Shown: positions 1-56,255 of the stretch, piece by piece
Position numbering within the stretch: the first letter of the stretch is position 1
How the letters are laid out: each line of letters begins with the position of its first letter
DNA from: Alphaproteobacteria bacterium
Lineage (GTDB): Bacteria > Pseudomonadota > Alphaproteobacteria > UBA8366 > GCA-2717185
Direction: 5' to 3'
DNA length: 56,255 nt
NCBI GenBank assembly: GCA_040905865.1
Contig: JBBDQU010000011.1
Span: 1-56,255 of the forward strand
The notes under the pieces: generated by a model
What the model was told of the DNA's origin: nothing
Seen by the model: the letters and a program-made list of their open reading frames with translations, nothing else
Database searches by the model: none
Made by a program: the position numbers and the translations under genes

Positions 1-2
1 TC

Positions 3-66
3 CTGGCATCAATCCTCGGAACCATGGATCGTTAACCTGGATTCGTTGCCCTGGGAAAGATGCCAG
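3..66. repeat. 8-bp inverted repeat at the window edge
   Basis: CTGGCATC at 3-10 is the exact reverse complement of GATGCCAG at 59-66, with 48 bases between. The 126 bases before the first gene hold no convincing coding sequence. The repeat could be a weak terminator or chance; no U-tract follows it. Confidence 0.25.
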
Positions 67-126
67 GTGAAGCGGCGGCAATTCGCCGATATACAGCCCC
101 TTGCAATTTATCATGGAATACGGATT

Positions 127-687
127 CTAGTTTTGAAAGCACACCATGGCGCTCGGGTCCGGAATGGCGATTTTCTCCTGATTGAATACCGTAAAGCCGA
201 CTTTCTGGTAGAGAAGCAGGGCGGCCGGATGGTCCAGGTTGCAGGTGTGAATCCATACCCGTTCCGGGTTCATGTCCCATGCGGTATCGACCGCCCAGTT
301 GACGAGATAGCGGCCCAGGCCGCGGCCGACGAATTCCGGCATGAGGCCGAGATACGCGATTTCGACACTGACATGCCGGCGGCTGTCAATTTCGACATAT
401 CCGGCAGGAACGCCGCCGACATAAAGGACATAGACCGCGACGCTGTCATCGTGGATGATTCTCGCGAGGGCGTTGTCGTCCATCTGCCGTCGCTCGTACC
501 AGCACCAGTCGCGCCCGATGGTGTTGTAGAGGTAGCGATAGAATGACAGCGTCGGTCGTTCGGCCCGCAGGAGCATGACCGGCCGCTTGAACAGGGGCGG
601 GCGGGCGCCGGCCCGTTTCGGCCGGGCGCGCATCTCCAGTGACGTGATGGTGATATCCCGCAGGGGGGCTGCCGCGCCGTCAGTCAT
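127..687 (-). CDS. GNAT-family N-acetyltransferase
   Basis: Predicted 186-aa acetyl-CoA-dependent acetyltransferase; the acceptor is unknown. The GNAT core is visible: a beta4 strand with the acetyl-CoA loop in the stretch YLGLMPEFVGRGLGRYLV (the R/Q-x-x-G-x-G/A signature as GRGLGR), then a C-terminal HPAALLLYQKVGF segment typical of the fold. I chose the ATG at 687 rather than an upstream start at 789 because it overlaps the stop of the preceding GNAT gene by 8 bases (ATGACTGA), implying translational coupling. It is the last gene of a minus-strand run containing a second, unrelated GNAT and a sulfurtransferase. The N-terminal 50 residues are not obviously GNAT and may be an extension. Confidence 0.85.
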   Translation of the reverse strand: MTDGAAAPLRDITITSLEMRARPKRAGARPPLFKRPVMLLRAERPTLSFYRYLYNTIGRDWCWYERRQMDDNALARIIHDDSVAVYVLYVGGVPAGYVEIDSRRHVSVEIAYLGLMPEFVGRGLGRYLVNWAVDTAWDMNPERVWIHTCNLDHPAALLLYQKVGFTVFNQEKIAIPDPSAMVCFQN

Positions 688-1117
688 CCTGCGCGTCCGC
701 CGGTCGGTGCAGCCAGCGCGACATGGTAATGACCGGTTCGGTCCTGTATCCCATGGATTCGTAAAACCGCGCCACGTCCGCGTTGGCATTGCGGATCATG
801 AGTTCCAGTTTGGGCACGCCAAGGTCGCGCAGCCATCCTTCCGCATGTCCGACCATCGCTTTGCCAAGCCCCTGTCGATGCCGTTCCGGTGCCACCCCCA
901 GATAATACAGCCATCCGCGGTGGCCGTCATGGCCGCACATGATGACAGCGGCAATGACATCGTTCTCGCAGGCGCCGACGAAAATTTCGGCGCTTTGCGT
1001 ATTGCGGGCAAGGCGGATATCGGCGACCGGGTCATTCCACGGCCGCAGAAGGCCGCATTGCCGCCACAGGGCGATGACGTTGTCCGTATCGCCATCGCGG
1101 ATCGGTCGTATCTGCAT
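680..1117 (-). CDS. GNAT-family N-acetyltransferase, YpeA-like
   Basis: 145-aa single-domain acetyltransferase. The N-terminus MQIRPIRDGDTD is the classic GNAT beta1 opening, and the acetyl-CoA binding loop reads APERHRQGLGKAMV, followed by the ARFYESMGYR end motif. Length and motif order match small YpeA/RimI-like acetyltransferases, whose acceptors are often unknown. The start at 1117 is preferred over 1165 because the family begins at this beta strand and the longer form would run into the sulfurtransferase gene that ends at 1132. It lies 14 bases after that gene and overlaps the next GNAT by 8 bases, so the three are probably one operon. Confidence 0.88.
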   Translation of the reverse strand: MQIRPIRDGDTDNVIALWRQCGLLRPWNDPVADIRLARNTQSAEIFVGACENDVIAAVIMCGHDGHRGWLYYLGVAPERHRQGLGKAMVGHAEGWLRDLGVPKLELMIRNANADVARFYESMGYRTEPVITMSRWLHRPADAQDD

Positions 1118-1131
1118 TCTGTTCCGGTCCG

Positions 1132-1980
1132 CTATTCGACGGGCGTATCGTCGCGCGCGCCCCATTCCGACCAGGACCCGTCGTAAACGGGTACGGTTTC
1201 ATTGCCGATCAGGTACATCCCGAGGGAAATCAGGCACGCGGCGACGCCGGAACCGCATGTGGCGACCACAGGTTTCCGATAGTCGATCCGCTGGTTTTCC
1301 AGCGCCGCCTTGATGCCGTCCGCCGGCAGGAAGGTCTTGGTGGATTCGTCGATGAAGTTTTCAACCGGAAGGCTGACCGAACCGGGCATATGGCCGCCGC
1401 GCAACCCTTCGCGGGGTTCGGGCACGGTGCCGACAAACCGTCCCGCGGGGCGGGCGTCGACGACGAGTTCCCGCCGCGTTTCCTGATTGGCGAGCATCTG
1501 GTCAATGTCGCGGACGAGCGCCGGGTTGAGGGTCGCCCGGAAGGTCCCGCGCGGCGGATCGGCAATATCGTCGGTAACCGGCAGTTGTTCGTTCAGCCAT
1601 TTCGGCAGGCCGCCATTGAGGATGGCGACGTTTTCGTGACCGAAGACCCGAAAGGTCCACCAGGCGCGCGGCGAGGTGCGGACGCCGTGCACATCATATA
1701 TGACGATCAGGTCGTCATTGGACAGACCCAGCGTTTCCATCTGCGCACCGAACTGGCCGGCGTCGGGTAGCATATGCGGGAAGGGATTGTCCCGGTCCCG
1801 CACATCCTCGATATCGAACAGCATGGCGCCGGGAATATGCCGCTGTGTAAACTCCGTCTCGGCGTCACGCCCGGTTCCGGGCAGGTGGTAGCTGGCGTCG
1901 AGTATCTTGACATGCGGATCGTTGAGGTGACTGGCGAGCCAGCCGGTTTCAATCAGGGCGTCGGGATTGGCATAAGTCAT
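1132..1980 (-). CDS. sseA: 3-mercaptopyruvate/thiosulfate sulfurtransferase (two rhodanese domains)
   Basis: 282-aa tandem-rhodanese enzyme that transfers sulfane sulfur from 3-mercaptopyruvate or thiosulfate to thiols or cyanide in the cytoplasm. Both rhodanese domains are visible: an inactive N-terminal copy (about 10-125) and a catalytic C-terminal copy (about 155-280) with the active-site loop CGSGVAA, nucleophile C242. In the family, CGSG(V/T) loops are associated with mercaptopyruvate specificity, so that is the likelier substrate. The DARPAGRF and GHMPGS motifs are intact. It sits downstream of the AlaX and cysteine-synthase-like genes, fitting a sulfur-amino-acid neighbourhood, and heads the GNAT pair. 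Confidence 0.93.
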   Translation of the reverse strand: MTYANPDALIETGWLASHLNDPHVKILDASYHLPGTGRDAETEFTQRHIPGAMLFDIEDVRDRDNPFPHMLPDAGQFGAQMETLGLSNDDLIVIYDVHGVRTSPRAWWTFRVFGHENVAILNGGLPKWLNEQLPVTDDIADPPRGTFRATLNPALVRDIDQMLANQETRRELVVDARPAGRFVGTVPEPREGLRGGHMPGSVSLPVENFIDESTKTFLPADGIKAALENQRIDYRKPVVATCGSGVAACLISLGMYLIGNETVPVYDGSWSEWGARDDTPVE

Positions 1981-2005
1981 CTCTGCCTTCCAGTCTCATG
2001 CAGGT

Positions 2006-2725
2006 TCATGGTCCCGCCAGTATAATATTGACGCGCCGGTTGCGTTTCCCCTTGTTTTCGATCTTGCCGACCTGGACGCGTCCGACCTCGCCGGTCCGGG
2101 CGAGATGGGTGCCGCCGCAGGGTTGCAGGTCCACACCGGCAATTTCGAGCAGCCTTATGCTGCCGGAGCCCCGGGGCGGCTGGACCGACATGGTGCGCAC
2201 CATTTCCGGATTGGCGTCGAGTTCCGCCTCATCGACCCAGCGGGCGGCAACGGCGCGGTCCGCCGCGACGAGGCGGTTGATCTCTGCTTCGATGACGGGT
2301 TTGTCCAGGCTGCCGTCGCCGATGTCGAAATCGAGGCTGCTTTTGTCGGCGCCGATCCTGCCGCCGGTCACGCCGAAGGGTATGGCGGCGCACAGCAGGT
2401 GCAGGCAGGTATGCATCCGCATATGGGCATAGCGCCGCGCCCAGTCGAGCCGCGCCGTGACGCTTTCGCCGGGCGCCGGAAGGTCACTGCCTTCCGCGGC
2501 GACATGGACGACGTTTTCGTCGCCGTCGCCTTTTACCGTGGTGACGATGCGGATCGGTTCCCCGTTCGCGGGCGCCAGGAATCCGGTGTCGCCGGGCTGG
2601 CCGCCGCCGGTCGGGTAGAAGACCGTTCGGTCGAGGATGATTCCGCCACGGTCATTGACGCCGATAACCGTGGCGTCGCATTCGCGCAGGTACGAATCCG
2701 CCCGGAACAGCTCCTCCGTGATCAT
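2006..2725 (-). CDS. alaX: AlaX-like alanyl-tRNA editing protein
   Basis: 239-aa stand-alone homologue of the AlaRS editing domain; such proteins hydrolyse mischarged Ser-tRNA(Ala) or Gly-tRNA(Ala). Diagnostic features are PTGGGQPGD near residue 28, the zinc/catalytic HTCLH (HxxxH) motif, and the C-terminal CGGTH motif supplying further metal ligands. All key residues are present, so it should be active. The ATG at 2725 overlaps the TGA of the upstream cysteine-synthase-like gene (ATGA), which fixes the start and implies coupling. An open frame continues upstream to 3289 but only as an antisense-frame shadow of that gene. Confidence 0.93.
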   Translation of the reverse strand: MITEELFRADSYLRECDATVIGVNDRGGIILDRTVFYPTGGGQPGDTGFLAPANGEPIRIVTTVKGDGDENVVHVAAEGSDLPAPGESVTARLDWARRYAHMRMHTCLHLLCAAIPFGVTGGRIGADKSSLDFDIGDGSLDKPVIEAEINRLVAADRAVAARWVDEAELDANPEMVRTMSVQPPRGSGSIRLLEIAGVDLQPCGGTHLARTGEVGRVQVGKIENKGKRNRRVNIILAGP

Positions 2726-3729
2726 CTGGCTTCCAGCCATGTCGGGACAGGCAGGTCCTTCTCGCGCAGGAAGGCGGGATTGAACAGTTTCGACATGTAC
2801 CGCGTACCGGAATCGCACAGGATTGTGACGATTGTCTTGCCCGGGCCAAGCTCCCTGGCCAGGCGTATGGCGCCGGCGACGTTCACGCCGCTGGAACTGC
2901 CGACGCACAGCCCTTCGTAGTTGAGCAGGTCGAAACATATCTGCACCGATTCCGCATCGGGAATCAGGTAAGCCGTGTCGGCGCGGGCGTCCTTCACATT
3001 GCCGGTGACGCGGCCCTGGCCGATGCCTTCGGTGATCGAACTGCCTTCCGATTTCAATTCGCCGCTCGTGAAATAGGCGTACATGGCGGCGCCCGGCGGG
3101 TCCGCCACGGCGGCGACAATGGCGCTGTTCCGTTCCTTCAGGAAATCGGCGATCCCGGAAAAGGTGCCGCCGGTGCCAATGGCGCAGGTAAACCCGTCCA
3201 CCGCGCCGTCGGTCTGGCGCCAGATTTCGGGGCCGGTGGACTTGTAATGCCCGCCGCGGTTCGCGGGGTTGTCCCACTGGTTCGCCCACAGGGCGCCGTT
3301 CGGTTCCGATTTGGCCAGTTCGGCCGCGAGCCGTTCGGACACATGGACGTAGTTGTCCGGATTCTTGTACGGCAGGGCCGGAACTTCCCGGAGCTCCGCA
3401 CCGCAGAGCCGCAGCATGTCTTTCTTTTCCTGCGACTGGGTCTCCGGAATGACGATGACGGTGCGATAGCCGCGCGCATTGCCGACCAGAGCCAGGCCGA
3501 TACCGGTATTGCCCGCCGTGCCCTCGACGATGACGCCGCCGGGCTGCAGCACGCCGCGTTCTTCGGCGTCCAGAATGATATACATGGCCGCGCGGTCCTT
3601 GACCGATCCTCCGGGGTTGAGGAACTCCGCCTTGCCGAGGATCGTGCAGCCGGTTTCCTCTGAGGCCTTGCGCAGTTTTATCAGCGGCGTGTTGCCGATG
3701 CTGCCGATCAGTCCGTCCCGAACGTCCAT
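2722..3729 (-). CDS. Cysteine synthase A-like PLP enzyme
   Basis: 335-aa fold-type II PLP enzyme of the cysteine synthase/cystathionine beta-synthase family, expected to make L-cysteine from O-acetylserine and sulfide or a related beta-replacement. The Schiff-base lysine is in GGSVKDRA (K44), the substrate loop GTAGNTG is near 70-76, and the PLP-phosphate loop GTGGTFSG follows. It is clearly divergent from the second, canonical CysK at 54767-55765 (different insertions such as ETQSQEKKDMLR), so it may use another acceptor or donor. The ATG at 3729 is where the family N-terminus (MDVRDGLIGSIGNTPL) begins. Its 3' end overlaps alaX by 4 bases. Confidence 0.92.
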   Translation of the reverse strand: MDVRDGLIGSIGNTPLIKLRKASEETGCTILGKAEFLNPGGSVKDRAAMYIILDAEERGVLQPGGVIVEGTAGNTGIGLALVGNARGYRTVIVIPETQSQEKKDMLRLCGAELREVPALPYKNPDNYVHVSERLAAELAKSEPNGALWANQWDNPANRGGHYKSTGPEIWRQTDGAVDGFTCAIGTGGTFSGIADFLKERNSAIVAAVADPPGAAMYAYFTSGELKSEGSSITEGIGQGRVTGNVKDARADTAYLIPDAESVQICFDLLNYEGLCVGSSSGVNVAGAIRLARELGPGKTIVTILCDSGTRYMSKLFNPAFLREKDLPVPTWLEAR

Positions 3730-3824
3730 GTTATCGTCTCTCGCTGTCTGAATGTTCGCGGGACGCTGTTTCCCGCACCAAGGCGCACTATCGGTGCCTT
3801 TCAAGCATTTCACGATCGCCACGG

Positions 3825-4445
3825 TCAAGTCCATCGGCGACGCAATGACGCCCTGTTCATGGCCAGCCATTGCAGCCCGACAATCCCGACCGCGTTGTTG
3901 ATTGTACCGTTGCCGACCAGATCGAGAACCTCGCCGGCCGGAAAGGCGAAGGCGCGAATGTCTTCGCCTTCCGACGCCAGCCCGTAGATGCCCTCGACGC
4001 CGTCCGACGATACCTCGCCGCAGAACATCACGACCTTTTGCGTGGAGCCGCCAGGGCTGGAATAGAATTCCATGACCTGCTCCAGCCGCCCGATCACGCA
4101 GCCTGACTCCTCCAGGGTTTCGCGCCGCGCCATTTCGTCCGGCGATTCGCCCGGTTCGACGATGCCCGCGACGATTTCGGTACTCCAGGGATAGGGGTCC
4201 TCGGCGGCGAATACGCCGCCGCGGAACTGTTCGATCAGGACGACCATGTCGCGGACCGGGTCGTAGGGGATGACCGCCGCCACGGCGCCGCGCAACTGGA
4301 CTTCCCGACTGACCTGTTCGCTCCACCCGCCCGCATGCAGCCGGTGGCGCAAATGGAAACGGTCGACCTTGATAAAGCCGTCCAGCAGCGTTTCCCGGGC
4401 ATGGAGTTCGACGTCCAGGCGGCTCAATCGAATATTACGTTTCAT
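3825..4445 (-). CDS. Nudix hydrolase, ADP-ribose pyrophosphatase type (copy B)
   Basis: 206-aa Nudix enzyme likely hydrolysing ADP-ribose to AMP and ribose 5-phosphate (NudF/TrgB group). The complete Nudix box is present: GIVEPGESPDEMARR followed by ETLEESGC, matching GX5EX7REUXEEXGU. The family tail SPGGSTQ with a downstream acidic loop is also seen. The start ATG at 4445 lies 11 bases inside the end of the neighbouring paralogue, indicating an operon. It is a tandem duplicate of the gene at 4435-5055: same length, closely matching N-terminus, Nudix box and C-terminal WLA.NR..LRRRW signature. Divergence is enough to suggest an old duplication. Confidence 0.92.
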   Translation of the reverse strand: MKRNIRLSRLDVELHARETLLDGFIKVDRFHLRHRLHAGGWSEQVSREVQLRGAVAAVIPYDPVRDMVVLIEQFRGGVFAAEDPYPWSTEIVAGIVEPGESPDEMARRETLEESGCVIGRLEQVMEFYSSPGGSTQKVVMFCGEVSSDGVEGIYGLASEGEDIRAFAFPAGEVLDLVGNGTINNAVGIVGLQWLAMNRASLRRRWT

Positions 4446-5055
4446 TCCGGGCCTGATCCCAGCGCCGGCGCAGGGCGCTTCGGTTGAGGGCGAGCCACTG
4501 CACGCCGATGATGCCGATGGAATTGTTGATCGCACCGGATGCCACATGGGCGATTGCATCATCGACCGATTCGGTGAAAACGCGGATATCCTCGCCTTCT
4601 TCCGCAAGGCCATGGATCCCGCCCACGCCATCCGACGATACTTCGCCGCAGAACACGGTCACGAATTCGGAACAGCCGCCGGGGCTGGGGTAGAAATCCA
4701 TCACCTTTTCGAGGCGGCCGACGCGGCAACCGGTTTCTTCGAGCGTTTCCCGGCGCGCCATTTCGGCGACTGTTTCGTCTTTTTCTATTATTCCTGCGAC
4801 AATCTCGATGCTCCAGGGCCGCGGGTCGCCCGCGACGAACATGCCGCCGCGAAACTGTTCGATCAACACGACCCGGTCAAGGACCGGGTCATAGGGGATG
4901 ACGGCGGCAACGGGATCGCGCAGCATGATTTCCCGGCTCAGCACGGGGCTCCAGTCCCCGGCGAACAGCCGGTGGCGCAACTGGAAATGATCCATGCGGA
5001 AAAATCCCTGATGCAGGTTTTCTCTGGCTTCCAGTTTGACGTCGTCTCGATTCAT
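4435..5055 (-). CDS. Nudix hydrolase, ADP-ribose pyrophosphatase type (copy A)
   Basis: 206-aa paralogue of the next gene, with an intact Nudix box (GIIEKDETVAEMARR then ETLEETGC) and the same flanking motifs (PYDPV.DRVVLIEQFRGG). The predicted reaction is ADP-ribose plus water to AMP plus ribose 5-phosphate. I chose ATG 5055 because GGAG sits about 7 bases upstream; an in-frame TTG at 5070 is possible but has no better ribosome site. It is the first gene of the minus-strand cluster, with no gene on this strand for several hundred bases upstream. Confidence 0.92.
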   Translation of the reverse strand: MNRDDVKLEARENLHQGFFRMDHFQLRHRLFAGDWSPVLSREIMLRDPVAAVIPYDPVLDRVVLIEQFRGGMFVAGDPRPWSIEIVAGIIEKDETVAEMARRETLEETGCRVGRLEKVMDFYPSPGGCSEFVTVFCGEVSSDGVGGIHGLAEEGEDIRVFTESVDDAIAHVASGAINNSIGIIGVQWLALNRSALRRRWDQARNET

Positions 5056-5171
5056 CTCGTGCTCCGGCAAAGGGCGGTATGCCGCATTATGAAACCTTCC
5101 GGCGCCAAATGCGGGGTTGGGGCGGTGTTTACCGTATATACTTTACAGGTGTCCGGTCTGAAGCAGTAGGC

Positions 5172-5414
5172 GTGAGTACGGGTTTCGGGGATATCGGGGA
5201 CGATACGGCAAATCCGGATGGCGAAGCGTCGGCCATGCCAATCGTTCAGCCGCTGTGAAGCGGGAATGTCCTATGGCTGGCTGCGCGCCGGGAGTTGCTG
5301 CATGATCTCGACAGGGCCGCGCGGATCGTGCGAGAAAAGACCCCGAACTCGGACGAAGCCCGCCCGCTGATCAAAAATCACGTCAATCTCATGCGGATGT
5401 GGGCGGAAACCTGA
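5172..5414 (+). pseudogene. Possible broken small gene with an in-frame TGA
   Basis: The 449-base gap 5056-5504 has no intact gene. In one frame a GTG at 5172 opens a 28-codon reading frame that stops at TGA 5256-5258, and the same frame then continues for 51 codons to TGA 5412-5414. The second half looks protein-like: an amphipathic, charged stretch including ARRELLHDLDRAARIV and EARPLIKNHVNLMRMWAE. No strong ribosome site precedes either part. It could be a decayed small gene, a short gene using an internal TTG, or chance. I do not recognise a family. Confidence 0.3.
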
Positions 5415-5504
5415 CAGGATGTCGCAACCGTCCGCCACACTTTCCGGCGGGGATCCCGGATTGGGGCGGCGCCGGCGGCGGAAACGAATCGAAGGGAGAC
5501 GATT

Positions 5505-6296
5505 GTGGACGTAAGAATGGATGGGCGCACGGCGCTGATCACGGGCAGCAGCCTGGGATTGGGGCTGGCGATGGGGCACCGGTTCGCGGAATCCGGCGCC
5601 AATGTCGCCCTGGTCGGTCGCCGCGCCGATGTGGTGAAGCAGGCGGAAGAAGCGGTCCGCGAGTCGGCGGGCGGGAACGGCGGCAAGGTTGCCTCCTTCG
5701 CCTGCGACGTCGCCAGCGCCGAAGGCGTGAAGGAACTGCACGAGGCGGTGGTCGACGCGCTGGGGCCGGTCGATATTCTCGTCAACAATGCCGGCACGTC
5801 GCAGACCGGCAAATTCGACGACATCACCGATGAAGTCTGGCAGGCCGATATCGATCTGAAACTTTTCGCGGCGATCCGCCTCTGCCGACTGGTCATGCCG
5901 GGCATGCGCGAACGCAAATGGGGCCGGATCATCAATGTGCTGAACCTCGGCGCCAAGGCGCCGCGGCCCGGCGGCGCGCCGACAGCGGTCAGCCGCGCGG
6001 CGGGCATGGCGCTGACCAAGATTCTGGCGGGCGAGGGCGCGCCGCACAATATCCTGGTCAACGGCCTTCTGGTCGGCAATATCCAGAGCGACCAGTGGGT
6101 CCAGCGGCACAAGAACGAAGGGAGCGGCAAGACGCTGGACGAATATTACGCCCAGCTTGGCCAGCGCATTCCGCTGGGCCGCCTGGGTACGGCGGAGGAA
6201 TTCGCCAACATGGCATGTTTCCTTGCCTCCGAGCAGGGATCCTACATCACCGGCGTCGCGATCAATGTCGATGGCGGCATGAGCCCCGTCGTCTGA
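5505..6296 (+). CDS. Short-chain dehydrogenase/reductase family protein with altered active site
   Basis: 263-aa SDR. The NAD(P)-binding TGSSLGLG (14-21) and the NNAG motif (VDILVNNAGTS) are intact, as is the C-terminal GVAINVDGGM that ends FabG-like SDRs. The catalytic region is not canonical: the usual Tyr-x-x-x-Lys is replaced by a segment reading GGAPTAVSRAAG, and the expected active-site Ser region reads INVLNLGAK. Thus the Tyr and Lys are absent where the fold predicts them, and it may bind nucleotide without classical SDR catalysis or use another mechanism. The GTG start at 5505 has GGGAG 6 bases upstream; ATG at 5517 is an alternative. metF starts one base after its stop. Confidence 0.88.
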   Translation: MDVRMDGRTALITGSSLGLGLAMGHRFAESGANVALVGRRADVVKQAEEAVRESAGGNGGKVASFACDVASAEGVKELHEAVVDALGPVDILVNNAGTSQTGKFDDITDEVWQADIDLKLFAAIRLCRLVMPGMRERKWGRIINVLNLGAKAPRPGGAPTAVSRAAGMALTKILAGEGAPHNILVNGLLVGNIQSDQWVQRHKNEGSGKTLDEYYAQLGQRIPLGRLGTAEEFANMACFLASEQGSYITGVAINVDGGMSPVV

Positions 6297-6297
6297 C

Positions 6298-7203
6298 ATG
6301 AGCAATCTTCGCAAAACGATAGCCGCGGGCTGTTTCACTGTAACGGCGGAAATCGTCCCGCCGCTATCCGCTTCCCCGGCAACGCTTCTCGCGAAGGCCG
6401 ATCCGCTGCGCGGCCTTGTCGATGCCGTCAACGTCACGGACGCCGCCGGTGCGCGGGTCACCATGTCGAGCACCGCCGCCGCCTCTCTTCTGTTGAATTA
6501 CGGGGTCGAACCCGTGTTGCAGATGACCTGCCGGACGCGAAACCGGCTCGCCATCGAAGGCGACCTGATCGGCAATGCCGCGCTTGGGATCAACAACGTG
6601 CTCGTCCTCACCGGCGACGATCCGACGACGGGCGACGAGCCGGAATCGGCGATCGTGAACGATCTTAATTCGCAGGGCGTCGTCGCCATCGCGAAGCAGA
6701 TGCGGGATGAGGGAAAAATTCCCTCCGGCCGGGATATCGATCCGGCGCCGGACCTGTTTCTGGGGGTGGCGGACAGTCCCGTCGATCCGGACGCGGACTG
6801 GAAGCCGCACAGCCTGATCGCGAAGGCGGATGCGGGCGCGAATTTCGTCCAGACGCAGTTCTGCTTCGACGTGGCGCCGCTGAAACGTTATATGGATGCG
6901 CTGGCCGGATTCGGCCTGACCGACCGGATGGCGTTTCTGATCGGCGTCGGTCCCATTGCGTCGGTCCGTTCGGCGATATGGATGAACGAAAACCTGTTCG
7001 GGGTGACCGTGCCGGACAGTATCATCAAACGGCTTGAAGGCGCCGCCGACCAGAAGGCCGAAGGACGGCGGATTTGCGTTGAAATCATCCAGCAATTGCA
7101 GGAAGTTTCGGGCGTGGCGGGCGTACATATCATGGCGCCCAACCAGGATATGGATGGCATTGCCGCGGTCATTTCGGAATCCGGCGTCCGCGCCGGACGG
7201 TAA
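6298..7203 (+). CDS. metF: Methylenetetrahydrofolate reductase
   Basis: 301-aa flavoenzyme of the MetF/MTHFR family; known members reduce 5,10-methylene-THF to 5-methyl-THF with FAD and NAD(P)H, supplying methyl groups for methionine. Visible family motifs are TAEIVPP near residue 16, VNVTDAAGARVTMSS, QMTCRTRNR, LTGDDP and GANFVQTQFCFD, in correct order. Length matches bacterial MetF. It starts one base after the SDR stop and is followed by a histidine phosphatase, not by metH or metE, so this copy may serve a catabolic operon (recycling methyl-THF) rather than methionine synthesis. That role is inference. Confidence 0.9.
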   Translation: MSNLRKTIAAGCFTVTAEIVPPLSASPATLLAKADPLRGLVDAVNVTDAAGARVTMSSTAAASLLLNYGVEPVLQMTCRTRNRLAIEGDLIGNAALGINNVLVLTGDDPTTGDEPESAIVNDLNSQGVVAIAKQMRDEGKIPSGRDIDPAPDLFLGVADSPVDPDADWKPHSLIAKADAGANFVQTQFCFDVAPLKRYMDALAGFGLTDRMAFLIGVGPIASVRSAIWMNENLFGVTVPDSIIKRLEGAADQKAEGRRICVEIIQQLQEVSGVAGVHIMAPNQDMDGIAAVISESGVRAGR

Positions 7204-7228
7204 TTTGGAAATCGAGGGAGATACTTGT

Positions 7229-7831
7229 ATGGAAACGCCGGCCTGGCACCTCGCGATGCAGAAAATTGCCGCCGATGCCGGTGGCTTACAGACCGATATC
7301 GAGCGGTTCTACTTTTTGCGCCACGGCGAAACCGAGCACAACAAGCGGCGGATCATCCAGACGCAGCGCGGCGTGACCCTGAACGATACGGGACGCGGGC
7401 AGGCGCGCGCGGCGGCCCAGATACTGAAGAGAGTCAATTTCCTGGAAATCCATGCAAGCGACCTGGAACGCGCCTGGGAAACGGCGGAAATCGTGAACCT
7501 GGAATGCAGGAAGCCGATCCACAAGGTACCCGCACTGTATGAACGCAACTGGGGCGACTGGGCCGGTGGTTCGAATGTCGATCTGGACTGGGGCGGCAGC
7601 CCCGGCAATGGCGAAACGCTGGAGGAATTTACCCTGCGCACCCTGCACGGCTTCAACGAAGTGCTGAAACATGGTGAAATACTGGTGGTGGCGCATGGCG
7701 GTAATTATGCGGTCCTGATGGCGGCTATCGGGCTGTCGGTCGCGGGGCCGCCGCTGATCAGAAATGCGACACCGATGCGTATTGTACGCAACAGCGCCGG
7801 CCCGGCCGGCTGGATGCCTGAACCGCTCTGA
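7229..7831 (+). CDS. Histidine phosphatase (phosphoglycerate-mutase-like) protein
   Basis: 200-aa member of the histidine phosphatase superfamily. The phospho-acceptor motif FLRHGETEHN places the catalytic histidine at H32; the second catalytic His is H156 in ILVVAHGGNY, and SDLERAWETAE is the usual substrate-proximal segment. These proteins are phosphatases or mutases on small phosphorylated substrates; the specific substrate cannot be told. ATG 7229 has a GGGAG 8 bases upstream; the open frame extends into metF but that portion is antisense-frame noise. It lies 25 bases downstream of metF in the same operon. Confidence 0.9.
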   Translation: METPAWHLAMQKIAADAGGLQTDIERFYFLRHGETEHNKRRIIQTQRGVTLNDTGRGQARAAAQILKRVNFLEIHASDLERAWETAEIVNLECRKPIHKVPALYERNWGDWAGGSNVDLDWGGSPGNGETLEEFTLRTLHGFNEVLKHGEILVVAHGGNYAVLMAAIGLSVAGPPLIRNATPMRIVRNSAGPAGWMPEPL

Positions 7832-7865
7832 ATGACCGTAACCGGTCGCAGTGGGAGGAAAGCAC

Positions 7866-8372
7866 ATGGACAAATCTTCAAGGGGCGCGGCCTTTGTGGT
7901 CCAGCCGGGCGAGGGACAGAGCTATTGGCAACCGGTCCCGGCAAACGGCTATGCCGAGGTGATGGTTTCCAGCCGCAATGACCCGTCCATCGCCGGGTTT
8001 TCCAGCGGCGTTCAGGTCATCGCGCCCGGATGCCATATCCGTGAACACCAGCACGGCACGGAACAGGAACTTCTGTTCTTCTTCGAAGGGAAGGGAACGG
8101 TTCTCGTCAACGGCGAGGAGCATCGTGTCCAGCCGGGTACCACGGTCTATGCGGGGCCAGGAAATTCGCACAAGATCATGAATGACGGACCAGACGACCT
8201 GAAGATGATGTGGGTCATGATGCCGGGCGGTCTGGAAGACTTCTTCGAACAGATCGGCCGCGCCAGGAGGCTCGGCGAAGACGCGCCGGCGCCATTCGCC
8301 CGACCGGAAAACATCGCGGAAATTGAGGCGCGAACTGTCTTTACGCCGGTGGATGGCGCCAACGGCGAGTAA
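7866..8372 (+). CDS. Cupin-domain protein
   Basis: 168-aa single-domain beta-barrel cupin. Motif 1 is seen as GCHIREHQHGTEQELLFFFEGKG, with metal-type ligands His-x-His and Glu, and motif 2 as PGTTVYAGPGNSHKIMN. Such proteins bind a metal and act as dioxygenases, isomerases, decarboxylases or small-ligand binders; the substrate is unknown. ATG 7866 has GGGAGG 7 bases upstream; a GTG at 7851 overlaps that ribosome site and is rejected. It is followed five bases later by an alpha/beta hydrolase, so it probably belongs to the same catabolic pathway. Confidence 0.88.
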   Translation: MDKSSRGAAFVVQPGEGQSYWQPVPANGYAEVMVSSRNDPSIAGFSSGVQVIAPGCHIREHQHGTEQELLFFFEGKGTVLVNGEEHRVQPGTTVYAGPGNSHKIMNDGPDDLKMMWVMMPGGLEDFFEQIGRARRLGEDAPAPFARPENIAEIEARTVFTPVDGANGE

Positions 8373-8377
8373 CGCGA

Positions 8378-9187
8378 ATGCCGTTCCTGACGCTTTCCGA
8401 TGGCGAAAGTCTCCATTACGAGGTGCATGGCGCGGGACCGCCGCTGTTGCTGGTGTCCGGTCTTGGCGGCGTCGCGTCTTTCTGGAAACCGCATGTCGCG
8501 GTCCTGGCTGAAAAATTCAGGGTCATTCTGCACGACCACCGCGGCGCCGGCGCCAGCAGCAAGTCGCTGATCGAATATTCGGTGTCGCAGATGACCGACG
8601 ACCTGCTGCAACTGATGAATCATCTCGATATCGGCCGCGCGGATTTTGTCGGGCACTCGACCGGCGGGGCCATCGGGCAGACCATGGCGCTGGATTTCCC
8701 GGAACGGATCGACCGTCTGGTGCTCAGCGCGACCTGGACCGCGGCGGATGACTATTTCCGCCGCCTGTTCGACATGCGCAGCAGCATCCTGAGCGCGGGG
8801 GGAATCGAGGCCTATGTCCGTTCGCAGGCGGTCTTCATGTTTCCGCCGGACTGGATCCGCCGGCGGCTGTCGGCGATGCTGCAGCAGGAGGAGGAAACGA
8901 TCCGGGCGTTTCCGCCGCCGGAGGTCATGCTGCGCCGTATCCGGGCGATCCAGAAATTCAATCGCCAGGCGGAGCTGGGCAATATCGCCGCCCCCTGTCT
9001 GGTCATCGGCGCCCGCGACGACATGATCACACCGGCCTACTATTCCGAGGAACTGGGCCGGCTGATTCCCGATGCGCAAACCGTGATCCTGCCGACAGGG
9101 GGGCATTTCTTTCCGGTTTCTCAGGCGGAAGCGTTCCGCAACCATCTGTCCTGTTTCCTCACCGCCACCGAAAGCAATACATCATGA
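8378..9187 (+). CDS. Alpha/beta-fold hydrolase
   Basis: 269-aa hydrolase. The nucleophile elbow GHSTGG gives S94; the acid is D214 or D215 in GARDDMITP, and the base H243 in PTGGHFFP. The oxyanion loop region SGLGGVASFW lies near residue 27. It resembles RutD/3-oxoadipate enol-lactonase-type enzymes acting on small esters, lactones or carbamates. The stop overlaps the amidase start by 4 bases (ATGA), so the two are co-translated; ester/lactone and amide hydrolysis in series is plausible, but the substrate is not deducible from sequence. Confidence 0.9.
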   Translation: MPFLTLSDGESLHYEVHGAGPPLLLVSGLGGVASFWKPHVAVLAEKFRVILHDHRGAGASSKSLIEYSVSQMTDDLLQLMNHLDIGRADFVGHSTGGAIGQTMALDFPERIDRLVLSATWTAADDYFRRLFDMRSSILSAGGIEAYVRSQAVFMFPPDWIRRRLSAMLQQEEETIRAFPPPEVMLRRIRAIQKFNRQAELGNIAAPCLVIGARDDMITPAYYSEELGRLIPDAQTVILPTGGHFFPVSQAEAFRNHLSCFLTATESNTS

Positions 9188-10578
9188 CCGATCCCGACCT
9201 GGCCTACCGTGCCGCGCACGACCTCGCCGCCGCGATGGGGGACGGGCGACTTTCGCCGGTCGATCTGGTCGAAGCCCTGCTGGCGCGTATCGCGGCGCAT
9301 GACGAAAAACTCCATTCCTTCGTGGCGGTCTATGGCGACGATGCGCGCCTGGCTGCACAGGCGGCGGAAAAGGCCATACGTTCCGGCCATGCCGTCGGGC
9401 CGCTGCACGGGGTGCCGGTGGCGCTGAAGGATATCATCGACCTGGAAGGCCGCGTCACGGCCGGCGGTTCGATGGTTTTGAAGGATCGGGTGTCGACGGT
9501 GACGGCGACGCTGGCGCGAAAGCTGATCGCCGCCGGCATGATCGTGATCGGCAAGACCCATTCGGTCGAATTCGCCATGGGGGGCTGGGGCACCAACCAG
9601 CATATGGGCACGCCCTGGAATCCGTGGGACGGGGCGGTCCATCGCGCGCCGGGCGGATCGAGCGCGGGTACGGGCGTCGCCGTGGCGGCCGGGCTGGCGC
9701 CCTGGGGGCTGGGGACCGATACCGGCGGGTCGGTCCGGTTGCCGGCTTCGTGGTGCGGACTGACGGGGCTGAAGACGACCGTCGGCCGGATAAGCTGCTT
9801 TGGCGTGCTGCCGCTTGCCACTACGCTGGATACGCCCGGGCCGATGGCGCGTTCCGTCGAGGACGCCGCGTTGCTGTATAACACGATGCAGGGACCGGAC
9901 CCGCGCGATCCGCTGACCCGCGGCGTGACCGTCGACAATCCTCTGCCGAAAATGAAGCGCGGCATCGCCGGCCTGAAACTGGGGATCATGCCGCAAGGCG
10001 AGCGCGAGGGCGTGGATGCGGAGGTGCTTGCCGCCTTCGATGCCTCCCTCGAGGTTCTCCGTGAACTCGGCGCGACACTGGAAGTCGTCTCGCTTCCATT
10101 GCCATTTGCGGCGATGGGGGGAATGACGGGCCGGATTATCGGCGCCGAGGGTTACTCCTTCGTGGGCGATCTGGTCGACGATATGGACCTGCCCATCGAC
10201 GATGCGGTGCGGCCGCGCATCTGGATCGGCCGCGACATGACCGCGCGAGTCTATATCGACACGTTGAGGAGGCGGGAAGAGGTCAAGCGCGAATTCGATG
10301 CGGCGCTTGCCGGTTTCGATGCGTTGCTGACGCCGACTACCGCCACTGCCGCGCCGGCGGTCGATTCTATCGACCAGGCGACGACGCCGGCAATTTTCAC
10401 CCGGGCGGTGAACCTGCTCGACCGCTGCGCGCTGGCGTTGCCGAACGGCTTTACCGCTGGCGGACTGCCGACGTCACTGCAGATCGTCTGCGACGCCTAT
10501 GACGAGGCGATGGCGCTGCGCATCGGCTGGGCCTATGAGCAGGCGACCGGCTGGAATACCCGCCGGCCGCCGCTCTGA
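9184..10578 (+). CDS. Amidase (amidase-signature family)
   Basis: 464-aa amidase-signature enzyme hydrolysing a carboxamide via a Ser-cisSer-Lys triad. The lysine is K82 in PVALKDI, the glycine/serine loop GGSSAG lies at 157-162, and the nucleophile S183 in GTDTGGSVRLPA. Length and order match the GatA/AtzF/indoleacetamide hydrolase group. The neighbours are catabolic (cupin, hydrolase) and no gatB or gatC is next to it, so it is unlikely to be the tRNA amidotransferase subunit. The ATG overlaps the preceding hydrolase stop. It ends the plus-strand operon that began at 5505 and converges on an LLM gene 4 bases away. Confidence 0.93.
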   Translation: MTDPDLAYRAAHDLAAAMGDGRLSPVDLVEALLARIAAHDEKLHSFVAVYGDDARLAAQAAEKAIRSGHAVGPLHGVPVALKDIIDLEGRVTAGGSMVLKDRVSTVTATLARKLIAAGMIVIGKTHSVEFAMGGWGTNQHMGTPWNPWDGAVHRAPGGSSAGTGVAVAAGLAPWGLGTDTGGSVRLPASWCGLTGLKTTVGRISCFGVLPLATTLDTPGPMARSVEDAALLYNTMQGPDPRDPLTRGVTVDNPLPKMKRGIAGLKLGIMPQGEREGVDAEVLAAFDASLEVLRELGATLEVVSLPLPFAAMGGMTGRIIGAEGYSFVGDLVDDMDLPIDDAVRPRIWIGRDMTARVYIDTLRRREEVKREFDAALAGFDALLTPTTATAAPAVDSIDQATTPAIFTRAVNLLDRCALALPNGFTAGGLPTSLQIVCDAYDEAMALRIGWAYEQATGWNTRRPPL

Positions 10579-10582
10579 ATAT

Positions 10583-11455
10583 TCAGCCCGGATAGTTTTC
10601 CTTGAACTTGCGCAGCTGTTCGAGGTGTTTTTCGTTCGACGACAGGCCCGACGCCATGGTGCGCACGGTGACATGCGTTGCGCCCATCTGTTTCCAGGTT
10701 TCCGCATCCGCCGCCCATGCCTGCGGGCCGCGGTCCTCGGTCAGGATCGTGGTTTCATAGCCGATTTTCTTGACATCCCGTCCGGCCTTGATCGCCGCTT
10801 CGTGGAAGATTTCATAATGCCGTTTGGCTTCGTCGCCCGGTCCGACGCGCGGATTGGCCAGCAACCCGTCGGCGATCCGGCCGGCGCGGGCGATGGCGGG
10901 TTCGACGAAACCGCCGATCCATACGGGGATGGGTCGCTGAACCGGCAGCGGGTTGATCCCCGCATCCTCGATCTTGTGCCATTTGCCGTCATAGGTGACC
11001 AGTTCGTTGGACCAGAGCTGGCGCATGACGTCGATCTGTTCCTCCACGCGCCGACCGCGGTTATGGAAATCCTGGTGCAGCGCATCGAATTCCATCTTGT
11101 TCCACCCGATGCCGACGCCCAGCCGCAACCGTCCGCCGCTCAGAACGTCGAGTTCAGCCGCCTGCTTGGCGACAAGCGCGGTCTGGCGCTGCGGCAGGAT
11201 CAGGATCGCGGTGGTCAGCTGAACCTTCTTTGTCAGCGCCGCGATATAGGTCAGGAAGATCAGCGGCTCATGGAACATGTTTTCGCGCGCGTAGAAGGCG
11301 CGCCAGTCATGCGCGACCGGGGTGCCCTGCTGCAGGACATGGTCGATAAGGGTCAGGTGTTCGTATCCCATATCCTCGATCGCCTGGACGAAATCGCGGA
11401 TGGCGACAGGATCGGTGCCGATTTCAGTGGTCGGAATGGAAACGCCGATTTGCAT
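10583..11455 (-). CDS. LLM-class (luciferase-like) flavin/F420-dependent oxidoreductase
   Basis: 290-aa TIM-barrel oxidoreductase of the luciferase-like superfamily. The family opening MQIGVSIPTTEIG, the central LDVLSGGRLRLGVGIGWN motif (flavin or F420 phosphate site) and RPIPVWIGGFVEPAIARAGRIADG are all visible. These enzymes oxidise or reduce small substrates with FMN or F420 and are often annotated TIGR03619-type; the substrate is unknown. The start at 11455 places the beta1 strand at the N-terminus. It is divergent from the alcohol dehydrogenase operon with 280 bases of shared upstream DNA. Confidence 0.9.
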   Translation of the reverse strand: MQIGVSIPTTEIGTDPVAIRDFVQAIEDMGYEHLTLIDHVLQQGTPVAHDWRAFYARENMFHEPLIFLTYIAALTKKVQLTTAILILPQRQTALVAKQAAELDVLSGGRLRLGVGIGWNKMEFDALHQDFHNRGRRVEEQIDVMRQLWSNELVTYDGKWHKIEDAGINPLPVQRPIPVWIGGFVEPAIARAGRIADGLLANPRVGPGDEAKRHYEIFHEAAIKAGRDVKKIGYETTILTEDRGPQAWAADAETWKQMGATHVTVRTMASGLSSNEKHLEQLRKFKENYPG

Positions 11456-11653
11456 GATGGTGCCTCTCTGTTCGAAGTTGGCGCAATCCTGAAGAATGTG
11501 ACATGGCAATGCAAGGAAGCAGCATGTTCAAACGTGCCGGTTCCGTAATCGAAGTTCGCCGCTATCGGGCCAGCCGGCCACCAACGCCCTGTATGACGGG
11601 CCGTCGTAACGGAAAGGCGCGAACTGCACCGTTGAGCGCGCCATTTCCGTTGT

Positions 11654-11681
11654 TTGGCAACCGGGTCCGCCAAGTTATAAC
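11654..11681 (+). promoter_or_regulatory. Sigma-70-like promoter for the 11736-14981 operon
   Basis: TTGGCA at 11654-11659 and TATAAC at 11676-11681 are separated by 16 bases, each one base from consensus. Transcription would start near 11688, about 50 bases ahead of the alcohol dehydrogenase ATG. The rest of the 280-base divergent region 11456-11735 holds no gene that I can support. Confidence 0.5.
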
Positions 11682-11735
11682 AAGCACAGGATGAAATCAC
11701 GAACGCGCCGCTGGAATGTACGGGAGACTGAGAAA

Positions 11736-12869
11736 ATGAAAATGAAAGCCGCTGTCCTGCGCCGGACGGACGCCCCGCAGCCCTTTGCCGAGAGCAAGCC
11801 GCTCAGCATCGAGGAAGTGATCCTCGACCCGCCGGGCCAGAACGAGGTTCTGGTGAAGATCGGCGGCGCCGGGCTCTGTCACTCGGATCTGTCCGTCATC
11901 AACGGCGCCAGGCCGCGGCCGGTGCCGCTGGTCCTGGGGCATGAAGGGGCCGGTACGGTCGTCGAAACCGGGCCGGGGATAACCGATGTCGCGGAAGGCG
12001 ATCATATCGTCTTCCAGTTCAGTCCCAGCTGCGGACGCTGCCGCCGCTGTCTCGAAGGGCGGCCGCAGGTCTGCGAAACCGGGGCGCGGACCAAGGCCGT
12101 CGGGGACCTGATGGGCGGCGGCCGCCGGCTGCATGACGCGGATGGCGGCTCGCTGGCGCATCATACGGGCGTCTCCTGTTTCGCCGAGTACGCAGTGGTC
12201 GACCGGGGGTCCATTGTCGTGATCGACAAGGAATTGCCGCTATACGAGGCGGCGCTGTTCGGCTGCGCGGTCATGACCGGCGTCGGCGCCGTGATCAACA
12301 CGGCGCGTATCCTGCCGGGCGACAGCGTGGCGATCATCGGCCTTGGCGGCGTCGGGATGAACGGGTTGCTGGGGGCGAAACTGGGCGGCGCCGAAACCAT
12401 CATCGCCATCGACCTGAACGACGACAAGCTTGGCCTCGCGCGGCAGCTCGGCGCGACCCATACAGTGAATGCGGCCGACCCGAAATGCGTCGAGCAGGTG
12501 CGCGACCTGACCAATGGCGGCGTCGACTTCGCCGTCGACCTGGCCGGCGCCATTCCGGCGATGAAGACCGCCTATGCGGTCACCCGTTATGGCGGCACGG
12601 TGGTCACGGCGGGCCTGTCGCCCTCCACGGCCGAATTCTCCTTCAACCAGGGCAATCTGGTGGCGGAGGAAAAGTCGATCAAGGGCAGCTATATGGGCAG
12701 CTGCGTGCCGGTACGGGATATCCCGCGCTTCATCAGCCTGTACCGCCAGGGTCGCCTGCCGATTGACAAGCTGATCAACGAACATGTCGGCTTCGACGGG
12801 ATCAATGCCGGTTTCGACAAGTTGCAGAGCGGCGCGACGATCCGCCAGATTCTGGTGCCGCACGGCTAG
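11736..12869 (+). CDS. Zinc-dependent alcohol dehydrogenase
   Basis: 377-aa medium-chain dehydrogenase with both zinc sites. The catalytic zinc ligands are in AGLCHSDLS and GHEGAG; the structural zinc lobe CGRCRRCLEGRPQVC carries four cysteines. The Rossmann fingerprint is GLGGVGMNG, followed by an Asp-ending strand (IIAIDLND), favouring NAD(H). It resembles class III/S-(hydroxymethyl)glutathione-type and benzyl-alcohol-type enzymes; the substrate is unknown. ATG 11736 has GGGAG upstream. A family III CoA-transferase and an LLM oxidoreductase follow, suggesting an oxidation-then-CoA-activation pathway. Confidence 0.93.
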   Translation: MKMKAAVLRRTDAPQPFAESKPLSIEEVILDPPGQNEVLVKIGGAGLCHSDLSVINGARPRPVPLVLGHEGAGTVVETGPGITDVAEGDHIVFQFSPSCGRCRRCLEGRPQVCETGARTKAVGDLMGGGRRLHDADGGSLAHHTGVSCFAEYAVVDRGSIVVIDKELPLYEAALFGCAVMTGVGAVINTARILPGDSVAIIGLGGVGMNGLLGAKLGGAETIIAIDLNDDKLGLARQLGATHTVNAADPKCVEQVRDLTNGGVDFAVDLAGAIPAMKTAYAVTRYGGTVVTAGLSPSTAEFSFNQGNLVAEEKSIKGSYMGSCVPVRDIPRFISLYRQGRLPIDKLINEHVGFDGINAGFDKLQSGATIRQILVPHG

Positions 12870-12882
12870 ACGGGGAATACCA

Positions 12883-14070
12883 ATGTCGGGAGCTCTGGAC
12901 GGGTTCAGGATTATCGATCTGACGACCATGATCGCCGGACCCTGGGCGACCATGATCCTGGGCGACCAGGGCGCCGATATCGTCAAGGTCGAATCCCGTG
13001 GCGGCGGCGACCATGTCCGTTCCGGCGGCAATCGCCGGGCGGGGCTGGCCGCGCATTTTCTCAACAACAACCGCAACAAGCGTTCGATTTCGATGGATCT
13101 GAAGGATCCGCGCGGACGCGACGCCCTGTTGCGGCTGGCGGCGGGGGCCGATGTGGTGGTGCAGAATTTCCGCCCCGGTGTCGTGGAACGGCTCGGCATC
13201 GACGAACCGGCGGTACGGGCGGTCGCGCCGGATATCATTTATGTGTCGATCAGCGGCTTCGGTGAAACCGGGCCGTATTCGGGCAAGCCGGTCTACGATC
13301 CCATCGTGCAGGCGGTTTCCGGGCTGGCGTCGGTCCAGGGCGGCGCGGATGAACGGCGGCCCCGGTTGATCCGGACCATCGTGCCCGACAAGGTGACGGC
13401 AATCACGGCGTCGCAGGCGATCACGGCGGCCCTGCTCGCGCGGGAACGGACGGGGCAGGGGCAGCATGTTCGCCTGTCGATGGTCGATGCGGTTATCGCC
13501 TTCCTCTGGGCCTCGGACATGGGCAGCCAGACCTTTCCCGACCAGGAAATCAGCGAACAGCGCGCCGCCAGCTTCGTCGACCTGATCTATGAAACCAGTG
13601 ACGGTTATATGAGCGTTGCGGTGATGACGGACCGCCAGTGGTCGGGTCTTTGCCGGGCGCTGGAACAGCCGGACTGGCTGACCGACGAACGGTTTACAAC
13701 ACCGGCGCTGCGCGACCAGAATATCGACGAACGGCTGTCGGTGACGCAGGAGGTGCTGGCGACGCGTACGACGGATGAATGGATGGAACGACTTGAAGCG
13801 GAGCACGTGCCCTGCGCGCCGGTACTGCATCGCAGACAACTGATCGACCATCCGCAGATTCTGGCCAACGGGATCATTGTTGAAACAGAGCATCCCCTGG
13901 CGGGACGCCTGCGTCAGGCGCGTCCGGCGGCGCGCTTCGAAAGGACACCGTCATCGATCCGGCGCGGTGCGCCGCTGCTGGGGGAACAGACCGATGAATT
14001 GCTGCGCGAGGCCGGGTTCGCGGCCGATGAAATCGCGGCGTTGCGCGCCGCTGCTGTCGTGGGGGAATGA
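12883..14070 (+). CDS. Family III CoA-transferase (CaiB/BaiF)
   Basis: 395-aa CoA-transferase that moves CoA between acyl groups through an aspartyl-CoA intermediate. The catalytic Asp is D139 in PVYDPIVQA, matching the family position. The N-terminal DLTTMIAGPWATMILGDQGADIVKVE is the diagnostic start, and NNRNKRSISMDLK is typical of the group. ATG 12883 is 13 bases after the dehydrogenase stop; an earlier in-frame start inside that gene is ignored. Its 3' end overlaps the next gene by 4 bases. The acyl substrate is unknown. Confidence 0.94.
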   Translation: MSGALDGFRIIDLTTMIAGPWATMILGDQGADIVKVESRGGGDHVRSGGNRRAGLAAHFLNNNRNKRSISMDLKDPRGRDALLRLAAGADVVVQNFRPGVVERLGIDEPAVRAVAPDIIYVSISGFGETGPYSGKPVYDPIVQAVSGLASVQGGADERRPRLIRTIVPDKVTAITASQAITAALLARERTGQGQHVRLSMVDAVIAFLWASDMGSQTFPDQEISEQRAASFVDLIYETSDGYMSVAVMTDRQWSGLCRALEQPDWLTDERFTTPALRDQNIDERLSVTQEVLATRTTDEWMERLEAEHVPCAPVLHRRQLIDHPQILANGIIVETEHPLAGRLRQARPAARFERTPSSIRRGAPLLGEQTDELLREAGFAADEIAALRAAAVVGE

Positions 14071-14981
14071 TGCCACAGAAAAAGCCGGCGCTGAGTCTCG
14101 TCGCGATGCCGGGGCGACGAATTGCGACACTGGAACTTGCCCGTGAAATCGAGGCGCGCGGCTTTTCCGGAATCTACTGTCCCAGCATCTCGGGCGGGCT
14201 GGCCTTGTGCGAGGGGATCGCCCAGGTGACCGAAACGATCCGGTTCGGGACCTCGGTTTCGCCGATCTATACGCGTCCACCGCTGGACTATGCGCAGAAC
14301 GCGAGCTTTGTCCACGAGGTTTCCGGCGGCCGGTTTACCTTCGGTATCGGTGTCAGCCATGTTCCGTCCATGTCGCGCATGGGGATTCAGGTGGGCAAAC
14401 CCGTGCCGGATATGCGGGCCTTCGTCACCGCCTATAGGGAGGTAACGGGAGTCGGGGAAAAACCGCCACTGGTGCTGGCCACCCTGCGCAAGCGCATGAT
14501 CGGCCTTGCCGGGGAAATCGGGGACGGCATGGTCTTCGCCAATGGCGCCCGGTCGCATATGACGGAGTCGCTCTCCGTCCTGCCGCGAGAAAAGCGCAGC
14601 GATCCCGGCTTTTACATCGGCAACATGATTCCGACCTGTATTACCGATGATATCGAGGCGGCGCGCGCCGTGCACCGGCGGAACCTGACCCATTACGCCA
14701 GGCTGCCGAATTACCGGAATTACTGGCGCGAGGCGGGATACGAGGAGGAGATGGCGGCTATCGACGACGCTATTATCGCCGGCGAGGAAGAACAGATACC
14801 CAAACTTCTGACAGATCGGTGGCTGGACGACATCACGCTGTCAGGTTCGGTGCCGCAGATTCGCGACGGGCTGGATGCCTGGTATGAGGCGGGCATCGGT
14901 ACGCCCATCCTGGTGCCTTCATCGGCGGCGGGCAACCAGATCAAGGCATTCCAGGAAATGTTTGCGGCGTTCGACGACTAG
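14067..14981 (+). CDS. LLM-class flavin-dependent oxidoreductase
   Basis: 304-aa luciferase-like TIM barrel, distinct from the divergent LLM gene at 10583. Visible family segments are GFSGIYCPSISGG, IRFGTSVSPIYTRPPLDYAQNA and VSGGRFTFGIGVSH, where the nucleotide-phosphate site lies, then DGMVFANGARSHM. Likely an FMN- or F420-dependent dehydrogenase or monooxygenase acting with the alcohol dehydrogenase and CoA-transferase. The ATGATG start overlaps the CoA-transferase stop, so the three genes are translationally linked. It ends five bases before a palindromic repeat element. Confidence 0.9.
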   Translation: MMPQKKPALSLVAMPGRRIATLELAREIEARGFSGIYCPSISGGLALCEGIAQVTETIRFGTSVSPIYTRPPLDYAQNASFVHEVSGGRFTFGIGVSHVPSMSRMGIQVGKPVPDMRAFVTAYREVTGVGEKPPLVLATLRKRMIGLAGEIGDGMVFANGARSHMTESLSVLPREKRSDPGFYIGNMIPTCITDDIEAARAVHRRNLTHYARLPNYRNYWREAGYEEEMAAIDDAIIAGEEEQIPKLLTDRWLDDITLSGSVPQIRDGLDAWYEAGIGTPILVPSSAAGNQIKAFQEMFAAFDD

Positions 14982-14985
14982 ACCG

Positions 14986-15036
14986 GATCGTGTTTGATTG
15001 AAATCGCCTCTGGCGATCCAGCCAGACACGTGAATC
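14986..15036. repeat. Asymmetric palindromic REP-like element, copy 1
   Basis: An imperfect palindrome opens with GATCGTG (14986-14992) and closes with CACGTGAATC (15027-15036); at its centre ATCGCC and GGCGAT flank TCT. The two ends differ by a two-base insertion (ATCGTG against ATTCACGTG). The same signature occurs at 18253-18302 and 42461-42518. It may also terminate the 11736-14981 operon. It abuts a receiver-domain remnant on the other strand, as if it had inserted there. Confidence 0.6.
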
Positions 15037-15198
15037 ACTTGTGAGCAGCAGGTCGACACGGCCCGCTGTCGCAAGGAGTTCCAGCGCCGTATTGCCGTCG
15101 TTCGCCGCGAAGTCCGTGTAACCCGGCATCTGTCGTTGGGTCACAGTCAGACGGAAGCGCCTGTTGCCAGCGTCGCAGAACCATATGCGAACACTTTT
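15034..15198 (-). pseudogene. Fragment of a response-regulator receiver domain
   Basis: Reading the minus strand from about 15198, an open frame spells a degraded receiver-domain middle: FRLTVTQ, then GYTDFAANDGNTALELLA and RVDLLLT. This matches the usual GYxVxEAxNGxEALELL...DLLLTD run of CheY-like domains at the end of hybrid kinases. The N-terminal acidic pair is missing, and the frame breaks just where the phospho-acceptor Asp should follow LLLT, at the edge of the palindromic element. A GTG start at 15144 is possible but no functional domain remains. I read it as a relic of a deleted gene. Confidence 0.5.
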
Positions 15199-15319
15199 CT
15201 AATTTGTTAACGGATTACGCCCTATAACCGGCGCTGGTCCGCCGTCGGCGTAAGGGCCGGAGGTCGGAACGAAGCGTTTGGTCTTTGTTGCTGGCCAGTC
15301 CCGCATTATCCTGATCATC

Positions 15320-16432
15320 ATGCGAGGCAACACGGTATTGCATCATTTCATTGCCCGATTTTCAGGCGCGGCAACGCATTTCAAAATATTGTGCCGGCTA
15401 TCGGGGGCGATCGCGCTGATCCTGGTCCTGTCTTTCGCCGCTTCGACGCAACTGGCGGCGCAGTCGCCGGAAATGACACGAAATTTTCAACGCGGTTCGT
15501 CGCTGTATGAAGCCGGAATGTACGAGGCCGCGGCGCCGTATTTCGAGCAGGCGCTCGTTCTGAGCGAGCAGGAATTCGGCGCGGAGAGTTCCCGGACCGG
15601 GTTCATACTGAAAAATCTCGCGACCGTTCACAGCCGACAGGGAAAACATGCTCTTGCGGAACCGCTCTACCTGCGGGCGCTTTCGATCTTCGAACAGACA
15701 TTCGGACCGGAAAACGGCCTTGTCGCCGAATTGGTGAACGAGCTGAGCATCAGTTACGTGGAGCAGGAAAAATACATACAGGCCGAACCGTTGCTGGCGC
15801 GCGTCCTCGAAAATCTCGAAGCGACGTTTGGTGAGAATGATGCCCGGGTTGCCGTTGCCGCCTATAATTACGGATACGCCAGCGAATTCCTTGGCGATGC
15901 GCAAAAGGCGCGGGCGCTGTATGTGCGGGCGCTGCGAATATGGCAGTCGCAGGAAGTGCCGGACGAAACCAGCGTGGCCGCTGCCGAAGCGCGTCTTTCG
16001 GGCCTCGGGCGATCGCAGGGCCGTGGTGAACCGTCGCTGGCGCCCTATGTGCCCCGGGTTCTGCCCGGATTGTCGCCGCCGGCCATCGAACCGCCGGTCG
16101 CGGTCGCGGCGCGGGATACCGAAGCCGCCCAACCGGCGACCGGCGCGGATGCGGCGATACCGGCGGATTCGCCGGATGCCGGCACCGCGTGGCACGTGCA
16201 GTTAGCCGCGTTCCGGACGCGGGAGGCGGCGGAACGCGAGTTGAAGCGGCTGCAGGCGTCATTCGGTTCGTTGCTGACCGACGCGGGAGACCTGGCGATC
16301 CGGGAGGCAGTGCTCGCGAAAGGGGTCTTCTACCGGGTTGGAACCGGCCCGTTGCCGGGAAAGGCGCCGGCGACAACATTATGCGCCGCGCTGAAAGTAC
16401 AGCAGCAGGGCTGTATCGTGGTTCGCCGATGA
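15320..16432 (+). CDS. Secreted TPR and SPOR-domain protein
   Basis: 370-aa envelope protein. A signal peptide or membrane anchor is visible: basic N-terminus, hydrophobic run GAIALILVLSFAAS at about 30-43, and likely cleavage after LAAQ. Residues about 55-215 are tetratricopeptide repeats of the kinesin-light-chain type (SLYEAGMYEAAAPYFEQAL; QGKHALAEPLYLRAL; EQEKYIQAEPLLARVL). A proline/alanine linker follows, and the C-terminus (about 292-370) is a SPOR domain beginning WHVQLAAFRTREAAE, a fold that binds denuded peptidoglycan at division sites. A periplasmic role in septal assembly is inferred. ATG 15320 is chosen over an upstream TTG at 15278. It overlaps the next gene by 4 bases. Confidence 0.87.
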   Translation: MRGNTVLHHFIARFSGAATHFKILCRLSGAIALILVLSFAASTQLAAQSPEMTRNFQRGSSLYEAGMYEAAAPYFEQALVLSEQEFGAESSRTGFILKNLATVHSRQGKHALAEPLYLRALSIFEQTFGPENGLVAELVNELSISYVEQEKYIQAEPLLARVLENLEATFGENDARVAVAAYNYGYASEFLGDAQKARALYVRALRIWQSQEVPDETSVAAAEARLSGLGRSQGRGEPSLAPYVPRVLPGLSPPAIEPPVAVAARDTEAAQPATGADAAIPADSPDAGTAWHVQLAAFRTREAAERELKRLQASFGSLLTDAGDLAIREAVLAKGVFYRVGTGPLPGKAPATTLCAALKVQQQGCIVVRR

Positions 16433-17436
16433 GCGACCGTAAACGCGACAGCGGCATCGGCGCGCGCATCGGTAAAAGGTTCCGCGCAGATTATCCCGAT
16501 GTCGAAATCTATCTGGGGGAATCGCATGGCCAGATGCGGACGGCGCTTCGCTCCGCATTGCGCGACATCCGGTTGAACGTGCACGAGGATTACGAGGAAT
16601 GCGAGCCGTTGCGCCAGGCATTGCGCGACGGCAATGCAGACATGGTGATCGTCGATGCGGACCTGGCGGGGGGCGACGCCCGCAACCTGATTGAGGCGAT
16701 CCGCTTTGCCAAGCTGGGGCCGAATCCGTTTGTGCCGGTCATCGTGACATCCTGGCAGAACGACGCGGCGCGTTTGCGGCAGCTGATCGACAGCGGCGTG
16801 GACGGGCTGCTGGTGAAACCGACATCTGTCCAGGCTATCCAGAGCCATATCGATACCATTATTTACCGGCGCAAGCCATTTGTTGTCACCAGCAGTTATA
16901 TCGGCCCGGACCGCCGGGTCGATCCGGCGCATACCAGCGACATCAGGCTGATCGATGTGCCGAACACCCTTCTGTCCAAAGTGCGGGGCGACAGGATCGA
17001 TCCGGTCGCATTGCAAAAGGAAATTGCCAATGTGCTGAAGACGGTCAACAGCGAACGGCTCCGTCGCAATGCATTCGAACTGTCCTTCCTTATCCAGATG
17101 ATTATTGGCGATTACAGCGACTCTGAGAAGACAGCGCGTACCGGACGTCTCGTCGAACGGTTGCGGATGGTGATTCAGGATACGGCGGACCGCCTGTTGG
17201 GTACGCCTTTTGAACATAACAGCGGTATCTGCCAGTCGCTGCTGCGGGTGGCGGAGTCCATCGCCGTCGACTACCGCAAGGCCGCCAGCAAGGATATCGC
17301 TTTACTGAAGCCGCTATCGGATGCTGTGTTACTGAGCTTCAATCCGGAGCGGTCCGCATCGGATTTGGCGCGGGAGATCGCCACATCGATCGATCAGTTC
17401 AAGTCGCGGACGCCCGTATTGAAAGAGCCCGATTGA
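16429..17436 (+). CDS. Response regulator with N-terminal receiver and unknown C-terminal domain
   Basis: 335-aa protein. Residues about 26-140 form a CheY-like receiver: beta3 MVIVDAD with phospho-acceptor candidate D76, T107 in VIVTSW and K130 in LLVKPTS; the usual N-terminal acidic pair is reduced to GES. The rest (about 140-335) is helical and not a recognised DNA-binding or cyclase domain; it contains the linker YIGPDRRVD, known from other alphaproteobacterial receiver proteins. No HPK is adjacent. Its ATG overlaps the TPR-SPOR stop, so the two are co-translated and the regulator probably senses or controls an envelope function. Confidence 0.83.
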   Translation: MSDRKRDSGIGARIGKRFRADYPDVEIYLGESHGQMRTALRSALRDIRLNVHEDYEECEPLRQALRDGNADMVIVDADLAGGDARNLIEAIRFAKLGPNPFVPVIVTSWQNDAARLRQLIDSGVDGLLVKPTSVQAIQSHIDTIIYRRKPFVVTSSYIGPDRRVDPAHTSDIRLIDVPNTLLSKVRGDRIDPVALQKEIANVLKTVNSERLRRNAFELSFLIQMIIGDYSDSEKTARTGRLVERLRMVIQDTADRLLGTPFEHNSGICQSLLRVAESIAVDYRKAASKDIALLKPLSDAVLLSFNPERSASDLAREIATSIDQFKSRTPVLKEPD

Positions 17437-17559
17437 TCCCGCCGGCCGGCGAGGCCGTCGGGGCGGTCCTTTCCCGGGAAGAGGTTTTCAGGGCGGGAAG
17501 CCGAAAATTATCGAAAATTTATTCTTTTATCCCCCATCCGGGCGATCCGGCGGCCGGGG

Positions 17560-17681
17560 AAGGCGGGTAATGTCTCGTCATTACCTACCCCTGGTCGGCG
17601 CGACAAGCCCCTCGCGCAGACCTCTTGGGCCTCGTATTGCAACGGCAACTCTCATGCCGCCGCAATACGGGGCTCTTTTTT
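17560..17681 (+). ncRNA. Candidate small RNA ending in a strong intrinsic terminator
   Basis: The gap 17437-17723 has no gene but two clear RNA structures. GGTAATG (17566-17572) pairs perfectly with CATTACC (17579-17585), and a long stem ending in six Ts follows at 17627-17681. An AT-rich patch lies upstream (about 17505-17530) although I see no clean -35/-10 pair. The terminator may simply end the response-regulator operon, nearly 200 bases after its stop; the hairpin in between and that distance favour a separate RNA. No known family was recognised. Confidence 0.4.
17627..17681 (+). terminator. Rho-independent terminator
   Basis: GGGCCTCGTATTGC (17627-17640) pairs with GCAATACGGGGCTC (17662-17675) at 12 of 14 positions. 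An inner GGCA/TGCC extends the hairpin, and TTTTTT follows at 17676-17681. Orientation is plus. It ends the candidate RNA or the upstream operon. Confidence 0.8.
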
Positions 17682-17723
17682 GCGCCGGGCGGTTTTCGGA
17701 AGTTGCCTGACTTATTCGGCGGC

Positions 17724-18053
17724 TTATTGTGGCTTCATCAGCATGTCGAGCATATCGCCGATCATTCTGGAAACCCGCTCATTCAGATCGACATAGCGCG
17801 CCGCCAGACCATATCCGTCGACGCGAACGACATTGGCCCAGACGGAAAACTTGAATTTTTCGCCGTCACTCATGGGCATCACGAACTGGAACGTGAACGG
17901 GTCGCCGGCGCGCAGCGATCCGATATAGGGGCCGATCATGATGCCGTGCCGGCTCCAGTTGATGACGTTGTAACCCTCGTTGTGGATATACGCCATGGCG
18001 CCGCCCACTGGAATGCGCTGCTCAGCCCGTTTACCCTTGCCGCCAGATGCCAT
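17724..18053 (-). CDS. PilZ-domain protein
   Basis: 109-aa single PilZ domain, a likely cyclic-di-GMP receptor. The two binding motifs are recognisable: RxxxR as RAEQR near residue 9-13, and the second motif as NWSRHG, an N-x-S-x-x-G variant, followed by beta strands such as FKFSVWANVVRVDGYGLAARYVD. There is no second domain, so it would act by partner binding. The start at ATG 18053 is preferred to one at 18245 because the extension is unlike PilZ and crosses repeat DNA. The only ribosome-site candidate is a run of ten Gs, 7 bases upstream of the ATG, which could make expression variable. Confidence 0.82.
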   Translation of the reverse strand: MASGGKGKRAEQRIPVGGAMAYIHNEGYNVINWSRHGIMIGPYIGSLRAGDPFTFQFVMPMSDGEKFKFSVWANVVRVDGYGLAARYVDLNERVSRMIGDMLDMLMKPQ

Positions 18054-18060
18054 CCGGTTA

Positions 18061-18070
18061 CCCCCCCCCC
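18061..18070 (-). repeat. Ten-base homopolymer (poly-G on the coding strand) at the PilZ ribosome site
   Basis: The plus strand carries ten consecutive Cs, so the PilZ mRNA carries ten Gs ending 7 bases before the ATG. The tract occupies the place of the Shine-Dalgarno sequence. Tracts this long are prone to slipped-strand length change. Confidence 0.7.
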
Positions 18071-18209
18071 TTGAAATAGCCCGTCCAAGGTGCGCCGCCC
18101 ATTCAGGGTTGTTCTGCCTGCACGCTGGATAAATGCCTGAAGCGGACAAATCCGTCCATGCAATATTTGGCATGCCAACCCGCATTTGCAGTGCCTGCGC
18201 GACCTGTTG

Positions 18210-18251
18210 CACATCAGGTTTGAATGGAACCGCAACAGGTTTCATTCAAAC
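18210..18251. repeat. Inverted repeat, part of which recurs at 30387-30417
   Basis: GTTTGAATGGAACC (18218-18231) and GGTTTCATTCAAAC (18238-18251) form a 13-of-14 palindrome around GCAACA. The reverse complement of 18210-18240 matches 30387-30417 at 26 of 31 positions. It directly abuts REP-like copy 2. Confidence 0.5.
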
Positions 18252-18252
18252 A

Positions 18253-18302
18253 GATTCACGTATTTGTTGGATCGCCAGGAACGATTTCAGCCAAACACGA
18301 TC
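18253..18302. repeat. Asymmetric palindromic REP-like element, copy 2
   Basis: Opens with GATTCACG (18253-18260) and closes with CACGATC (18296-18302), with GATCGCC and CGATT in the middle. This is copy 1 in the opposite orientation, with the same two-base asymmetry between its ends. Confidence 0.6.
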
Positions 18303-18319
18303 CGATCAATGACGCACAT

Positions 18320-18349
18320 TTGATCGCCGCCGTTGCGACTGTGTATGAT
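18320..18349 (+). promoter_or_regulatory. Possible sigma-70 promoter for the hyuA operon
   Basis: TTGATC (18320-18325) and TATGAT (18344-18349) are 18 bases apart, roughly 190 bases upstream of hyuA and 30 bases upstream of a small reading frame. Confidence 0.35.
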
Positions 18350-18378
18350 CGTGGCGGGACAAGGGAGTTACCGGACAA

Positions 18379-18537
18379 TTGAGCGATAAACGGGAGACAG
18401 CGGCGGCCGATGCCGTGGCGGGTATTGGCGGCGGCGCCACGTCGATGGTGAGCGGCGTTCAGGCGGCGAGAACCGGCGCGGCGCTGGTTGCGGCACCCGA
18501 TTGCGGAATACTCGCTCTACCGGACCTGTCATCGTGA
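18379..18537 (+). CDS. Hypothetical 52-aa leader protein overlapping hyuA
   Basis: A TTG at 18379 opens a 52-codon frame ending at TGA 18535-18537, overlapping a GTG start for hyuA as GTGA. A GGGAG lies at 18363-18367, about 11 bases upstream, which is slightly long. The peptide is Ala/Gly-rich (AGIGGGATSMVSGVQAARTGAAL) with no recognised domain. The overlap suggests translational coupling, but rare-start small frames in GC-rich DNA are often spurious; low confidence. Confidence 0.3.
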   Translation: MSDKRETAAADAVAGIGGGATSMVSGVQAARTGAALVAAPDCGILALPDLSS

Positions 18538-20588
18538 CCGACATGTACAGGCTTGGCATCGATGTCGGCGGGACCTTTACCGATTTCACGCTACTGAACG
18601 CACAGACCGGGGCGACGCGTCATTTCAAGGCGTCGTCCACGCCGCGCGACCCCTCGGAATCGATCCGCGACGGTATCGCCGCCATTCTGGCGCTCGAAGG
18701 CATCGATGGCGCGGCGCTGCGGTTCCTCGGCCACGGCACGACGGTCGCGACCAACATGGCGATCGAACGGCGGGGCGCGCGGACCGGGCTGATCACGACG
18801 CAGGGGTTTCGCGATGTGCTGGAGGTCGGCCGCCAGATCCGCCCGCATCTCTATGACTATACCCAGGGCAAGCCGCCGCCGCTGGTGCCGCGCCGCCGGC
18901 GGCATCAGGTCGTCGAACGCATCGGGGCCGACGGCGCGGTGCTGACGCCGCTGGACGAGGCAGGCGTGGCGACGGCGCTGGCGGCGCTGGCGAAGGAGGA
19001 TGTCGCGGCGGTCGCCGTCTGTTTCCTGCACTGTTACCAGGCGCCCGATCATGAACGCCGCGTCCGCGCGATGATCGAGGATGCCCTGCCGCACGCCTAT
19101 ATCAGCCTGTCCTCGGAAGTCCTGCCGGAATTCCGCGAATACGAACGGCTGTCCACGACGGTCCTCAATGCCTATCTCGGGCCGGCGATGGCGAATTACC
19201 TGAACGGGTTTCTGGAATCGGTGCGCCGCCTGGCGCCGAAGACCGAGCCCTACACGATCCATTCCAATGGCGGCCTGATGACGGCGGCGACAGCGCGCGA
19301 CTACCCGGTGCGAACCTGCCTGTCGGGTCCGGCGGCCGGTGTGGTCGGCGCGGCGGAAACCGCGCGCGACGCCGGTTTTCCGAACATCATCACCTTCGAT
19401 GTCGGCGGCACCAGCACCGATGTATCGGTGGTCAGTGAGGGACGGCCGTCCTTTACCGCCGACCGGCGTGTCGCCGGACACCCGGTGCGCACGCCGATGC
19501 TGGATATCCATGTGATCGGCGCGGGCGGCGGCAGCATCGCCTGGATCGACGATGCCGGCGGGCTGAAGGTCGGGCCGCGCAGCGCGGGGGCGAATCCCGG
19601 TCCGGTTGCCTACGGGCTGGGCGGGACCGAGCCGACGATCACCGACGCCAATATCGCGCTGGGGCGCCTCAATCCCGGCGGGTTGCTGGAAGGAACGATG
19701 GCCGTGGATGCCGATGCGGCGGGCGAGGCGATCCGCCGCCGGGTCGCGGAACCGCTGGGGCTGGCATTTGAAACCGCCGCCCACGGGATCATCGAAATCG
19801 CCATCGCCAATATGAGCCGCGCCATCCGCTCCGTCACGACCGAACGCGGCCATGACATGGCCGATTTCGCGTTGTTTGCCTTTGGCGGCGCCGGGCCGCT
19901 GCACGCGGCGGAACTGGCGCTGGAATGCGGTATCCCGAAAATCATCGTGCCCGAGGAACCGGGGACGATGTGCGCCCGGGGTATCCTGCTGTCCGACATC
20001 GTCCATGACCTGGTGCGCAGCGCGATATCCCGCGCGGAACCGGACGGCTGGCAGCGGGTATGCGACCTGTTCGCCGAAATGGTCGCGGAAGGGCACACCC
20101 TGCTCGAACGCGACGGCGTGCCGAAAGAGAAACGCGCCTTCCGCCATTTCATCGAGGCTCGCTATGTCGGCCAGAATTACGAGGTTCGTGTCGAAATCGA
20201 CGATGCCGAGGCGGTCAGGCTGGACGGCTTCCTTGAGGCATTTGCCGCGCGGCATACCCAGGAGTATGGCTATGACATTGCCGGCCGGCCGGTTGAAACG
20301 GTCAACTGCCGCAGCCAGGCCATCGGGCAGGTCGCGCTCGCACGGCCGACGCGGGAACGGGGAACCGGCTCGCTGGCTGACGCCGTCACCGGCGAGCGGG
20401 ACGTCTATTTCGGGGCCGTTCATGGCTGGCGGTCCAGCCGGGTCTACCGCCGCCGGTCACTGCCCGAAGGCGCAATCATCGAAGGACCGGCGGTGATCGA
20501 GGAAATGAGCGCGACAACGCTGCTGCTGCCCGGGCAATTGGCGGCGCTGGACGGGACAGGCAATATCGTGATCGAGACAGGCGCATGA
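18534..20588 (+). CDS. hyuA: Hydantoinase/5-oxoprolinase family, subunit A
   Basis: 684 aa if started at GTG 18534 (681 from ATG 18543). ATP-dependent HyuA/HydA-type subunit; family members open hydantoin or 5-oxoproline rings or carboxylate ketones together with subunit B. The ASKHA-fold phosphate loop LGIDVGGTFTDF is at the N-terminus, a second phosphate motif FDVGGTSTDVS lies mid-protein, and GAGGGSIAW, RSAGANPGP and FGGAGPLHA are standard family motifs. It overlaps hyuB by 4 bases (ATGA). The substrate cannot be assigned: hydantoinase, oxoprolinase and acetone-carboxylase relatives share this architecture. Confidence 0.92.
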   Translation: MTDMYRLGIDVGGTFTDFTLLNAQTGATRHFKASSTPRDPSESIRDGIAAILALEGIDGAALRFLGHGTTVATNMAIERRGARTGLITTQGFRDVLEVGRQIRPHLYDYTQGKPPPLVPRRRRHQVVERIGADGAVLTPLDEAGVATALAALAKEDVAAVAVCFLHCYQAPDHERRVRAMIEDALPHAYISLSSEVLPEFREYERLSTTVLNAYLGPAMANYLNGFLESVRRLAPKTEPYTIHSNGGLMTAATARDYPVRTCLSGPAAGVVGAAETARDAGFPNIITFDVGGTSTDVSVVSEGRPSFTADRRVAGHPVRTPMLDIHVIGAGGGSIAWIDDAGGLKVGPRSAGANPGPVAYGLGGTEPTITDANIALGRLNPGGLLEGTMAVDADAAGEAIRRRVAEPLGLAFETAAHGIIEIAIANMSRAIRSVTTERGHDMADFALFAFGGAGPLHAAELALECGIPKIIVPEEPGTMCARGILLSDIVHDLVRSAISRAEPDGWQRVCDLFAEMVAEGHTLLERDGVPKEKRAFRHFIEARYVGQNYEVRVEIDDAEAVRLDGFLEAFAARHTQEYGYDIAGRPVETVNCRSQAIGQVALARPTRERGTGSLADAVTGERDVYFGAVHGWRSSRVYRRRSLPEGAIIEGPAVIEEMSATTLLLPGQLAALDGTGNIVIETGA

Positions 20589-22315
20589 CACAGGGCGGCA
20601 ACCGGGTGTTTTCACCCATCGCGATGGAGGTCTTCAGCAACCGGCTGCTGTCGATCACCGAGGATATGGGCAACACGCTGATCCGCTCCTCCTTTTCCAC
20701 CAATATCAAGGAACGGCGGGACTGTTCGGTCGGCATGTTCGACGCCGCCGGGCGGCTGATCGCGCAGGCCTCGCATGTGCCGCTGCATCTCGGCTCGCTG
20801 ATGGGCGGCGTCGATGCGGTGCTGAAATCCTACCGGCTGGCGGACATGAAGGCCGGCGACGCTTTCATCTGCAATGACCCCTATCTCGCCGGCGGCACTC
20901 ATATGCCGGATATCTCCATTGTCTCGCCGGTCGTGATCGACGGCACAGTACGGTTCTTCACCGCCAATATCGCGCATCATTCCGATGTCGGGGGCGCGGT
21001 GCCGGGTTCCATATCCGGTTCCGCCCGCACGGTGTTCGAGGAAGGCATCCGCATTCCGGCGATCCGGATTGCCGTAGGCGGAGTCATCATCGACGATGTC
21101 ATGCGGTTGGTCGTCGCCAATACCCGCGAGCCCGACGAACGGCTGCTCGACCTGCGGGTTCAGGTGGCGACCAACGCGCGCGGCGTGGCGATGGCGCGGC
21201 AACTGGCGGCGAAGACGGGACTGGATGACATGCTGGGCTCGGTCGACGACCTGCTGGCCTATACCGGCCGGCGGCTGCGCAGCCGGATCGCCGCGCTGGC
21301 CGATGGCGAATACACCTGCACCAGCTATCTGGACGATGACGGGCAGGGCGGCGAACCGGTAGCGATCACCGCGACGGCGCGGATATCCGGCGATCGGCTG
21401 ACGCTCGATTTCGCGGGCACGGCCCCCCAGGCGCGCGGGGCAATGAACGTGCCAGACAGCGCCCTGCGCGCGACCGTGTATTATTCGATCAAGACGCTGC
21501 TCGATCCGGGCCTGCCGCCGAATGGCGGCATGTTCGACGCCATCGATATAAGCGCGCCCGAAGGCTGCCTGGTCAATCCGCGCCACCCGGCGGCGGTCGG
21601 GGCGCGCAGCATCACCTGCAACAAGATCGCCCGCGCCATCTTCGGCGCCTTCGCGCCGCTGCTGCCGGATGAAAACGTCATGGCGGCGGGGCATGACGCG
21701 ATACCCGCCATCGTGTTTTCCGGCGAGCGCCGGGGCGGCGCCGGGCCTTTCGTCTATCTGGAAACCATCGGCGGCGGCGCGGGCGCGCGCTCCAGCGAGG
21801 ACGGCATGGACGCGGTGCATGTGCACATGACCAATACCTCGAACCTGCCGGCGGAAGCGCTGGAGCACGAATACCCGCTGCTGGTGGATGAATACGGGCT
21901 GGTGCCGGATTCCGCGGGCGCCGGAAAACATCGCGGCGGCGTCGGTATCGCCCGGCAGATCCGCGCCCTGCAGGACGGCATCATCTTCTCGATCCGGTCC
22001 GACAGCCATGTGATCGCGGCGCCGGGCGTGTTCGGCGGGCGGGATGGCGGCACGGCGGACCTGATCCAGAATGCCGGCAGGCCGGATGCGCGGCAACGAT
22101 CCTCGAAATCGACCCATATCGAATTGAAAGCGGGTGAGTCCATGCGGCTGGAAACGGCCGGCGGCGGCGGCTACGGCGCGCCGGGTACCCGCGATGCGGG
22201 AGCGCTGGCGAGGGACATCCGCGACGGGATAATTTCCCGGGAAAAGGCGGAAGAAGATTATGGCGGGACGCTCGTCGAACAGGCGACGTCTTTGCCGGCA
22301 ACGGAGGAAGCATGA
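20585..22315 (+). CDS. hyuB: Hydantoinase/5-oxoprolinase family, subunit B
   Basis: 576-aa partner of HyuA. Typical HyuB landmarks are FSNRLLSITEDMGNTLIRSSFSTNIKERRD, CNDPYLAGGTHMPD, FFTANIAHHSDVGG (metal-type His/Asp cluster), and the C-terminal GGGGYGAPG. All are intact and length is normal. It starts inside hyuA's stop codon and its own stop overlaps the following enoyl-CoA hydratase, so the three form one co-translated unit. The coupled hydratase makes a CoA-linked carbon-skeleton pathway likely. Confidence 0.93.
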   Translation: MTQGGNRVFSPIAMEVFSNRLLSITEDMGNTLIRSSFSTNIKERRDCSVGMFDAAGRLIAQASHVPLHLGSLMGGVDAVLKSYRLADMKAGDAFICNDPYLAGGTHMPDISIVSPVVIDGTVRFFTANIAHHSDVGGAVPGSISGSARTVFEEGIRIPAIRIAVGGVIIDDVMRLVVANTREPDERLLDLRVQVATNARGVAMARQLAAKTGLDDMLGSVDDLLAYTGRRLRSRIAALADGEYTCTSYLDDDGQGGEPVAITATARISGDRLTLDFAGTAPQARGAMNVPDSALRATVYYSIKTLLDPGLPPNGGMFDAIDISAPEGCLVNPRHPAAVGARSITCNKIARAIFGAFAPLLPDENVMAAGHDAIPAIVFSGERRGGAGPFVYLETIGGGAGARSSEDGMDAVHVHMTNTSNLPAEALEHEYPLLVDEYGLVPDSAGAGKHRGGVGIARQIRALQDGIIFSIRSDSHVIAAPGVFGGRDGGTADLIQNAGRPDARQRSSKSTHIELKAGESMRLETAGGGGYGAPGTRDAGALARDIRDGIISREKAEEDYGGTLVEQATSLPATEEA

Positions 22316-23088
22316 GCGACGATCTGATCAAACTCACCTATGACGACCGCGGCGATCAGGGGCGCATTGCGTGGGTGACCTTCAACAATCCGGAAAAACG
22401 CAACGCGCTGGGGCTTGCGGGCAAGGAACGGTTCATTGCCGCCATGACGTCATTGCGGCACGACGAGACCCTGCGCGCGGTTGTGCTGACCGGGGCCGGG
22501 GACCGGTCCTTCGTCGGCGGCACCAACCTGGCGGAAATGGCGGAGTTCGATCTCGCCAAGGCGGATTCGTCCAGCACCCTGACGCACCGGGTCTGCGATG
22601 CCGTCCGCCAGTTCCCTGTTCCCGTGATCGCGCGGATCAACGGATACTGTTTCGGATCGGGCATGGAAATAGCCGCCTGCGCGGACATGCGGGTCGCCGC
22701 CGATCATGCCAAATTCGGCATGCCGGAAGTGCGGTTCGGAATCCCCTCGGGCATGGAAGCCTCGGTCCTGCCGCGACTGATCGGCTGGGGCAAGGCTTGC
22801 GAACTGGTGCTGACCGGTGACCATATCGATGCCGACGAAGCGTATCGCATCGGTTTCCTGGAGCGGCTGGTGACGGGCGCCGAACTGGACGACGCGGTGG
22901 AGCGCTGGGTCGTCTCGCTGCTGGCCTGCGGACCGAAGGCGGTGCGGATCCAGAAGCGGCTGATCATCGACTGGGACCGCATGTCGCCGACGGACGGCGC
23001 GCGCGCGGGCATGCAGGCCTATGTCGATGCCTATCGCAGCGACGAGCCGCGCCGCATGATGACGGCCTTCGTCAACCGTAAGAAATAG
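22312..23088 (+). CDS. Enoyl-CoA hydratase/isomerase family protein
   Basis: 258-aa crotonase-fold enzyme. The oxyanion-hole segments FVGGTNLAEM and NGYCFGSGMEIAACAD are present, and both catalytic acid positions of true hydratases appear retained: Glu in GSGMEIA and Glu in GMPEVRFGIPSGME. It therefore could hydrate an enoyl-CoA. It is translationally coupled to hyuB (ATGA) and ends two bases before a convergent carboxyltransferase gene. Confidence 0.92.
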   Translation: MSDDLIKLTYDDRGDQGRIAWVTFNNPEKRNALGLAGKERFIAAMTSLRHDETLRAVVLTGAGDRSFVGGTNLAEMAEFDLAKADSSSTLTHRVCDAVRQFPVPVIARINGYCFGSGMEIAACADMRVAADHAKFGMPEVRFGIPSGMEASVLPRLIGWGKACELVLTGDHIDADEAYRIGFLERLVTGAELDDAVERWVVSLLACGPKAVRIQKRLIIDWDRMSPTDGARAGMQAYVDAYRSDEPRRMMTAFVNRKK

Positions 23089-23089
23089 T

Positions 23090-24637
23090 TCAACATCGCA
23101 TCGGAAACGAGGTCGGGCCTTTCAGGTCCGGCAGCAGCGGCTGGATCCATTCGATCCAGGCGGACAGGCGCGGTCGTGTTTCGCGCGGATCGATGAGTTC
23201 ATGCATGGAGAAGGATTCGGCGCGGGCGGCGGGTGACTGCCGCGCCGCCATCTGTTGTTCCAGTTCCAGCCGCCGGGCTTCCGGATCGGGAGCGGCGGCG
23301 ATCTCGCGGCCGAAGGCGACGGCGACGCCGCCTTCCACCGGCAGCGCGCCCATTTCCGCCGAGGGCCAGCCCAGGATATAGGCGTCGGGCCCGTAATGGG
23401 CGCTTTGCGCCACGCCGAAGGATTTGCGCACCACGACCGAGGCCCAGGGCACCGTGCAGTCGGCCACCGCCAGCACCGCTGCCGTGCCGGCGCGGATCGT
23501 GCCGGCGTTCTCGGACTGGCTGCCGATCATGAAGCCGGGCTCGTCGACGAAGGCAATGACCGGCAGATGGAAGGTCTGGCAGAACTCGACGAAGCGGCGC
23601 ACCTTGACCGCGCTGTTCGCCGTCATCGCCCCCGCATAGAAACGGCCGTCATTGGCGAGGATGCCGACCGGCTGGCCGTTCATGCGGGCAAGCCCGATGA
23701 CCTGCCCGCGCCCGTAGCCGCGCGCCATTTCAAGGAAAGACCCGTCATCCAGGATCATGGCGAGCAGCTTGCGAACGTCGAAGATCTGCCGCCGGTCGCG
23801 CGGGATCAGCGACAGTAGCGCCTCGTCCTGCCGGTTCGGGTCGTCCATCGGGTCGATCCGCGGCGGCAGTTCCCAGACATTCTGCGGCAGGTAGGACAGG
23901 AACGTGCGGATCTGCGCCATGGCGTCTTCCTCGTTATTCGCCAGATTGTCGACCACGCCGTTGCGGGTGTGGACCTGCGCGCCGCCCAGTTCCTCCTTGG
24001 TTTTCTTTTCCTTCAGCGCCCGTTCGACGACGGCGGGACCGGCGATCAGCACCTGCGCCGTTTCCTTCGTCATCACCGAAAAATGCGACGCGACCAGCCG
24101 CGAGGCCGGCAATCCGGCAACGGGCCCGAGCGCCGCGGTGACGACCGGCACCGTCGCCAGCGCCCGCGCGACGGATCGGAAGCGCGGCGGGGTGCCGGGG
24201 GAATTGCCGACGGTCCTGCCGCCCGCGCCCGTGACGCTGCCGCCGCCGCCTTCATGCATGCGGATCAGCGGCACCCGGTAGCGGCAGGCGAGGTCTTCGG
24301 CATAGACGCTCTTGCGCAGCCCGGATTCGTTCGGCGACCCGCCGCGCAGGGTGAAATCCTCGCCGCCAACGACGCAGCGCCGCCCGCCGATCTCGCCGAA
24401 GCCGAGCACGAAATTCGCCGGGGTGAAGGATTGCAGCACGCCGCCGTCATCGCGTTCGGCAACGCCGGCCGCCGCGCCCATTTCGTGAAAACTCTCGGGA
24501 TCGAGCAGCATGTCGATGCGCTCGCGGATCGTCTGCCGCCCGGCATTGTGCTGGCGGCTGACGCCTTCCGTGCCGCCCTGCTGCTTCGCCAGCGCCCGTT
24601 TCGCCTCGATGTCGCGGACTTCCTTTTCCCAGTTCAT
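23090..24637 (-). CDS. Acyl-CoA carboxylase carboxyltransferase (beta) subunit
   Basis: 515-aa carboxyltransferase of the propionyl-/methylcrotonyl-/geranyl-CoA carboxylase type. It carries the two crotonase-like halves: the N-half with RERIDMLLDPESFHEMG and EGGGGSVTGAGG, and the C-half with VGILANDGRFYAGAMTANSAVKVRRFVEFC and GTAAVLAVADCTVPW. It would move carboxyl from biotin to acyl-CoA but needs a biotin carboxylase/BCCP partner, and none is next to it. ATG 24637 has GGGAGG 7 bases upstream; an in-frame start at 24697 is rejected. It is convergent with the enoyl-CoA hydratase. Confidence 0.92.
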   Translation of the reverse strand: MNWEKEVRDIEAKRALAKQQGGTEGVSRQHNAGRQTIRERIDMLLDPESFHEMGAAAGVAERDDGGVLQSFTPANFVLGFGEIGGRRCVVGGEDFTLRGGSPNESGLRKSVYAEDLACRYRVPLIRMHEGGGGSVTGAGGRTVGNSPGTPPRFRSVARALATVPVVTAALGPVAGLPASRLVASHFSVMTKETAQVLIAGPAVVERALKEKKTKEELGGAQVHTRNGVVDNLANNEEDAMAQIRTFLSYLPQNVWELPPRIDPMDDPNRQDEALLSLIPRDRRQIFDVRKLLAMILDDGSFLEMARGYGRGQVIGLARMNGQPVGILANDGRFYAGAMTANSAVKVRRFVEFCQTFHLPVIAFVDEPGFMIGSQSENAGTIRAGTAAVLAVADCTVPWASVVVRKSFGVAQSAHYGPDAYILGWPSAEMGALPVEGGVAVAFGREIAAAPDPEARRLELEQQMAARQSPAARAESFSMHELIDPRETRPRLSAWIEWIQPLLPDLKGPTSFPMRC

Positions 24638-24833
24638 GCCGATCCTCCCGTTTGCCGGATTTCCGGGACAGTATAGACGGGGTTTTCTCCCCGGCACCCG
24701 GGCAAAAAGGCCAGGCGCGGGAATGAATTTCCAGCAAACTGCTATAGCTTCGGTCTAAGTGCGGTTCAGCGCATGCGTGCGTCGTTTCGCGCGAGCTGCT
24801 AATATGATTCCGGTACAGCTTCGGGAGGGAAAA

Positions 24834-25622
24834 ATGGCATTGGCTGATTTCGGGATAGACGAAGGGGAATCGCTGCGCGGCACGGTGAGCGCGGTGGAAT
24901 GGGAGGCGCGGGTCGAACTGGCGGCGGCGTTCCGCATCGCTGTGGCGCGCGGCTGGAACAACTCCACCGCCAACCACATGACCGCGCGCATTCCCGACCA
25001 GCCGGATTATTTCCTGATGAACGCGGGCGATTTCGCCTGGGACGAAATCACGGCCTCCAACCTGCTGAAGCTGGACATGGACGGCAATGTGGTCAGCGAC
25101 ACGACCCGCAAGCCGCGGCCGGCCGGCCTTAACTTCCACAGCGCCCTGCAGCGCGAGCGGCGGCATCTGGGCTGCACCCTGCACATCCACGCACCCGCCG
25201 GGGTGGTCGTTTCCGCCTGGGAGGAGGGGCTGCAGTTTTTCGATCAGGGCTCCTGCAGCGTGTACGGCCAGGTCGCCTATCACGACTTCGAGGGCATCGC
25301 GGAGGAATCGGACGAGGCGCCGCGCATCCTGTCCGACCTGGGCGACAAATACATCCTGATCATGCGGAACCACGGCCTGCTGTCCGTCGGCCGAACGGTG
25401 CCGGAAGCGATGGAATACATGGACCGGCTGGTGGCGGCCTGCGAAACGCAGGAACGCATCCTCGCGACCAGCCACGCCACGCCTCGGCCGCTGTCGAGGG
25501 AAACCTGCGAATCCACCGCCAGCCAGTTCCGGAAACGCGCGGGCAACAAGCCGATCGGCGATACCGGCTTCGCCGCCGCCTATCGCAGGCAACTGCGCCA
25601 GGACCCGTCCTTCATGGCGTGA
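24834..25622 (+). CDS. Class II aldolase/adducin family protein
   Basis: 262-aa zinc-dependent aldolase or decarboxylase of the AraD/FucA fold. Metal ligands are visible as H117 and H119 in TLHIHAPAG and H180 in MRNHGLL; the catalytic-acid position is probably E71 in FAWDEITASN. It resembles adducin-head proteins common in Proteobacteria whose substrate is unknown. ATG 24834 has GGGAGGGA 5-6 bases upstream. It begins a plus-strand group with the MaoC-like gene, divergent from the carboxyltransferase. Confidence 0.9.
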   Translation: MALADFGIDEGESLRGTVSAVEWEARVELAAAFRIAVARGWNNSTANHMTARIPDQPDYFLMNAGDFAWDEITASNLLKLDMDGNVVSDTTRKPRPAGLNFHSALQRERRHLGCTLHIHAPAGVVVSAWEEGLQFFDQGSCSVYGQVAYHDFEGIAEESDEAPRILSDLGDKYILIMRNHGLLSVGRTVPEAMEYMDRLVAACETQERILATSHATPRPLSRETCESTASQFRKRAGNKPIGDTGFAAAYRRQLRQDPSFMA

Positions 25623-25687
25623 GGGCGTGGCGCGACATTACAGGACGGTCCGGTTGCGAACAGGCAAACAGTAAACGGGAGAGAACC

Positions 25688-26539
25688 ATGAACGAGACGA
25701 TTGCGCGCAACGAGCCCTATCCTGGCAAGGACCTGGGGGCGCTGGATTTCATCTGCACGACGCAGATGGTCGACGATTATTGCGAAGGGCTGGAGATCGA
25801 CCATGCGCGCTACCACAGCCCGGCGGACTGGGACCGGCCGGTGGCGCCCGCGATGGTCGTCGGCGAGATGGATTTCGGCTTCGAGGGGCTCCGCTTCGAC
25901 AACGCCTTCGGCAATCTGTGGATGCGCCAGGAATGGGCGCTCTTTCATCCGATTTTCCAGGAGCGCCATTACCGCCGCGCCTCCACCGTGCTGGACGTAT
26001 ACGAATGGCGCAACCGGTCGGTCGTCAAGCAGGAGGTGAATGTCCTCGACGGCGATGTGCTGGTCGCCCGCGGCATCCACCATCAGAGCTTCCTGCTGAA
26101 CCAGAGTTCCGGCCGGGTCGCGCTGCGCGATCCGAAGAAGAAGGAAGGCGCCCGCAAGTTCGACGTGCCGGCGGGGCGCGCGATCGAGGGAATCAGCCGC
26201 GTGATTAACCTGGAAATGTGCGGCGTGTTCTTTCACGGCCGCAAGACCTACCACACGGACAAGAAGGCCTCCGAAGCGCTTGGCTTCGACGAGGTCGTGG
26301 TCGGCGGCAAGATGACCATGGCGTTGATGGGCCAGATGCTCGAACAGCATTTCGGCCGCCGCTATTACGAAGGCGGCACGCTGGACGTGAAGTTCACGAA
26401 TATCGTCTGGCCCGGCGACCGGGTGACGACGAAAGGCGTGATTACAGGGGAGGAAGCGGGCCGGGCGCAGCTCACCGTGTGGATGGAAAAAGACGACGGT
26501 ACGGTGGTTATCGTCGGCACGGCGTCGGCTCCCGCCTGA
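25688..26539 (+). CDS. MaoC-like double-hotdog dehydratase
   Basis: 283-aa protein with two hotdog-like halves. The C-terminal half (about 170-283) shows the MaoC pattern: FHGRKTYHTDKKASEALGF then GTLDVKFTNIVWPGDRVTTKGVITG, typical of (R)-specific enoyl-CoA hydratases and mesaconyl-CoA hydratase-like proteins. The N-terminal half has a second fold with HARYHSPADWDRPVAPAMV. The reaction is probably hydration or dehydration of an enoyl-CoA or dicarboxylate-CoA, working with the aldolase just upstream. A GGGAG precedes the ATG at 25688, 65 bases after the aldolase stop. Confidence 0.85.
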   Translation: MNETIARNEPYPGKDLGALDFICTTQMVDDYCEGLEIDHARYHSPADWDRPVAPAMVVGEMDFGFEGLRFDNAFGNLWMRQEWALFHPIFQERHYRRASTVLDVYEWRNRSVVKQEVNVLDGDVLVARGIHHQSFLLNQSSGRVALRDPKKKEGARKFDVPAGRAIEGISRVINLEMCGVFFHGRKTYHTDKKASEALGFDEVVVGGKMTMALMGQMLEQHFGRRYYEGGTLDVKFTNIVWPGDRVTTKGVITGEEAGRAQLTVWMEKDDGTVVIVGTASAPA

Positions 26540-26682
26540 TGCAGATCGCTATTGCTACCGGCCGTTCAGGCGGGTACGGGCCGAATTCCTGATGTGCTAT
26601 AACGGGAACGAAACCGTTCTCCCGGAGTTATTCTGTCAGGGAGTTTATTCCGGGTTTCCCGGCCCGGTTGCGGGAGCGCCGG

Positions 26683-27684
26683 ATGGCACAGAGGGTGCGG
26701 ATTGCGACAGTTTTCGGAGGTACGGGATTTCTTGGCCGTCGGATAGCCGGGGCGATGCGCGAAGACGGCATTCATGTGCGTGTCGCCGTCCGCACGCCCG
26801 AAAAGTCCCGGTTTTTCGGGAAAGACGGTTGTGGCGTCGAGGTACTGCAAGCCGATATCCGTGATCCGGCTACCACCGGCGCGGCGCTTGACGGTGCGGA
26901 TGCCGTTGTAAACGCCGTCAGCCTCTACACCGAATCAGGTAACGCGACCTTCCGCCAGATCCATGTCGATGGCGCAAGGCAACTTGCGGAGGGGGCTCGG
27001 GATCGCGGTGTCCGGGTGCTGATTCAGGTTTCGGGTATCGGGGCCGATTCCAGTTCCTCTTCGCGTTACATCCAAAGTCGCGGGCAGGGCGAATCCGCGG
27101 TCAGGCAGGTGTTCGACGGCGCCGTCATCGTCCGGCCCGCCGTGATGTTCGGTCCTGACGACTCGTTTCTGAACATGCTCGTCTCCCTTGTCCGCTATCT
27201 GCCGGTACTGCCGATATTCGGAACCGGCGCAACGCGACTGCAACCGGCATATGTCGACGATGTGGCGAAGGCAGTTTCACGGATCGCCTCCGACACCCCC
27301 GGAGCCGGGCCGGTCTATGAACTGGGCGGTCCCGAAATCCATACCTATCGCCAACTGGTCGAACGGGTGGCCAGCCGTGCCGGTCGCCGCCGCCTGCTGG
27401 CGCCGGTACCTTTTGGCGTATGGAAGGCGCTTGCGGCCGCCGCTCGACTATTCCCCAATTCCCCATTGTCACGGACGCAGGTCGAACTGATGCAGCGCCA
27501 TAATGTCGCGGCGCCCGAATTGCCGTCATTTCGTGATGTGGACATCGAGCCGACCGCCGTCGACCCTGTCCTGACGGAAATCCTGGAAAGAATGTCCCGG
27601 TCTCCCCGAAACGGTCGGAACGCGGGACGTGCTTCCGGAACAGGACGCCAGGATCTCGATGCTACCCCCAGAAAACGGTCATGA
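26683..27684 (+). CDS. Atypical SDR, NDUFA9-like NAD(P)H-binding protein
   Basis: 333-aa extended/atypical SDR related to the complex I 39-kDa subunit NDUFA9. The nucleotide motif is VFGGTGFLGRRIAGAM with a following VRTPEK strand, and the family stretch SGIGADSSSSSRYIQSRGQGESAVR lacks the classic YxxxK, as usual here. VIVRPAVMFGPDDSFLNM and LQPAYVDDVAKA follow. Members are linked to ubiquinone or complex I assembly; in this window the role is unproven. ATG 26683 has GGGAG 6 bases upstream. Its 3' end overlaps, on the opposite strand, a 30-codon membrane-protein gene. Confidence 0.88.
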   Translation: MAQRVRIATVFGGTGFLGRRIAGAMREDGIHVRVAVRTPEKSRFFGKDGCGVEVLQADIRDPATTGAALDGADAVVNAVSLYTESGNATFRQIHVDGARQLAEGARDRGVRVLIQVSGIGADSSSSSRYIQSRGQGESAVRQVFDGAVIVRPAVMFGPDDSFLNMLVSLVRYLPVLPIFGTGATRLQPAYVDDVAKAVSRIASDTPGAGPVYELGGPEIHTYRQLVERVASRAGRRRLLAPVPFGVWKALAAAARLFPNSPLSRTQVELMQRHNVAAPELPSFRDVDIEPTAVDPVLTEILERMSRSPRNGRNAGRASGTGRQDLDATPRKRS

Positions 27685-27754
27685 ACACGGCAGTGGTTCC
27701 AAAGAAACCGAAGACCATTCCAAGGCTGACGGCAATTCCGGCTGATCGGGTCAT
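27662..27754 (-). CDS. 30-aa single-pass membrane microprotein
   Basis: A minus-strand reading frame of 30 codons (ATG 27754, TAG 27664-27662) is preceded by AAGGAG with 9-base spacing. The product is hydrophobic almost throughout: MTRSAGIAVSLGMVF, then GFFGTTAVFMTVFWG, one transmembrane helix with a small polar N-terminus and an aromatic C-terminus. The strong ribosome site and membrane character argue for a real gene, possibly a small subunit or regulator of a membrane complex, as with other sub-40-aa helices. It overlaps the 3' end of the SDR gene by 23 bases. Confidence 0.6.
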   Translation of the reverse strand: MTRSAGIAVSLGMVFGFFGTTAVFMTVFWG

Positions 27755-27939
27755 AACGACGTTCTCCTTGCTGGGTTATCCCTGTGTCGTGCGGTATCGA
27801 TACAAGAGACCCGGTGCCGACAAGTCACCCAGACAGGGGATAATTGCGCAAATACGTTATTTCTTTTGTATAAACCGCATGGCGGTTAAGGTTGTAACTC
27901 CGGAGCGGGGCGGCTTTGCAGCGGAAAGAGGGGCAGACA

Positions 27940-29241
27940 ATGGAATTCACGGAATCACTGGCATTGCGGACGGATGAAATTCTGGATCGCTGCACGAAAT
28001 GCGGTCGCTGCGTCGAGGCCTGTCCGATGCCGGGCCCGGCGGGGATCGACATTGCCGCACCGGGAGACATTGCCGCCGGCGTGCTGGATATTATCCGCAC
28101 CGGCAGCGGCCCGGCGGATTCGGAAGCCTGGGTGTCCGCCTGTTCCGGCAGCGGCGCCTGTATCGACGTCTGCAACGACGGGATCAACCCGCGCTTCATG
28201 ATCCGCCTTGCCCGTGTCGCCCGGTCCGCAAAGAAGGAATCCGGCGCGATCCAGGCCGACGGGAAGGCGCGGTTCCAGAAGATGGCCCGCGGGGTCCGCG
28301 TGCTGTCGCGCCTGCAATTGTCGCCGCTGGAACTGGCGCGGCTGACCCGCGCGCCGAAGGGGCAGGAACCCGAAGAACCCGAAATCGTCTTCTATACGGG
28401 CTGCAATGTGCTGAAGACGCCGCATATCGCCCTGCTGTGTCTCGACGTGCTGGACCGGCTGGATGTCCGCTACGCGGTGTATGGCGGGCCGTCGGACTGC
28501 TGCGGCATCCTGCAGATGCGCGCCGGCGATGTCGCCAATGCCGGTCGGCAGGGCAGCCGGACGGTCGAGCGTTTCTTCGATACGGGCGCCGAGAAGGTGC
28601 TGTCCTGGTGTCCGACCTGCAACATCCAGTTCGGCGAGGCGGTGATCCCCAGCACGGTTGCCGACGACAATTTCGGCATGACGATGTTCTCGGTCTACCT
28701 GGAAAGCCGTATGGACGAATTGAAGAAGCTGTTCGTGCATCCGGTCAACAAGCGGGTCGGGCTGCACGAACATGCGGGCGCGAACGGGGTGACGGAATCG
28801 GTCATCCGGATCCTCAGGCAGATTCCCGGGCTGGAATTCGTCGACCTGGAAATGCCGACCCTGGGCTATCAGTGCACGTCGCTGTCCGGCACGCCGGCCT
28901 ACCAGAAAAGCGCCCATGACGATCAGCTGCGCGTGGCGGCGGAAGCGGGCGTGACGACCCTGGCCGGTATCTATCATTCCTGCCACCGGGATTTCTGCGC
29001 CCATGAAAAGGAATGGCCATTTGAGGTGGTGAATTTCATGGAACTCGTCGGCGAGGCCATGGGCGTGACGCGCCCCGACATGTTCAAGCATTTCAAGCTG
29101 ATGCAGGATGTCGATGCGGTCATCGCCGAATGCGACGACATGATCGAACAGCACGGTCTCGACCGTGACGAGGTGCGCGAGGTGCTGATCGCCGACATGT
29201 TCGGCGGCAAGATGCCGGTCGGGAAGGGGGCCGCCGCGTGA
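27940..29241 (+). CDS. Fe-S oxidoreductase of the GlcF/HdrD type
   Basis: 433-aa (Fe-S) protein. Cluster 1 is complete: C18-x2-C21-x2-C24-x3-C28-P. The second site reads C68, S71, C74, C78, so one cysteine is replaced by serine and the last proline by Asn; it may hold a modified or 3Fe cluster. Two cysteine-rich modules follow (GCN...DCCGI, and WCPTCN...CHRDFC), a relaxed form of the CCG domains that handle thiols or 2-hydroxyacids in GlcF, LldE and heterodisulfide reductase. It overlaps the DUF4392 gene by GTGA, implying one function for the pair. The electron donor is unknown. Confidence 0.87.
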   Translation: MEFTESLALRTDEILDRCTKCGRCVEACPMPGPAGIDIAAPGDIAAGVLDIIRTGSGPADSEAWVSACSGSGACIDVCNDGINPRFMIRLARVARSAKKESGAIQADGKARFQKMARGVRVLSRLQLSPLELARLTRAPKGQEPEEPEIVFYTGCNVLKTPHIALLCLDVLDRLDVRYAVYGGPSDCCGILQMRAGDVANAGRQGSRTVERFFDTGAEKVLSWCPTCNIQFGEAVIPSTVADDNFGMTMFSVYLESRMDELKKLFVHPVNKRVGLHEHAGANGVTESVIRILRQIPGLEFVDLEMPTLGYQCTSLSGTPAYQKSAHDDQLRVAAEAGVTTLAGIYHSCHRDFCAHEKEWPFEVVNFMELVGEAMGVTRPDMFKHFKLMQDVDAVIAECDDMIEQHGLDRDEVREVLIADMFGGKMPVGKGAAA

Positions 29242-30254
29242 GCGGCCTTTCCGCCGTCTTCGACCTGATCGACCGGATCACCTGTCTCGATATCGGCCGC
29301 CGCGGGGTTGCCGGGCTCTACGATCCGGCGCGGGCCCGCAATGACGAAGCGCTCTGCGCGGCGGCGGCACGGCCGCTGGCGGGGCTGTCGCGCGGCGACC
29401 ACGTCATCATCCTGACCGGCTCGCTGACCCGGTCGAATGTCGATACGGGTATCGCGGAAAACGACGGCCCGATGGGCGTCGCGTCCCTGGCGCGGGCGAT
29501 CACGCACGGATTCAACGCAATTCCGGTGATCGTCGTCGATGAATCCATATGCGACAAGGTCGCGGCGATCACCCGGGTCGCGGGACCGAATGTCGTGACC
29601 CTGGAGCAGGCGCGAATCGCGGTGGATGCGCCGCGCTTTACCAGTGTCGCGGTGGTGCAGGGCGGTCATGTCGACGACGCGGCGGCGCAGGCGCAGGCGG
29701 TCGCGATGATCGCGGATATGCAGCCAAAGGCGGTGATCTCCGTCGAACGCGCAGGGCTGAGCGCCGACGGCACCTATCGCAACGCCCGCGGTGAGGATTA
29801 CAGCGCCGGCCGGGCGCGGCTCGACCATATCGTGCTGGAGGCGGCGCGCCGCGGCATACCCACCATCGGCATCGGCGACGGCGGCAACGAAATCGGCATG
29901 GGCGCCGTCCGCGATGCGGTCGAGGCGCATATTCCGCATGGCAGGATCTTGTGCGCCGATATCGCGACCGACGTGCTGATTCCGGCAGGGGTCTCCAACT
30001 GGGGCTGCTATGGGCTCGCCGCGGCGCTGGCGGTACAGGCCGGTAATATCGACCTTGCCCACACGCCGGACCTGGAACGCCGGCTGCTTGAGGCCGCGCC
30101 GCAGATCGGGCTGATCGACGGCACAAGCGGGCGGCTGGAGCCGACGGCGGACGGCTTGCCCCTGTCGACCCATACGGGGCTGGTCGAATTGTTATGGACC
30201 GTTGCGCGGCGCGGCATCGAAACGGGCGGCGCGCCGACCTTCGCCACGCTGTGA
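29238..30254 (+). CDS. DUF4392 protein (D-glutamate cyclase C-terminal-like)
   Basis: 338-aa protein matching the DUF4392 family, the C-terminal half of eukaryotic D-glutamate cyclase, which converts D-glutamate to 5-oxo-D-proline. Conserved segments seen are RNDEALC, ILTGSLTRSNVDTGIAENDGPMGVASLARA, AVISVERAGLSADGTYRNARGED and GIGDGGNEIGMGAV. It starts with GTG overlapping the Fe-S gene stop. Whether the bacterial enzyme uses D-glutamate or another acid is unknown; the Fe-S partner suggests a redox-linked pathway rather than simple cyclisation. Confidence 0.85.
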   Translation: MSGLSAVFDLIDRITCLDIGRRGVAGLYDPARARNDEALCAAAARPLAGLSRGDHVIILTGSLTRSNVDTGIAENDGPMGVASLARAITHGFNAIPVIVVDESICDKVAAITRVAGPNVVTLEQARIAVDAPRFTSVAVVQGGHVDDAAAQAQAVAMIADMQPKAVISVERAGLSADGTYRNARGEDYSAGRARLDHIVLEAARRGIPTIGIGDGGNEIGMGAVRDAVEAHIPHGRILCADIATDVLIPAGVSNWGCYGLAAALAVQAGNIDLAHTPDLERRLLEAAPQIGLIDGTSGRLEPTADGLPLSTHTGLVELLWTVARRGIETGGAPTFATL

Positions 30255-30386
30255 CGGCCGGATTGTCCGGGTGCGTCTCGCGCAGTCCTCCGAACCCGAA
30301 ACTGCCGTCATCCGCGTCCTGTTCCTGTCCGGCGGATGTCTTGCATATCGCGTTGGAAGCAGGGCGCTTCACATGCTCCGATGGAA

Positions 30387-30417
30387 ACCTGTTGCAGTTC
30401 CCTTGAAACCCGATCTG
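30387..30417. repeat. Second copy of a 31-bp repeat
   Basis: Matches the reverse complement of 18210-18240 at 26 of 31 positions. It lies in the 207-base gap 30255-30461 upstream of the HMG-CoA-lyase-like gene; no other gene-like feature is seen there. Confidence 0.4.
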
Positions 30418-30461
30418 ATTTAGGCTTCGCGAAAGGAAATTTCCAAGCGGGAGCCAGCCAG

Positions 30462-31424
30462 ATGTCCGATTTGCCGAATTCCGTCGAGATCCATGAAGAA
30501 GGGCCGCGCGAGGGTTTCCAGATCGAGGCGGGCCCGATATCGACCGCCGACAAGATTGCCTTCATCGATGCGCTGTCCGGTACGGGCCTGCGGGAGATCC
30601 AGGTGGCGTCGTTCGTCAATCCGAAGCGGGTCCCCGGCTGGGCGGATGCGGCGGCGGTTGTCGCCGGAATCGCCAGGAAGCCGGGGATTGCCTATACCGC
30701 GCTGTGGCTGAATGAAAAAGGCTTCCTTCGGGCGCTGGAGGCGGATGGCCTGGAATTGCGGGGGTCGATCTCCAACTGCGCCTCCGAAGGCTTCATGATC
30801 CGCAATACGAACCGGGACCGCGCGGAAAACATCCGCGTGCAGCACAACCAGATCGACCTCTACGCCAAACACGGCGTGCCCGTCTACCGGGGCGGGATCA
30901 TGGCGGCGTTCGGCTGCAATTTCGAGGGCGAAATCCCGGTATCCCGCGTGCTGGAAACGGTTCAGGAAACCCTGGATATCCTGGCGGAACACGACATGAC
31001 CCTGCCGGTGCTGGTGCTGGCGGATACGATGGGCTGGGCGACGCCGCTGTCGGTCAAGCGCGTCGTCGGCGCGGTCCGCGACCGCTGGCCGGACCTGCGC
31101 CTCGGATTGCACCTCCATGACACCCGGGGCCTTGGTATCGCAAACGCCTATGCGGGGCTGGAGATGGGCATCGAATGGTTCGATTCGTCGGTCGCCGGTC
31201 TGGGCGGCTGCCCGTTCGCCCGGCGCGACGGCAAGCCCGCGGCCGGCAATGTCTGCACCGAAGACCTCGTCTTCATGTGCGCGGAAATGGGGATCGAAAC
31301 GGGCATTGACCTGGAACGCCTGATCGAAGCGGCGGAAATGGCCGAGCGAATCGTCGGCCATGAACTGCCCGGATCCGTGATGCGGGGCGGCAGCCTGGAC
31401 AGCCTGCGTGTAAAGCTGCGGTAA
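30462..31424 (+). CDS. Hydroxymethylglutaryl-CoA lyase-like enzyme
   Basis: 320-aa TIM-barrel lyase of the HMG-CoA lyase/DRE-TIM group, which cleaves HMG-CoA to acetyl-CoA and acetoacetate or a related substrate. The family start EEGPREGFQIE, the metal motif LHLHDTRG and the active-site loop GLGGCPFARRD...GNVCTEDL with its catalytic Cys are all visible. The usual HMG-CoA lyase opening DGLQNE is instead EGPREGFQ, so a related acyl-CoA lyase activity is possible. ATG 30462 has GCGGGAG about 8 bases upstream; earlier starts are unlikely. Confidence 0.9.
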   Translation: MSDLPNSVEIHEEGPREGFQIEAGPISTADKIAFIDALSGTGLREIQVASFVNPKRVPGWADAAAVVAGIARKPGIAYTALWLNEKGFLRALEADGLELRGSISNCASEGFMIRNTNRDRAENIRVQHNQIDLYAKHGVPVYRGGIMAAFGCNFEGEIPVSRVLETVQETLDILAEHDMTLPVLVLADTMGWATPLSVKRVVGAVRDRWPDLRLGLHLHDTRGLGIANAYAGLEMGIEWFDSSVAGLGGCPFARRDGKPAAGNVCTEDLVFMCAEMGIETGIDLERLIEAAEMAERIVGHELPGSVMRGGSLDSLRVKLR

Positions 31425-31519
31425 CCGTCATGGGATATATGGCGGCGATACGATAAACAAGAATTGCGCTACACCGTTTGGGTGATGAATTGAGTGGCGA
31501 CCTTCCCTAGGCTGTTGTC

Positions 31520-31876
31520 ATGGAAAATGCCGGTAAGGCGAATTATTTCCGGGATGGCGCGATGAGTGTGGAATATCTGAATGGGTTGAGCACCGCCGAA
31601 GCCGATAGCGTCGTGGCCGTCGGCTGCATACTGATGGCAAGCGGTCTCGCCGGCGCCGTCGGGCAGGGCGTGACGGCGGAAGGTGCCTGCTTCGTCGAAA
31701 TCATGGCGCCGCATGGCGGCGTGCAGATGTTCGTGATCGGCAAGGAAATGGGGCGCTATTTCGTCCGGGGGCAGGATGGCGGGCGCCTCGCGGCCGGCGG
31801 GACGCTCGAGGCCATGCTGGATACGGGATTTCGTCCGGAAACCTTCATCCCGGCGCGCCCCGGACGTCCTCATTAA
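31520..31876 (+). CDS. Hypothetical protein, 118 aa
   Basis: I do not recognise this family. The protein is soluble-looking, with a Gly/Ala-rich hydrophobic centre (VAVGCILMASGLAGAVGQG), and ends in basic proline-rich residues. ATG 31562 is an alternative start giving 104 aa. It stands alone between two unrelated genes; 95 bases upstream separate it from the lyase. Just after its stop, AAAGCAGATCG resembles one end of the palindromic elements. Confidence 0.5.
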   Translation: MENAGKANYFRDGAMSVEYLNGLSTAEADSVVAVGCILMASGLAGAVGQGVTAEGACFVEIMAPHGGVQMFVIGKEMGRYFVRGQDGGRLAAGGTLEAMLDTGFRPETFIPARPGRPH

Positions 31877-32011
31877 AGCAGATCGCCTTTAGGCGGGTGC
31901 TCCGTCTGGCGCGGGATACGGCAAAGACAGCCGACTGATTGACGGCTGCGGCGATATCGAGTCTTCTCCCGGCATGCCGCGATGAGTTGCCTGTTCCGGA
32001 GACGCCGCCCG

Positions 32012-32680
32012 ATGTCCAGCCGAACGATCCCGATGACCGACGCCCTTTACGATTACTATCTGAATTCGTCGCTGCGCGAACCGGATGTTCTGGCGCGCCT
32101 GCGCGCGACGACTTCGGCGCATCCCGAAGGCGATATGCGGATTTCCCCGGAACAGGGACAGTTCATGCGCTTCCTGGTCGGCCTGATCGGGGCGCGGCGG
32201 GCCATCGAGATCGGCACCTATACGGGGTACAGCGCGCTGTCGGTCGCGCTGGCGATGCCGCCGGGGTCGCGGCTGGTCGCCTGCGAGCGGCGGCCGGAAT
32301 GGCCGCGTATCGGCCAGCCATTCTGGCGGGAAGCCGGAGTCGACGCGACCATCGACCTGCGGATCGGCAAGGCCGCCGATACGCTGGGCGCGATGATCGA
32401 TGCCGGGGAGGCGGGACAGTACGATTTTGCGTTCATCGACGGCGACAAGAAGAACTATGTCGTTTACTACGAACTGTGCCTCCAGCTGATCCGGCCGGGC
32501 GGGATAATCGCCCTGGACAATATGCTATGGAGCGGCCGGCTTGTGGACCCGACCCTGGACGATCCGGCCTCGACCGCGATTCGCGTTCTGAACGAGAAAA
32601 TCCGCGACGATGCGCGCGTGGAGTCCAGCCTGATCCCGATCGGCGACGGGCTGGCGCTGGTGCGCAAGCTGGATACCTGA
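32012..32680 (+). CDS. SAM-dependent O-methyltransferase
   Basis: 222-aa O-methyltransferase of the caffeoyl-CoA/catechol class. The SAM-binding motif I is AIEIGTYTGYSALSVAL, the acidic metal-site motif FIDGDKKNY follows, and IRPGGIIALDNMLWSGR is the family's motif with metal ligand residues. The N-terminus MSSRTIPMTDALYDYYL matches family starts, so I chose ATG 32012 over 31982 or 32033. The acceptor is unknown, probably a small phenol or catechol. Confidence 0.9.
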   Translation: MSSRTIPMTDALYDYYLNSSLREPDVLARLRATTSAHPEGDMRISPEQGQFMRFLVGLIGARRAIEIGTYTGYSALSVALAMPPGSRLVACERRPEWPRIGQPFWREAGVDATIDLRIGKAADTLGAMIDAGEAGQYDFAFIDGDKKNYVVYYELCLQLIRPGGIIALDNMLWSGRLVDPTLDDPASTAIRVLNEKIRDDARVESSLIPIGDGLALVRKLDT

Positions 32681-32749
32681 TTCCGGAAGCCGGAATTCCG
32701 GTTCTTCCTCTTGGCGTCACATCGTTCCAATCGAATCTAAGACTCGCCG

Positions 32750-32764
32750 TTAACGCCTTATTAA
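32750..32764 (+). promoter_or_regulatory. CtrA-type binding site
   Basis: TTAA at 32750-32753, seven bases, then TTAA at 32761-32764: the full TTAA-N7-TTAA site of alphaproteobacterial CtrA. A further TTAA pair with 3-base spacing lies just upstream of the next gene. The surrounding 60 bases are unusually AT-rich for this window, as expected of a promoter region. Confidence 0.45.
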
Positions 32765-32857
32765 GAAATACATAATAATTATTGTGTATTAGATCATTCT
32801 GTGATTCATTAATGGTTAACGTCCTGTTTGCATCCGTATTTGATGGAAAATTGGAAG

Positions 32858-33175
32858 ATGTTCAAGCGTAGTGCCGCGGTTTGTGCTTTTGCCCTCCTGG
32901 CCTTTTCCGCTCCCGCGGAAACGATTGAGGAGGCTGCAGAATCGAACTGCGATTCGCGTGAAACGGTGCTGGCGTTCCTGTCCGACAGGTATGCGGAAGC
33001 GCCGGTCGCCATGGGCGTCGCCCGGAATGGCGGGCTTGTGGAAGTCCTGACTTCCGGCGCCGGCGGATCGACCTTCACGATCATCGTGACCACGCCGGAC
33101 GGACGTACCTGCATGGTTGCCGCGGGCGACGGCTGGGAAAGCCTGACGACGCGGACGCCGAATACGCCGATCTGA
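32858..33175 (+). CDS. Small exported hypothetical protein
   Basis: 105-aa protein with a clear Sec signal (MFKRSAAVCAFALLAFSAPAE, predicted cleavage after APA) and a mature part of about 85 residues with two cysteines (C34, C91) that could form a disulfide. No known domain was recognised. Earlier in-frame ATG 32843 and TTG 32828 exist but make an atypical signal peptide. The AT-rich upstream region carries a CtrA-type site, so expression may be tied to the cell cycle or motility programme. Confidence 0.6.
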   Translation: MFKRSAAVCAFALLAFSAPAETIEEAAESNCDSRETVLAFLSDRYAEAPVAMGVARNGGLVEVLTSGAGGSTFTIIVTTPDGRTCMVAAGDGWESLTTRTPNTPI

Positions 33176-33182
33176 CAGCCGC

Positions 33183-33641
33183 CTAATCTCCGAAAATCGC
33201 GTGCCTGACCCGGTCGCCGGGTTTTATGTCCAGTCGGCTTGCCGTGCCGCTGTTCAGTTCAAGGACGGCCTTGACCGCGCCTTTCGACCGGACGGGTTCC
33301 TCCGAATGCGGCACGGTGCGTTCGCGGATGCTCTCGATTGTGCCGTCCGCCGCGATAAACAGCATATCCAGCGGAATGAAGGTGTTCTTCATCCAGAAGG
33401 AAACTTTTTGCGGCCTGTCATACGGGAACAGCATGCCCGCATCCGCATCCATCTGCCGCCGGAACATCAGTCCCTGCGCCTGCTGGCGCGGCGAGACGGC
33501 GAGTTCGACCCGGAAGGTCCGGGGGCCGTCGGCCGTTTCCACGACCAGTTCCGACCATTCGAAGCTTTCAACCGCCCGCGTCGGGCCGGTATGGCCGGCC
33601 AGCAACAGGAAGGCGAACAGGGCGGCGGCGACGCGAATCAT
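33183..33641 (-). CDS. DUF192 family exported protein
   Basis: 152-aa protein with an N-terminal signal peptide (AALFAFLLLAG) followed by a DUF192 domain: AVSPRQQAQGLMFRR, ML FPYDRPQKVSFWMKNT and PLDMLFIAADGTI are hallmark segments. The function of DUF192 is unknown; some occur in the envelope. It is downstream of cysQ on the same strand, 13 bases apart, so the two are likely co-transcribed. Convergent with the preceding exported gene. Confidence 0.85.
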   Translation of the reverse strand: MIRVAAALFAFLLLAGHTGPTRAVESFEWSELVVETADGPRTFRVELAVSPRQQAQGLMFRRQMDADAGMLFPYDRPQKVSFWMKNTFIPLDMLFIAADGTIESIRERTVPHSEEPVRSKGAVKAVLELNSGTASRLDIKPGDRVRHAIFGD

Positions 33642-33654
33642 GGCCGGTAAAGCG

Positions 33655-34428
33655 TCACGTGAGGTTCCCCCAGGCGATGAACGACGGATTCAGCAGCGGA
33701 TCCTTGCCATAGAGCAGCGGTTCGCCGTCCTCCGTCGTCACCCGGCCGCCGGCGGCCAGCAGGATGGCGTGCCCGGCGGCGGTGTCCCATTCCATCGTGG
33801 GTCCGAAGCGCGGATAGACATCCGCTTCGCCCGCGGCCAGCAGGCAGAATTTCAGCGAACTCCCCGCATTCCTGATCCCCGCCAGCGGCCGCCCCTTCAG
33901 GAAGGCTTCCAGCGTATCCCTGTCGCCGTGCCGCCGGCTGGCCAGCACGGTAACGCCCGCATCGGGTACGTCGCGGATGGCGATGGGCGTGGCGGCCGCG
34001 CCATCGGCCGTGCGTGTCGCGCCGACGCCGACAACACCGGCATAGGTCACGCCCAGCGCCGGCGCATAGATCACGCCCAGGACCGGAACACGGTTGACGA
34101 CAAGCGCGATATTGACCGTGAATTCGCCGTTGCGGTTGAGGAACTCCTTGGTGCCGTCCAGCGGGTCGACCAGCCAGAACGGGGCATCGCCGATTTTCGG
34201 CATTTCGCCGCGCGACGCGGCTTCCTCCGCGACAACCGGATATTCCGGCGTCAGCGCCTGCAGGGCCGGGATGATGATCGCTTCGGCCCGGGTGTCGGCC
34301 TCGGTCACCGGCGAATCATCCTCTTTCCGGTCGACGGAGAAATCCGTCGCATAGACCGCCATGATCGTTGCGCCGGCGTCATGGGCGGCGGCGACGATGG
34401 CGGGAAGGAGTGTACTGTAATCGGTCAT
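33655..34428 (-). CDS. cysQ: 3'(2'),5'-bisphosphate nucleotidase
   Basis: 257-aa inositol-monophosphatase-fold enzyme. The metal-binding motif DPLDGTKEFL and the second motif WDTAAGHAIL are perfect CysQ signatures; EEAASR supplies the first acid. CysQ hydrolyses PAP to AMP, relieving inhibition of sulfate-assimilation enzymes. ATG 34428 begins the standard N-terminal helix. Transcription goes on into DUF192. Confidence 0.93.
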   Translation of the reverse strand: MTDYSTLLPAIVAAAHDAGATIMAVYATDFSVDRKEDDSPVTEADTRAEAIIIPALQALTPEYPVVAEEAASRGEMPKIGDAPFWLVDPLDGTKEFLNRNGEFTVNIALVVNRVPVLGVIYAPALGVTYAGVVGVGATRTADGAAATPIAIRDVPDAGVTVLASRRHGDRDTLEAFLKGRPLAGIRNAGSSLKFCLLAAGEADVYPRFGPTMEWDTAAGHAILLAAGGRVTTEDGEPLLYGKDPLLNPSFIAWGNLT

Positions 34429-34616
34429 GCGCTGTTCCGTTCATGGCGTTGCGTCTTCCGGCCGGTCATCCGCCCTGCCGCAAAACTACCCGACAGCAGC
34501 GCGCGCGTCATCCCATTCGGCGGCGGCCGGGTTTTTGCCGGTGCGCCCGCCGTGCTAGGGTTTGCGGCGACGTGACTGATAAAAATAATCCCGCGGACAG
34601 ACAGGGCGGCACGACG

Positions 34617-35234
34617 ATGGCGGATGAGACAAGACTGGACCCTAAGGAGCATGAGTCGCGCGTGCGGGCGCATTACCTGCCGCTGCTGGCGAAGCACGGC
34701 GACACCAACCTCGTCGTGGATTTCCAGCATGCGGGCAACCATCAGGCCCGGTTCAGCATCCTGGCCGGCATCGACGACATTTCAGAAGTCTCGCTGCTCG
34801 ATGTCGGTTGCGGAATCGGCCATTTCGCCGGCTGGCTGGCGAAACGCGATTTCCGGGGAGATTACATCGGGATCGACCTGCTGCCCGAAATGGTCGAACG
34901 GGCGCGCAACGCCCATCCGGGCTTCCGCTTCGAGCGCGCGGACCTGCTCGACCCGAAAACCCACTACGTCGCCGATTATGTGATGTCGAGCGGCATTTTT
35001 CACCTCGGCGACCAGGACTTCATGCACCGGATGATCGCCGCGATGTACGCCTCATGCCGCAAGGGCGTGGCGTTCAACAGCCTGTCCTCGTGGGACCTAT
35101 CGGGGTCGCAAGGCCATTTTTTCCGCGCGGACCCGCTGAAGACGCTGGATTTCTGCCGCGGGCTGAGCTCGCAGATCCTGATGCGGCATGACTACCTGCC
35201 GCATGACTTCACGATCTTCATGTTCCGCGAATAA
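34617..35234 (+). CDS. Class I SAM-dependent methyltransferase
   Basis: 205-aa methyltransferase with motif I LLDVGCGIGHFAGWL and an acidic residue after the second strand (IGIDLLPEMV). The middle and C-terminal part (GIFHLGDQDFMHRM, SSWDLSGSQGHFFRADP) is characteristic of a bacterial small methyltransferase group of unknown substrate. ATG 34617 is the start; an in-frame frame extending to 34368 is antisense-frame noise. Divergent from cysQ and convergent with nrdB, three bases apart. Confidence 0.87.
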   Translation: MADETRLDPKEHESRVRAHYLPLLAKHGDTNLVVDFQHAGNHQARFSILAGIDDISEVSLLDVGCGIGHFAGWLAKRDFRGDYIGIDLLPEMVERARNAHPGFRFERADLLDPKTHYVADYVMSSGIFHLGDQDFMHRMIAAMYASCRKGVAFNSLSSWDLSGSQGHFFRADPLKTLDFCRGLSSQILMRHDYLPHDFTIFMFRE

Positions 35235-35236
35235 AT

Positions 35237-36196
35237 CTAATCGAAGGCTTCGTCCCAGCTGCCCCGGGTCGCGGCGCGGGAGTATTCGGTGGAGCGGTTC
35301 TCGAAGAAATTGGCGTGTTCGACCCCGTTCAGCATTTCCTCCAGCCAGGGCAGGGGGTTGCGCGCCGTCTTGTAGATCGGCTGCAGGCCGATCTGGGTCA
35401 GCCGGCGGTCGGCGATATAGCGGATATACTGTTTCACCTCGTCGCCGGTCAGCCCCTCGACCGCGCCCATCTCGAAGGCGAGGTCGATGAAGGCGTCCTC
35501 ATGGCCGACGATGGTGTCGCAGGCGCGGTAGAGTTCGCGCTGCATGTCCGGATTCCAGACCTGCGGGTTCTCGTCGATGAAGGTGCGGAACAGGCGGATG
35601 ATCGAATTGGTGTGCAGCGATTCGTCCCGCACCGACCAGGTAACGATCTGGCCCATGCCCTTCATCTTGTTGAAGCGCGGAAAGTTGAGCAGGATCGCGA
35701 AGGAGGCGAACAGTTGCAACCCTTCGGTGAAGGCGCCGAACACCGCCAGCGTCTTGGCGATGTCTTCCGGGCTGCCGACGCCCCATTGCTGCATGTAGTC
35801 GTATTTGTCCTTCATCGCCTTGTATTTGAGGAAAGCCTGGTATTCCGCTTCGGGGATGCCGAGCGTGTCCAGCAGATGGCTGTAGGCGGAGATATGGATC
35901 GTCTCGATATTCGAGAACGCGGACAGCATCATCTGCACTTCGGTCGGTTTGAAGACCTGGGCGTAATGCTTCATGTAGCAGTTGTTCACCTCGACATCCG
36001 CCTGGGTGAAGAACCGGAAGATCTGCGTCAGCAGGTTGCGTTCCGAATCGTTCAGGTTCCGCCGCCAGTCCTTGACGTCGTCGGCCAGCGGCACTTCCTC
36101 CGGCAGCCAGTGGCTGCGCTGCTGCATCAGCCAGGCGTCATACGCCCAGGGATACTGGAACGGCTTGTAAACGGTGCGCGCGTCGAGAAGCGACAT
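35237..36196 (-). CDS. nrdB: Ribonucleotide reductase class Ia, beta subunit
   Basis: 319-aa ferritin-like subunit that generates the tyrosyl radical used by NrdA to reduce ribonucleoside diphosphates. The metal/radical motif ETIHISAY has E, H and the radical Tyr in the standard spacing; later ligands are in FTEGLQLF and VRDESLHT, the first ligand in TQADVEV. The radical tyrosine is kept, so this is a Y-type (not the Chlamydia-type F) enzyme. It lies 41 bases downstream of nrdA on the same strand. No nrdI or nrdH is adjacent. Confidence 0.95.
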   Translation of the reverse strand: MSLLDARTVYKPFQYPWAYDAWLMQQRSHWLPEEVPLADDVKDWRRNLNDSERNLLTQIFRFFTQADVEVNNCYMKHYAQVFKPTEVQMMLSAFSNIETIHISAYSHLLDTLGIPEAEYQAFLKYKAMKDKYDYMQQWGVGSPEDIAKTLAVFGAFTEGLQLFASFAILLNFPRFNKMKGMGQIVTWSVRDESLHTNSIIRLFRTFIDENPQVWNPDMQRELYRACDTIVGHEDAFIDLAFEMGAVEGLTGDEVKQYIRYIADRRLTQIGLQPIYKTARNPLPWLEEMLNGVEHANFFENRSTEYSRAATRGSWDEAFD

Positions 36197-36237
36197 GATG
36201 GATTCCCTGTACCTTTATTTATTCTCGCCTTTTCGCC

Positions 36238-38241
36238 CTACTGGCAGGACAGGCATTCCTCGTAATCGTTGCTTTCGGCAATGACCGGCTGGTCCTCGCT
36301 GTTGACCCGTCCCAGATGCGGCAGCGAGGTGACGGCGCCGGCGCCGGTAATGGCGACCGATTCGGAGCGCTGCATCGACTTGGAGCGGCAGTAATAGAGG
36401 CTCTTCACGCCCTTCTTCCAGGCCTGGAAATGAATCTGGTGCAGGTCCCGCTTGTGGATATCCGCCGACAGGAAGACGTTCAGCGACTGCGCCTGGCAGA
36501 CATGGGGGGCGCGATCCGCCGCCAGGTCGATCAGCCAGCGCTGGTCGAGCTCGAAGGCGGTCTTGTAGACGTCCTTTTCCAGATCGGTCAGGAAATCCAG
36601 ATGCTGGACCGAGCCCTCATGGGAGACAATCGACGACCAGGTCTCGTCGTCGTTTTTCCCTTTGCTCGCAAGCAGTTCTTTCAAATGCCTGTTACGGACA
36701 GTGAAGGAGCCGGACAGCGTCTTGTGGGTGAAGCTGTTGGCGGCGATGGGTTCGATACCCGGCGATGTCCCGCCGCAGATGATCGAGATCGACGCGGTCG
36801 GCGCGAGCGACAGCTTGTTGGAAAAACGTTCCTCGATACCGTAATCCGCCGCGTCGGGGCAGGCGCCGCGTTCCCGCGCCAGCTTTACCGAAGCCGCATC
36901 GGCCTGCTCGCGGATATGCCTGAACATGCGCCGGTTCCAGACATTGGCCATGACCCCCTCCAGCGGAATGCCGTTGGCCTGCATGAAGGAGTGGAAGCCC
37001 ATGACGCCGAGTCCGACCGAGCGTTCGCGCATCGCCGCATAGGTCGCGTTCCTGAATTCCGGCGGGGCCTGGTCGATGAAATCCTGCAGGGCGTTGTCGA
37101 GGAAGCGCATCACGTCCTCGATGAACTGCGGGTCGTCCTCCCATTCGGCGTACTTCTCGACATTGAGCGAGGAGAGGCAGCACACCGCCGTGCGCTCCCG
37201 GCCGAATCGGTCGGTGCCGGTCGGCAGGGTGATTTCCGAACACAGGTTGGAGGTTTTCACATGCAGTCCGGCCAGCTTGTGGTGTTCCGGGATCGCGCGG
37301 TTCACATGGTCGATATAGACCAGATACGGCTCGCCGGTCTCGATTCGCGCGGTCAGCAGGCGAATCCACAAATCGCGCGCCTTCACCCGGCGCAGCACCG
37401 AATCGTCCTTCGGGCTGGTCAGCGCCCATTCCTCGTCCGCCTCGACCGCGCGCATGAAGGCGTCGGGCACCAGCACGCCGTGATGCAGGTTCGGCGCCTT
37501 GCGGTTCGGGTCGCCGCCGGTGGGGCGGCGCAGTTCGATGAATTCCTCGATTTCCGGATGGCTGAGCGGCAGGTAGACGGCGGCGCTGCCCCGGCGCAAC
37601 GATCCCTGGCTGATCGCCAGGGTCAGCGAATCCATCACCCGGATGAAGGGAACGACGCCGGAGGTCTTGCCGTTCAGCCCGACCTTTTCGCCGATCGAGC
37701 GCAGGTTGCCCCAGTAGCTGCCGATTCCGCCGCCGCGCGCCGCCAGCCAGACATTCTCGCTCCACAGGCCCAGGATGCCGCCCAGGCTGTCGCTGGCCTC
37801 GTTCAGGAAGCAGGAAATCGGCAGGCCCCGCCTGGTGCCGCCATTGGACAGCACCGGGGTGGAGGGCATGAACCACAGGTTGGAGATATAGTCGTACAAC
37901 CGTTGCGCATGGGCGCTGTCATCCGCGAAATGCATGGCGACGCGGGCGAACAGGTCCTGGAAGCTTTCATCCGGCAACAGATAGCGATCTTTCAGCGTTT
38001 CCTTGCCGAACAGGGTCAGATTGTCGTCGCGCGACCGGTCCATCCGCACGGAAATGCCGCGCTCGTTCTGGGCGATATCGCCATGCAGTTCCGCCGACAT
38101 GTCGGATTCATCATCCGGCGCGACGCAGTTCCCGATCGCTTCGCTATTGTTGCTGGCGCCGGCGGGATCGTAATCATCCTCCGCCGCAAAGTTATCCACA
38201 TAGGTGGAATCCCGCGTCAACCCGTCCGTTACCTCGACCAA
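36238..38241 (-). CDS. nrdA: Ribonucleotide reductase class Ia, alpha subunit
   Basis: 667 aa from the TTG at 38241. Catalytic cysteines are seen in PISCFLNEAS, TSNLCSEI and AVCCLSSLN, and the C-terminal redox pair is ECLSCQ. There is no N-terminal ATP-cone, so activity is probably not regulated by dATP through that domain. A longer frame begins at ATG 38310, but AGGAGG sits 5 bases upstream of the TTG and the sequence above it holds regulator-like sites (38253-38303), so the ATG is probably not used. nrdB follows 41 bases downstream. Confidence 0.93.
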   Translation of the reverse strand: MVEVTDGLTRDSTYVDNFAAEDDYDPAGASNNSEAIGNCVAPDDESDMSAELHGDIAQNERGISVRMDRSRDDNLTLFGKETLKDRYLLPDESFQDLFARVAMHFADDSAHAQRLYDYISNLWFMPSTPVLSNGGTRRGLPISCFLNEASDSLGGILGLWSENVWLAARGGGIGSYWGNLRSIGEKVGLNGKTSGVVPFIRVMDSLTLAISQGSLRRGSAAVYLPLSHPEIEEFIELRRPTGGDPNRKAPNLHHGVLVPDAFMRAVEADEEWALTSPKDDSVLRRVKARDLWIRLLTARIETGEPYLVYIDHVNRAIPEHHKLAGLHVKTSNLCSEITLPTGTDRFGRERTAVCCLSSLNVEKYAEWEDDPQFIEDVMRFLDNALQDFIDQAPPEFRNATYAAMRERSVGLGVMGFHSFMQANGIPLEGVMANVWNRRMFRHIREQADAASVKLARERGACPDAADYGIEERFSNKLSLAPTASISIICGGTSPGIEPIAANSFTHKTLSGSFTVRNRHLKELLASKGKNDDETWSSIVSHEGSVQHLDFLTDLEKDVYKTAFELDQRWLIDLAADRAPHVCQAQSLNVFLSADIHKRDLHQIHFQAWKKGVKSLYYCRSKSMQRSESVAITGAGAVTSLPHLGRVNSEDQPVIAESNDYEECLSCQ

Positions 38242-38303
38242 ATACCCCTCCTGTCCACAGCTGTGTATAGGATTGTTTGTGGATGAAACACTATATCTTG
38301 TAT
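38192..38303 (-). promoter_or_regulatory. nrd control region with DnaA-box-like and NrdR-box-like sites
   Basis: A perfect DnaA consensus TTATCCACA lies at 38192-38200, inside the first nrdA codons. Three looser matches lie at 38252-38260, 38262-38270 and 38278-38286 (TGTCCACAG; and on the minus strand CTATACACA and TCATCCACA). ACACTATATCTTGTAT at 38288-38303 resembles the NrdR repressor box; the minus-strand -10-like TATAGT lies within it. DnaA and NrdR control of nrd genes is established in other Proteobacteria. Confidence 0.5.
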
Positions 38304-38363
38304 TTGTCATGACCTTGCTTACTAAATGCGGAGAGTGTCAACAGGAACAAAAAGAGAACTTTT

Positions 38364-38501
38364 ATGGAATTTAACCGATTGCCGGACAAGGTCAACCGCT
38401 CCCTGAAATTGAATTTGCCGCCATACGGCGAAACTGCGATGGTCGCGGGCGTTTGGCGGTTGCCGGATTATACGGAAACGGGACGGGGCGGATGCGACTG
38501 A
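38364..38501 (+). CDS. Hypothetical 45-aa protein, uncertain
   Basis: ATG 38364 to TGA 38499-38501 encodes 45 residues, with the next gene's ATG (38492) lying inside its end. It is divergent from nrdA. Upstream is A-rich but no clear Shine-Dalgarno sequence is seen (only AGAG at 7 bases or more). The product (MEFNRLPDKVNRSLKLNLPP...) has no known domain. It could be a leader coupling nrd regulation to the methyltransferase gene, or chance. Confidence 0.3.
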   Translation: MEFNRLPDKVNRSLKLNLPPYGETAMVAGVWRLPDYTETGRGGCD

Positions 38502-39052
38502 ATTTGGGCTGCGGCTTCAACAAAAGCACGGGTTACGTGAATGTCGACCGCAGCGAACATTGCGCGCCGGATATCGTGCACGACCTCGAACAGACGCCCT
38601 GGCCCTGGGCGGATTCGTCGGTCGATGAAATCGTCATGCGCCATGTTCTCGAGCATCTCGGCGCGACGACGGCGGTATATTTTTCCGTTTTGCGGGAAAT
38701 GTACCGGGTCTGCCGGCCGGATGCCCGAATCACCATCGTCGTTCCGCATCCCCGCCATGACGACTTCCTGCATGACGCAACCCATGTCCGCGCGGTGACG
38801 CTGGAGGGGCTGTCGATGTTTTCGCGCAGGAACTGCGAGGAATGGATCGCCGCCGGCAACGCCAATACGCCGCTGGCCATGATCGCCGGGGTGGATTTCG
38901 ACATCGTGGAATCCGAGGTGACGCTGGAGGAACCCTGGAAGAGCAGGTTCGAACTGGGCAGCGTCTCGCGCACGGAACTGATCCTGGCGCTGAAACAGTA
39001 CAATAACGTCGCCAAGGAGTTGAAGGCGGTGTTGCGGGTGGTGAAGGACTAG
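38492..39052 (+). CDS. SAM-dependent methyltransferase, class I
   Basis: 186-aa methyltransferase. The protein begins directly at the SAM motif, MRLNLGCGFNKSTGYVNVD, followed by DIVHDLEQTPWPWADSSVDEI and the HVLEHL segment of methyltransferase domains often found near polysaccharide or sugar genes. It is shorter than a full class I domain plus cap, but complete for this COG4627-like group. ATG 38492 has a GGACGGGG purine run upstream; a start at 38453 is in an alternative frame overlap region. It ends five bases before the MmgE/PrpD gene. Confidence 0.82.
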   Translation: MRLNLGCGFNKSTGYVNVDRSEHCAPDIVHDLEQTPWPWADSSVDEIVMRHVLEHLGATTAVYFSVLREMYRVCRPDARITIVVPHPRHDDFLHDATHVRAVTLEGLSMFSRRNCEEWIAAGNANTPLAMIAGVDFDIVESEVTLEEPWKSRFELGSVSRTELILALKQYNNVAKELKAVLRVVKD

Positions 39053-39057
39053 ATCGA

Positions 39058-40449
39058 ATGCAGGACAGCAGCGCCGCGGCGCCGGCGATTACCGAAACCC
39101 TCGCGGCATTCGCGGCGAACCTGAAATTCGAGGACCTGCCCGACCGGCTTGTCGCGCATATGCGGATGGCGATGCTGGATGGGCTGGGCTGCTGCCTGGT
39201 CGGCGCGACCCTGCCCTGGACCCGGATGGTGGCGGACCTGGTGCGGGCGGAGGGCGGCGCGCCGGAGGCGCGGCTGATCGCGACCGGCGACCGGGTGCCG
39301 CTGGCGGCGGCGGCGCTGGTCAACGCCACGGCGGGCCATGCCTTCGAACTGGACGATATCCACCGCGATTCGATCATCCACCCCAATTCGATCTGCGTGC
39401 CGGTGGCGCTGAACAGTGCGGAGGCGCGGGGCGGCGCGTCGGGGCGTGATGTGGTAACCGCGATGGTCGCGGGCTACGAGGTCGCGACGCGCGTCGGCAT
39501 GGCCGGCGGGACCGACCTGCTGCTGCGCGGTTTCCACCCGCAGGGCACCGGCGGCGCCATCGCCGCCGCCGTCACCGCCGGGCATATCTTTGGCTTGGAC
39601 GCGGCGGGCATGCGGAACGCCATCGGCATCGCCGGATCGCTCGGTGCCGGGTTGATGGCGGCGCAGGAAGGGGCGATGGTCAAGCGCCTGCATTCCGGCA
39701 ACGCGGCGCAGGCCGGTGTGCGGGCGGTGCTGCTGGCGCGGAACGGGTTTACCGGTATCTCCAACCTCGTCGAGGCGGAATATGGCGGATTCCTGTCATC
39801 CTTTGCCGGAAATGTGGATATGAGCCGGATCGCCGAAGGACTTGGCACGCATTGGGAGGCGGACGAGACCGGCTTCAAGCCCTATGCGACGGTGACCAGC
39901 ATCCATGCGGCGCTCGATTCCCTGGCGGTGATCATGCGGGACAACGGCCTCGCGGCGGGCGACATCGCGAAGATCCGCGTCGGCACCAGCAAGGCGACCT
40001 ATGTGCACTGCGCCTGGCCCTATGAGGCGCAAAGCGTCACCGCGGCGCAGATGAACCTGTATTACGGCCTGGCGATGATCGCGCTGGACGGCGCCGCCTT
40101 CGTGGAGCAATTCGACGCGGCGCGAATCGCCGACCCGGCGGTGTTCGATTTCATCGCCCGGATCGAGGCGGCGGTGGACCCCGAAATCGACGGCCTGGGC
40201 CGGGCGTTCCGGCATATGGCGCGGCTGAGCGTGGAAACGGTCGACGGCCGCCGCTTTTCGCATGAGGAGCGCCATCGCCGCGGCAGCCTGCAGAACCCGG
40301 TGTCCGACGCGGACCTGACGGCGAAATTCCGCGCCCTTGCCTCGGGGAGCCTGAATGCCGATATGGTTGCCGGGGTCATCGTCCTTTGCGGGAAGCTGGA
40401 CAGTCTGGCGGATGTCGGTCCGCTGATCGATGCGGTCTGCAATCCGTGA
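39058..40449 (+). CDS. MmgE/PrpD family protein
   Basis: 463-aa member of the 2-methylcitrate dehydratase/aconitate decarboxylase fold. Visible family segments are AMLDGLGCCLVGA, GHAFELDDIHRDSIIHPNS (active-site histidines), GAMVKRLHSGNAAQAGVRAV and the KPYATVTSIHAALD segment. The group catalyses dehydration, decarboxylation or isomerisation of tricarboxylates; the presence of no prp genes here leaves the substrate open. It follows the methyltransferase by five bases and is upstream of the helicase with a 169-base gap. Confidence 0.93.
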   Translation: MQDSSAAAPAITETLAAFAANLKFEDLPDRLVAHMRMAMLDGLGCCLVGATLPWTRMVADLVRAEGGAPEARLIATGDRVPLAAAALVNATAGHAFELDDIHRDSIIHPNSICVPVALNSAEARGGASGRDVVTAMVAGYEVATRVGMAGGTDLLLRGFHPQGTGGAIAAAVTAGHIFGLDAAGMRNAIGIAGSLGAGLMAAQEGAMVKRLHSGNAAQAGVRAVLLARNGFTGISNLVEAEYGGFLSSFAGNVDMSRIAEGLGTHWEADETGFKPYATVTSIHAALDSLAVIMRDNGLAAGDIAKIRVGTSKATYVHCAWPYEAQSVTAAQMNLYYGLAMIALDGAAFVEQFDAARIADPAVFDFIARIEAAVDPEIDGLGRAFRHMARLSVETVDGRRFSHEERHRRGSLQNPVSDADLTAKFRALASGSLNADMVAGVIVLCGKLDSLADVGPLIDAVCNP

Positions 40450-40462
40450 CGGGATCCGTAAA

Positions 40463-40497
40463 ACAGGACTGGACGTTAATCCGTTGTCCTGTATAAC
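40463..40497 (+). promoter_or_regulatory. Inverted repeat overlapping a -10 element
   Basis: ACAGGAC (40463-40469) and GTCCTGT (40486-40492) form a perfect 7-bp inverted repeat with a 16-base gap, and TATAAC at 40492-40497 is a good -10 hexamer. The downstream gene is the helicase, whose ATG is about 120 bases away. An operator is plausible; a weak hairpin is the alternative. Confidence 0.4.
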
Positions 40498-40618
40498 GAA
40501 AGACCGCTTTTCAAAAACCGTAATGCGCTGAATTTCCACTTCAGGTCTTGTTCATAAGGCCGACCCGGCTGCGGCCCTGTGGCGTCCGTGGCAATCCGTT
40601 CTCTGGTAAAGGCACCTG

Positions 40619-42460
40619 ATGCAATTAAGAACCTGGCAACAAAAAATCGTCGATGACTTTCCCGATATAATAAAACAGCACCGCCGGTTCATCCTGAAAG
40701 CGCCGACGGGCGCCGGCAAGACCGTTCTCGCGAGCGAGATCGTCGAACGGTTCTACAAGGACAAGAAGATTGTCGTGCTGTGCCATCGCCTTGTGCTGCT
40801 GGAGCAGCTTGAAAAGGCGCTGGGCCGGAAACACAGTGTCCGCAAGCTCCAGGTTTCCGATACGGGCCCGGCCTTCGAGGATTACGACATCCTGCTGTCA
40901 ACCAACATGCGGGCCAGGGACGTGCTGGCGGACGCCATTCCCAAGGCCGACCTGATCATCGTCGACGAGGCGCACCGGGTATCGCCGAACGGCCGGGGTT
41001 ACAAGCGGATCATCGACGATTTCGCGGAGAACGGCAAGGAAACGGCGCAGTTCATCGGGTTGACAGCCTCGCCGGAGCGCCGCACCGGCGACCAGCGCGA
41101 CCAGCTCAATCTCGCCTTCGAGGCGATCATCGACTGCGCCAATATCGAGGACCTGATTGCGGAAGGCGTGCTGGTGCAGCCGGTCTACCGGCCGCATTTC
41201 GTGCATGACCTGAACCTTGGCAATATCGATATCAGCTCGGGCGATTTTCCGGTCGCGAAGCTGGCGCCGGCGATCATCAAATCGTCGATGATCGATTATG
41301 CGATCTGGAGCTATGGCGAGGAGCGCGCGAAGCTGAAAAACCCGGTTTCCGCCTGGTTCTGCGCCGATGTCAGTGTCGCGGAGGCGACCCTGGAAGCGAT
41401 CGAGGCCACGGGCGTCAAGGCCGCTATCGTCACGGCGCAGACGCCGATCAACGAGCGGATGCGGCTGCTGGAGAGCCATGAAAATGGCGAGGTCGAGGCG
41501 ATGGTCTCCGTGGGCGTGCTCGCGGAAGGCTGGGACAACCCCCATTGCAATATCATCGTCCACCTGCGGCCGACCCTGTCGAAGGTGCTGTGGGGCCAGT
41601 CGGTCGGGCGCGGTCTGCGTTCGGCGCCGGGCAAGGAAAAATGCGTGGTCATCGATGTCAGCTCCAACTGGAGCACCTTCGGGCCCGTGGAAAAGCTGGA
41701 ATGGAGCCTGTGGAGCCACCGGCGCTCCTATCTGCAGTTCATGAACCGCTTCAACTGGATCGGGCTGCAGCAGGATGGCGAGAACAGCGGCGATGTCTAT
41801 TTGCTGTGCAAGAACGAACTGCCGAACCGGGTCCGCTGTTCGCATATATACCGGAAGAACGCCTACAAGGACGATACCTGCCCGGTCTGCGGCGTCTATG
41901 CGGCGACCGATATCTACAAGGAACAGAAACTCGACAACACGCTGAACGAAAGCAGCCTGCACCGGCTGTTCTTCGAGCGCGTGCCGAAGGTTTTCGAGGA
42001 AATGGACCTGTCGATCTGGAGCAGCCTCGGCCGTTCCGCCTGGAACACGGCGAACGGCAAGGAGCAGGTTTTCCTGGCCTTCTGCATGGCCTTCCAGCAG
42101 GTATCCGCCGAACCGACCCAGACCGAATCCGAATACTGGAATGCGGCGCTGGAGGCCGAGGCGAAGATTCGCGGCTATCTGGTGGAAAACAATATCCAGA
42201 TCGTGAAGCAGGGTGAGTTCAGGCTGGGCATCCTGGCCGACGCGATGCTGGCGGGGCGGGAGGTGCGGACCCTGCAGGCGCATTATGGAATATCGCTGTG
42301 CGGCACGGTCTTCCAGACCCATACCCCGGACGAAAACGAGCGCAAGTATCAGAAGGCGATCCGCATTGCCGAGCGGCTGGCGGTCATCGGCTGTTCGCCG
42401 CGGGACAACCTGCCCTATTTCAGGGCGTCGGAGCACCTGGCAAAGGTGGGTAAACGCTAA
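40619..42460 (+). CDS. Stand-alone DEAD/DEAH-box (SF2) helicase with zinc motif
   Basis: 613-aa superfamily 2 helicase. Motif I is APTGAGKT (28-35), motif II VDEAH (115-119), motif III-like LTASP (148-152) and motif VI QSVGRGLR (327-334). A C..H..CPVC zinc-type motif lies at C407, H409, C421 and C424, and the C-terminal 180 residues are helical and unassigned. It lacks a nuclease or restriction domain and has no obvious partner gene. Such single helicases are seen in phage and defence settings and in DNA repair. It is flanked upstream by an operator-like palindrome and downstream by a REP-like element. Confidence 0.9.
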   Translation: MQLRTWQQKIVDDFPDIIKQHRRFILKAPTGAGKTVLASEIVERFYKDKKIVVLCHRLVLLEQLEKALGRKHSVRKLQVSDTGPAFEDYDILLSTNMRARDVLADAIPKADLIIVDEAHRVSPNGRGYKRIIDDFAENGKETAQFIGLTASPERRTGDQRDQLNLAFEAIIDCANIEDLIAEGVLVQPVYRPHFVHDLNLGNIDISSGDFPVAKLAPAIIKSSMIDYAIWSYGEERAKLKNPVSAWFCADVSVAEATLEAIEATGVKAAIVTAQTPINERMRLLESHENGEVEAMVSVGVLAEGWDNPHCNIIVHLRPTLSKVLWGQSVGRGLRSAPGKEKCVVIDVSSNWSTFGPVEKLEWSLWSHRRSYLQFMNRFNWIGLQQDGENSGDVYLLCKNELPNRVRCSHIYRKNAYKDDTCPVCGVYAATDIYKEQKLDNTLNESSLHRLFFERVPKVFEEMDLSIWSSLGRSAWNTANGKEQVFLAFCMAFQQVSAEPTQTESEYWNAALEAEAKIRGYLVENNIQIVKQGEFRLGILADAMLAGREVRTLQAHYGISLCGTVFQTHTPDENERKYQKAIRIAERLAVIGCSPRDNLPYFRASEHLAKVGKR

Positions 42461-42521
42461 AGCAAATCGTGATTAACCGGAATCACCCGGGTGATTCCGG
42501 TTAACACGTGAATTTGCTTTT
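42461..42521. repeat. Asymmetric palindromic REP-like element, copy 3 (possible terminator)
   Basis: Starts directly after the helicase stop. AGCAAATCGTG...ATCACC pairs with GGGTGATTCCGGTTAACACGTG and the AATTTGCT end; the outer arms show the same ATCGTG versus ATTCACGTG-type asymmetry as copies 1 and 2. TTTT follows, so it could also end helicase transcription. Confidence 0.6.
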
Positions 42522-42542
42522 AATTTAAAGTGATATAACAGG

Positions 42543-43409
42543 TCACGGTTTGGCCGCGCGCTGCATCAGGACGATGACGACGCCGCCCAGCGTCGCGGCC
42601 GAGGCGAGCAACAGCCGCAGGGTGATGTCTTCCGACAGCAGGACGACCCCGAAGAACGCCGCAATGGCGGGAACCGCCAGCTGGATTGTCGCGGCCCGCA
42701 TCGCCGTCAGCCTCGGCAGCGCCGCATACCAGATGGCGTAGCCGCAGCCGGAGGCGAGGGCGCCCGAGGCGGCCGCCAGCGCGGCACCCTCCACGGAGAT
42801 GTGGAGCCCGTCCAGGAAGAACAGGTTGACGATCAGAACGAGGGGCAGGGCGAGGAGGAAATTTTTCGCCGTCGCCTGCAGCGGATCCGGGGTGCCACGG
42901 CCCAGCAGCGAATAGAACCCCCAGGCGATCCCGGCGACGGCCATCAGCACCGCGCCCAGCGGGTCCGGCGCCGTGACGCCCGGCAGGACCAGATAGACCA
43001 GTCCGCCGATGGCCAAAAGAAGTCCCGCCCAGGACAGGGATGAAAAATGCTCGCCGCCGCGAATCGCCGCGAAGAACATCGTCAACTGGACCGCCCCGAA
43101 AAGAATCAGCGCCCCGGTGCCCGTGCTGAGCGACAGATAGGCGAAGGAAAAGAAGATCATGTAGGTGAACAGCATCGCGGCGGTCTGCCAGTTCGCGGTG
43201 ACGCGGTCATGTCGTCCCGGGCGCAGCAGCAAAATCAGGCCCAGTGTCAGCGCGCCGGAGGCCACCCGGATACTGGTAAAGCCCGCTGCGTCGATGAGCC
43301 CCGAACCCAGCGCCAGCCGGCACAGCACCGAATTGGCGGCAAAAGCCAGCATGGCGGTAATGGTCAGCAGCAGCGTGCGGGCGAGGGAATGGCGGGGATT
43401 GCGCGGCAT
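42543..43409 (-). CDS. EamA/DMT-family transporter
   Basis: 288-aa inner-membrane protein with about ten transmembrane helices in two EamA repeats (RHSLARTLLLTITAMLAFAAN for TM1; VLLSEDITLRLLLASAATLGG near the end). This family exports amino acids, metabolites or drugs. The small N-terminal basic region orients it normally. It is divergent from the cupin gene, with 127 bases between their starts. Confidence 0.9.
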   Translation of the reverse strand: MPRNPRHSLARTLLLTITAMLAFAANSVLCRLALGSGLIDAAGFTSIRVASGALTLGLILLLRPGRHDRVTANWQTAAMLFTYMIFFSFAYLSLSTGTGALILFGAVQLTMFFAAIRGGEHFSSLSWAGLLLAIGGLVYLVLPGVTAPDPLGAVLMAVAGIAWGFYSLLGRGTPDPLQATAKNFLLALPLVLIVNLFFLDGLHISVEGAALAAASGALASGCGYAIWYAALPRLTAMRAATIQLAVPAIAAFFGVVLLSEDITLRLLLASAATLGGVVIVLMQRAAKP

Positions 43410-43536
43410 CGCTGATGCGCCCTTCGGTTCTGTGCGGTTGCCGGTTTGATATCGCCCGGGAGGGGCTTGCGCCAGTGCAATTCCCGATTACAACATATAG
43501 GATATACTGAATGTAAGGTGAATGGAGGAAGGTCGG

Positions 43537-44097
43537 ATGTTCGATACGGACCGGTTTATCGAGGATTGCAAGGCCGCGATTGCAGGCAGCGACGGCCAGA
43601 AGGCCGCGCGCGAGGTCATGACGCGGGCAATGTCCGATCCCGCCGCGGTCCTGAAAGGCGTGGGCGAACCGAAAAAGAGCGAAATACAGAAGCTCTACGC
43701 CTCGGAAACCCTGACAATCATCAACGTGGTCTGGGCGCCGTACATGACGATCATGCCGCATAACCATGAAATGTGGGCCACGATCGGCATCTATACGGGG
43801 CGTGAGGACAACGTCTTCTGGCGCAGGGTCCCCGACGGGGAGGGCGGCCGGATCGAGGCGGCGGGCGCAAAGGCGCTGTCGAGCGGGGACGTGTCTCCGC
43901 TTGGCAGGGACATCATCCATTCCGTCACCAACCCGATTCCGCGCCTCACCGGCGCCATCCATGTCTATGGCGGCGATTTCTTCAATATCGCGCGTAGCGA
44001 ATGGGATGCGGAATCGCTGCTTGAGGCCCCGTATGACGTTCCGAAGAACCTGAAACTGTTCGAAAGTTTCGGCCGCCTGACCGGCAGTCTGGGCTAA
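43537..44097 (+). CDS. Cupin-type protein, cysteine-dioxygenase-like
   Basis: 186-aa protein with a cupin/dioxygenase appearance. MTIMPHNHEMWATIGIYTGREDNVFW carries the metal-ligand His-x-His pattern and a distal acid, and GRDIIHSVTNPIPRLTGAIHVYGGDFF contains the second motif with its His. This is like the PCO/cysteine-dioxygenase group, but the substrate is unproven. I chose ATG 43537 since GGAGGA lies 6 bases upstream; ATG 43522 would sit ahead of that site. Divergent from the DMT transporter. Confidence 0.83.
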   Translation: MFDTDRFIEDCKAAIAGSDGQKAAREVMTRAMSDPAAVLKGVGEPKKSEIQKLYASETLTIINVVWAPYMTIMPHNHEMWATIGIYTGREDNVFWRRVPDGEGGRIEAAGAKALSSGDVSPLGRDIIHSVTNPIPRLTGAIHVYGGDFFNIARSEWDAESLLEAPYDVPKNLKLFESFGRLTGSLG

Positions 44098-44234
44098 GGA
44101 CGCCGGTCAGGCAGCCTACCCTGCCCCTGCGACGCGGCCGGAGGGGGCCGACAGCGCGTCACCGCCTGGAGCGGGATTCCAAAAATTCACTGGGCATCAC
44201 GTAACGCCTGGTCTCGCGGCGATGCCCGTTTCGC

Positions 44235-44429
44235 CTATCGGCGCGCCGGCTTCCTGCCCTCTCTCTCTGCCTGTTTCAGGTCCTCGCGTTCGGCGCCCTC
44301 GACGGCATCGCGCGCCTTTTCGGCGGAATCCGAAACTTTGCCCGATTTCACGAAGTCGCGCGTACTCGAGCGGTAATCCTTGTCCGCCTCGCGATTGCCT
44401 TCGCCTTGGTTTTTCTGCTTGCTGCTCAT
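44235..44429 (-). CDS. Small highly charged hypothetical protein
   Basis: 64-aa protein, nearly all polar (MSSKQKNQGEGNREADKDY...), with a Lys/Arg/Glu/Asp-rich second half (SAEKARDAVEGAEREDLKQAER). It resembles short conserved stress-associated or nucleoid-type proteins in Proteobacteria but I cannot name the family. ATG 44429 has GGAGG 6 bases upstream; ATG 44441 lies ahead of that site. It stands between two regions with no other gene. Likely intrinsically disordered. Confidence 0.65.
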   Translation of the reverse strand: MSSKQKNQGEGNREADKDYRSSTRDFVKSGKVSDSAEKARDAVEGAEREDLKQAEREGRKPARR

Positions 44430-44466
44430 CGTCGCCTCCAAGCGGTGTATAAGGAGGAAACGCTCT

Positions 44467-44526
44467 CCCGCCCGGCGGGTTCCCGCGTGCGGTGATTTTT
44501 TTTGTGTCTTTTTTATGTTTTTTTTT
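44467..44526 (+). other. Hairpin with three successive T-tracts
   Basis: CCCGC/GCGGG (44467-44479) is followed by 8 Ts (44496-44503), 6 Ts (44509-44514) and 9 Ts (44518-44526). On the plus strand it looks like a terminator cluster but no plus-strand gene ends nearby except the cupin, 370 bases away. On the minus strand it is an A-rich 5' flank of the small charged protein gene. Confidence 0.3.
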
Positions 44527-44569
44527 GCTGTCCCCGCTGCGGGACGTCATATCGTCACGCTGCGGCGGA

Positions 44570-44800
44570 TCAGCGGTCCAGATTCGTGTGGTTGGACCAG
44601 GACGATTCGCCGTACATGCTGTAGGGCGTGCCCTGCAAACCGCTGCCGCTCCGGGCGACGATACGGGCGCGTTCGAAGGCGAGGCCAAGCCTGTCCTGCC
44701 GGCGCCGCGACCGTTTCCGGCCGCGCAACGCGCCGATCAGCAGCACCAGGCACAACGCCACGACCGCGATCAGCGCGTAGATGATGTATGGGTTCGCCAT
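44570..44800 (-). CDS. Small single-pass membrane protein
   Basis: 76-aa protein with one N-terminal transmembrane helix (YALIAVVALCLVLLIGAL) followed immediately by a strongly basic stop-transfer stretch (RGRKRSRRRQDR), then a soluble tail rich in Ser, Tyr and Gly. Function unknown. No clear ribosome site is seen ahead of ATG 44800, so confidence is moderate; length and topology are protein-like. It lies downstream of tauD on the same strand. Confidence 0.55.
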   Translation of the reverse strand: MANPYIIYALIAVVALCLVLLIGALRGRKRSRRRQDRLGLAFERARIVARSGSGLQGTPYSMYGESSWSNHTNLDR

Positions 44801-44863
44801 GATCCGACTATAACCCGAATCCCGTTGCGTTAAACAGTCCCGTCAGGAAAATACCGCGTCGTT

Positions 44864-45733
44864 TCATGACGGCCGGTCGCCGCGCACCAGAATGCGGTGC
44901 AGGTGGCGGTGCTGGCTCTTGTCGAAATTGAACCCCGCCTTGTGCATGGCCGAGCGGTTGTCGATGATCAGCATGTCGCCGACCCGCCATTCATGCACGA
45001 AGTGGAATTCCGGCCTGATCGCCGTCTGCAACAGGTCTTCCAGGAAATCCTGGGTTTCCTGCGGTTCCATACCGATGATCCGTTCGGTCTTGGCCTTGTG
45101 GAACCAGATCGCCTTTGTACCGGTATCCGGATGGGTGCGGACCAGCGGCTGGATCGTCGGCGGTTTGGTCGATTCCTTCTGCGCCTTCACGATATCCGGA
45201 TTGGCGCCTTCCATCCGGGCGCTGCTGATCAGCGTGTTTTCCGTCTTCATGTCGACGATCTGCCGGCGCTTTTCTTCCGGAAGAGATTCATAGGCCGCGC
45301 GCATGTTGCAGACCCCCGTGCCGCCGCCGCTGTCCGGCAGTTCGACCGCATAGAGCATGGTGAATTTCGGCGGGTATTCCTGGTTGGTGTGGTCCGTATG
45401 CCAGGTGGCGTTGTTGGCGACCTTGGCCGGCTTGCCGTCAGACGCCTTGTGCCGGTTCGACAGCACGCTGATCAGCGGATGCCCGTCGACCAGATAGAGC
45501 CGGTTCTGGTCCTCCATCAGCTCGCCGAACTGTTCGGCCGCGGCCTGGTACTGGGCCGGGGTGAGGATATTGCCCCGGATCGCGACGGCGACGTTTTCCA
45601 GCAGCGCGTCATAGACGGTGTCGAAGGTCGCCTTGTCCATCGGTTTGGTCAGGTCCACGCCGGTGATGATGGCGCCGACATGCTCCTTGACCTTCTGGAC
45701 TTTGATGGCGGGTTCCCTGGCGAGCACGTTCAT
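44864..45733 (-). CDS. TauD/TfdA-family Fe(II)/2-oxoglutarate dioxygenase
   Basis: 289-aa dioxygenase. The HxD pair of the iron site is H112 and D114 in WHTDHT, and the distal His lies in the RSAMHKAGF stretch near residue 265, with the 2-oxoglutarate-binding Arg near the end (RILVRG). Members hydroxylate taurine, 2,4-D, sulfonates or other small acids, releasing CO2 and succinate. ATG 45733 has GGGAGGA about 6 bases upstream. No taurine transport genes are adjacent, so the substrate is open. Confidence 0.92.
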   Translation of the reverse strand: MNVLAREPAIKVQKVKEHVGAIITGVDLTKPMDKATFDTVYDALLENVAVAIRGNILTPAQYQAAAEQFGELMEDQNRLYLVDGHPLISVLSNRHKASDGKPAKVANNATWHTDHTNQEYPPKFTMLYAVELPDSGGGTGVCNMRAAYESLPEEKRRQIVDMKTENTLISSARMEGANPDIVKAQKESTKPPTIQPLVRTHPDTGTKAIWFHKAKTERIIGMEPQETQDFLEDLLQTAIRPEFHFVHEWRVGDMLIIDNRSAMHKAGFNFDKSQHRHLHRILVRGDRPS

Positions 45734-45830
45734 GGTCTTCCTCCCACAGATGACGACGGCATGGCTGCAAATGATCGGCGGCAAGCTTAGCGCGAGTGCC
45801 CCGCGTCGTGCAAACCTGTCCCTTACCGGC

Positions 45831-48161
45831 TTAACTCCTCGCGTCCCGGATCGCCCGCCAGATGCGTTCCGGCGTTGTCGGCAGGTCGAGACAGGTCACG
45901 CCCAGCGGCGACAGCGCGTCGATGATGGCGTTCATGGCGGCGGGCATGGCGCCGACCGTGCCGGCCTCGCCCGCGCCCTTCGCGCCCAGCGGGTTGGTCG
46001 GGGTCGGCACCGGGTGGCTCTCCACCTCGAAATCGCAGAAATCATCCGCGCGCGGCATGGCGTAGTCCATGAAGGAGCCGGTCAGCAACTGGCCGCTTTG
46101 CGGGTCATAGGCGATATCCTCCATCAGTATCTGCCCCACGCCCTGGGCGATGCCGCCATGAATCTGGCCCTTCAGCAGGGCCGGGTTGATCACCGTGCCG
46201 ACATCGTCGACCACGACATAGCGCTCCATGGTCACCCGGCCCGTATCCGGGTCGATTTCCACCTCGCAGACATGGGTGCCGTTGGGAAAATTGGAGACTT
46301 CGGGCACGAAGGTGCCGGTCTCGCTGAAGCCCGGCTCGATATCCTTCGGCAGGGCGGTGACCAGGAAGGCGGCGCGCGCGACATCGCGGATGGAAACGGC
46401 GCGGTCGGTGCCCGCCACCGAGAACGTGCCGTTGACGAAGACGATATCCGCCTCGGACGTTTCCATCATATGCGCGGCGATCCGCTTGCCCTTGGCGGCG
46501 ATTTTTTCCGCCGCCAGCACGATGGCCGACCCGCCCATGGAAGTGGAGCGCGAGCCGAAGGTGCCGATGCCGAAGGTGACGCGGTCCGTATCGCCCTCGA
46601 CAACGCGGATATCCTCGGCCTCCAGCCCCAGATGCTCGCTCAGAATCTGGCGGTAGATCGTGTCATGTCCCTGGCCGTGCGACACCGTGCCGATATACAG
46701 CGTGACGCTGCCCGAGGGCTCGAAGCGCAGTTCCGCGACCTCCTGGAAATTGCGTCCGCCCGCCTGTTCGATGGTGCAGGAAAACCCGATGCCGCGCAGC
46801 CGGCCGCGCGCCGCCGCCGCCGCCCGCCGCGCCTCGAACCCGGCGTAATCGGCCGTGGCGATGGCCTTGTCCAGGATGGTTTTGAAATCGCCGCTGTCAT
46901 AGTTGAAGGTCAGCGCGGTCTGGTAGGGGAAGGCGTCGGCGGGAATCATGTTGCGGCGACGGATTTCGACCCGGTCGATACCCAGCTCGCGCGCGGCGGT
47001 ATCGATCAGCCGCTCGATCACATAGGCCGCTTCCGGCCGCCCCGCGCCGCGATAGGGGCTGGTCGGGTTCATGTTTGTGAACGCGCCGGTGACCGCGACA
47101 TGGATCGCCGGCGTCGTGTACACCCCCGCCAGCGTGCCGACATTGCCGATGCCCGGCTGCGGGCCCATCGTCGCCAGATAGGCGCCCAGGTTGACCGTTG
47201 TCTTCACCCGCAGCGCCAGGAAATCGCCCTCCCTGCTGAGCGCCAGTTCCGCGTCGGTGACGTTGTCGCGGGCATGTTCGTCGCTGGCGAAGGATTCCGA
47301 ACGGTCGCAGGCCCATTTGACCGGCCGCCCGAGCTTGCGCGAGGCCCAGAGCGCCAGCGGATATTCCACATAGGTGCCGCCCTTCATGCCGAAACTGCCG
47401 CCGACATCGTTGGAATGGACGCGGAACCTGTGTTCGGGCAGGTGGAAGAAATTCTCCGCCAGATCCCGGCGCAGCCCGTGCGTCCGCTGCACCCCGGCAT
47501 AGACCGTATAGGTATCCGCCAGCGGATCGTAGCTGGCGTTGCAGCCGCGCGGCTCCATCGACACGGTGGCGACCCGGTTGATCCGGATGCGCTGTTTCAC
47601 GACATGATCGGCTTTGGCGAAGCCCGCCGCTGTCGCCGCTTCATCGCCGACCGTGAACAGGAACGCCTCGTTTTCCGGGCAATCGTCCCACAGCGTGCCG
47701 GACTGGCCGTTGGCGGCGGTCGCGGTATCGGCGATGACGGGCAGGGGGTCGTATGCGACCGCGATCGCCTCCGCCGCGTCGCGCGCCTGCGGCAGGGTTT
47801 CGGCGACGACGATGGCGACCGGGTCGCCGACGATCCGCACCCGGTCCGGCTGCATCGCCGGATGCGACGGGCGGTACATGGGCGAACCGTCGCGCCGCGT
47901 CAGGTTCGGCACCGCGCAGTTGATCGCGCCCAGCCCGTCGGCGGCGTAATCCGCGCCGGTCAGCACCAGCAGCACGCCGGGCATCGCCTTCGCCGCCGCG
48001 CAGTCGATGGAGACGATCCGCGCATGGGCATGGGGCGAGCGCAGGAAATACGCATGGGTCTGGCGGGGCAGGGTGACATCGTCCATGTAGCGCCCGCCGC
48101 CCTTCAGCAGCCGGGGGTCTTCCGTGCGGGATACCGGTTGTCCGATGGCGAATCGTGTCAT
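45831..48161 (-). CDS. Molybdopterin-binding subunit of an aldehyde oxidase/xanthine dehydrogenase-type enzyme
   Basis: 776-aa molybdenum hydroxylase large subunit. Motifs are RTEDPRLLKGGGRYMDD (start), GGSFGMKGG, SPYRGAGRPEA (Mo-active-site loop) and the catalytic Glu in GAKGAGEAGT near the C-terminus. The loop is not the AYRCSFR of CO dehydrogenase CoxL, so another substrate is expected. The FAD and 2Fe-2S subunits are not next to it, so it must borrow them or act with distant genes. ATG 48161 is the first codon of the family N-terminus; a longer open frame is antisense noise. Divergent from the MDR gene. Confidence 0.93.
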   Translation of the reverse strand: MTRFAIGQPVSRTEDPRLLKGGGRYMDDVTLPRQTHAYFLRSPHAHARIVSIDCAAAKAMPGVLLVLTGADYAADGLGAINCAVPNLTRRDGSPMYRPSHPAMQPDRVRIVGDPVAIVVAETLPQARDAAEAIAVAYDPLPVIADTATAANGQSGTLWDDCPENEAFLFTVGDEAATAAGFAKADHVVKQRIRINRVATVSMEPRGCNASYDPLADTYTVYAGVQRTHGLRRDLAENFFHLPEHRFRVHSNDVGGSFGMKGGTYVEYPLALWASRKLGRPVKWACDRSESFASDEHARDNVTDAELALSREGDFLALRVKTTVNLGAYLATMGPQPGIGNVGTLAGVYTTPAIHVAVTGAFTNMNPTSPYRGAGRPEAAYVIERLIDTAARELGIDRVEIRRRNMIPADAFPYQTALTFNYDSGDFKTILDKAIATADYAGFEARRAAAAARGRLRGIGFSCTIEQAGGRNFQEVAELRFEPSGSVTLYIGTVSHGQGHDTIYRQILSEHLGLEAEDIRVVEGDTDRVTFGIGTFGSRSTSMGGSAIVLAAEKIAAKGKRIAAHMMETSEADIVFVNGTFSVAGTDRAVSIRDVARAAFLVTALPKDIEPGFSETGTFVPEVSNFPNGTHVCEVEIDPDTGRVTMERYVVVDDVGTVINPALLKGQIHGGIAQGVGQILMEDIAYDPQSGQLLTGSFMDYAMPRADDFCDFEVESHPVPTPTNPLGAKGAGEAGTVGAMPAAMNAIIDALSPLGVTCLDLPTTPERIWRAIRDARS

Positions 48162-48194
48162 GGCCTGTCCCTCAGCGTTTGCTCTCTGGTGAGA

Positions 48195-48207
48195 TATGCT
48201 AAGCATA
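48195..48207. promoter_or_regulatory. Perfect 13-bp palindrome between divergent genes
   Basis: TATGCT, A, AGCATA in the 84-base region between the molybdenum hydroxylase and MDR genes. A CATAAT (-10-like) overlaps its right edge at 48204-48209. It is suited to a small dimeric repressor shared by both genes. Confidence 0.4.
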
Positions 48208-48245
48208 ATCGCGTCGGCGTCTACAGGATCAGGAAGGGAACGGCC

Positions 48246-49259
48246 ATGCAGAACCAGGGTGTCATATTCGCGAGGCGGCCCGACGGCGCGGTGACGCCGG
48301 ATGTCTTCGAAATCCGCGACCTGCCGATGCCCGAAGCCGGGCCGGGCGATGTGCTGGTGCGGAATATCCACCTGTCCTGCGACCCTTATATGCGCGGGCG
48401 GTTCAAGGCGGATTCGAACAAGGCCTTCACCCCGGGCGCGGTCATTCCGGCGCGGACGGTGGCGCAGGTCGCGACCTCGAACAACCCGGCCTTCAGGGAA
48501 GGCGATTACGTCTGGGGTTTCATGGGGTGGGAGCTGTATTCGCGGGTGCCGGGCGGGCAGGGGCTGCGCGTGGTCGATCCGTCGCTGGGCCCAATATCGC
48601 ATGCGATCACCGTGCTCGGCATGCCGGGGCTGACCGCGCAGGTCGGCATCATGGATATCGGCCGGCCGTCGCCGGGCGAAACCTGCTTCGTCTCCTCGGC
48701 GGCGGGGGCGGTCGGGCAGGTGGCGGGACAGATCGCCAGAATGCAGGGCTGCCGGGTCGTCGGCAGCGCCGGCAGCGACGAAAAGATCGCCCATGTCACC
48801 GGCGTGCTCGGCTTCGACGCGGCGTTCAACTACAGGACGGTTCCGTCCATCGCCGCGGCGCTGGAGGAACACTGCCCCGACGGCATCGACATCTATTTCG
48901 ACAATGTCGGCGGCGAGACGCTGGAAGCGGTGATCGACCGAATCAACCCGCGCGCCCGCATCGCCGTCTGCGGCCAGATCGCCAGCTATGACGGCGAAAG
49001 CGCCGAATGGGGCGAACCCCGCAACCTGGAAAAAATCGCGCTGGCCGGCGCGGTGAAGACGCGGTTTTCCATCTACGACCACATGGACCAGTACGACGAT
49101 TTCGTGCCGCGCATGGCGAAATGGCTGAAGGACGGCGACGTGGTGTATTTCGAGGATATCCGGGAGGGGATCGAGAACACGCCGGCGGCTTTCATCGACA
49201 TGATGCAGGGCGGCAATCTGGGCAAGCGGCTGGTGCGGGTGGGCGAGGAACAAGGGTAG
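48246..49259 (+). CDS. MDR-family NADP-dependent oxidoreductase
   Basis: 337-aa zinc-independent medium-chain reductase of the leukotriene B4 12-hydroxydehydrogenase/PTGR group. Signature segments are LSCDPYMRGR, AAGAVGQVAGQIARMQGCRVVGSAGSDEK (NADP loop) and YFDNVGGETLEAVI. It reduces enones or 2-alkenals using NADPH. ATG 48246 has AGGAAGGG about 7 bases upstream. Divergent from the molybdenum hydroxylase, and upstream of an alpha/beta hydrolase. Confidence 0.92.
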   Translation: MQNQGVIFARRPDGAVTPDVFEIRDLPMPEAGPGDVLVRNIHLSCDPYMRGRFKADSNKAFTPGAVIPARTVAQVATSNNPAFREGDYVWGFMGWELYSRVPGGQGLRVVDPSLGPISHAITVLGMPGLTAQVGIMDIGRPSPGETCFVSSAAGAVGQVAGQIARMQGCRVVGSAGSDEKIAHVTGVLGFDAAFNYRTVPSIAAALEEHCPDGIDIYFDNVGGETLEAVIDRINPRARIAVCGQIASYDGESAEWGEPRNLEKIALAGAVKTRFSIYDHMDQYDDFVPRMAKWLKDGDVVYFEDIREGIENTPAAFIDMMQGGNLGKRLVRVGEEQG

Positions 49260-49399
49260 CGGATGAACAAATCGACCGAGTTACGGCAGGGTACGTCCGA
49301 ATGGCTCGACGCACGGCGTAGCCTGCTGACCGGCGGTAATTGAAATTGTCGTGCATGGTTGAGCGTGCACGGCCAACACCATAGTGAGGAACCGGACAC

Positions 49400-50167
49400 A
49401 TGCCATATTTCGAACGGGAAGGCGCGAAACTGTATTTCGAGGATAACGGGACCGCCGGGGATACCCGCACCGCCATCCTGATGACGCACGGCTACGGCGC
49501 GAGTTCGGCGATGTGGCAGGGGCAGGTCGCGGCGTTCGGGGACATGTTCCGCATGATCCGCTGGGACGTGCGCGGGCACGGGCGGAGCGAGGTTCGCGAC
49601 GACATGGCCTGTTTCAGCGCCGAACATGTCATCGCCGACATGGCGGCGCTGCTGGACCATCTGGGCATCGAAAAGGCGATTCTCGCCGGGCATTCGCTGG
49701 GCGGGTTCATGTCGCTGCGCTTTCACAGTTTCCACCCGGAGCGGGTCATCGGCCTGATTCTTCAGGGCAGCGGCCCCGGCTTCCGCAATGCGGAGGCACG
49801 GGAGAAATGGAACACGGTCGCCTGCGAGAAGGCCGACCGGCTGGAGGCCGGGGGGCTGGACGCGCTGGGCGGCGGCTCTGAAGCCCGCATGTGCACCCAT
49901 CTGTCGGCGAAGGGGCTGGCGAACGCCGCACGCGGCATCCTGACCCATACGGATTCCCGGGTGATGGAGCACCTGCCGGATATCGCCGTGCCGACGCTGA
50001 TTATTGTCGGCGCGGAGGACAGCAATTTCCTCGGCGCGGCATCCTATATGGAAAAGAAGATCGCCGGCGCGCAACATGTGGTCATTCCAGATGCCCGGCA
50101 CGGCTGCAATGTCGACCAGCCGGACGCGGTGAACCGGGCGCTGGCGGATTTTCTCGCCGCATTCTGA
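49400..50167 (+). CDS. Alpha/beta-fold hydrolase
   Basis: 255-aa hydrolase. The nucleophile elbow is GHSLGG, the acid is in GAEDSNF, and the catalytic His in PDARHGCN. The oxyanion region is THGYGASSAMW. Such enzymes are similar to 3-oxoadipate enol-lactonase and other small-ester hydrolases. ATG 49400 has GAGG near it. It stands about 140 bases after the MDR gene, and the intervening DNA has no other feature I can support. Confidence 0.9.
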   Translation: MPYFEREGAKLYFEDNGTAGDTRTAILMTHGYGASSAMWQGQVAAFGDMFRMIRWDVRGHGRSEVRDDMACFSAEHVIADMAALLDHLGIEKAILAGHSLGGFMSLRFHSFHPERVIGLILQGSGPGFRNAEAREKWNTVACEKADRLEAGGLDALGGGSEARMCTHLSAKGLANAARGILTHTDSRVMEHLPDIAVPTLIIVGAEDSNFLGAASYMEKKIAGAQHVVIPDARHGCNVDQPDAVNRALADFLAAF

Positions 50168-50322
50168 CGCGCCCGCTTTTTTGCGGAACCTCTCTCCGGC
50201 GGGGCCGTTACTTCTGTATTACTTCCTGAAACGGCCCGCCGCCCATGGCAGGACGGCCGCGGTTTCAGGCGGCGCACGATCCAGGCGATCTGCGAAACAA
50301 GAGAGATCGAAGGAGATACAGA

Positions 50323-50985
50323 ATGAAAACCCTGAGTAGTATTATTGTCGCCGGTGTGAGCGCGGTGGCCCTGCTCGCCGCCGCTCCCGTATCCGCCCAG
50401 GATAACGCTCCCGTAGCCGGCGAAAAGAGGATGCTGCCGAATAACCCTATGAACACCGAGCCGCTCAATCCTCCCGGCCCGGCCGGCAGCCGGAATGGAC
50501 AGGCCGATGGCAGTGATGCCGCTCCCGTAGCCGGCGAAAAGCGGATGGCGCCGGAAAACGTGATGAACACCGAGCCGCTCAATCCGCCCGGCCCGGCCGG
50601 CAACCCGAATGCACCGGCCGCCGGCGGTGAGGCCGTCGGAGCCATCGGATCGGACTGGGTGCCGAATACAAACCCGGTAGCGGCGGACGATCTCATCGGC
50701 GCCGATGTGGTCTCTTACCATAACTGGACGATCGGAGAAGTCGAAGGCACGACGGTCGTGGACGGCAAAACAGTCTACCTTGTCGCGGTTGACCAACAAC
50801 TGGGCATGGGCAGCCGCCTGATCTCGATCCATGAAGACCACACCTCGGTGTTCCGCAACCGCGAAAACCTGAGTGAATTCCGTATCGCGGTCAATGCGAC
50901 GCAGGACCAGATCCGGCAGCAGCCGGAGTACATGCGTGACGGATCGTCGGAGGATAACCGGAACAATCCCCGGCAAACACGCTAA
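50323..50985 (+). CDS. Exported PRC-barrel protein with internal 27-residue repeat
   Basis: 220-aa protein with a Sec signal peptide (VSAVALLAAAPVSAQ, cleavage after SAQ). Residues 29-55 and 67-93 are near-identical repeats starting APVAGEKRM and ending NPPGPAG, with a 38-residue period. The C-terminal domain (about 120-200) is a PRC-barrel: DDLIGADVVSYHNWTIGEVEG and VDGKTVYLVAVDQQLGMGSRL. PRC-barrels are common in RNA- or membrane-associated roles and photosynthetic reaction centres; here the export signal suggests the periplasm. AAGGAG is upstream of ATG 50323. A strong terminator follows. Confidence 0.83.
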   Translation: MKTLSSIIVAGVSAVALLAAAPVSAQDNAPVAGEKRMLPNNPMNTEPLNPPGPAGSRNGQADGSDAAPVAGEKRMAPENVMNTEPLNPPGPAGNPNAPAAGGEAVGAIGSDWVPNTNPVAADDLIGADVVSYHNWTIGEVEGTTVVDGKTVYLVAVDQQLGMGSRLISIHEDHTSVFRNRENLSEFRIAVNATQDQIRQQPEYMRDGSSEDNRNNPRQTR

Positions 50986-51025
50986 CGACCTATCCGAATT
51001 CCCTGCGCCGTAACAACGGCGGCAA

Positions 51026-51059
51026 GGGCAGCGGGACGAAGCGTCCCGTTGCCCTTTTT
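51026..51059 (+). terminator. Rho-independent terminator after the PRC-barrel gene
   Basis: GGGCAGCGGGACG (51026-51038) pairs with CGTCCCGTTGCCC (51042-51054), with one G-T wobble, and TTTTT (51055-51059) follows. It lies 40 bases after the stop at 50985 and faces a convergent gene. Confidence 0.85.
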
Positions 51060-51073
51060 CTTGCGGCCTCCCG

Positions 51074-52087
51074 TCAGCCCATCGTCGCGAGCACCTCCGC
51101 CGTGACCTGCTGGGTCAGCGGTTCGCCGCGCATCCAGCGCTCGAATTCGTCGAGGGCGAGGGCCGACAGGCGCGGGCATTCGTCGCCGACCGTACCGCCG
51201 ACATGGGGGCTGACGATCACATTGGGCAGGTCCCAGAGCGGCGAGCCGTTCACCGGCGGTTCCGGCATGGTCACGTCGAGCAGGGCGGTGAGGTCGGTGC
51301 GGGCCCGCAGCACGCGGATCAGGTCCTCCTCGACCACCTGCGCGCCGCGCCCGGTATTGATGAAGGTGGCGCCGCTGCGCATCGCGGCGAACTGCCGTTC
51401 GGTCAGCACCCCGCGCGTCTCGGGGATGTCCGGGATATGGTTGGAGACAACGTCGGCGCGTTCGAACACCGCGTCCATCGCGACGGATTCAATGCCCAGT
51501 TCGGCGGCGCGTTCCGCCGTCAGGAAGGGGTCGTACGCGATCACCCGCAGCGGATAATCGCGCAGCAGGCGGCGCAGCCGCGTGCCGATCTTGCCGACGC
51601 CCAGCAGCCCGACGGTGGCGCCGTTCACGCCCGGATGCGTGAAGGCCCTGGCGGCGGCGGTGATATGCACGTCGCGGTATTGCCGGACGGCGCGGAAATA
51701 GCCGCGCAGCGACAGCAGGATCTGCGACAGGCACATTTCCGCCACCGGGATCGCATTCGCCTGCCAGGCGCTGACCAGGACGATGTCGCGGTCGATCAGC
51801 GGCCTGGCGAAGGCCTTCACGTTGCCGGCGGCGTAGAACACCGCCTTCAGCTTCGGCAGGGCGGCGAAATGGCGTTCCTCGAAGGGCATCAGCCCCCAGG
51901 TCGCGAAGACGATCTCCACATCGGCCAGCGCCGCCGCGTGGTCGTCGAAATTGCCCGCGTTGATGACTTCGGGATAGGGGTCGGTCAGCGCCGCGATCCG
52001 TGCCCGCGCCTCCGGCGTATACACCACGCCGTTGGACAGGGGGTAATCGTAAAACAGGGCGGATTTCGGTTTCGCCGGTCCGGTCAT
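51074..52087 (-). CDS. D-isomer-specific 2-hydroxyacid dehydrogenase
   Basis: 337-aa NAD-dependent dehydrogenase of the SerA/GhrB group. The Rossmann motif is VGLLGVGKIGTRL; the catalytic Arg in NTGRGAQV, Glu in DVTMPEPP and His in SPHVGG are all present. The substrate may be a 2-keto or 2-hydroxy acid; the group is varied. The stop lies 15 bases from the terminator of the convergent PRC gene. The upstream neighbour (zinc-ribbon protein) is also on the minus strand. Confidence 0.93.
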   Translation of the reverse strand: MTGPAKPKSALFYDYPLSNGVVYTPEARARIAALTDPYPEVINAGNFDDHAAALADVEIVFATWGLMPFEERHFAALPKLKAVFYAAGNVKAFARPLIDRDIVLVSAWQANAIPVAEMCLSQILLSLRGYFRAVRQYRDVHITAAARAFTHPGVNGATVGLLGVGKIGTRLRRLLRDYPLRVIAYDPFLTAERAAELGIESVAMDAVFERADVVSNHIPDIPETRGVLTERQFAAMRSGATFINTGRGAQVVEEDLIRVLRARTDLTALLDVTMPEPPVNGSPLWDLPNVIVSPHVGGTVGDECPRLSALALDEFERWMRGEPLTQQVTAEVLATMG

Positions 52088-52127
52088 GCGTCGCTCCGCG
52101 GGTTCCTGATGTACAAGATGCGCGGCG

Positions 52128-52340
52128 TCACGGCAGGTTGCGGCGCGGCGGGCCGAGATTGTGCGAAGCGTTCCAGATGCGGTGGATTTCGCCGCGCAGC
52201 GGGTTGCGGGTGAGGTCGATATCCTTTCCGCAGCCGGAGCAGGTCAGCACGTCATGGTTCGCCAGCCAGTCGACATCCCGGCGCTCCTGCGCCCCGCACG
52301 CCGCGCAGGGGACCGTCATCTGCCTGTCGCCACCTTCCAT
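52128..52340 (-). CDS. Small zinc-ribbon protein
   Basis: 70-aa protein with two CxxC knuckles: C-A-A-C near residue 13 and C-S-G-C near 36, a zinc ribbon. The C-terminal 30 residues are polar (EIHRIWNASHNLG). I do not know the role; such proteins often act as subunits or adaptors of RNA- or DNA-binding complexes. ATG 52340 has GGAGGG about 7 bases upstream. It is 41 bases upstream of the dehydrogenase on the same strand. Confidence 0.7.
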   Translation of the reverse strand: MEGGDRQMTVPCAACGAQERRDVDWLANHDVLTCSGCGKDIDLTRNPLRGEIHRIWNASHNLGPPRRNLP

Positions 52341-52506
52341 CGGGAACCCTCCAGTCGCGAAAACCAGCCTTCCGGACAGCCTAGCGCCCGAACCCGGCCG
52401 CGTCGAGGGGCGCGGCATTGCCGGGGCCGGGTCGCGCGGTTAGGATCCTGACGATTCAGATGTATCATGGCCCCAGGCCGATTTCGAGAACAGCGTAGAG
52501 GGTGCG

Positions 52507-52701
52507 ATGTCCCAGGTATTCATGAACTGTCCCAACACCGACAAGCCGGTCTATGTCGGCCTGAACATGGAATGGAACGCGCTGGAAGCCTACGAACCGG
52601 ACCCCCGGAAGACGATCCTGAAGGAATGCCCGGAATGCGGCGCGGACCACACCTTCCGCAAGAACGACCTGTTTCTGCGCGCCGATGGCGGCGCGGGCTG
52701 A
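52507..52701 (+). CDS. Small zinc-binding protein, 64 aa
   Basis: 64-aa protein with a potential zinc site from a Cys at position 8 (MNCPNTDK) and CPEC near residue 41, plus an adjacent His (ADHTF). It has the look of a truncated zinc ribbon. It is divergent from the other zinc-ribbon gene with about 170 bases between. The function is unknown; a possible ribosomal or transcription accessory role is only a guess. Confidence 0.6.
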   Translation: MSQVFMNCPNTDKPVYVGLNMEWNALEAYEPDPRKTILKECPECGADHTFRKNDLFLRADGGAG

Positions 52702-52751
52702 ACGGGGCGGGTTTCCACCGCGCCGCCGGCTCGGAATGGTCCCCGATTCGA

Positions 52752-52780
52752 TTGCGAGCCGCCGCGATTCCTGCTATGAT
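52752..52780 (+). promoter_or_regulatory. Promoter of a short transcription unit
   Basis: TTGCGA (52752-52757) and TATGAT (52775-52780) with an exact 17-base spacer. Predicted start near 52787. It lies 51 bases after the 64-aa gene, so it does not drive that gene. Confidence 0.5.
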
Positions 52781-52851
52781 GAAACCGTAACAACAAGGAG
52801 GTCTGAATCGGTTTTTGCGCGATGTAACCTGACTTAAAGGAGGCTCGGAAA

Positions 52852-52890
52852 ATGACTCCACCAAAGCAGCTTGCGGACATAATCTCGTAA
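52852..52890 (+). CDS. 12-residue micro-ORF with a strong ribosome site
   Basis: ATG 52852 to TAA 52888-52890 encodes MTPPKQLADIIS. AAAGGAGG sits 8 bases upstream, one of the best ribosome sites in the window. It could be a leader peptide, a regulator, or an aborted fragment of a lost gene. The stop is followed at once by structured RNA. Confidence 0.4.
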   Translation: MTPPKQLADIIS

Positions 52891-52942
52891 AACAAATTCA
52901 GGCCCGGTCTTGGATCGGGCGGTGCCGAGAAGGTACCCGAAA

Positions 52943-52970
52943 AAACGCCCCGTATTCTTACGGGGCGTTT
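52943..52970 (-). terminator. Perfect terminator stem, mainly for the minus-strand gene
   Basis: AAACGCCCCGTA (52943-52954) and TACGGGGCGTTT (52959-52970) form a perfect 12-bp stem with a TTCT loop. On the minus strand it ends in a run of six Us, on the plus strand in a weaker U-rich tail (GTTTGCG). It lies between the MltR-like gene and the candidate short RNA. Confidence 0.7.
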
Positions 52971-53062
52971 GCGTTTGGGGGTAAAATTTTCTTGTCCAGT
53001 TGGCCATCATAGTTGGGAAAATATTCGATGCACGAAACAATACCTGACGCTGCCTAATACAT

Positions 53063-53791
53063 CTACCTAGCTTTTCCTGCTTTAAATATTTCAAAGATGC
53101 ATGCAGCAGTTTTTTTCTTAATATCCTTTAAATTTTCAGGTAAATCATCGTAATTTCGCAATATTGTGCTCGCTGAAACTCTATTTGCTTTTGCGATTGG
53201 AAAGATAATCATTTCAGATGACATATTAGATAGCGTTAAAATAGATCTAATTAAAAATTCCTCTTTCATTGTTAATTTGCTCGGCGGTTTTGTTATTTTT
53301 TGTGCATCTTTAATTTTTCTAATATTGGTTAAAAGAGATTTATGATTAACATCAATCTCGTTTATCCTTTGTTTTATTTCTTCTTTATTGAAAGATAAAT
53401 CAAAAGGCCTGTGAGCAAAGTCATTGCGAATCTTTCTAATTATGTTTAATCTGAGATAGGTTTTTTCAGAAATGAAATCAAATGCGGAAGCGGTATGTAT
53501 TCTTGAGCTAAATGTACCCAAAGGTCCGTTAAATTCGAAAAGGCTGTTTTGCGATTTTTTGCTTGAGTGTCTAACATATAACATAAACAAATTTTTAAGA
53601 CATTCATCTATATAGGCCGACGCGATGATTGCAATTCCTGTATCCGTTTCTGAAACTAGCTTTCTAAATACTGGAATAGAATCCGACATATCAAACTCTA
53701 GTTCGGATGCCTCTTTTCTTGCTCGCTCCATTGAGGTTTGCAAGAGTGCCTCGGCTACTGCATTTACTATCTCATTATCTACATCATTCAT
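53063..53791 (-). CDS. MltR-like protein on an AT-rich islet
   Basis: 242-aa cytoplasmic protein. The central part, IAIIASAYIDECLKNLFM then FNGPLGTFSSRI, ISEKTYLRLNIIRKIRNDFAHRPFD, has the MltR/DUF4145-like helical signature, with the conserved RxxRNxFAH run. The C-terminal 70 residues are unassigned. The gene is strikingly AT-rich compared with the GC-rich DNA on both sides, with a codon style unlike its neighbours; both suggest horizontal transfer. The family includes the mannitol operon repressor but no mtl genes are here. Terminator at 52943 follows. Confidence 0.75.
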   Translation of the reverse strand: MNDVDNEIVNAVAEALLQTSMERARKEASELEFDMSDSIPVFRKLVSETDTGIAIIASAYIDECLKNLFMLYVRHSSKKSQNSLFEFNGPLGTFSSRIHTASAFDFISEKTYLRLNIIRKIRNDFAHRPFDLSFNKEEIKQRINEIDVNHKSLLTNIRKIKDAQKITKPPSKLTMKEEFLIRSILTLSNMSSEMIIFPIAKANRVSASTILRNYDDLPENLKDIKKKTAACIFEIFKAGKAR

Positions 53792-53878
53792 TAGTAACTC
53801 GTTCGATAGTGAAAATAGAGTGCAAATGACATTTCCGTTCCGTAAATATAATTAGTATACTTTTATTCCGAAAATCTA

Positions 53879-54667
53879 TCACTCCCCCTTGAACACCGGC
53901 TTCCGCTTCTCCCGCCAGGCGTCATGCGCCTCGGCCCGGTCCTGGGTGAATTCCAGCGCCATGAAGCGGTAGGCGTCGGCCAGCGAGGCGTCGGTGATGT
54001 TCGGGATGTCGAGGCCGCTACGCAGCGATTCCTTGACCATCCGCGCGGCCAGCGGCGGGTGGCTGGCGATGTGTTCCGCCACCTCCATCGCCTGCGCCAT
54101 CAGCTTTTCATGCGGTACGACCCACTGGGCGAGGCCGATGCGGAAGGCTTCCTCGGCCTTGAGCGGGAAGCCCATGGCGAGTTTCATCGCCTGGCCCTTG
54201 CCGACCCAGCGCGACAGCCGCGCCGTGCCGCCATAGGCCGGGATGATGCCGAGCGAGGCCTGGGTCAGCCGCCATTCGGCCTTCTCCGACGCCACCAGCA
54301 GGTCGCAGCAGAAGGTGATGATGCAGCCGATGCCGATGGCGTAGCCGTTGATCGCGCCGACCACCGGCTTGGCGAAGTTCTGCAGGATGGTGAAGGGCGA
54401 GTTGCGCAGCTTCGGCAGTTCCCTGAGGAAATCCGCCGTCGATTTATGCGCGTGGGTGTTCGGGTCCTTCAGGTTGGCCCCGGCGGAAAACGCGCCGCCG
54501 GAATCGTCGCCGGTGATGACCGCCACATGGATATCGTCATCGGCTTCCATCGCCGCGAAATATTCCTCGATCCCGGCGTAGAAATCCGGCCCCCAGGCGT
54601 TGCGCGCCTGGGGCCGGCTGAGGGTCACGATGCCGATGTGACCGCGTTTTTCGTAGTTGACCGGCAT
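53879..54667 (-). CDS. Enoyl-CoA hydratase/isomerase homologue without both catalytic glutamates
   Basis: 262-aa crotonase-fold protein. Oxyanion-hole segments FSAGANLKD and NGYAIGIGCIITFCCD are present, but the acid position of hydratases after the second Gly cluster reads I-I-T-F, and the second reads LTQASLGIIPAYGG with no glutamate. It thus probably is not a classical hydratase; isomerase, hydrolase or non-catalytic functions are open. ATG 54667; 88 bases from the AT-rich islet and 99 bases after cysK, on the same strand. Confidence 0.87.
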   Translation of the reverse strand: MPVNYEKRGHIGIVTLSRPQARNAWGPDFYAGIEEYFAAMEADDDIHVAVITGDDSGGAFSAGANLKDPNTHAHKSTADFLRELPKLRNSPFTILQNFAKPVVGAINGYAIGIGCIITFCCDLLVASEKAEWRLTQASLGIIPAYGGTARLSRWVGKGQAMKLAMGFPLKAEEAFRIGLAQWVVPHEKLMAQAMEVAEHIASHPPLAARMVKESLRSGLDIPNITDASLADAYRFMALEFTQDRAEAHDAWREKRKPVFKGE

Positions 54668-54699
54668 GGTGTCCCCCCTGTTTGCGTGCGCCGTTTAAC

Positions 54700-54780
54700 C
54701 GGGCCTGATCGCCGCGCCCGGGCTGTTTCCCGGGCCTGATCGCCGCGCCCGGGCTGATTCCCGGGCCTAATCGCCCACAT
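54700..54780. repeat. 31-bp tandem repeat at the 3' end of cysK
   Basis: Two complete 31-bp copies (54700-54730 and 54731-54761), differing by one T-to-A base, and a third partial copy running into the cysK stop (54762 on). The units begin CGGGCCTGATCGCC; the corresponding cysK end reads CGGGCCTAATCGCC. It looks like a slipped duplication of the gene's last codons and downstream DNA. Confidence 0.8.
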
Positions 54781-55765
54781 CGATATCGTCGAACAGCACC
54801 GTGGACATGTAGCGTTCCGCGAAGCTGGGGATGACGGTGACGACGGTCTTGCCCGCCATGTCGTCGCGCGTGGCGATTTTCATCGCGGCGGTGACGGCGG
54901 CGCCGCTGGAAATGCCGCCGGCGATCCCTTCCATCTTCGCCAGCCTGCGCGCCATGTCGAGCGATTCCTCATTGGTGACCTGGACGATCTCGTCGATCAG
55001 GTCGGTATCGAGGATATCGGGGATCAGCCCCGCGCCGATGCCCTGGATGACATGCGGCGAATGGGTGCCGCCGGACAGCACCGGGCTGAGGGTCGGTTCG
55101 ACCGCGATGATTTTGATGTCCTTGTTGCGCCCCTTCAGCACCTGGCCGACGCCGGTCAGCGTGCCGCCGGTGCCGACGCCCAGGACGACCGCGTCCACCT
55201 TGCCGCCGGTATCGTTCCAGATTTCCTCCGCCGTGGTCTGGCGGTGGATCGCCGGGTTGGCCGGGTTGACGAACTGGCCGGCCTGCACCGCGCCGGGAAT
55301 TTCGGCGCAAAGCTCGTCCGCCTTCTTCATCGCGCCCTTGATGCCTTCGGCGCGCGGGGTCAGCACCAGTTCCGCGCCCAGCCGGATGAACATCTTGCGC
55401 CGTTCGACCGAGAAACTGTCCGGCATGGTCAGGATGCAGCGATAGCCCTTGGCCGCGCAGACGAAGGCCAGCGCGATGCCCGTATTGCCGGAGGTCGGCT
55501 CGACGATGGTGGTCTCGCCGGGCTTGAAGCGGCCTTCCGCTTCGCCCGCCGCGATCATGCCGAGGCCGATGCGGTCCTTGACGCTCGACAGCGGGTTGAA
55601 GAATTCCAGCTTGGCCAGGATGGCGGCTTTCGCGCCGCCTTCCTTCGTGACGCGGTTCAGCCGCACCAGCGGGGTGTTGCCGATGGTCTGGGTGATATCG
55701 TCATAGATCCGGCCGCGCCCCGGCTTGTCGAGCTTCAGGTCGACGCCTTCGAGGGGGTTGCTCAT
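54767..55765 (-). CDS. cysK: Cysteine synthase A
   Basis: 332-aa PLP enzyme that makes L-cysteine from O-acetylserine and sulfide. The PLP lysine is K63 in [14 protein letters not shown] binds the substrate carboxylate and GTGGTLTG the PLP phosphate. Length and all motifs are canonical. ATG 55765 has AGGGAGA 8 bases upstream. It is one of two cysteine-synthase-family genes here; the one at 2722-3729 is more divergent. Its stop is embedded in a tandem repeat. Confidence 0.94.
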
Positions 55766-55851
55766 TAGATTGTCTCCCTTTCGGTGTGTGGTTTGCGGGC
55801 ATTCTAACCCTGCTTTGTGTGATTTGCGCAATCAAGTACGACATCCGGAAT

Positions 55852-56016
55852 TCAGCCCGGTTCGGCCCGCACAATTTTCGCACCCGCGCCCGGCGCCGCG
55901 TCCTTCCTGGCCTCGATCGGCGCGTCGCCGCCGGCGCGCCGGACCGGCCAGAGTTTCTCCGGCTCCGCCAGCCAGAACGGTTTGGGCAGGCTGTTCGCGA
56001 CGGTCGTTTCCAGCAT
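55852..56016 (-). pseudogene. Truncated cobalamin-independent methionine synthase-like fragment
   Basis: Fifty-four codons (ATG 56016 to a stop near 55852) open as MLETTVANSLPKPFWLAEPEKLWP, a clear match to the start of the MetE/UroD-like methyltransferase family (usually LxTTxAGSLPKPxWLAEPEKLW). The similarity then fades: the expected GKRDAVLLALxxQEEAGxDIVxDGEQ run is seen only as ARKDA. No catalytic zinc region remains. It therefore appears to be a broken remnant. It has a usable ribosome site (AGGGA), so a short peptide could still be made. Its neighbour is cysK. Confidence 0.6.
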
Positions 56017-56153
56017 TGTCCCTGTTCCTTTCATCGGATTTTTTACGAGTGTATCAGAGATCGCATGGGTTGCCGTACGGATTTGATTGCAATTTTGCGA
56101 ATTTAGATATATAGTCCTATTTTTGGTTTGCGGCGCTCACGGCGAGGGCGGTC

Positions 56154-56197
56154 ACCTCCTCACCTCGATCCTCTCCTCCTCAAGGAGGCGAGGAGGT
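56154..56197. repeat. Nested purine/pyrimidine-rich inverted repeat
   Basis: ACCTCCTCACCTC (56154-56166) and GAGGCGAGGAGGT (56185-56197) pair at 12 of 13 bases, and within them CCTCCT/AGGAGG (56175-56188) forms a smaller hairpin. The 220 bases from 56035 to the window end contain no gene that I can support; the GGAGG-rich strings continue to the end of the window (CTCCTCCGGGGAGG). Confidence 0.5.
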
Positions 56198-56255
56198 AAA
56201 TCGCGGGGCACGCCGCGTGCGGCTCCTTCTCCTCCGGGGAGGCTGAATCTTCCCA

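Follow-up and report, generated by a model that had tools for sequence, protein, structure and literature searches.

A small, probably translated RNA gene with a start-proximal Pro-Pro in scattered lineages of Alphaproteobacteria

Between two open reading frames of an alphaproteobacterial contig lies a short stretch of DNA that carries the signals of a transcript but no gene of ordinary size. We asked what this stretch is: a gene for a stand-alone small RNA, the leader of a neighbouring gene, or leftover DNA. The first-pass annotation had considered it a stand-alone short transcript or leader. Below, "the window" means the whole analysed stretch of 56,255 nucleotides, and all coordinates refer to it. 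The unit and its surroundings consist of the following features.

52752-52972 (+): whole unit, running from a promoter-like site through a micro-ORF and two hairpins to a terminator-like hairpin
52752-52780 (+): sigma-70-like promoter site, TTGCGA (52752-52757) and TATGAT (52775-52780) with a 17-base spacer and TG before the -10
52787-52973 (+): predicted transcript of about 187 nt, with ends deduced from the promoter and the terminator-like hairpin
52795-52827 (+): first AAGGAGG (52795-52801) and ATGTAA (52822-52827); four relatives have a 4-codon MKPD frame here
52836-52843 (+): strong Shine-Dalgarno sequence of the micro-ORF, AAAGGAGG, with 8 bases from GGAGG to ATG
52852-52890 (+): micro-ORF MTPPKQLADIIS, ATG at 52852, 12 codons and TAA
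52902-52920 (+): hairpin 1, GCCCGGTC-TTG-GATCGGGC
52921-52937 (+): hairpin 2, GGTGCC-GAGAA-GGTACC, directly abutting hairpin 1
52944-52972 (+): terminator-like hairpin with T run, stem at 52944-52969, AACGCCCCG-TATTCTTA-CGGGGCGTT
52507-52701: upstream neighbour, a 64-residue ORF; the unit lies 3' of it
53063-53791 (-): downstream neighbour, a convergent ORF inside an islet of 33% GC

The hexamers do stand 17 bases apart as had been claimed, and the strong ribosome site in front of a 12-codon frame is equally present. The promoter-like site alone is unremarkable, because four such sites were seen in the 6.3 kb scanned against 2.2 expected; its score was equalled by 1% of shuffles of its own 110 upstream bases. 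In three related loci (L002, L003 and L004) the best promoter-like sites are similarly placed, 57-59 bases ahead of the Shine-Dalgarno sequence; those of L005 and L006 are not. Over 21 members the mean promoter score is 8.1 versus 7.1 for shuffles, a slight excess. At the other end, the three consecutive stems said to close the unit were all located, but the last one has no entry in a consensus terminator scan, and the T run that follows it is short and interrupted (TTTGCGTTT). The predicted 187-nt transcript as a whole folds with z = -4.18, and none of 200 shuffles was equally good.

The special meaning given to the upstream start-stop pair did not survive comparison. The first AAGGAGG is no ordinary ribosome site for ATGTAA because the gap of 20 bases between its GGAGG and the ATG is too long, and it is retained in only four of the five family relatives with a DNA match. 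Where the window has ATGTAA, these four have a complete short frame, MKPD: a start (GTG in two of them, ATG in the others), then AAA CCA GAC, then a stop. Thus the pair is not conserved and, as far as these relatives tell, is peculiar to the host genome. In the relatives' loci (L002, L003, L004 and L005) the first GGAGG is followed by the MKPD frame, which closes just before the next ribosome site.

The unit had been placed between a zinc-protein gene and an AT-rich islet. The islet (about 52985-53870) is confirmed by its 33% GC in a window of 63% GC, but the supposed zinc protein is an ORF with a single CPEC motif and no Pfam match. The islet contains a single ORF of 242 residues (53063-53791, minus strand), which matches Pfam MtlR above the cut-off (E 2.2e-7) and RiboL-PSP-HEPN weakly, below the cut-off; a PADLOC search gave no match for it. 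This ORF may represent a recent acquisition next to the RNA.

A DNA search of relatives found the element in 6 of 39 genomes, the own genome counted. Within the family, five of the ten other genomes matched (6 of 11 including the own one), with E from 1.8e-8 to 6.8e-39 and identity of 72-81%; three genomes of the same genus (64-88% complete) gave no match in this search, and families f3 and f4, which belong to the same order, yielded no accepted match. Once the family loci are oriented and aligned, conservation is seen at the second ribosome site, over the frame, and in hairpins 1 and 2 as well as the terminator-like one. We then used covariance models built from 6 (R1), 8 (R2) and 21 (R3) sequences. 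R1 matched 11 of 43 genomes of the order at E<=0.1, eight of them convincingly, including two from another family. The weak R1 matches in G014, G017 and G038 (loci L025-L031) were dropped; two of these places were read, L029 (as L046) and L028 (overlapped by L056), and neither has the frame. R2 matched 37 of 385 genomes of the class at E<=0.05, additional families among them, and in the order of G237 it matched 4 of 22; 15 of the class loci were read but not all of the remainder, and L046, L054, L056 and L060 were rejected as the frame is missing.

The largest model, R3, matched 24 of the 385 class genomes at E<=0.001, a count that may be a lower bound because only eight candidates per genome were scored. 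All 24 were read: 21 were accepted (the own genome included), L041 and L043 were rejected for having neither ribosome site nor frame, and L104 was kept outside as doubtful. Nothing was accepted from R3 in the other 364 genomes. Four of the 21 accepted genomes (G072, G376, G124 and G238) have the site and the frame without hairpin 1 in recognised form. A plain pattern of ribosome site and frame occurs at 20 places in 19 of the 385 genomes, and the reversed pattern in none of them. The short frame is present at 15 of these places, the window included; dropped were L077, L078 and L090, where the frame continues as a long one, L088, which lacks Pro-Pro, and L074, which is unclear. In a phylum sample of 249 genomes (the number outside the class is not shown) four matched: the window, L105 within the class, retained for its site and frame (MTPPDSTEPSV), and L106 and L107 outside the class, rejected because the frame is absent. 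L073, L084, L085 and L057 have site and frame only and are treated as merely probable members. No plasmid copy was found at E<=0.01.

As a result, the full layout is seen under 12 family labels (f1, f2, f33, f48, f68, f83, f85, f95, f119, f126, f127 and f138), and the ribosome site with the frame alone under f34, f86, f182, f13 and f124. The stems and the frame, whose conservation the first-pass annotation had proposed to check by a homologue search, are thus both kept in related genomes, and judged from these alignments the element is conserved in scattered alphaproteobacterial lineages.

Is the frame translated? We compared 28 members, i.e., 21 with aligned frames and seven added from later reading. 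All of them come from DNA or covariance searches, which are blind to reading frame, although a model built later takes over the pattern of the members found before it. Both codon 3 and codon 4 have the form CCN: the entropy is 1.26 and 1.78 bits at their third positions and 0-0.22 at their first and second ones. Only 2 of the 84 possible choices of three columns among the nine columns of codons 2-4 are at least as variable as the third positions, and one of the two is the third positions themselves. Translation would start at ATG in 22 members, at TTG in four, at CTG in one and at ATT in one; the four TTG starts belong to four families. All members but L005, which has Pro-Ser, encode x-Pro-Pro (27 of 28), and the N-terminal M-T-P-P is widely retained. 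An early in-frame stop follows in 26 of 28, giving frames of 5-17 codons; in L038 and L100 the frame extends into hairpin 1. GGAGG is present in 21 of 21 members of one set, whose script was itself anchored on GGAGG, and L099 and L101 have GGGGG. The distance from GGAGG to the start is 8 bases in 19 of 21 members and 13-14 in L038 and L055, where the additional bases are predicted to be able to form a small hairpin. We consider the unit, with good confidence, a translated stand-alone RNA gene.

Several loci deserve separate mention. L072 may be a second copy in G035, MTPPNNKTEAQIH; its ribosome site is weaker and hairpin 1 was not recognised. L039 and L102 (in G072 and G376) carry the short versions MTPPKLLS and MKPPK in AT-rich loci of 1.4 Mb genomes, with other sequence downstream. 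In family f86 the MTPPN frames of L057, L082 and L083 stand near opposite-strand genes, one type of which we take to be ribosomal protein L35-like, and are followed by different possible hairpins; these loci are perhaps a sister group of the RNA.

The same codons can be read otherwise. In a non-coding small RNA, CC-N-CC would be a C-rich anti-Shine-Dalgarno seed for target mRNAs or for the RNA's own GGAGG, and the frame would be incidental. Anti-Shine-Dalgarno loops are common in alphaproteobacterial small RNAs. The Shine-Dalgarno sequence is predicted to be largely base-paired, its mean unpaired probability being 0.17-0.23 in 17 of 21 members, and in local folds GGAGG pairs mainly with the start of the frame, largely with an ACTCC or CCACC stretch, so that CC-N-CC could be kept for this pairing and not for Pro-Pro. 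L005, which loses Pro-Pro, can by eye keep the pairing through G-U. Compared with shuffles, local folding is just slightly favoured (mean z -1.36), and the helix of GGAGG with CC-N-CC is itself no evidence for or against, because the pairing hardly varies. Full pairing with GGAGG would need T as the middle base, but the 28 members have A in 16, G in 10 and T in 2. Against an incidental frame stand the confinement of codon 3-4 variation largely to third positions, TTG in place of ATG in four members of four families, and the in-frame stop within 17 codons in 26 of 28. We regard the non-coding alternative, the main rival, as improbable.

If the frame is translated, the peptide itself might be the product, the RNA being a small mRNA whose hairpins merely stabilise the message and end transcription. 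The strong ribosome site, the widely kept M-T-P-P and the location of the hairpins 3' of the frame agree with this. However, the peptide tails differ freely in sequence and length, down to a family that reads only MNPPD, which means that M-x-P-P and not the entire peptide is conserved. The Pro-Pro position is followed by D in 16 members (once after Pro-Ser), by K in five (the window included), by A in two, and by N, E, Q, T and V in one each. A type I toxin was rejected, as the peptides of 5-17 residues are polar by eye and include no hydrophobic membrane-spanning one.

The hairpins also show more than a message stabiliser would seem to require: hairpins 1 and 2 keep their positions and, in part, their sequences. 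We think a functional micropeptide an unlikely explanation. In the 21-member alignment 91.8% of cells are paired and 19 of 25 pairs have two-sided changes, a result reached by none of 500 shuffles, although an alignment fitted to the structure, as this one is, is biased towards it. Sliding the partners by 1-3 columns lowers the paired cells from 91.8% to 38-54%. Changes on both sides affect 7 of 8 modelled pairs in hairpin 1, 6 of 7 in the terminator-like hairpin and 6 of 6 in hairpin 2, yet the latter is the weakest helix with 77.5% of cells paired; its second pair changes from G-C to A-U in L006, L038 and L045. Hairpin 1 has loops of 2-5 bases by hand assignment, and no base separates it from hairpin 2 in any of the 18 members with both assigned. 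In simple shuffle tests the fraction paired exceeded all 5000 shuffles for each hairpin, while for neither hairpin was the number of two-sided pairs or of pair types unusual; L040 and L048, whose hairpin-2 arms had been misassigned at first, were left out of the repeat test. Taken together, the comparison indicates that the RNA structure is conserved.

Leftover DNA or chance sites may be considered at this point. Each signal of the unit is common when taken singly, but conservation, covariation and the coding signature together leave this reading next to no probability. The first-pass view that the unit is not leftover DNA is borne out by the same conservation of stems and frame.

A micro-ORF followed by a terminator-like hairpin recalls amino-acid attenuators, and the unit could be a cis-acting leader or attenuator of a downstream gene. 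Such a leader is unlikely because 20 of the 28 loci have a convergent next gene, which at 12 of them begins or ends no more than 40 bases beyond the element. The counts are approximate because the gene caller is a crude script; weak or overlapping opposite-strand ORFs at L035 and L099 were left out, and counting them gives 21 convergent and 7 same-strand neighbours, with 14 convergent ones within 40 bases. A same-strand next gene, as a leader would have, is found at eight loci, at seven of them 36-677 bases away and at the eighth (L038) as an ORF overlapping the element. No recurrent gene was found among these eight, whose proteins start unlike each other (only the first residues were compared), and the spacing between the stop codon and hairpin 1 is not constant among members. 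Transcription attenuation was rejected, as no same-strand regulated gene is shared downstream, and the leader reading as a whole appears very unlikely. Of the two forms first proposed, a putative stand-alone short RNA is favoured over a leader. Upstream of five loci (L076, L084, L085, L086 and L087), and noticed at no other locus, are proteins that from their motifs we presume to be glnA-like; we take this for an old genomic position and reject a functional link to glnA.

For the small translated RNA, perhaps dual-function, which remains our best reading of these sequences, the following sequence of events can be proposed. Transcription by RNA polymerase would stop at the unit's own terminator-like hairpin and yield an RNA of about 185 nt. 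Ribosomes would bind the strong Shine-Dalgarno sequence and translate the tiny Met-x-Pro-Pro frame, often Pro-Pro-Asp. Pro-Pro at codons 3-4 would make the ribosome dependent on EF-P, whose gene is present in the host genome, and on prolyl-tRNA. A ribosome slowed this close to the start would not yet have cleared its own ribosome site and would block the next ribosome. Ribosome occupancy would then set the lifetime or the exposure of the RNA, by protecting it or by masking its 5' third; the effect is probably on the RNA itself because there is no consistent downstream gene. The acting part would be the two-hairpin module with a single-stranded linker, working in trans.

The steps of this scheme differ in plausibility. 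Ribosomes are slowed at Pro-Pro, and EF-P counteracts the slowing. When E. coli has no EF-P, PPD and PPN are confined to the pausing motifs, PPK falls in both the pausing and the non-pausing sets, and strong pauses, apart from PPG and PPP, have polar A-site residues (PMC4140641). In such cells strong pauses arise at just 2.8% of PPX motifs, and upstream residues matter (PMC4140641). PPN and D/PP/D are ranked as strong stallers, modulated by upstream residues (PMC5811046). The combination of Pro-Pro with a stalling residue, a feature of EF-P-dependent stalling peptides, is found in our set, with Pro-Pro in 27 of 28 members and PPD or PPN in 16. Against the scheme stand the PPK of the host frame, the Pro-Ser of L005 and the two of 28 frames that enter hairpin 1. 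We put pausing as a selected feature somewhat below an even chance, and trans regulation by the hairpin module lower, as a tentative possibility. The overall explanation that we find best, namely a stand-alone small RNA gene on which ribosomes slow at a start-proximal Pro-Pro and whose hairpin module acts in trans, seems to us about as likely to be right as wrong. Its most specific form is that the RNA senses the translation machinery: a ribosome on the start-proximal Pro-Pro would report EF-P activity or prolyl-tRNA supply and switch a trans-acting two-hairpin RNA with no downstream gene. This form is speculative and rather doubtful.

Comparable known systems can be named. SgrS is a dual-function (coding) small RNA, and like SgrS and Pos19 the unit combines a predicted short transcript, RNA structure and a small frame with its ribosome site; its sequence has a promoter-like site, a terminator-like hairpin (one that the terminator scan did not list) and a coding signature. 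The likeness concerns layout, and frames of the Pos19 and SgrS type are reportedly about 40-50 codons long, whereas those of the unit have 5-17 codons and keep the start-proximal Pro-Pro. The leader peptide mgtL senses EF-P or proline. Leaders of this type share with the unit a short frame with ribosome-slowing proline codons, but the unit has no consistent downstream gene and is closed by a terminator-like hairpin. The rnTrpL of Sinorhizobium is said to be a short terminated RNA, so that rnTrpL/peTrpL resembles the unit in having a tiny frame on such an RNA, and its products act in trans; unlike the unit, trpL attenuates a downstream operon and has a Trp run. Published accounts describe rnTrpL/peTrpL as a tiny-frame system with trans-acting products (PMC7298713) and Pos19 as an alphaproteobacterial coding small RNA (PMC5036791).

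The families of Rfam 15 gave no match in the window and in 26 loci (23 distinct places; the scan covered neither L003-L005 nor L091-L093, L096-L101 and L105), the best sub-threshold match being the rimP leader with 19 bits versus the 47 required. No description of this RNA was found among open-licence papers, as judged from listings. It matches no listed RNA family and thus appears to be an unregistered one, with the full layout under 12 family labels and the site and frame under five more within one bacterial class. Coding small RNAs are already known; what would be new is a start-proximal Pro-Pro kept on a structured RNA that seemingly stands alone. Selection may thus act on frames as short as five codons, which gene finders ignore. 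If Pro-Pro pausing is what is selected, a stand-alone RNA would be governed by the speed of elongation and would offer a compact readout of EF-P function.
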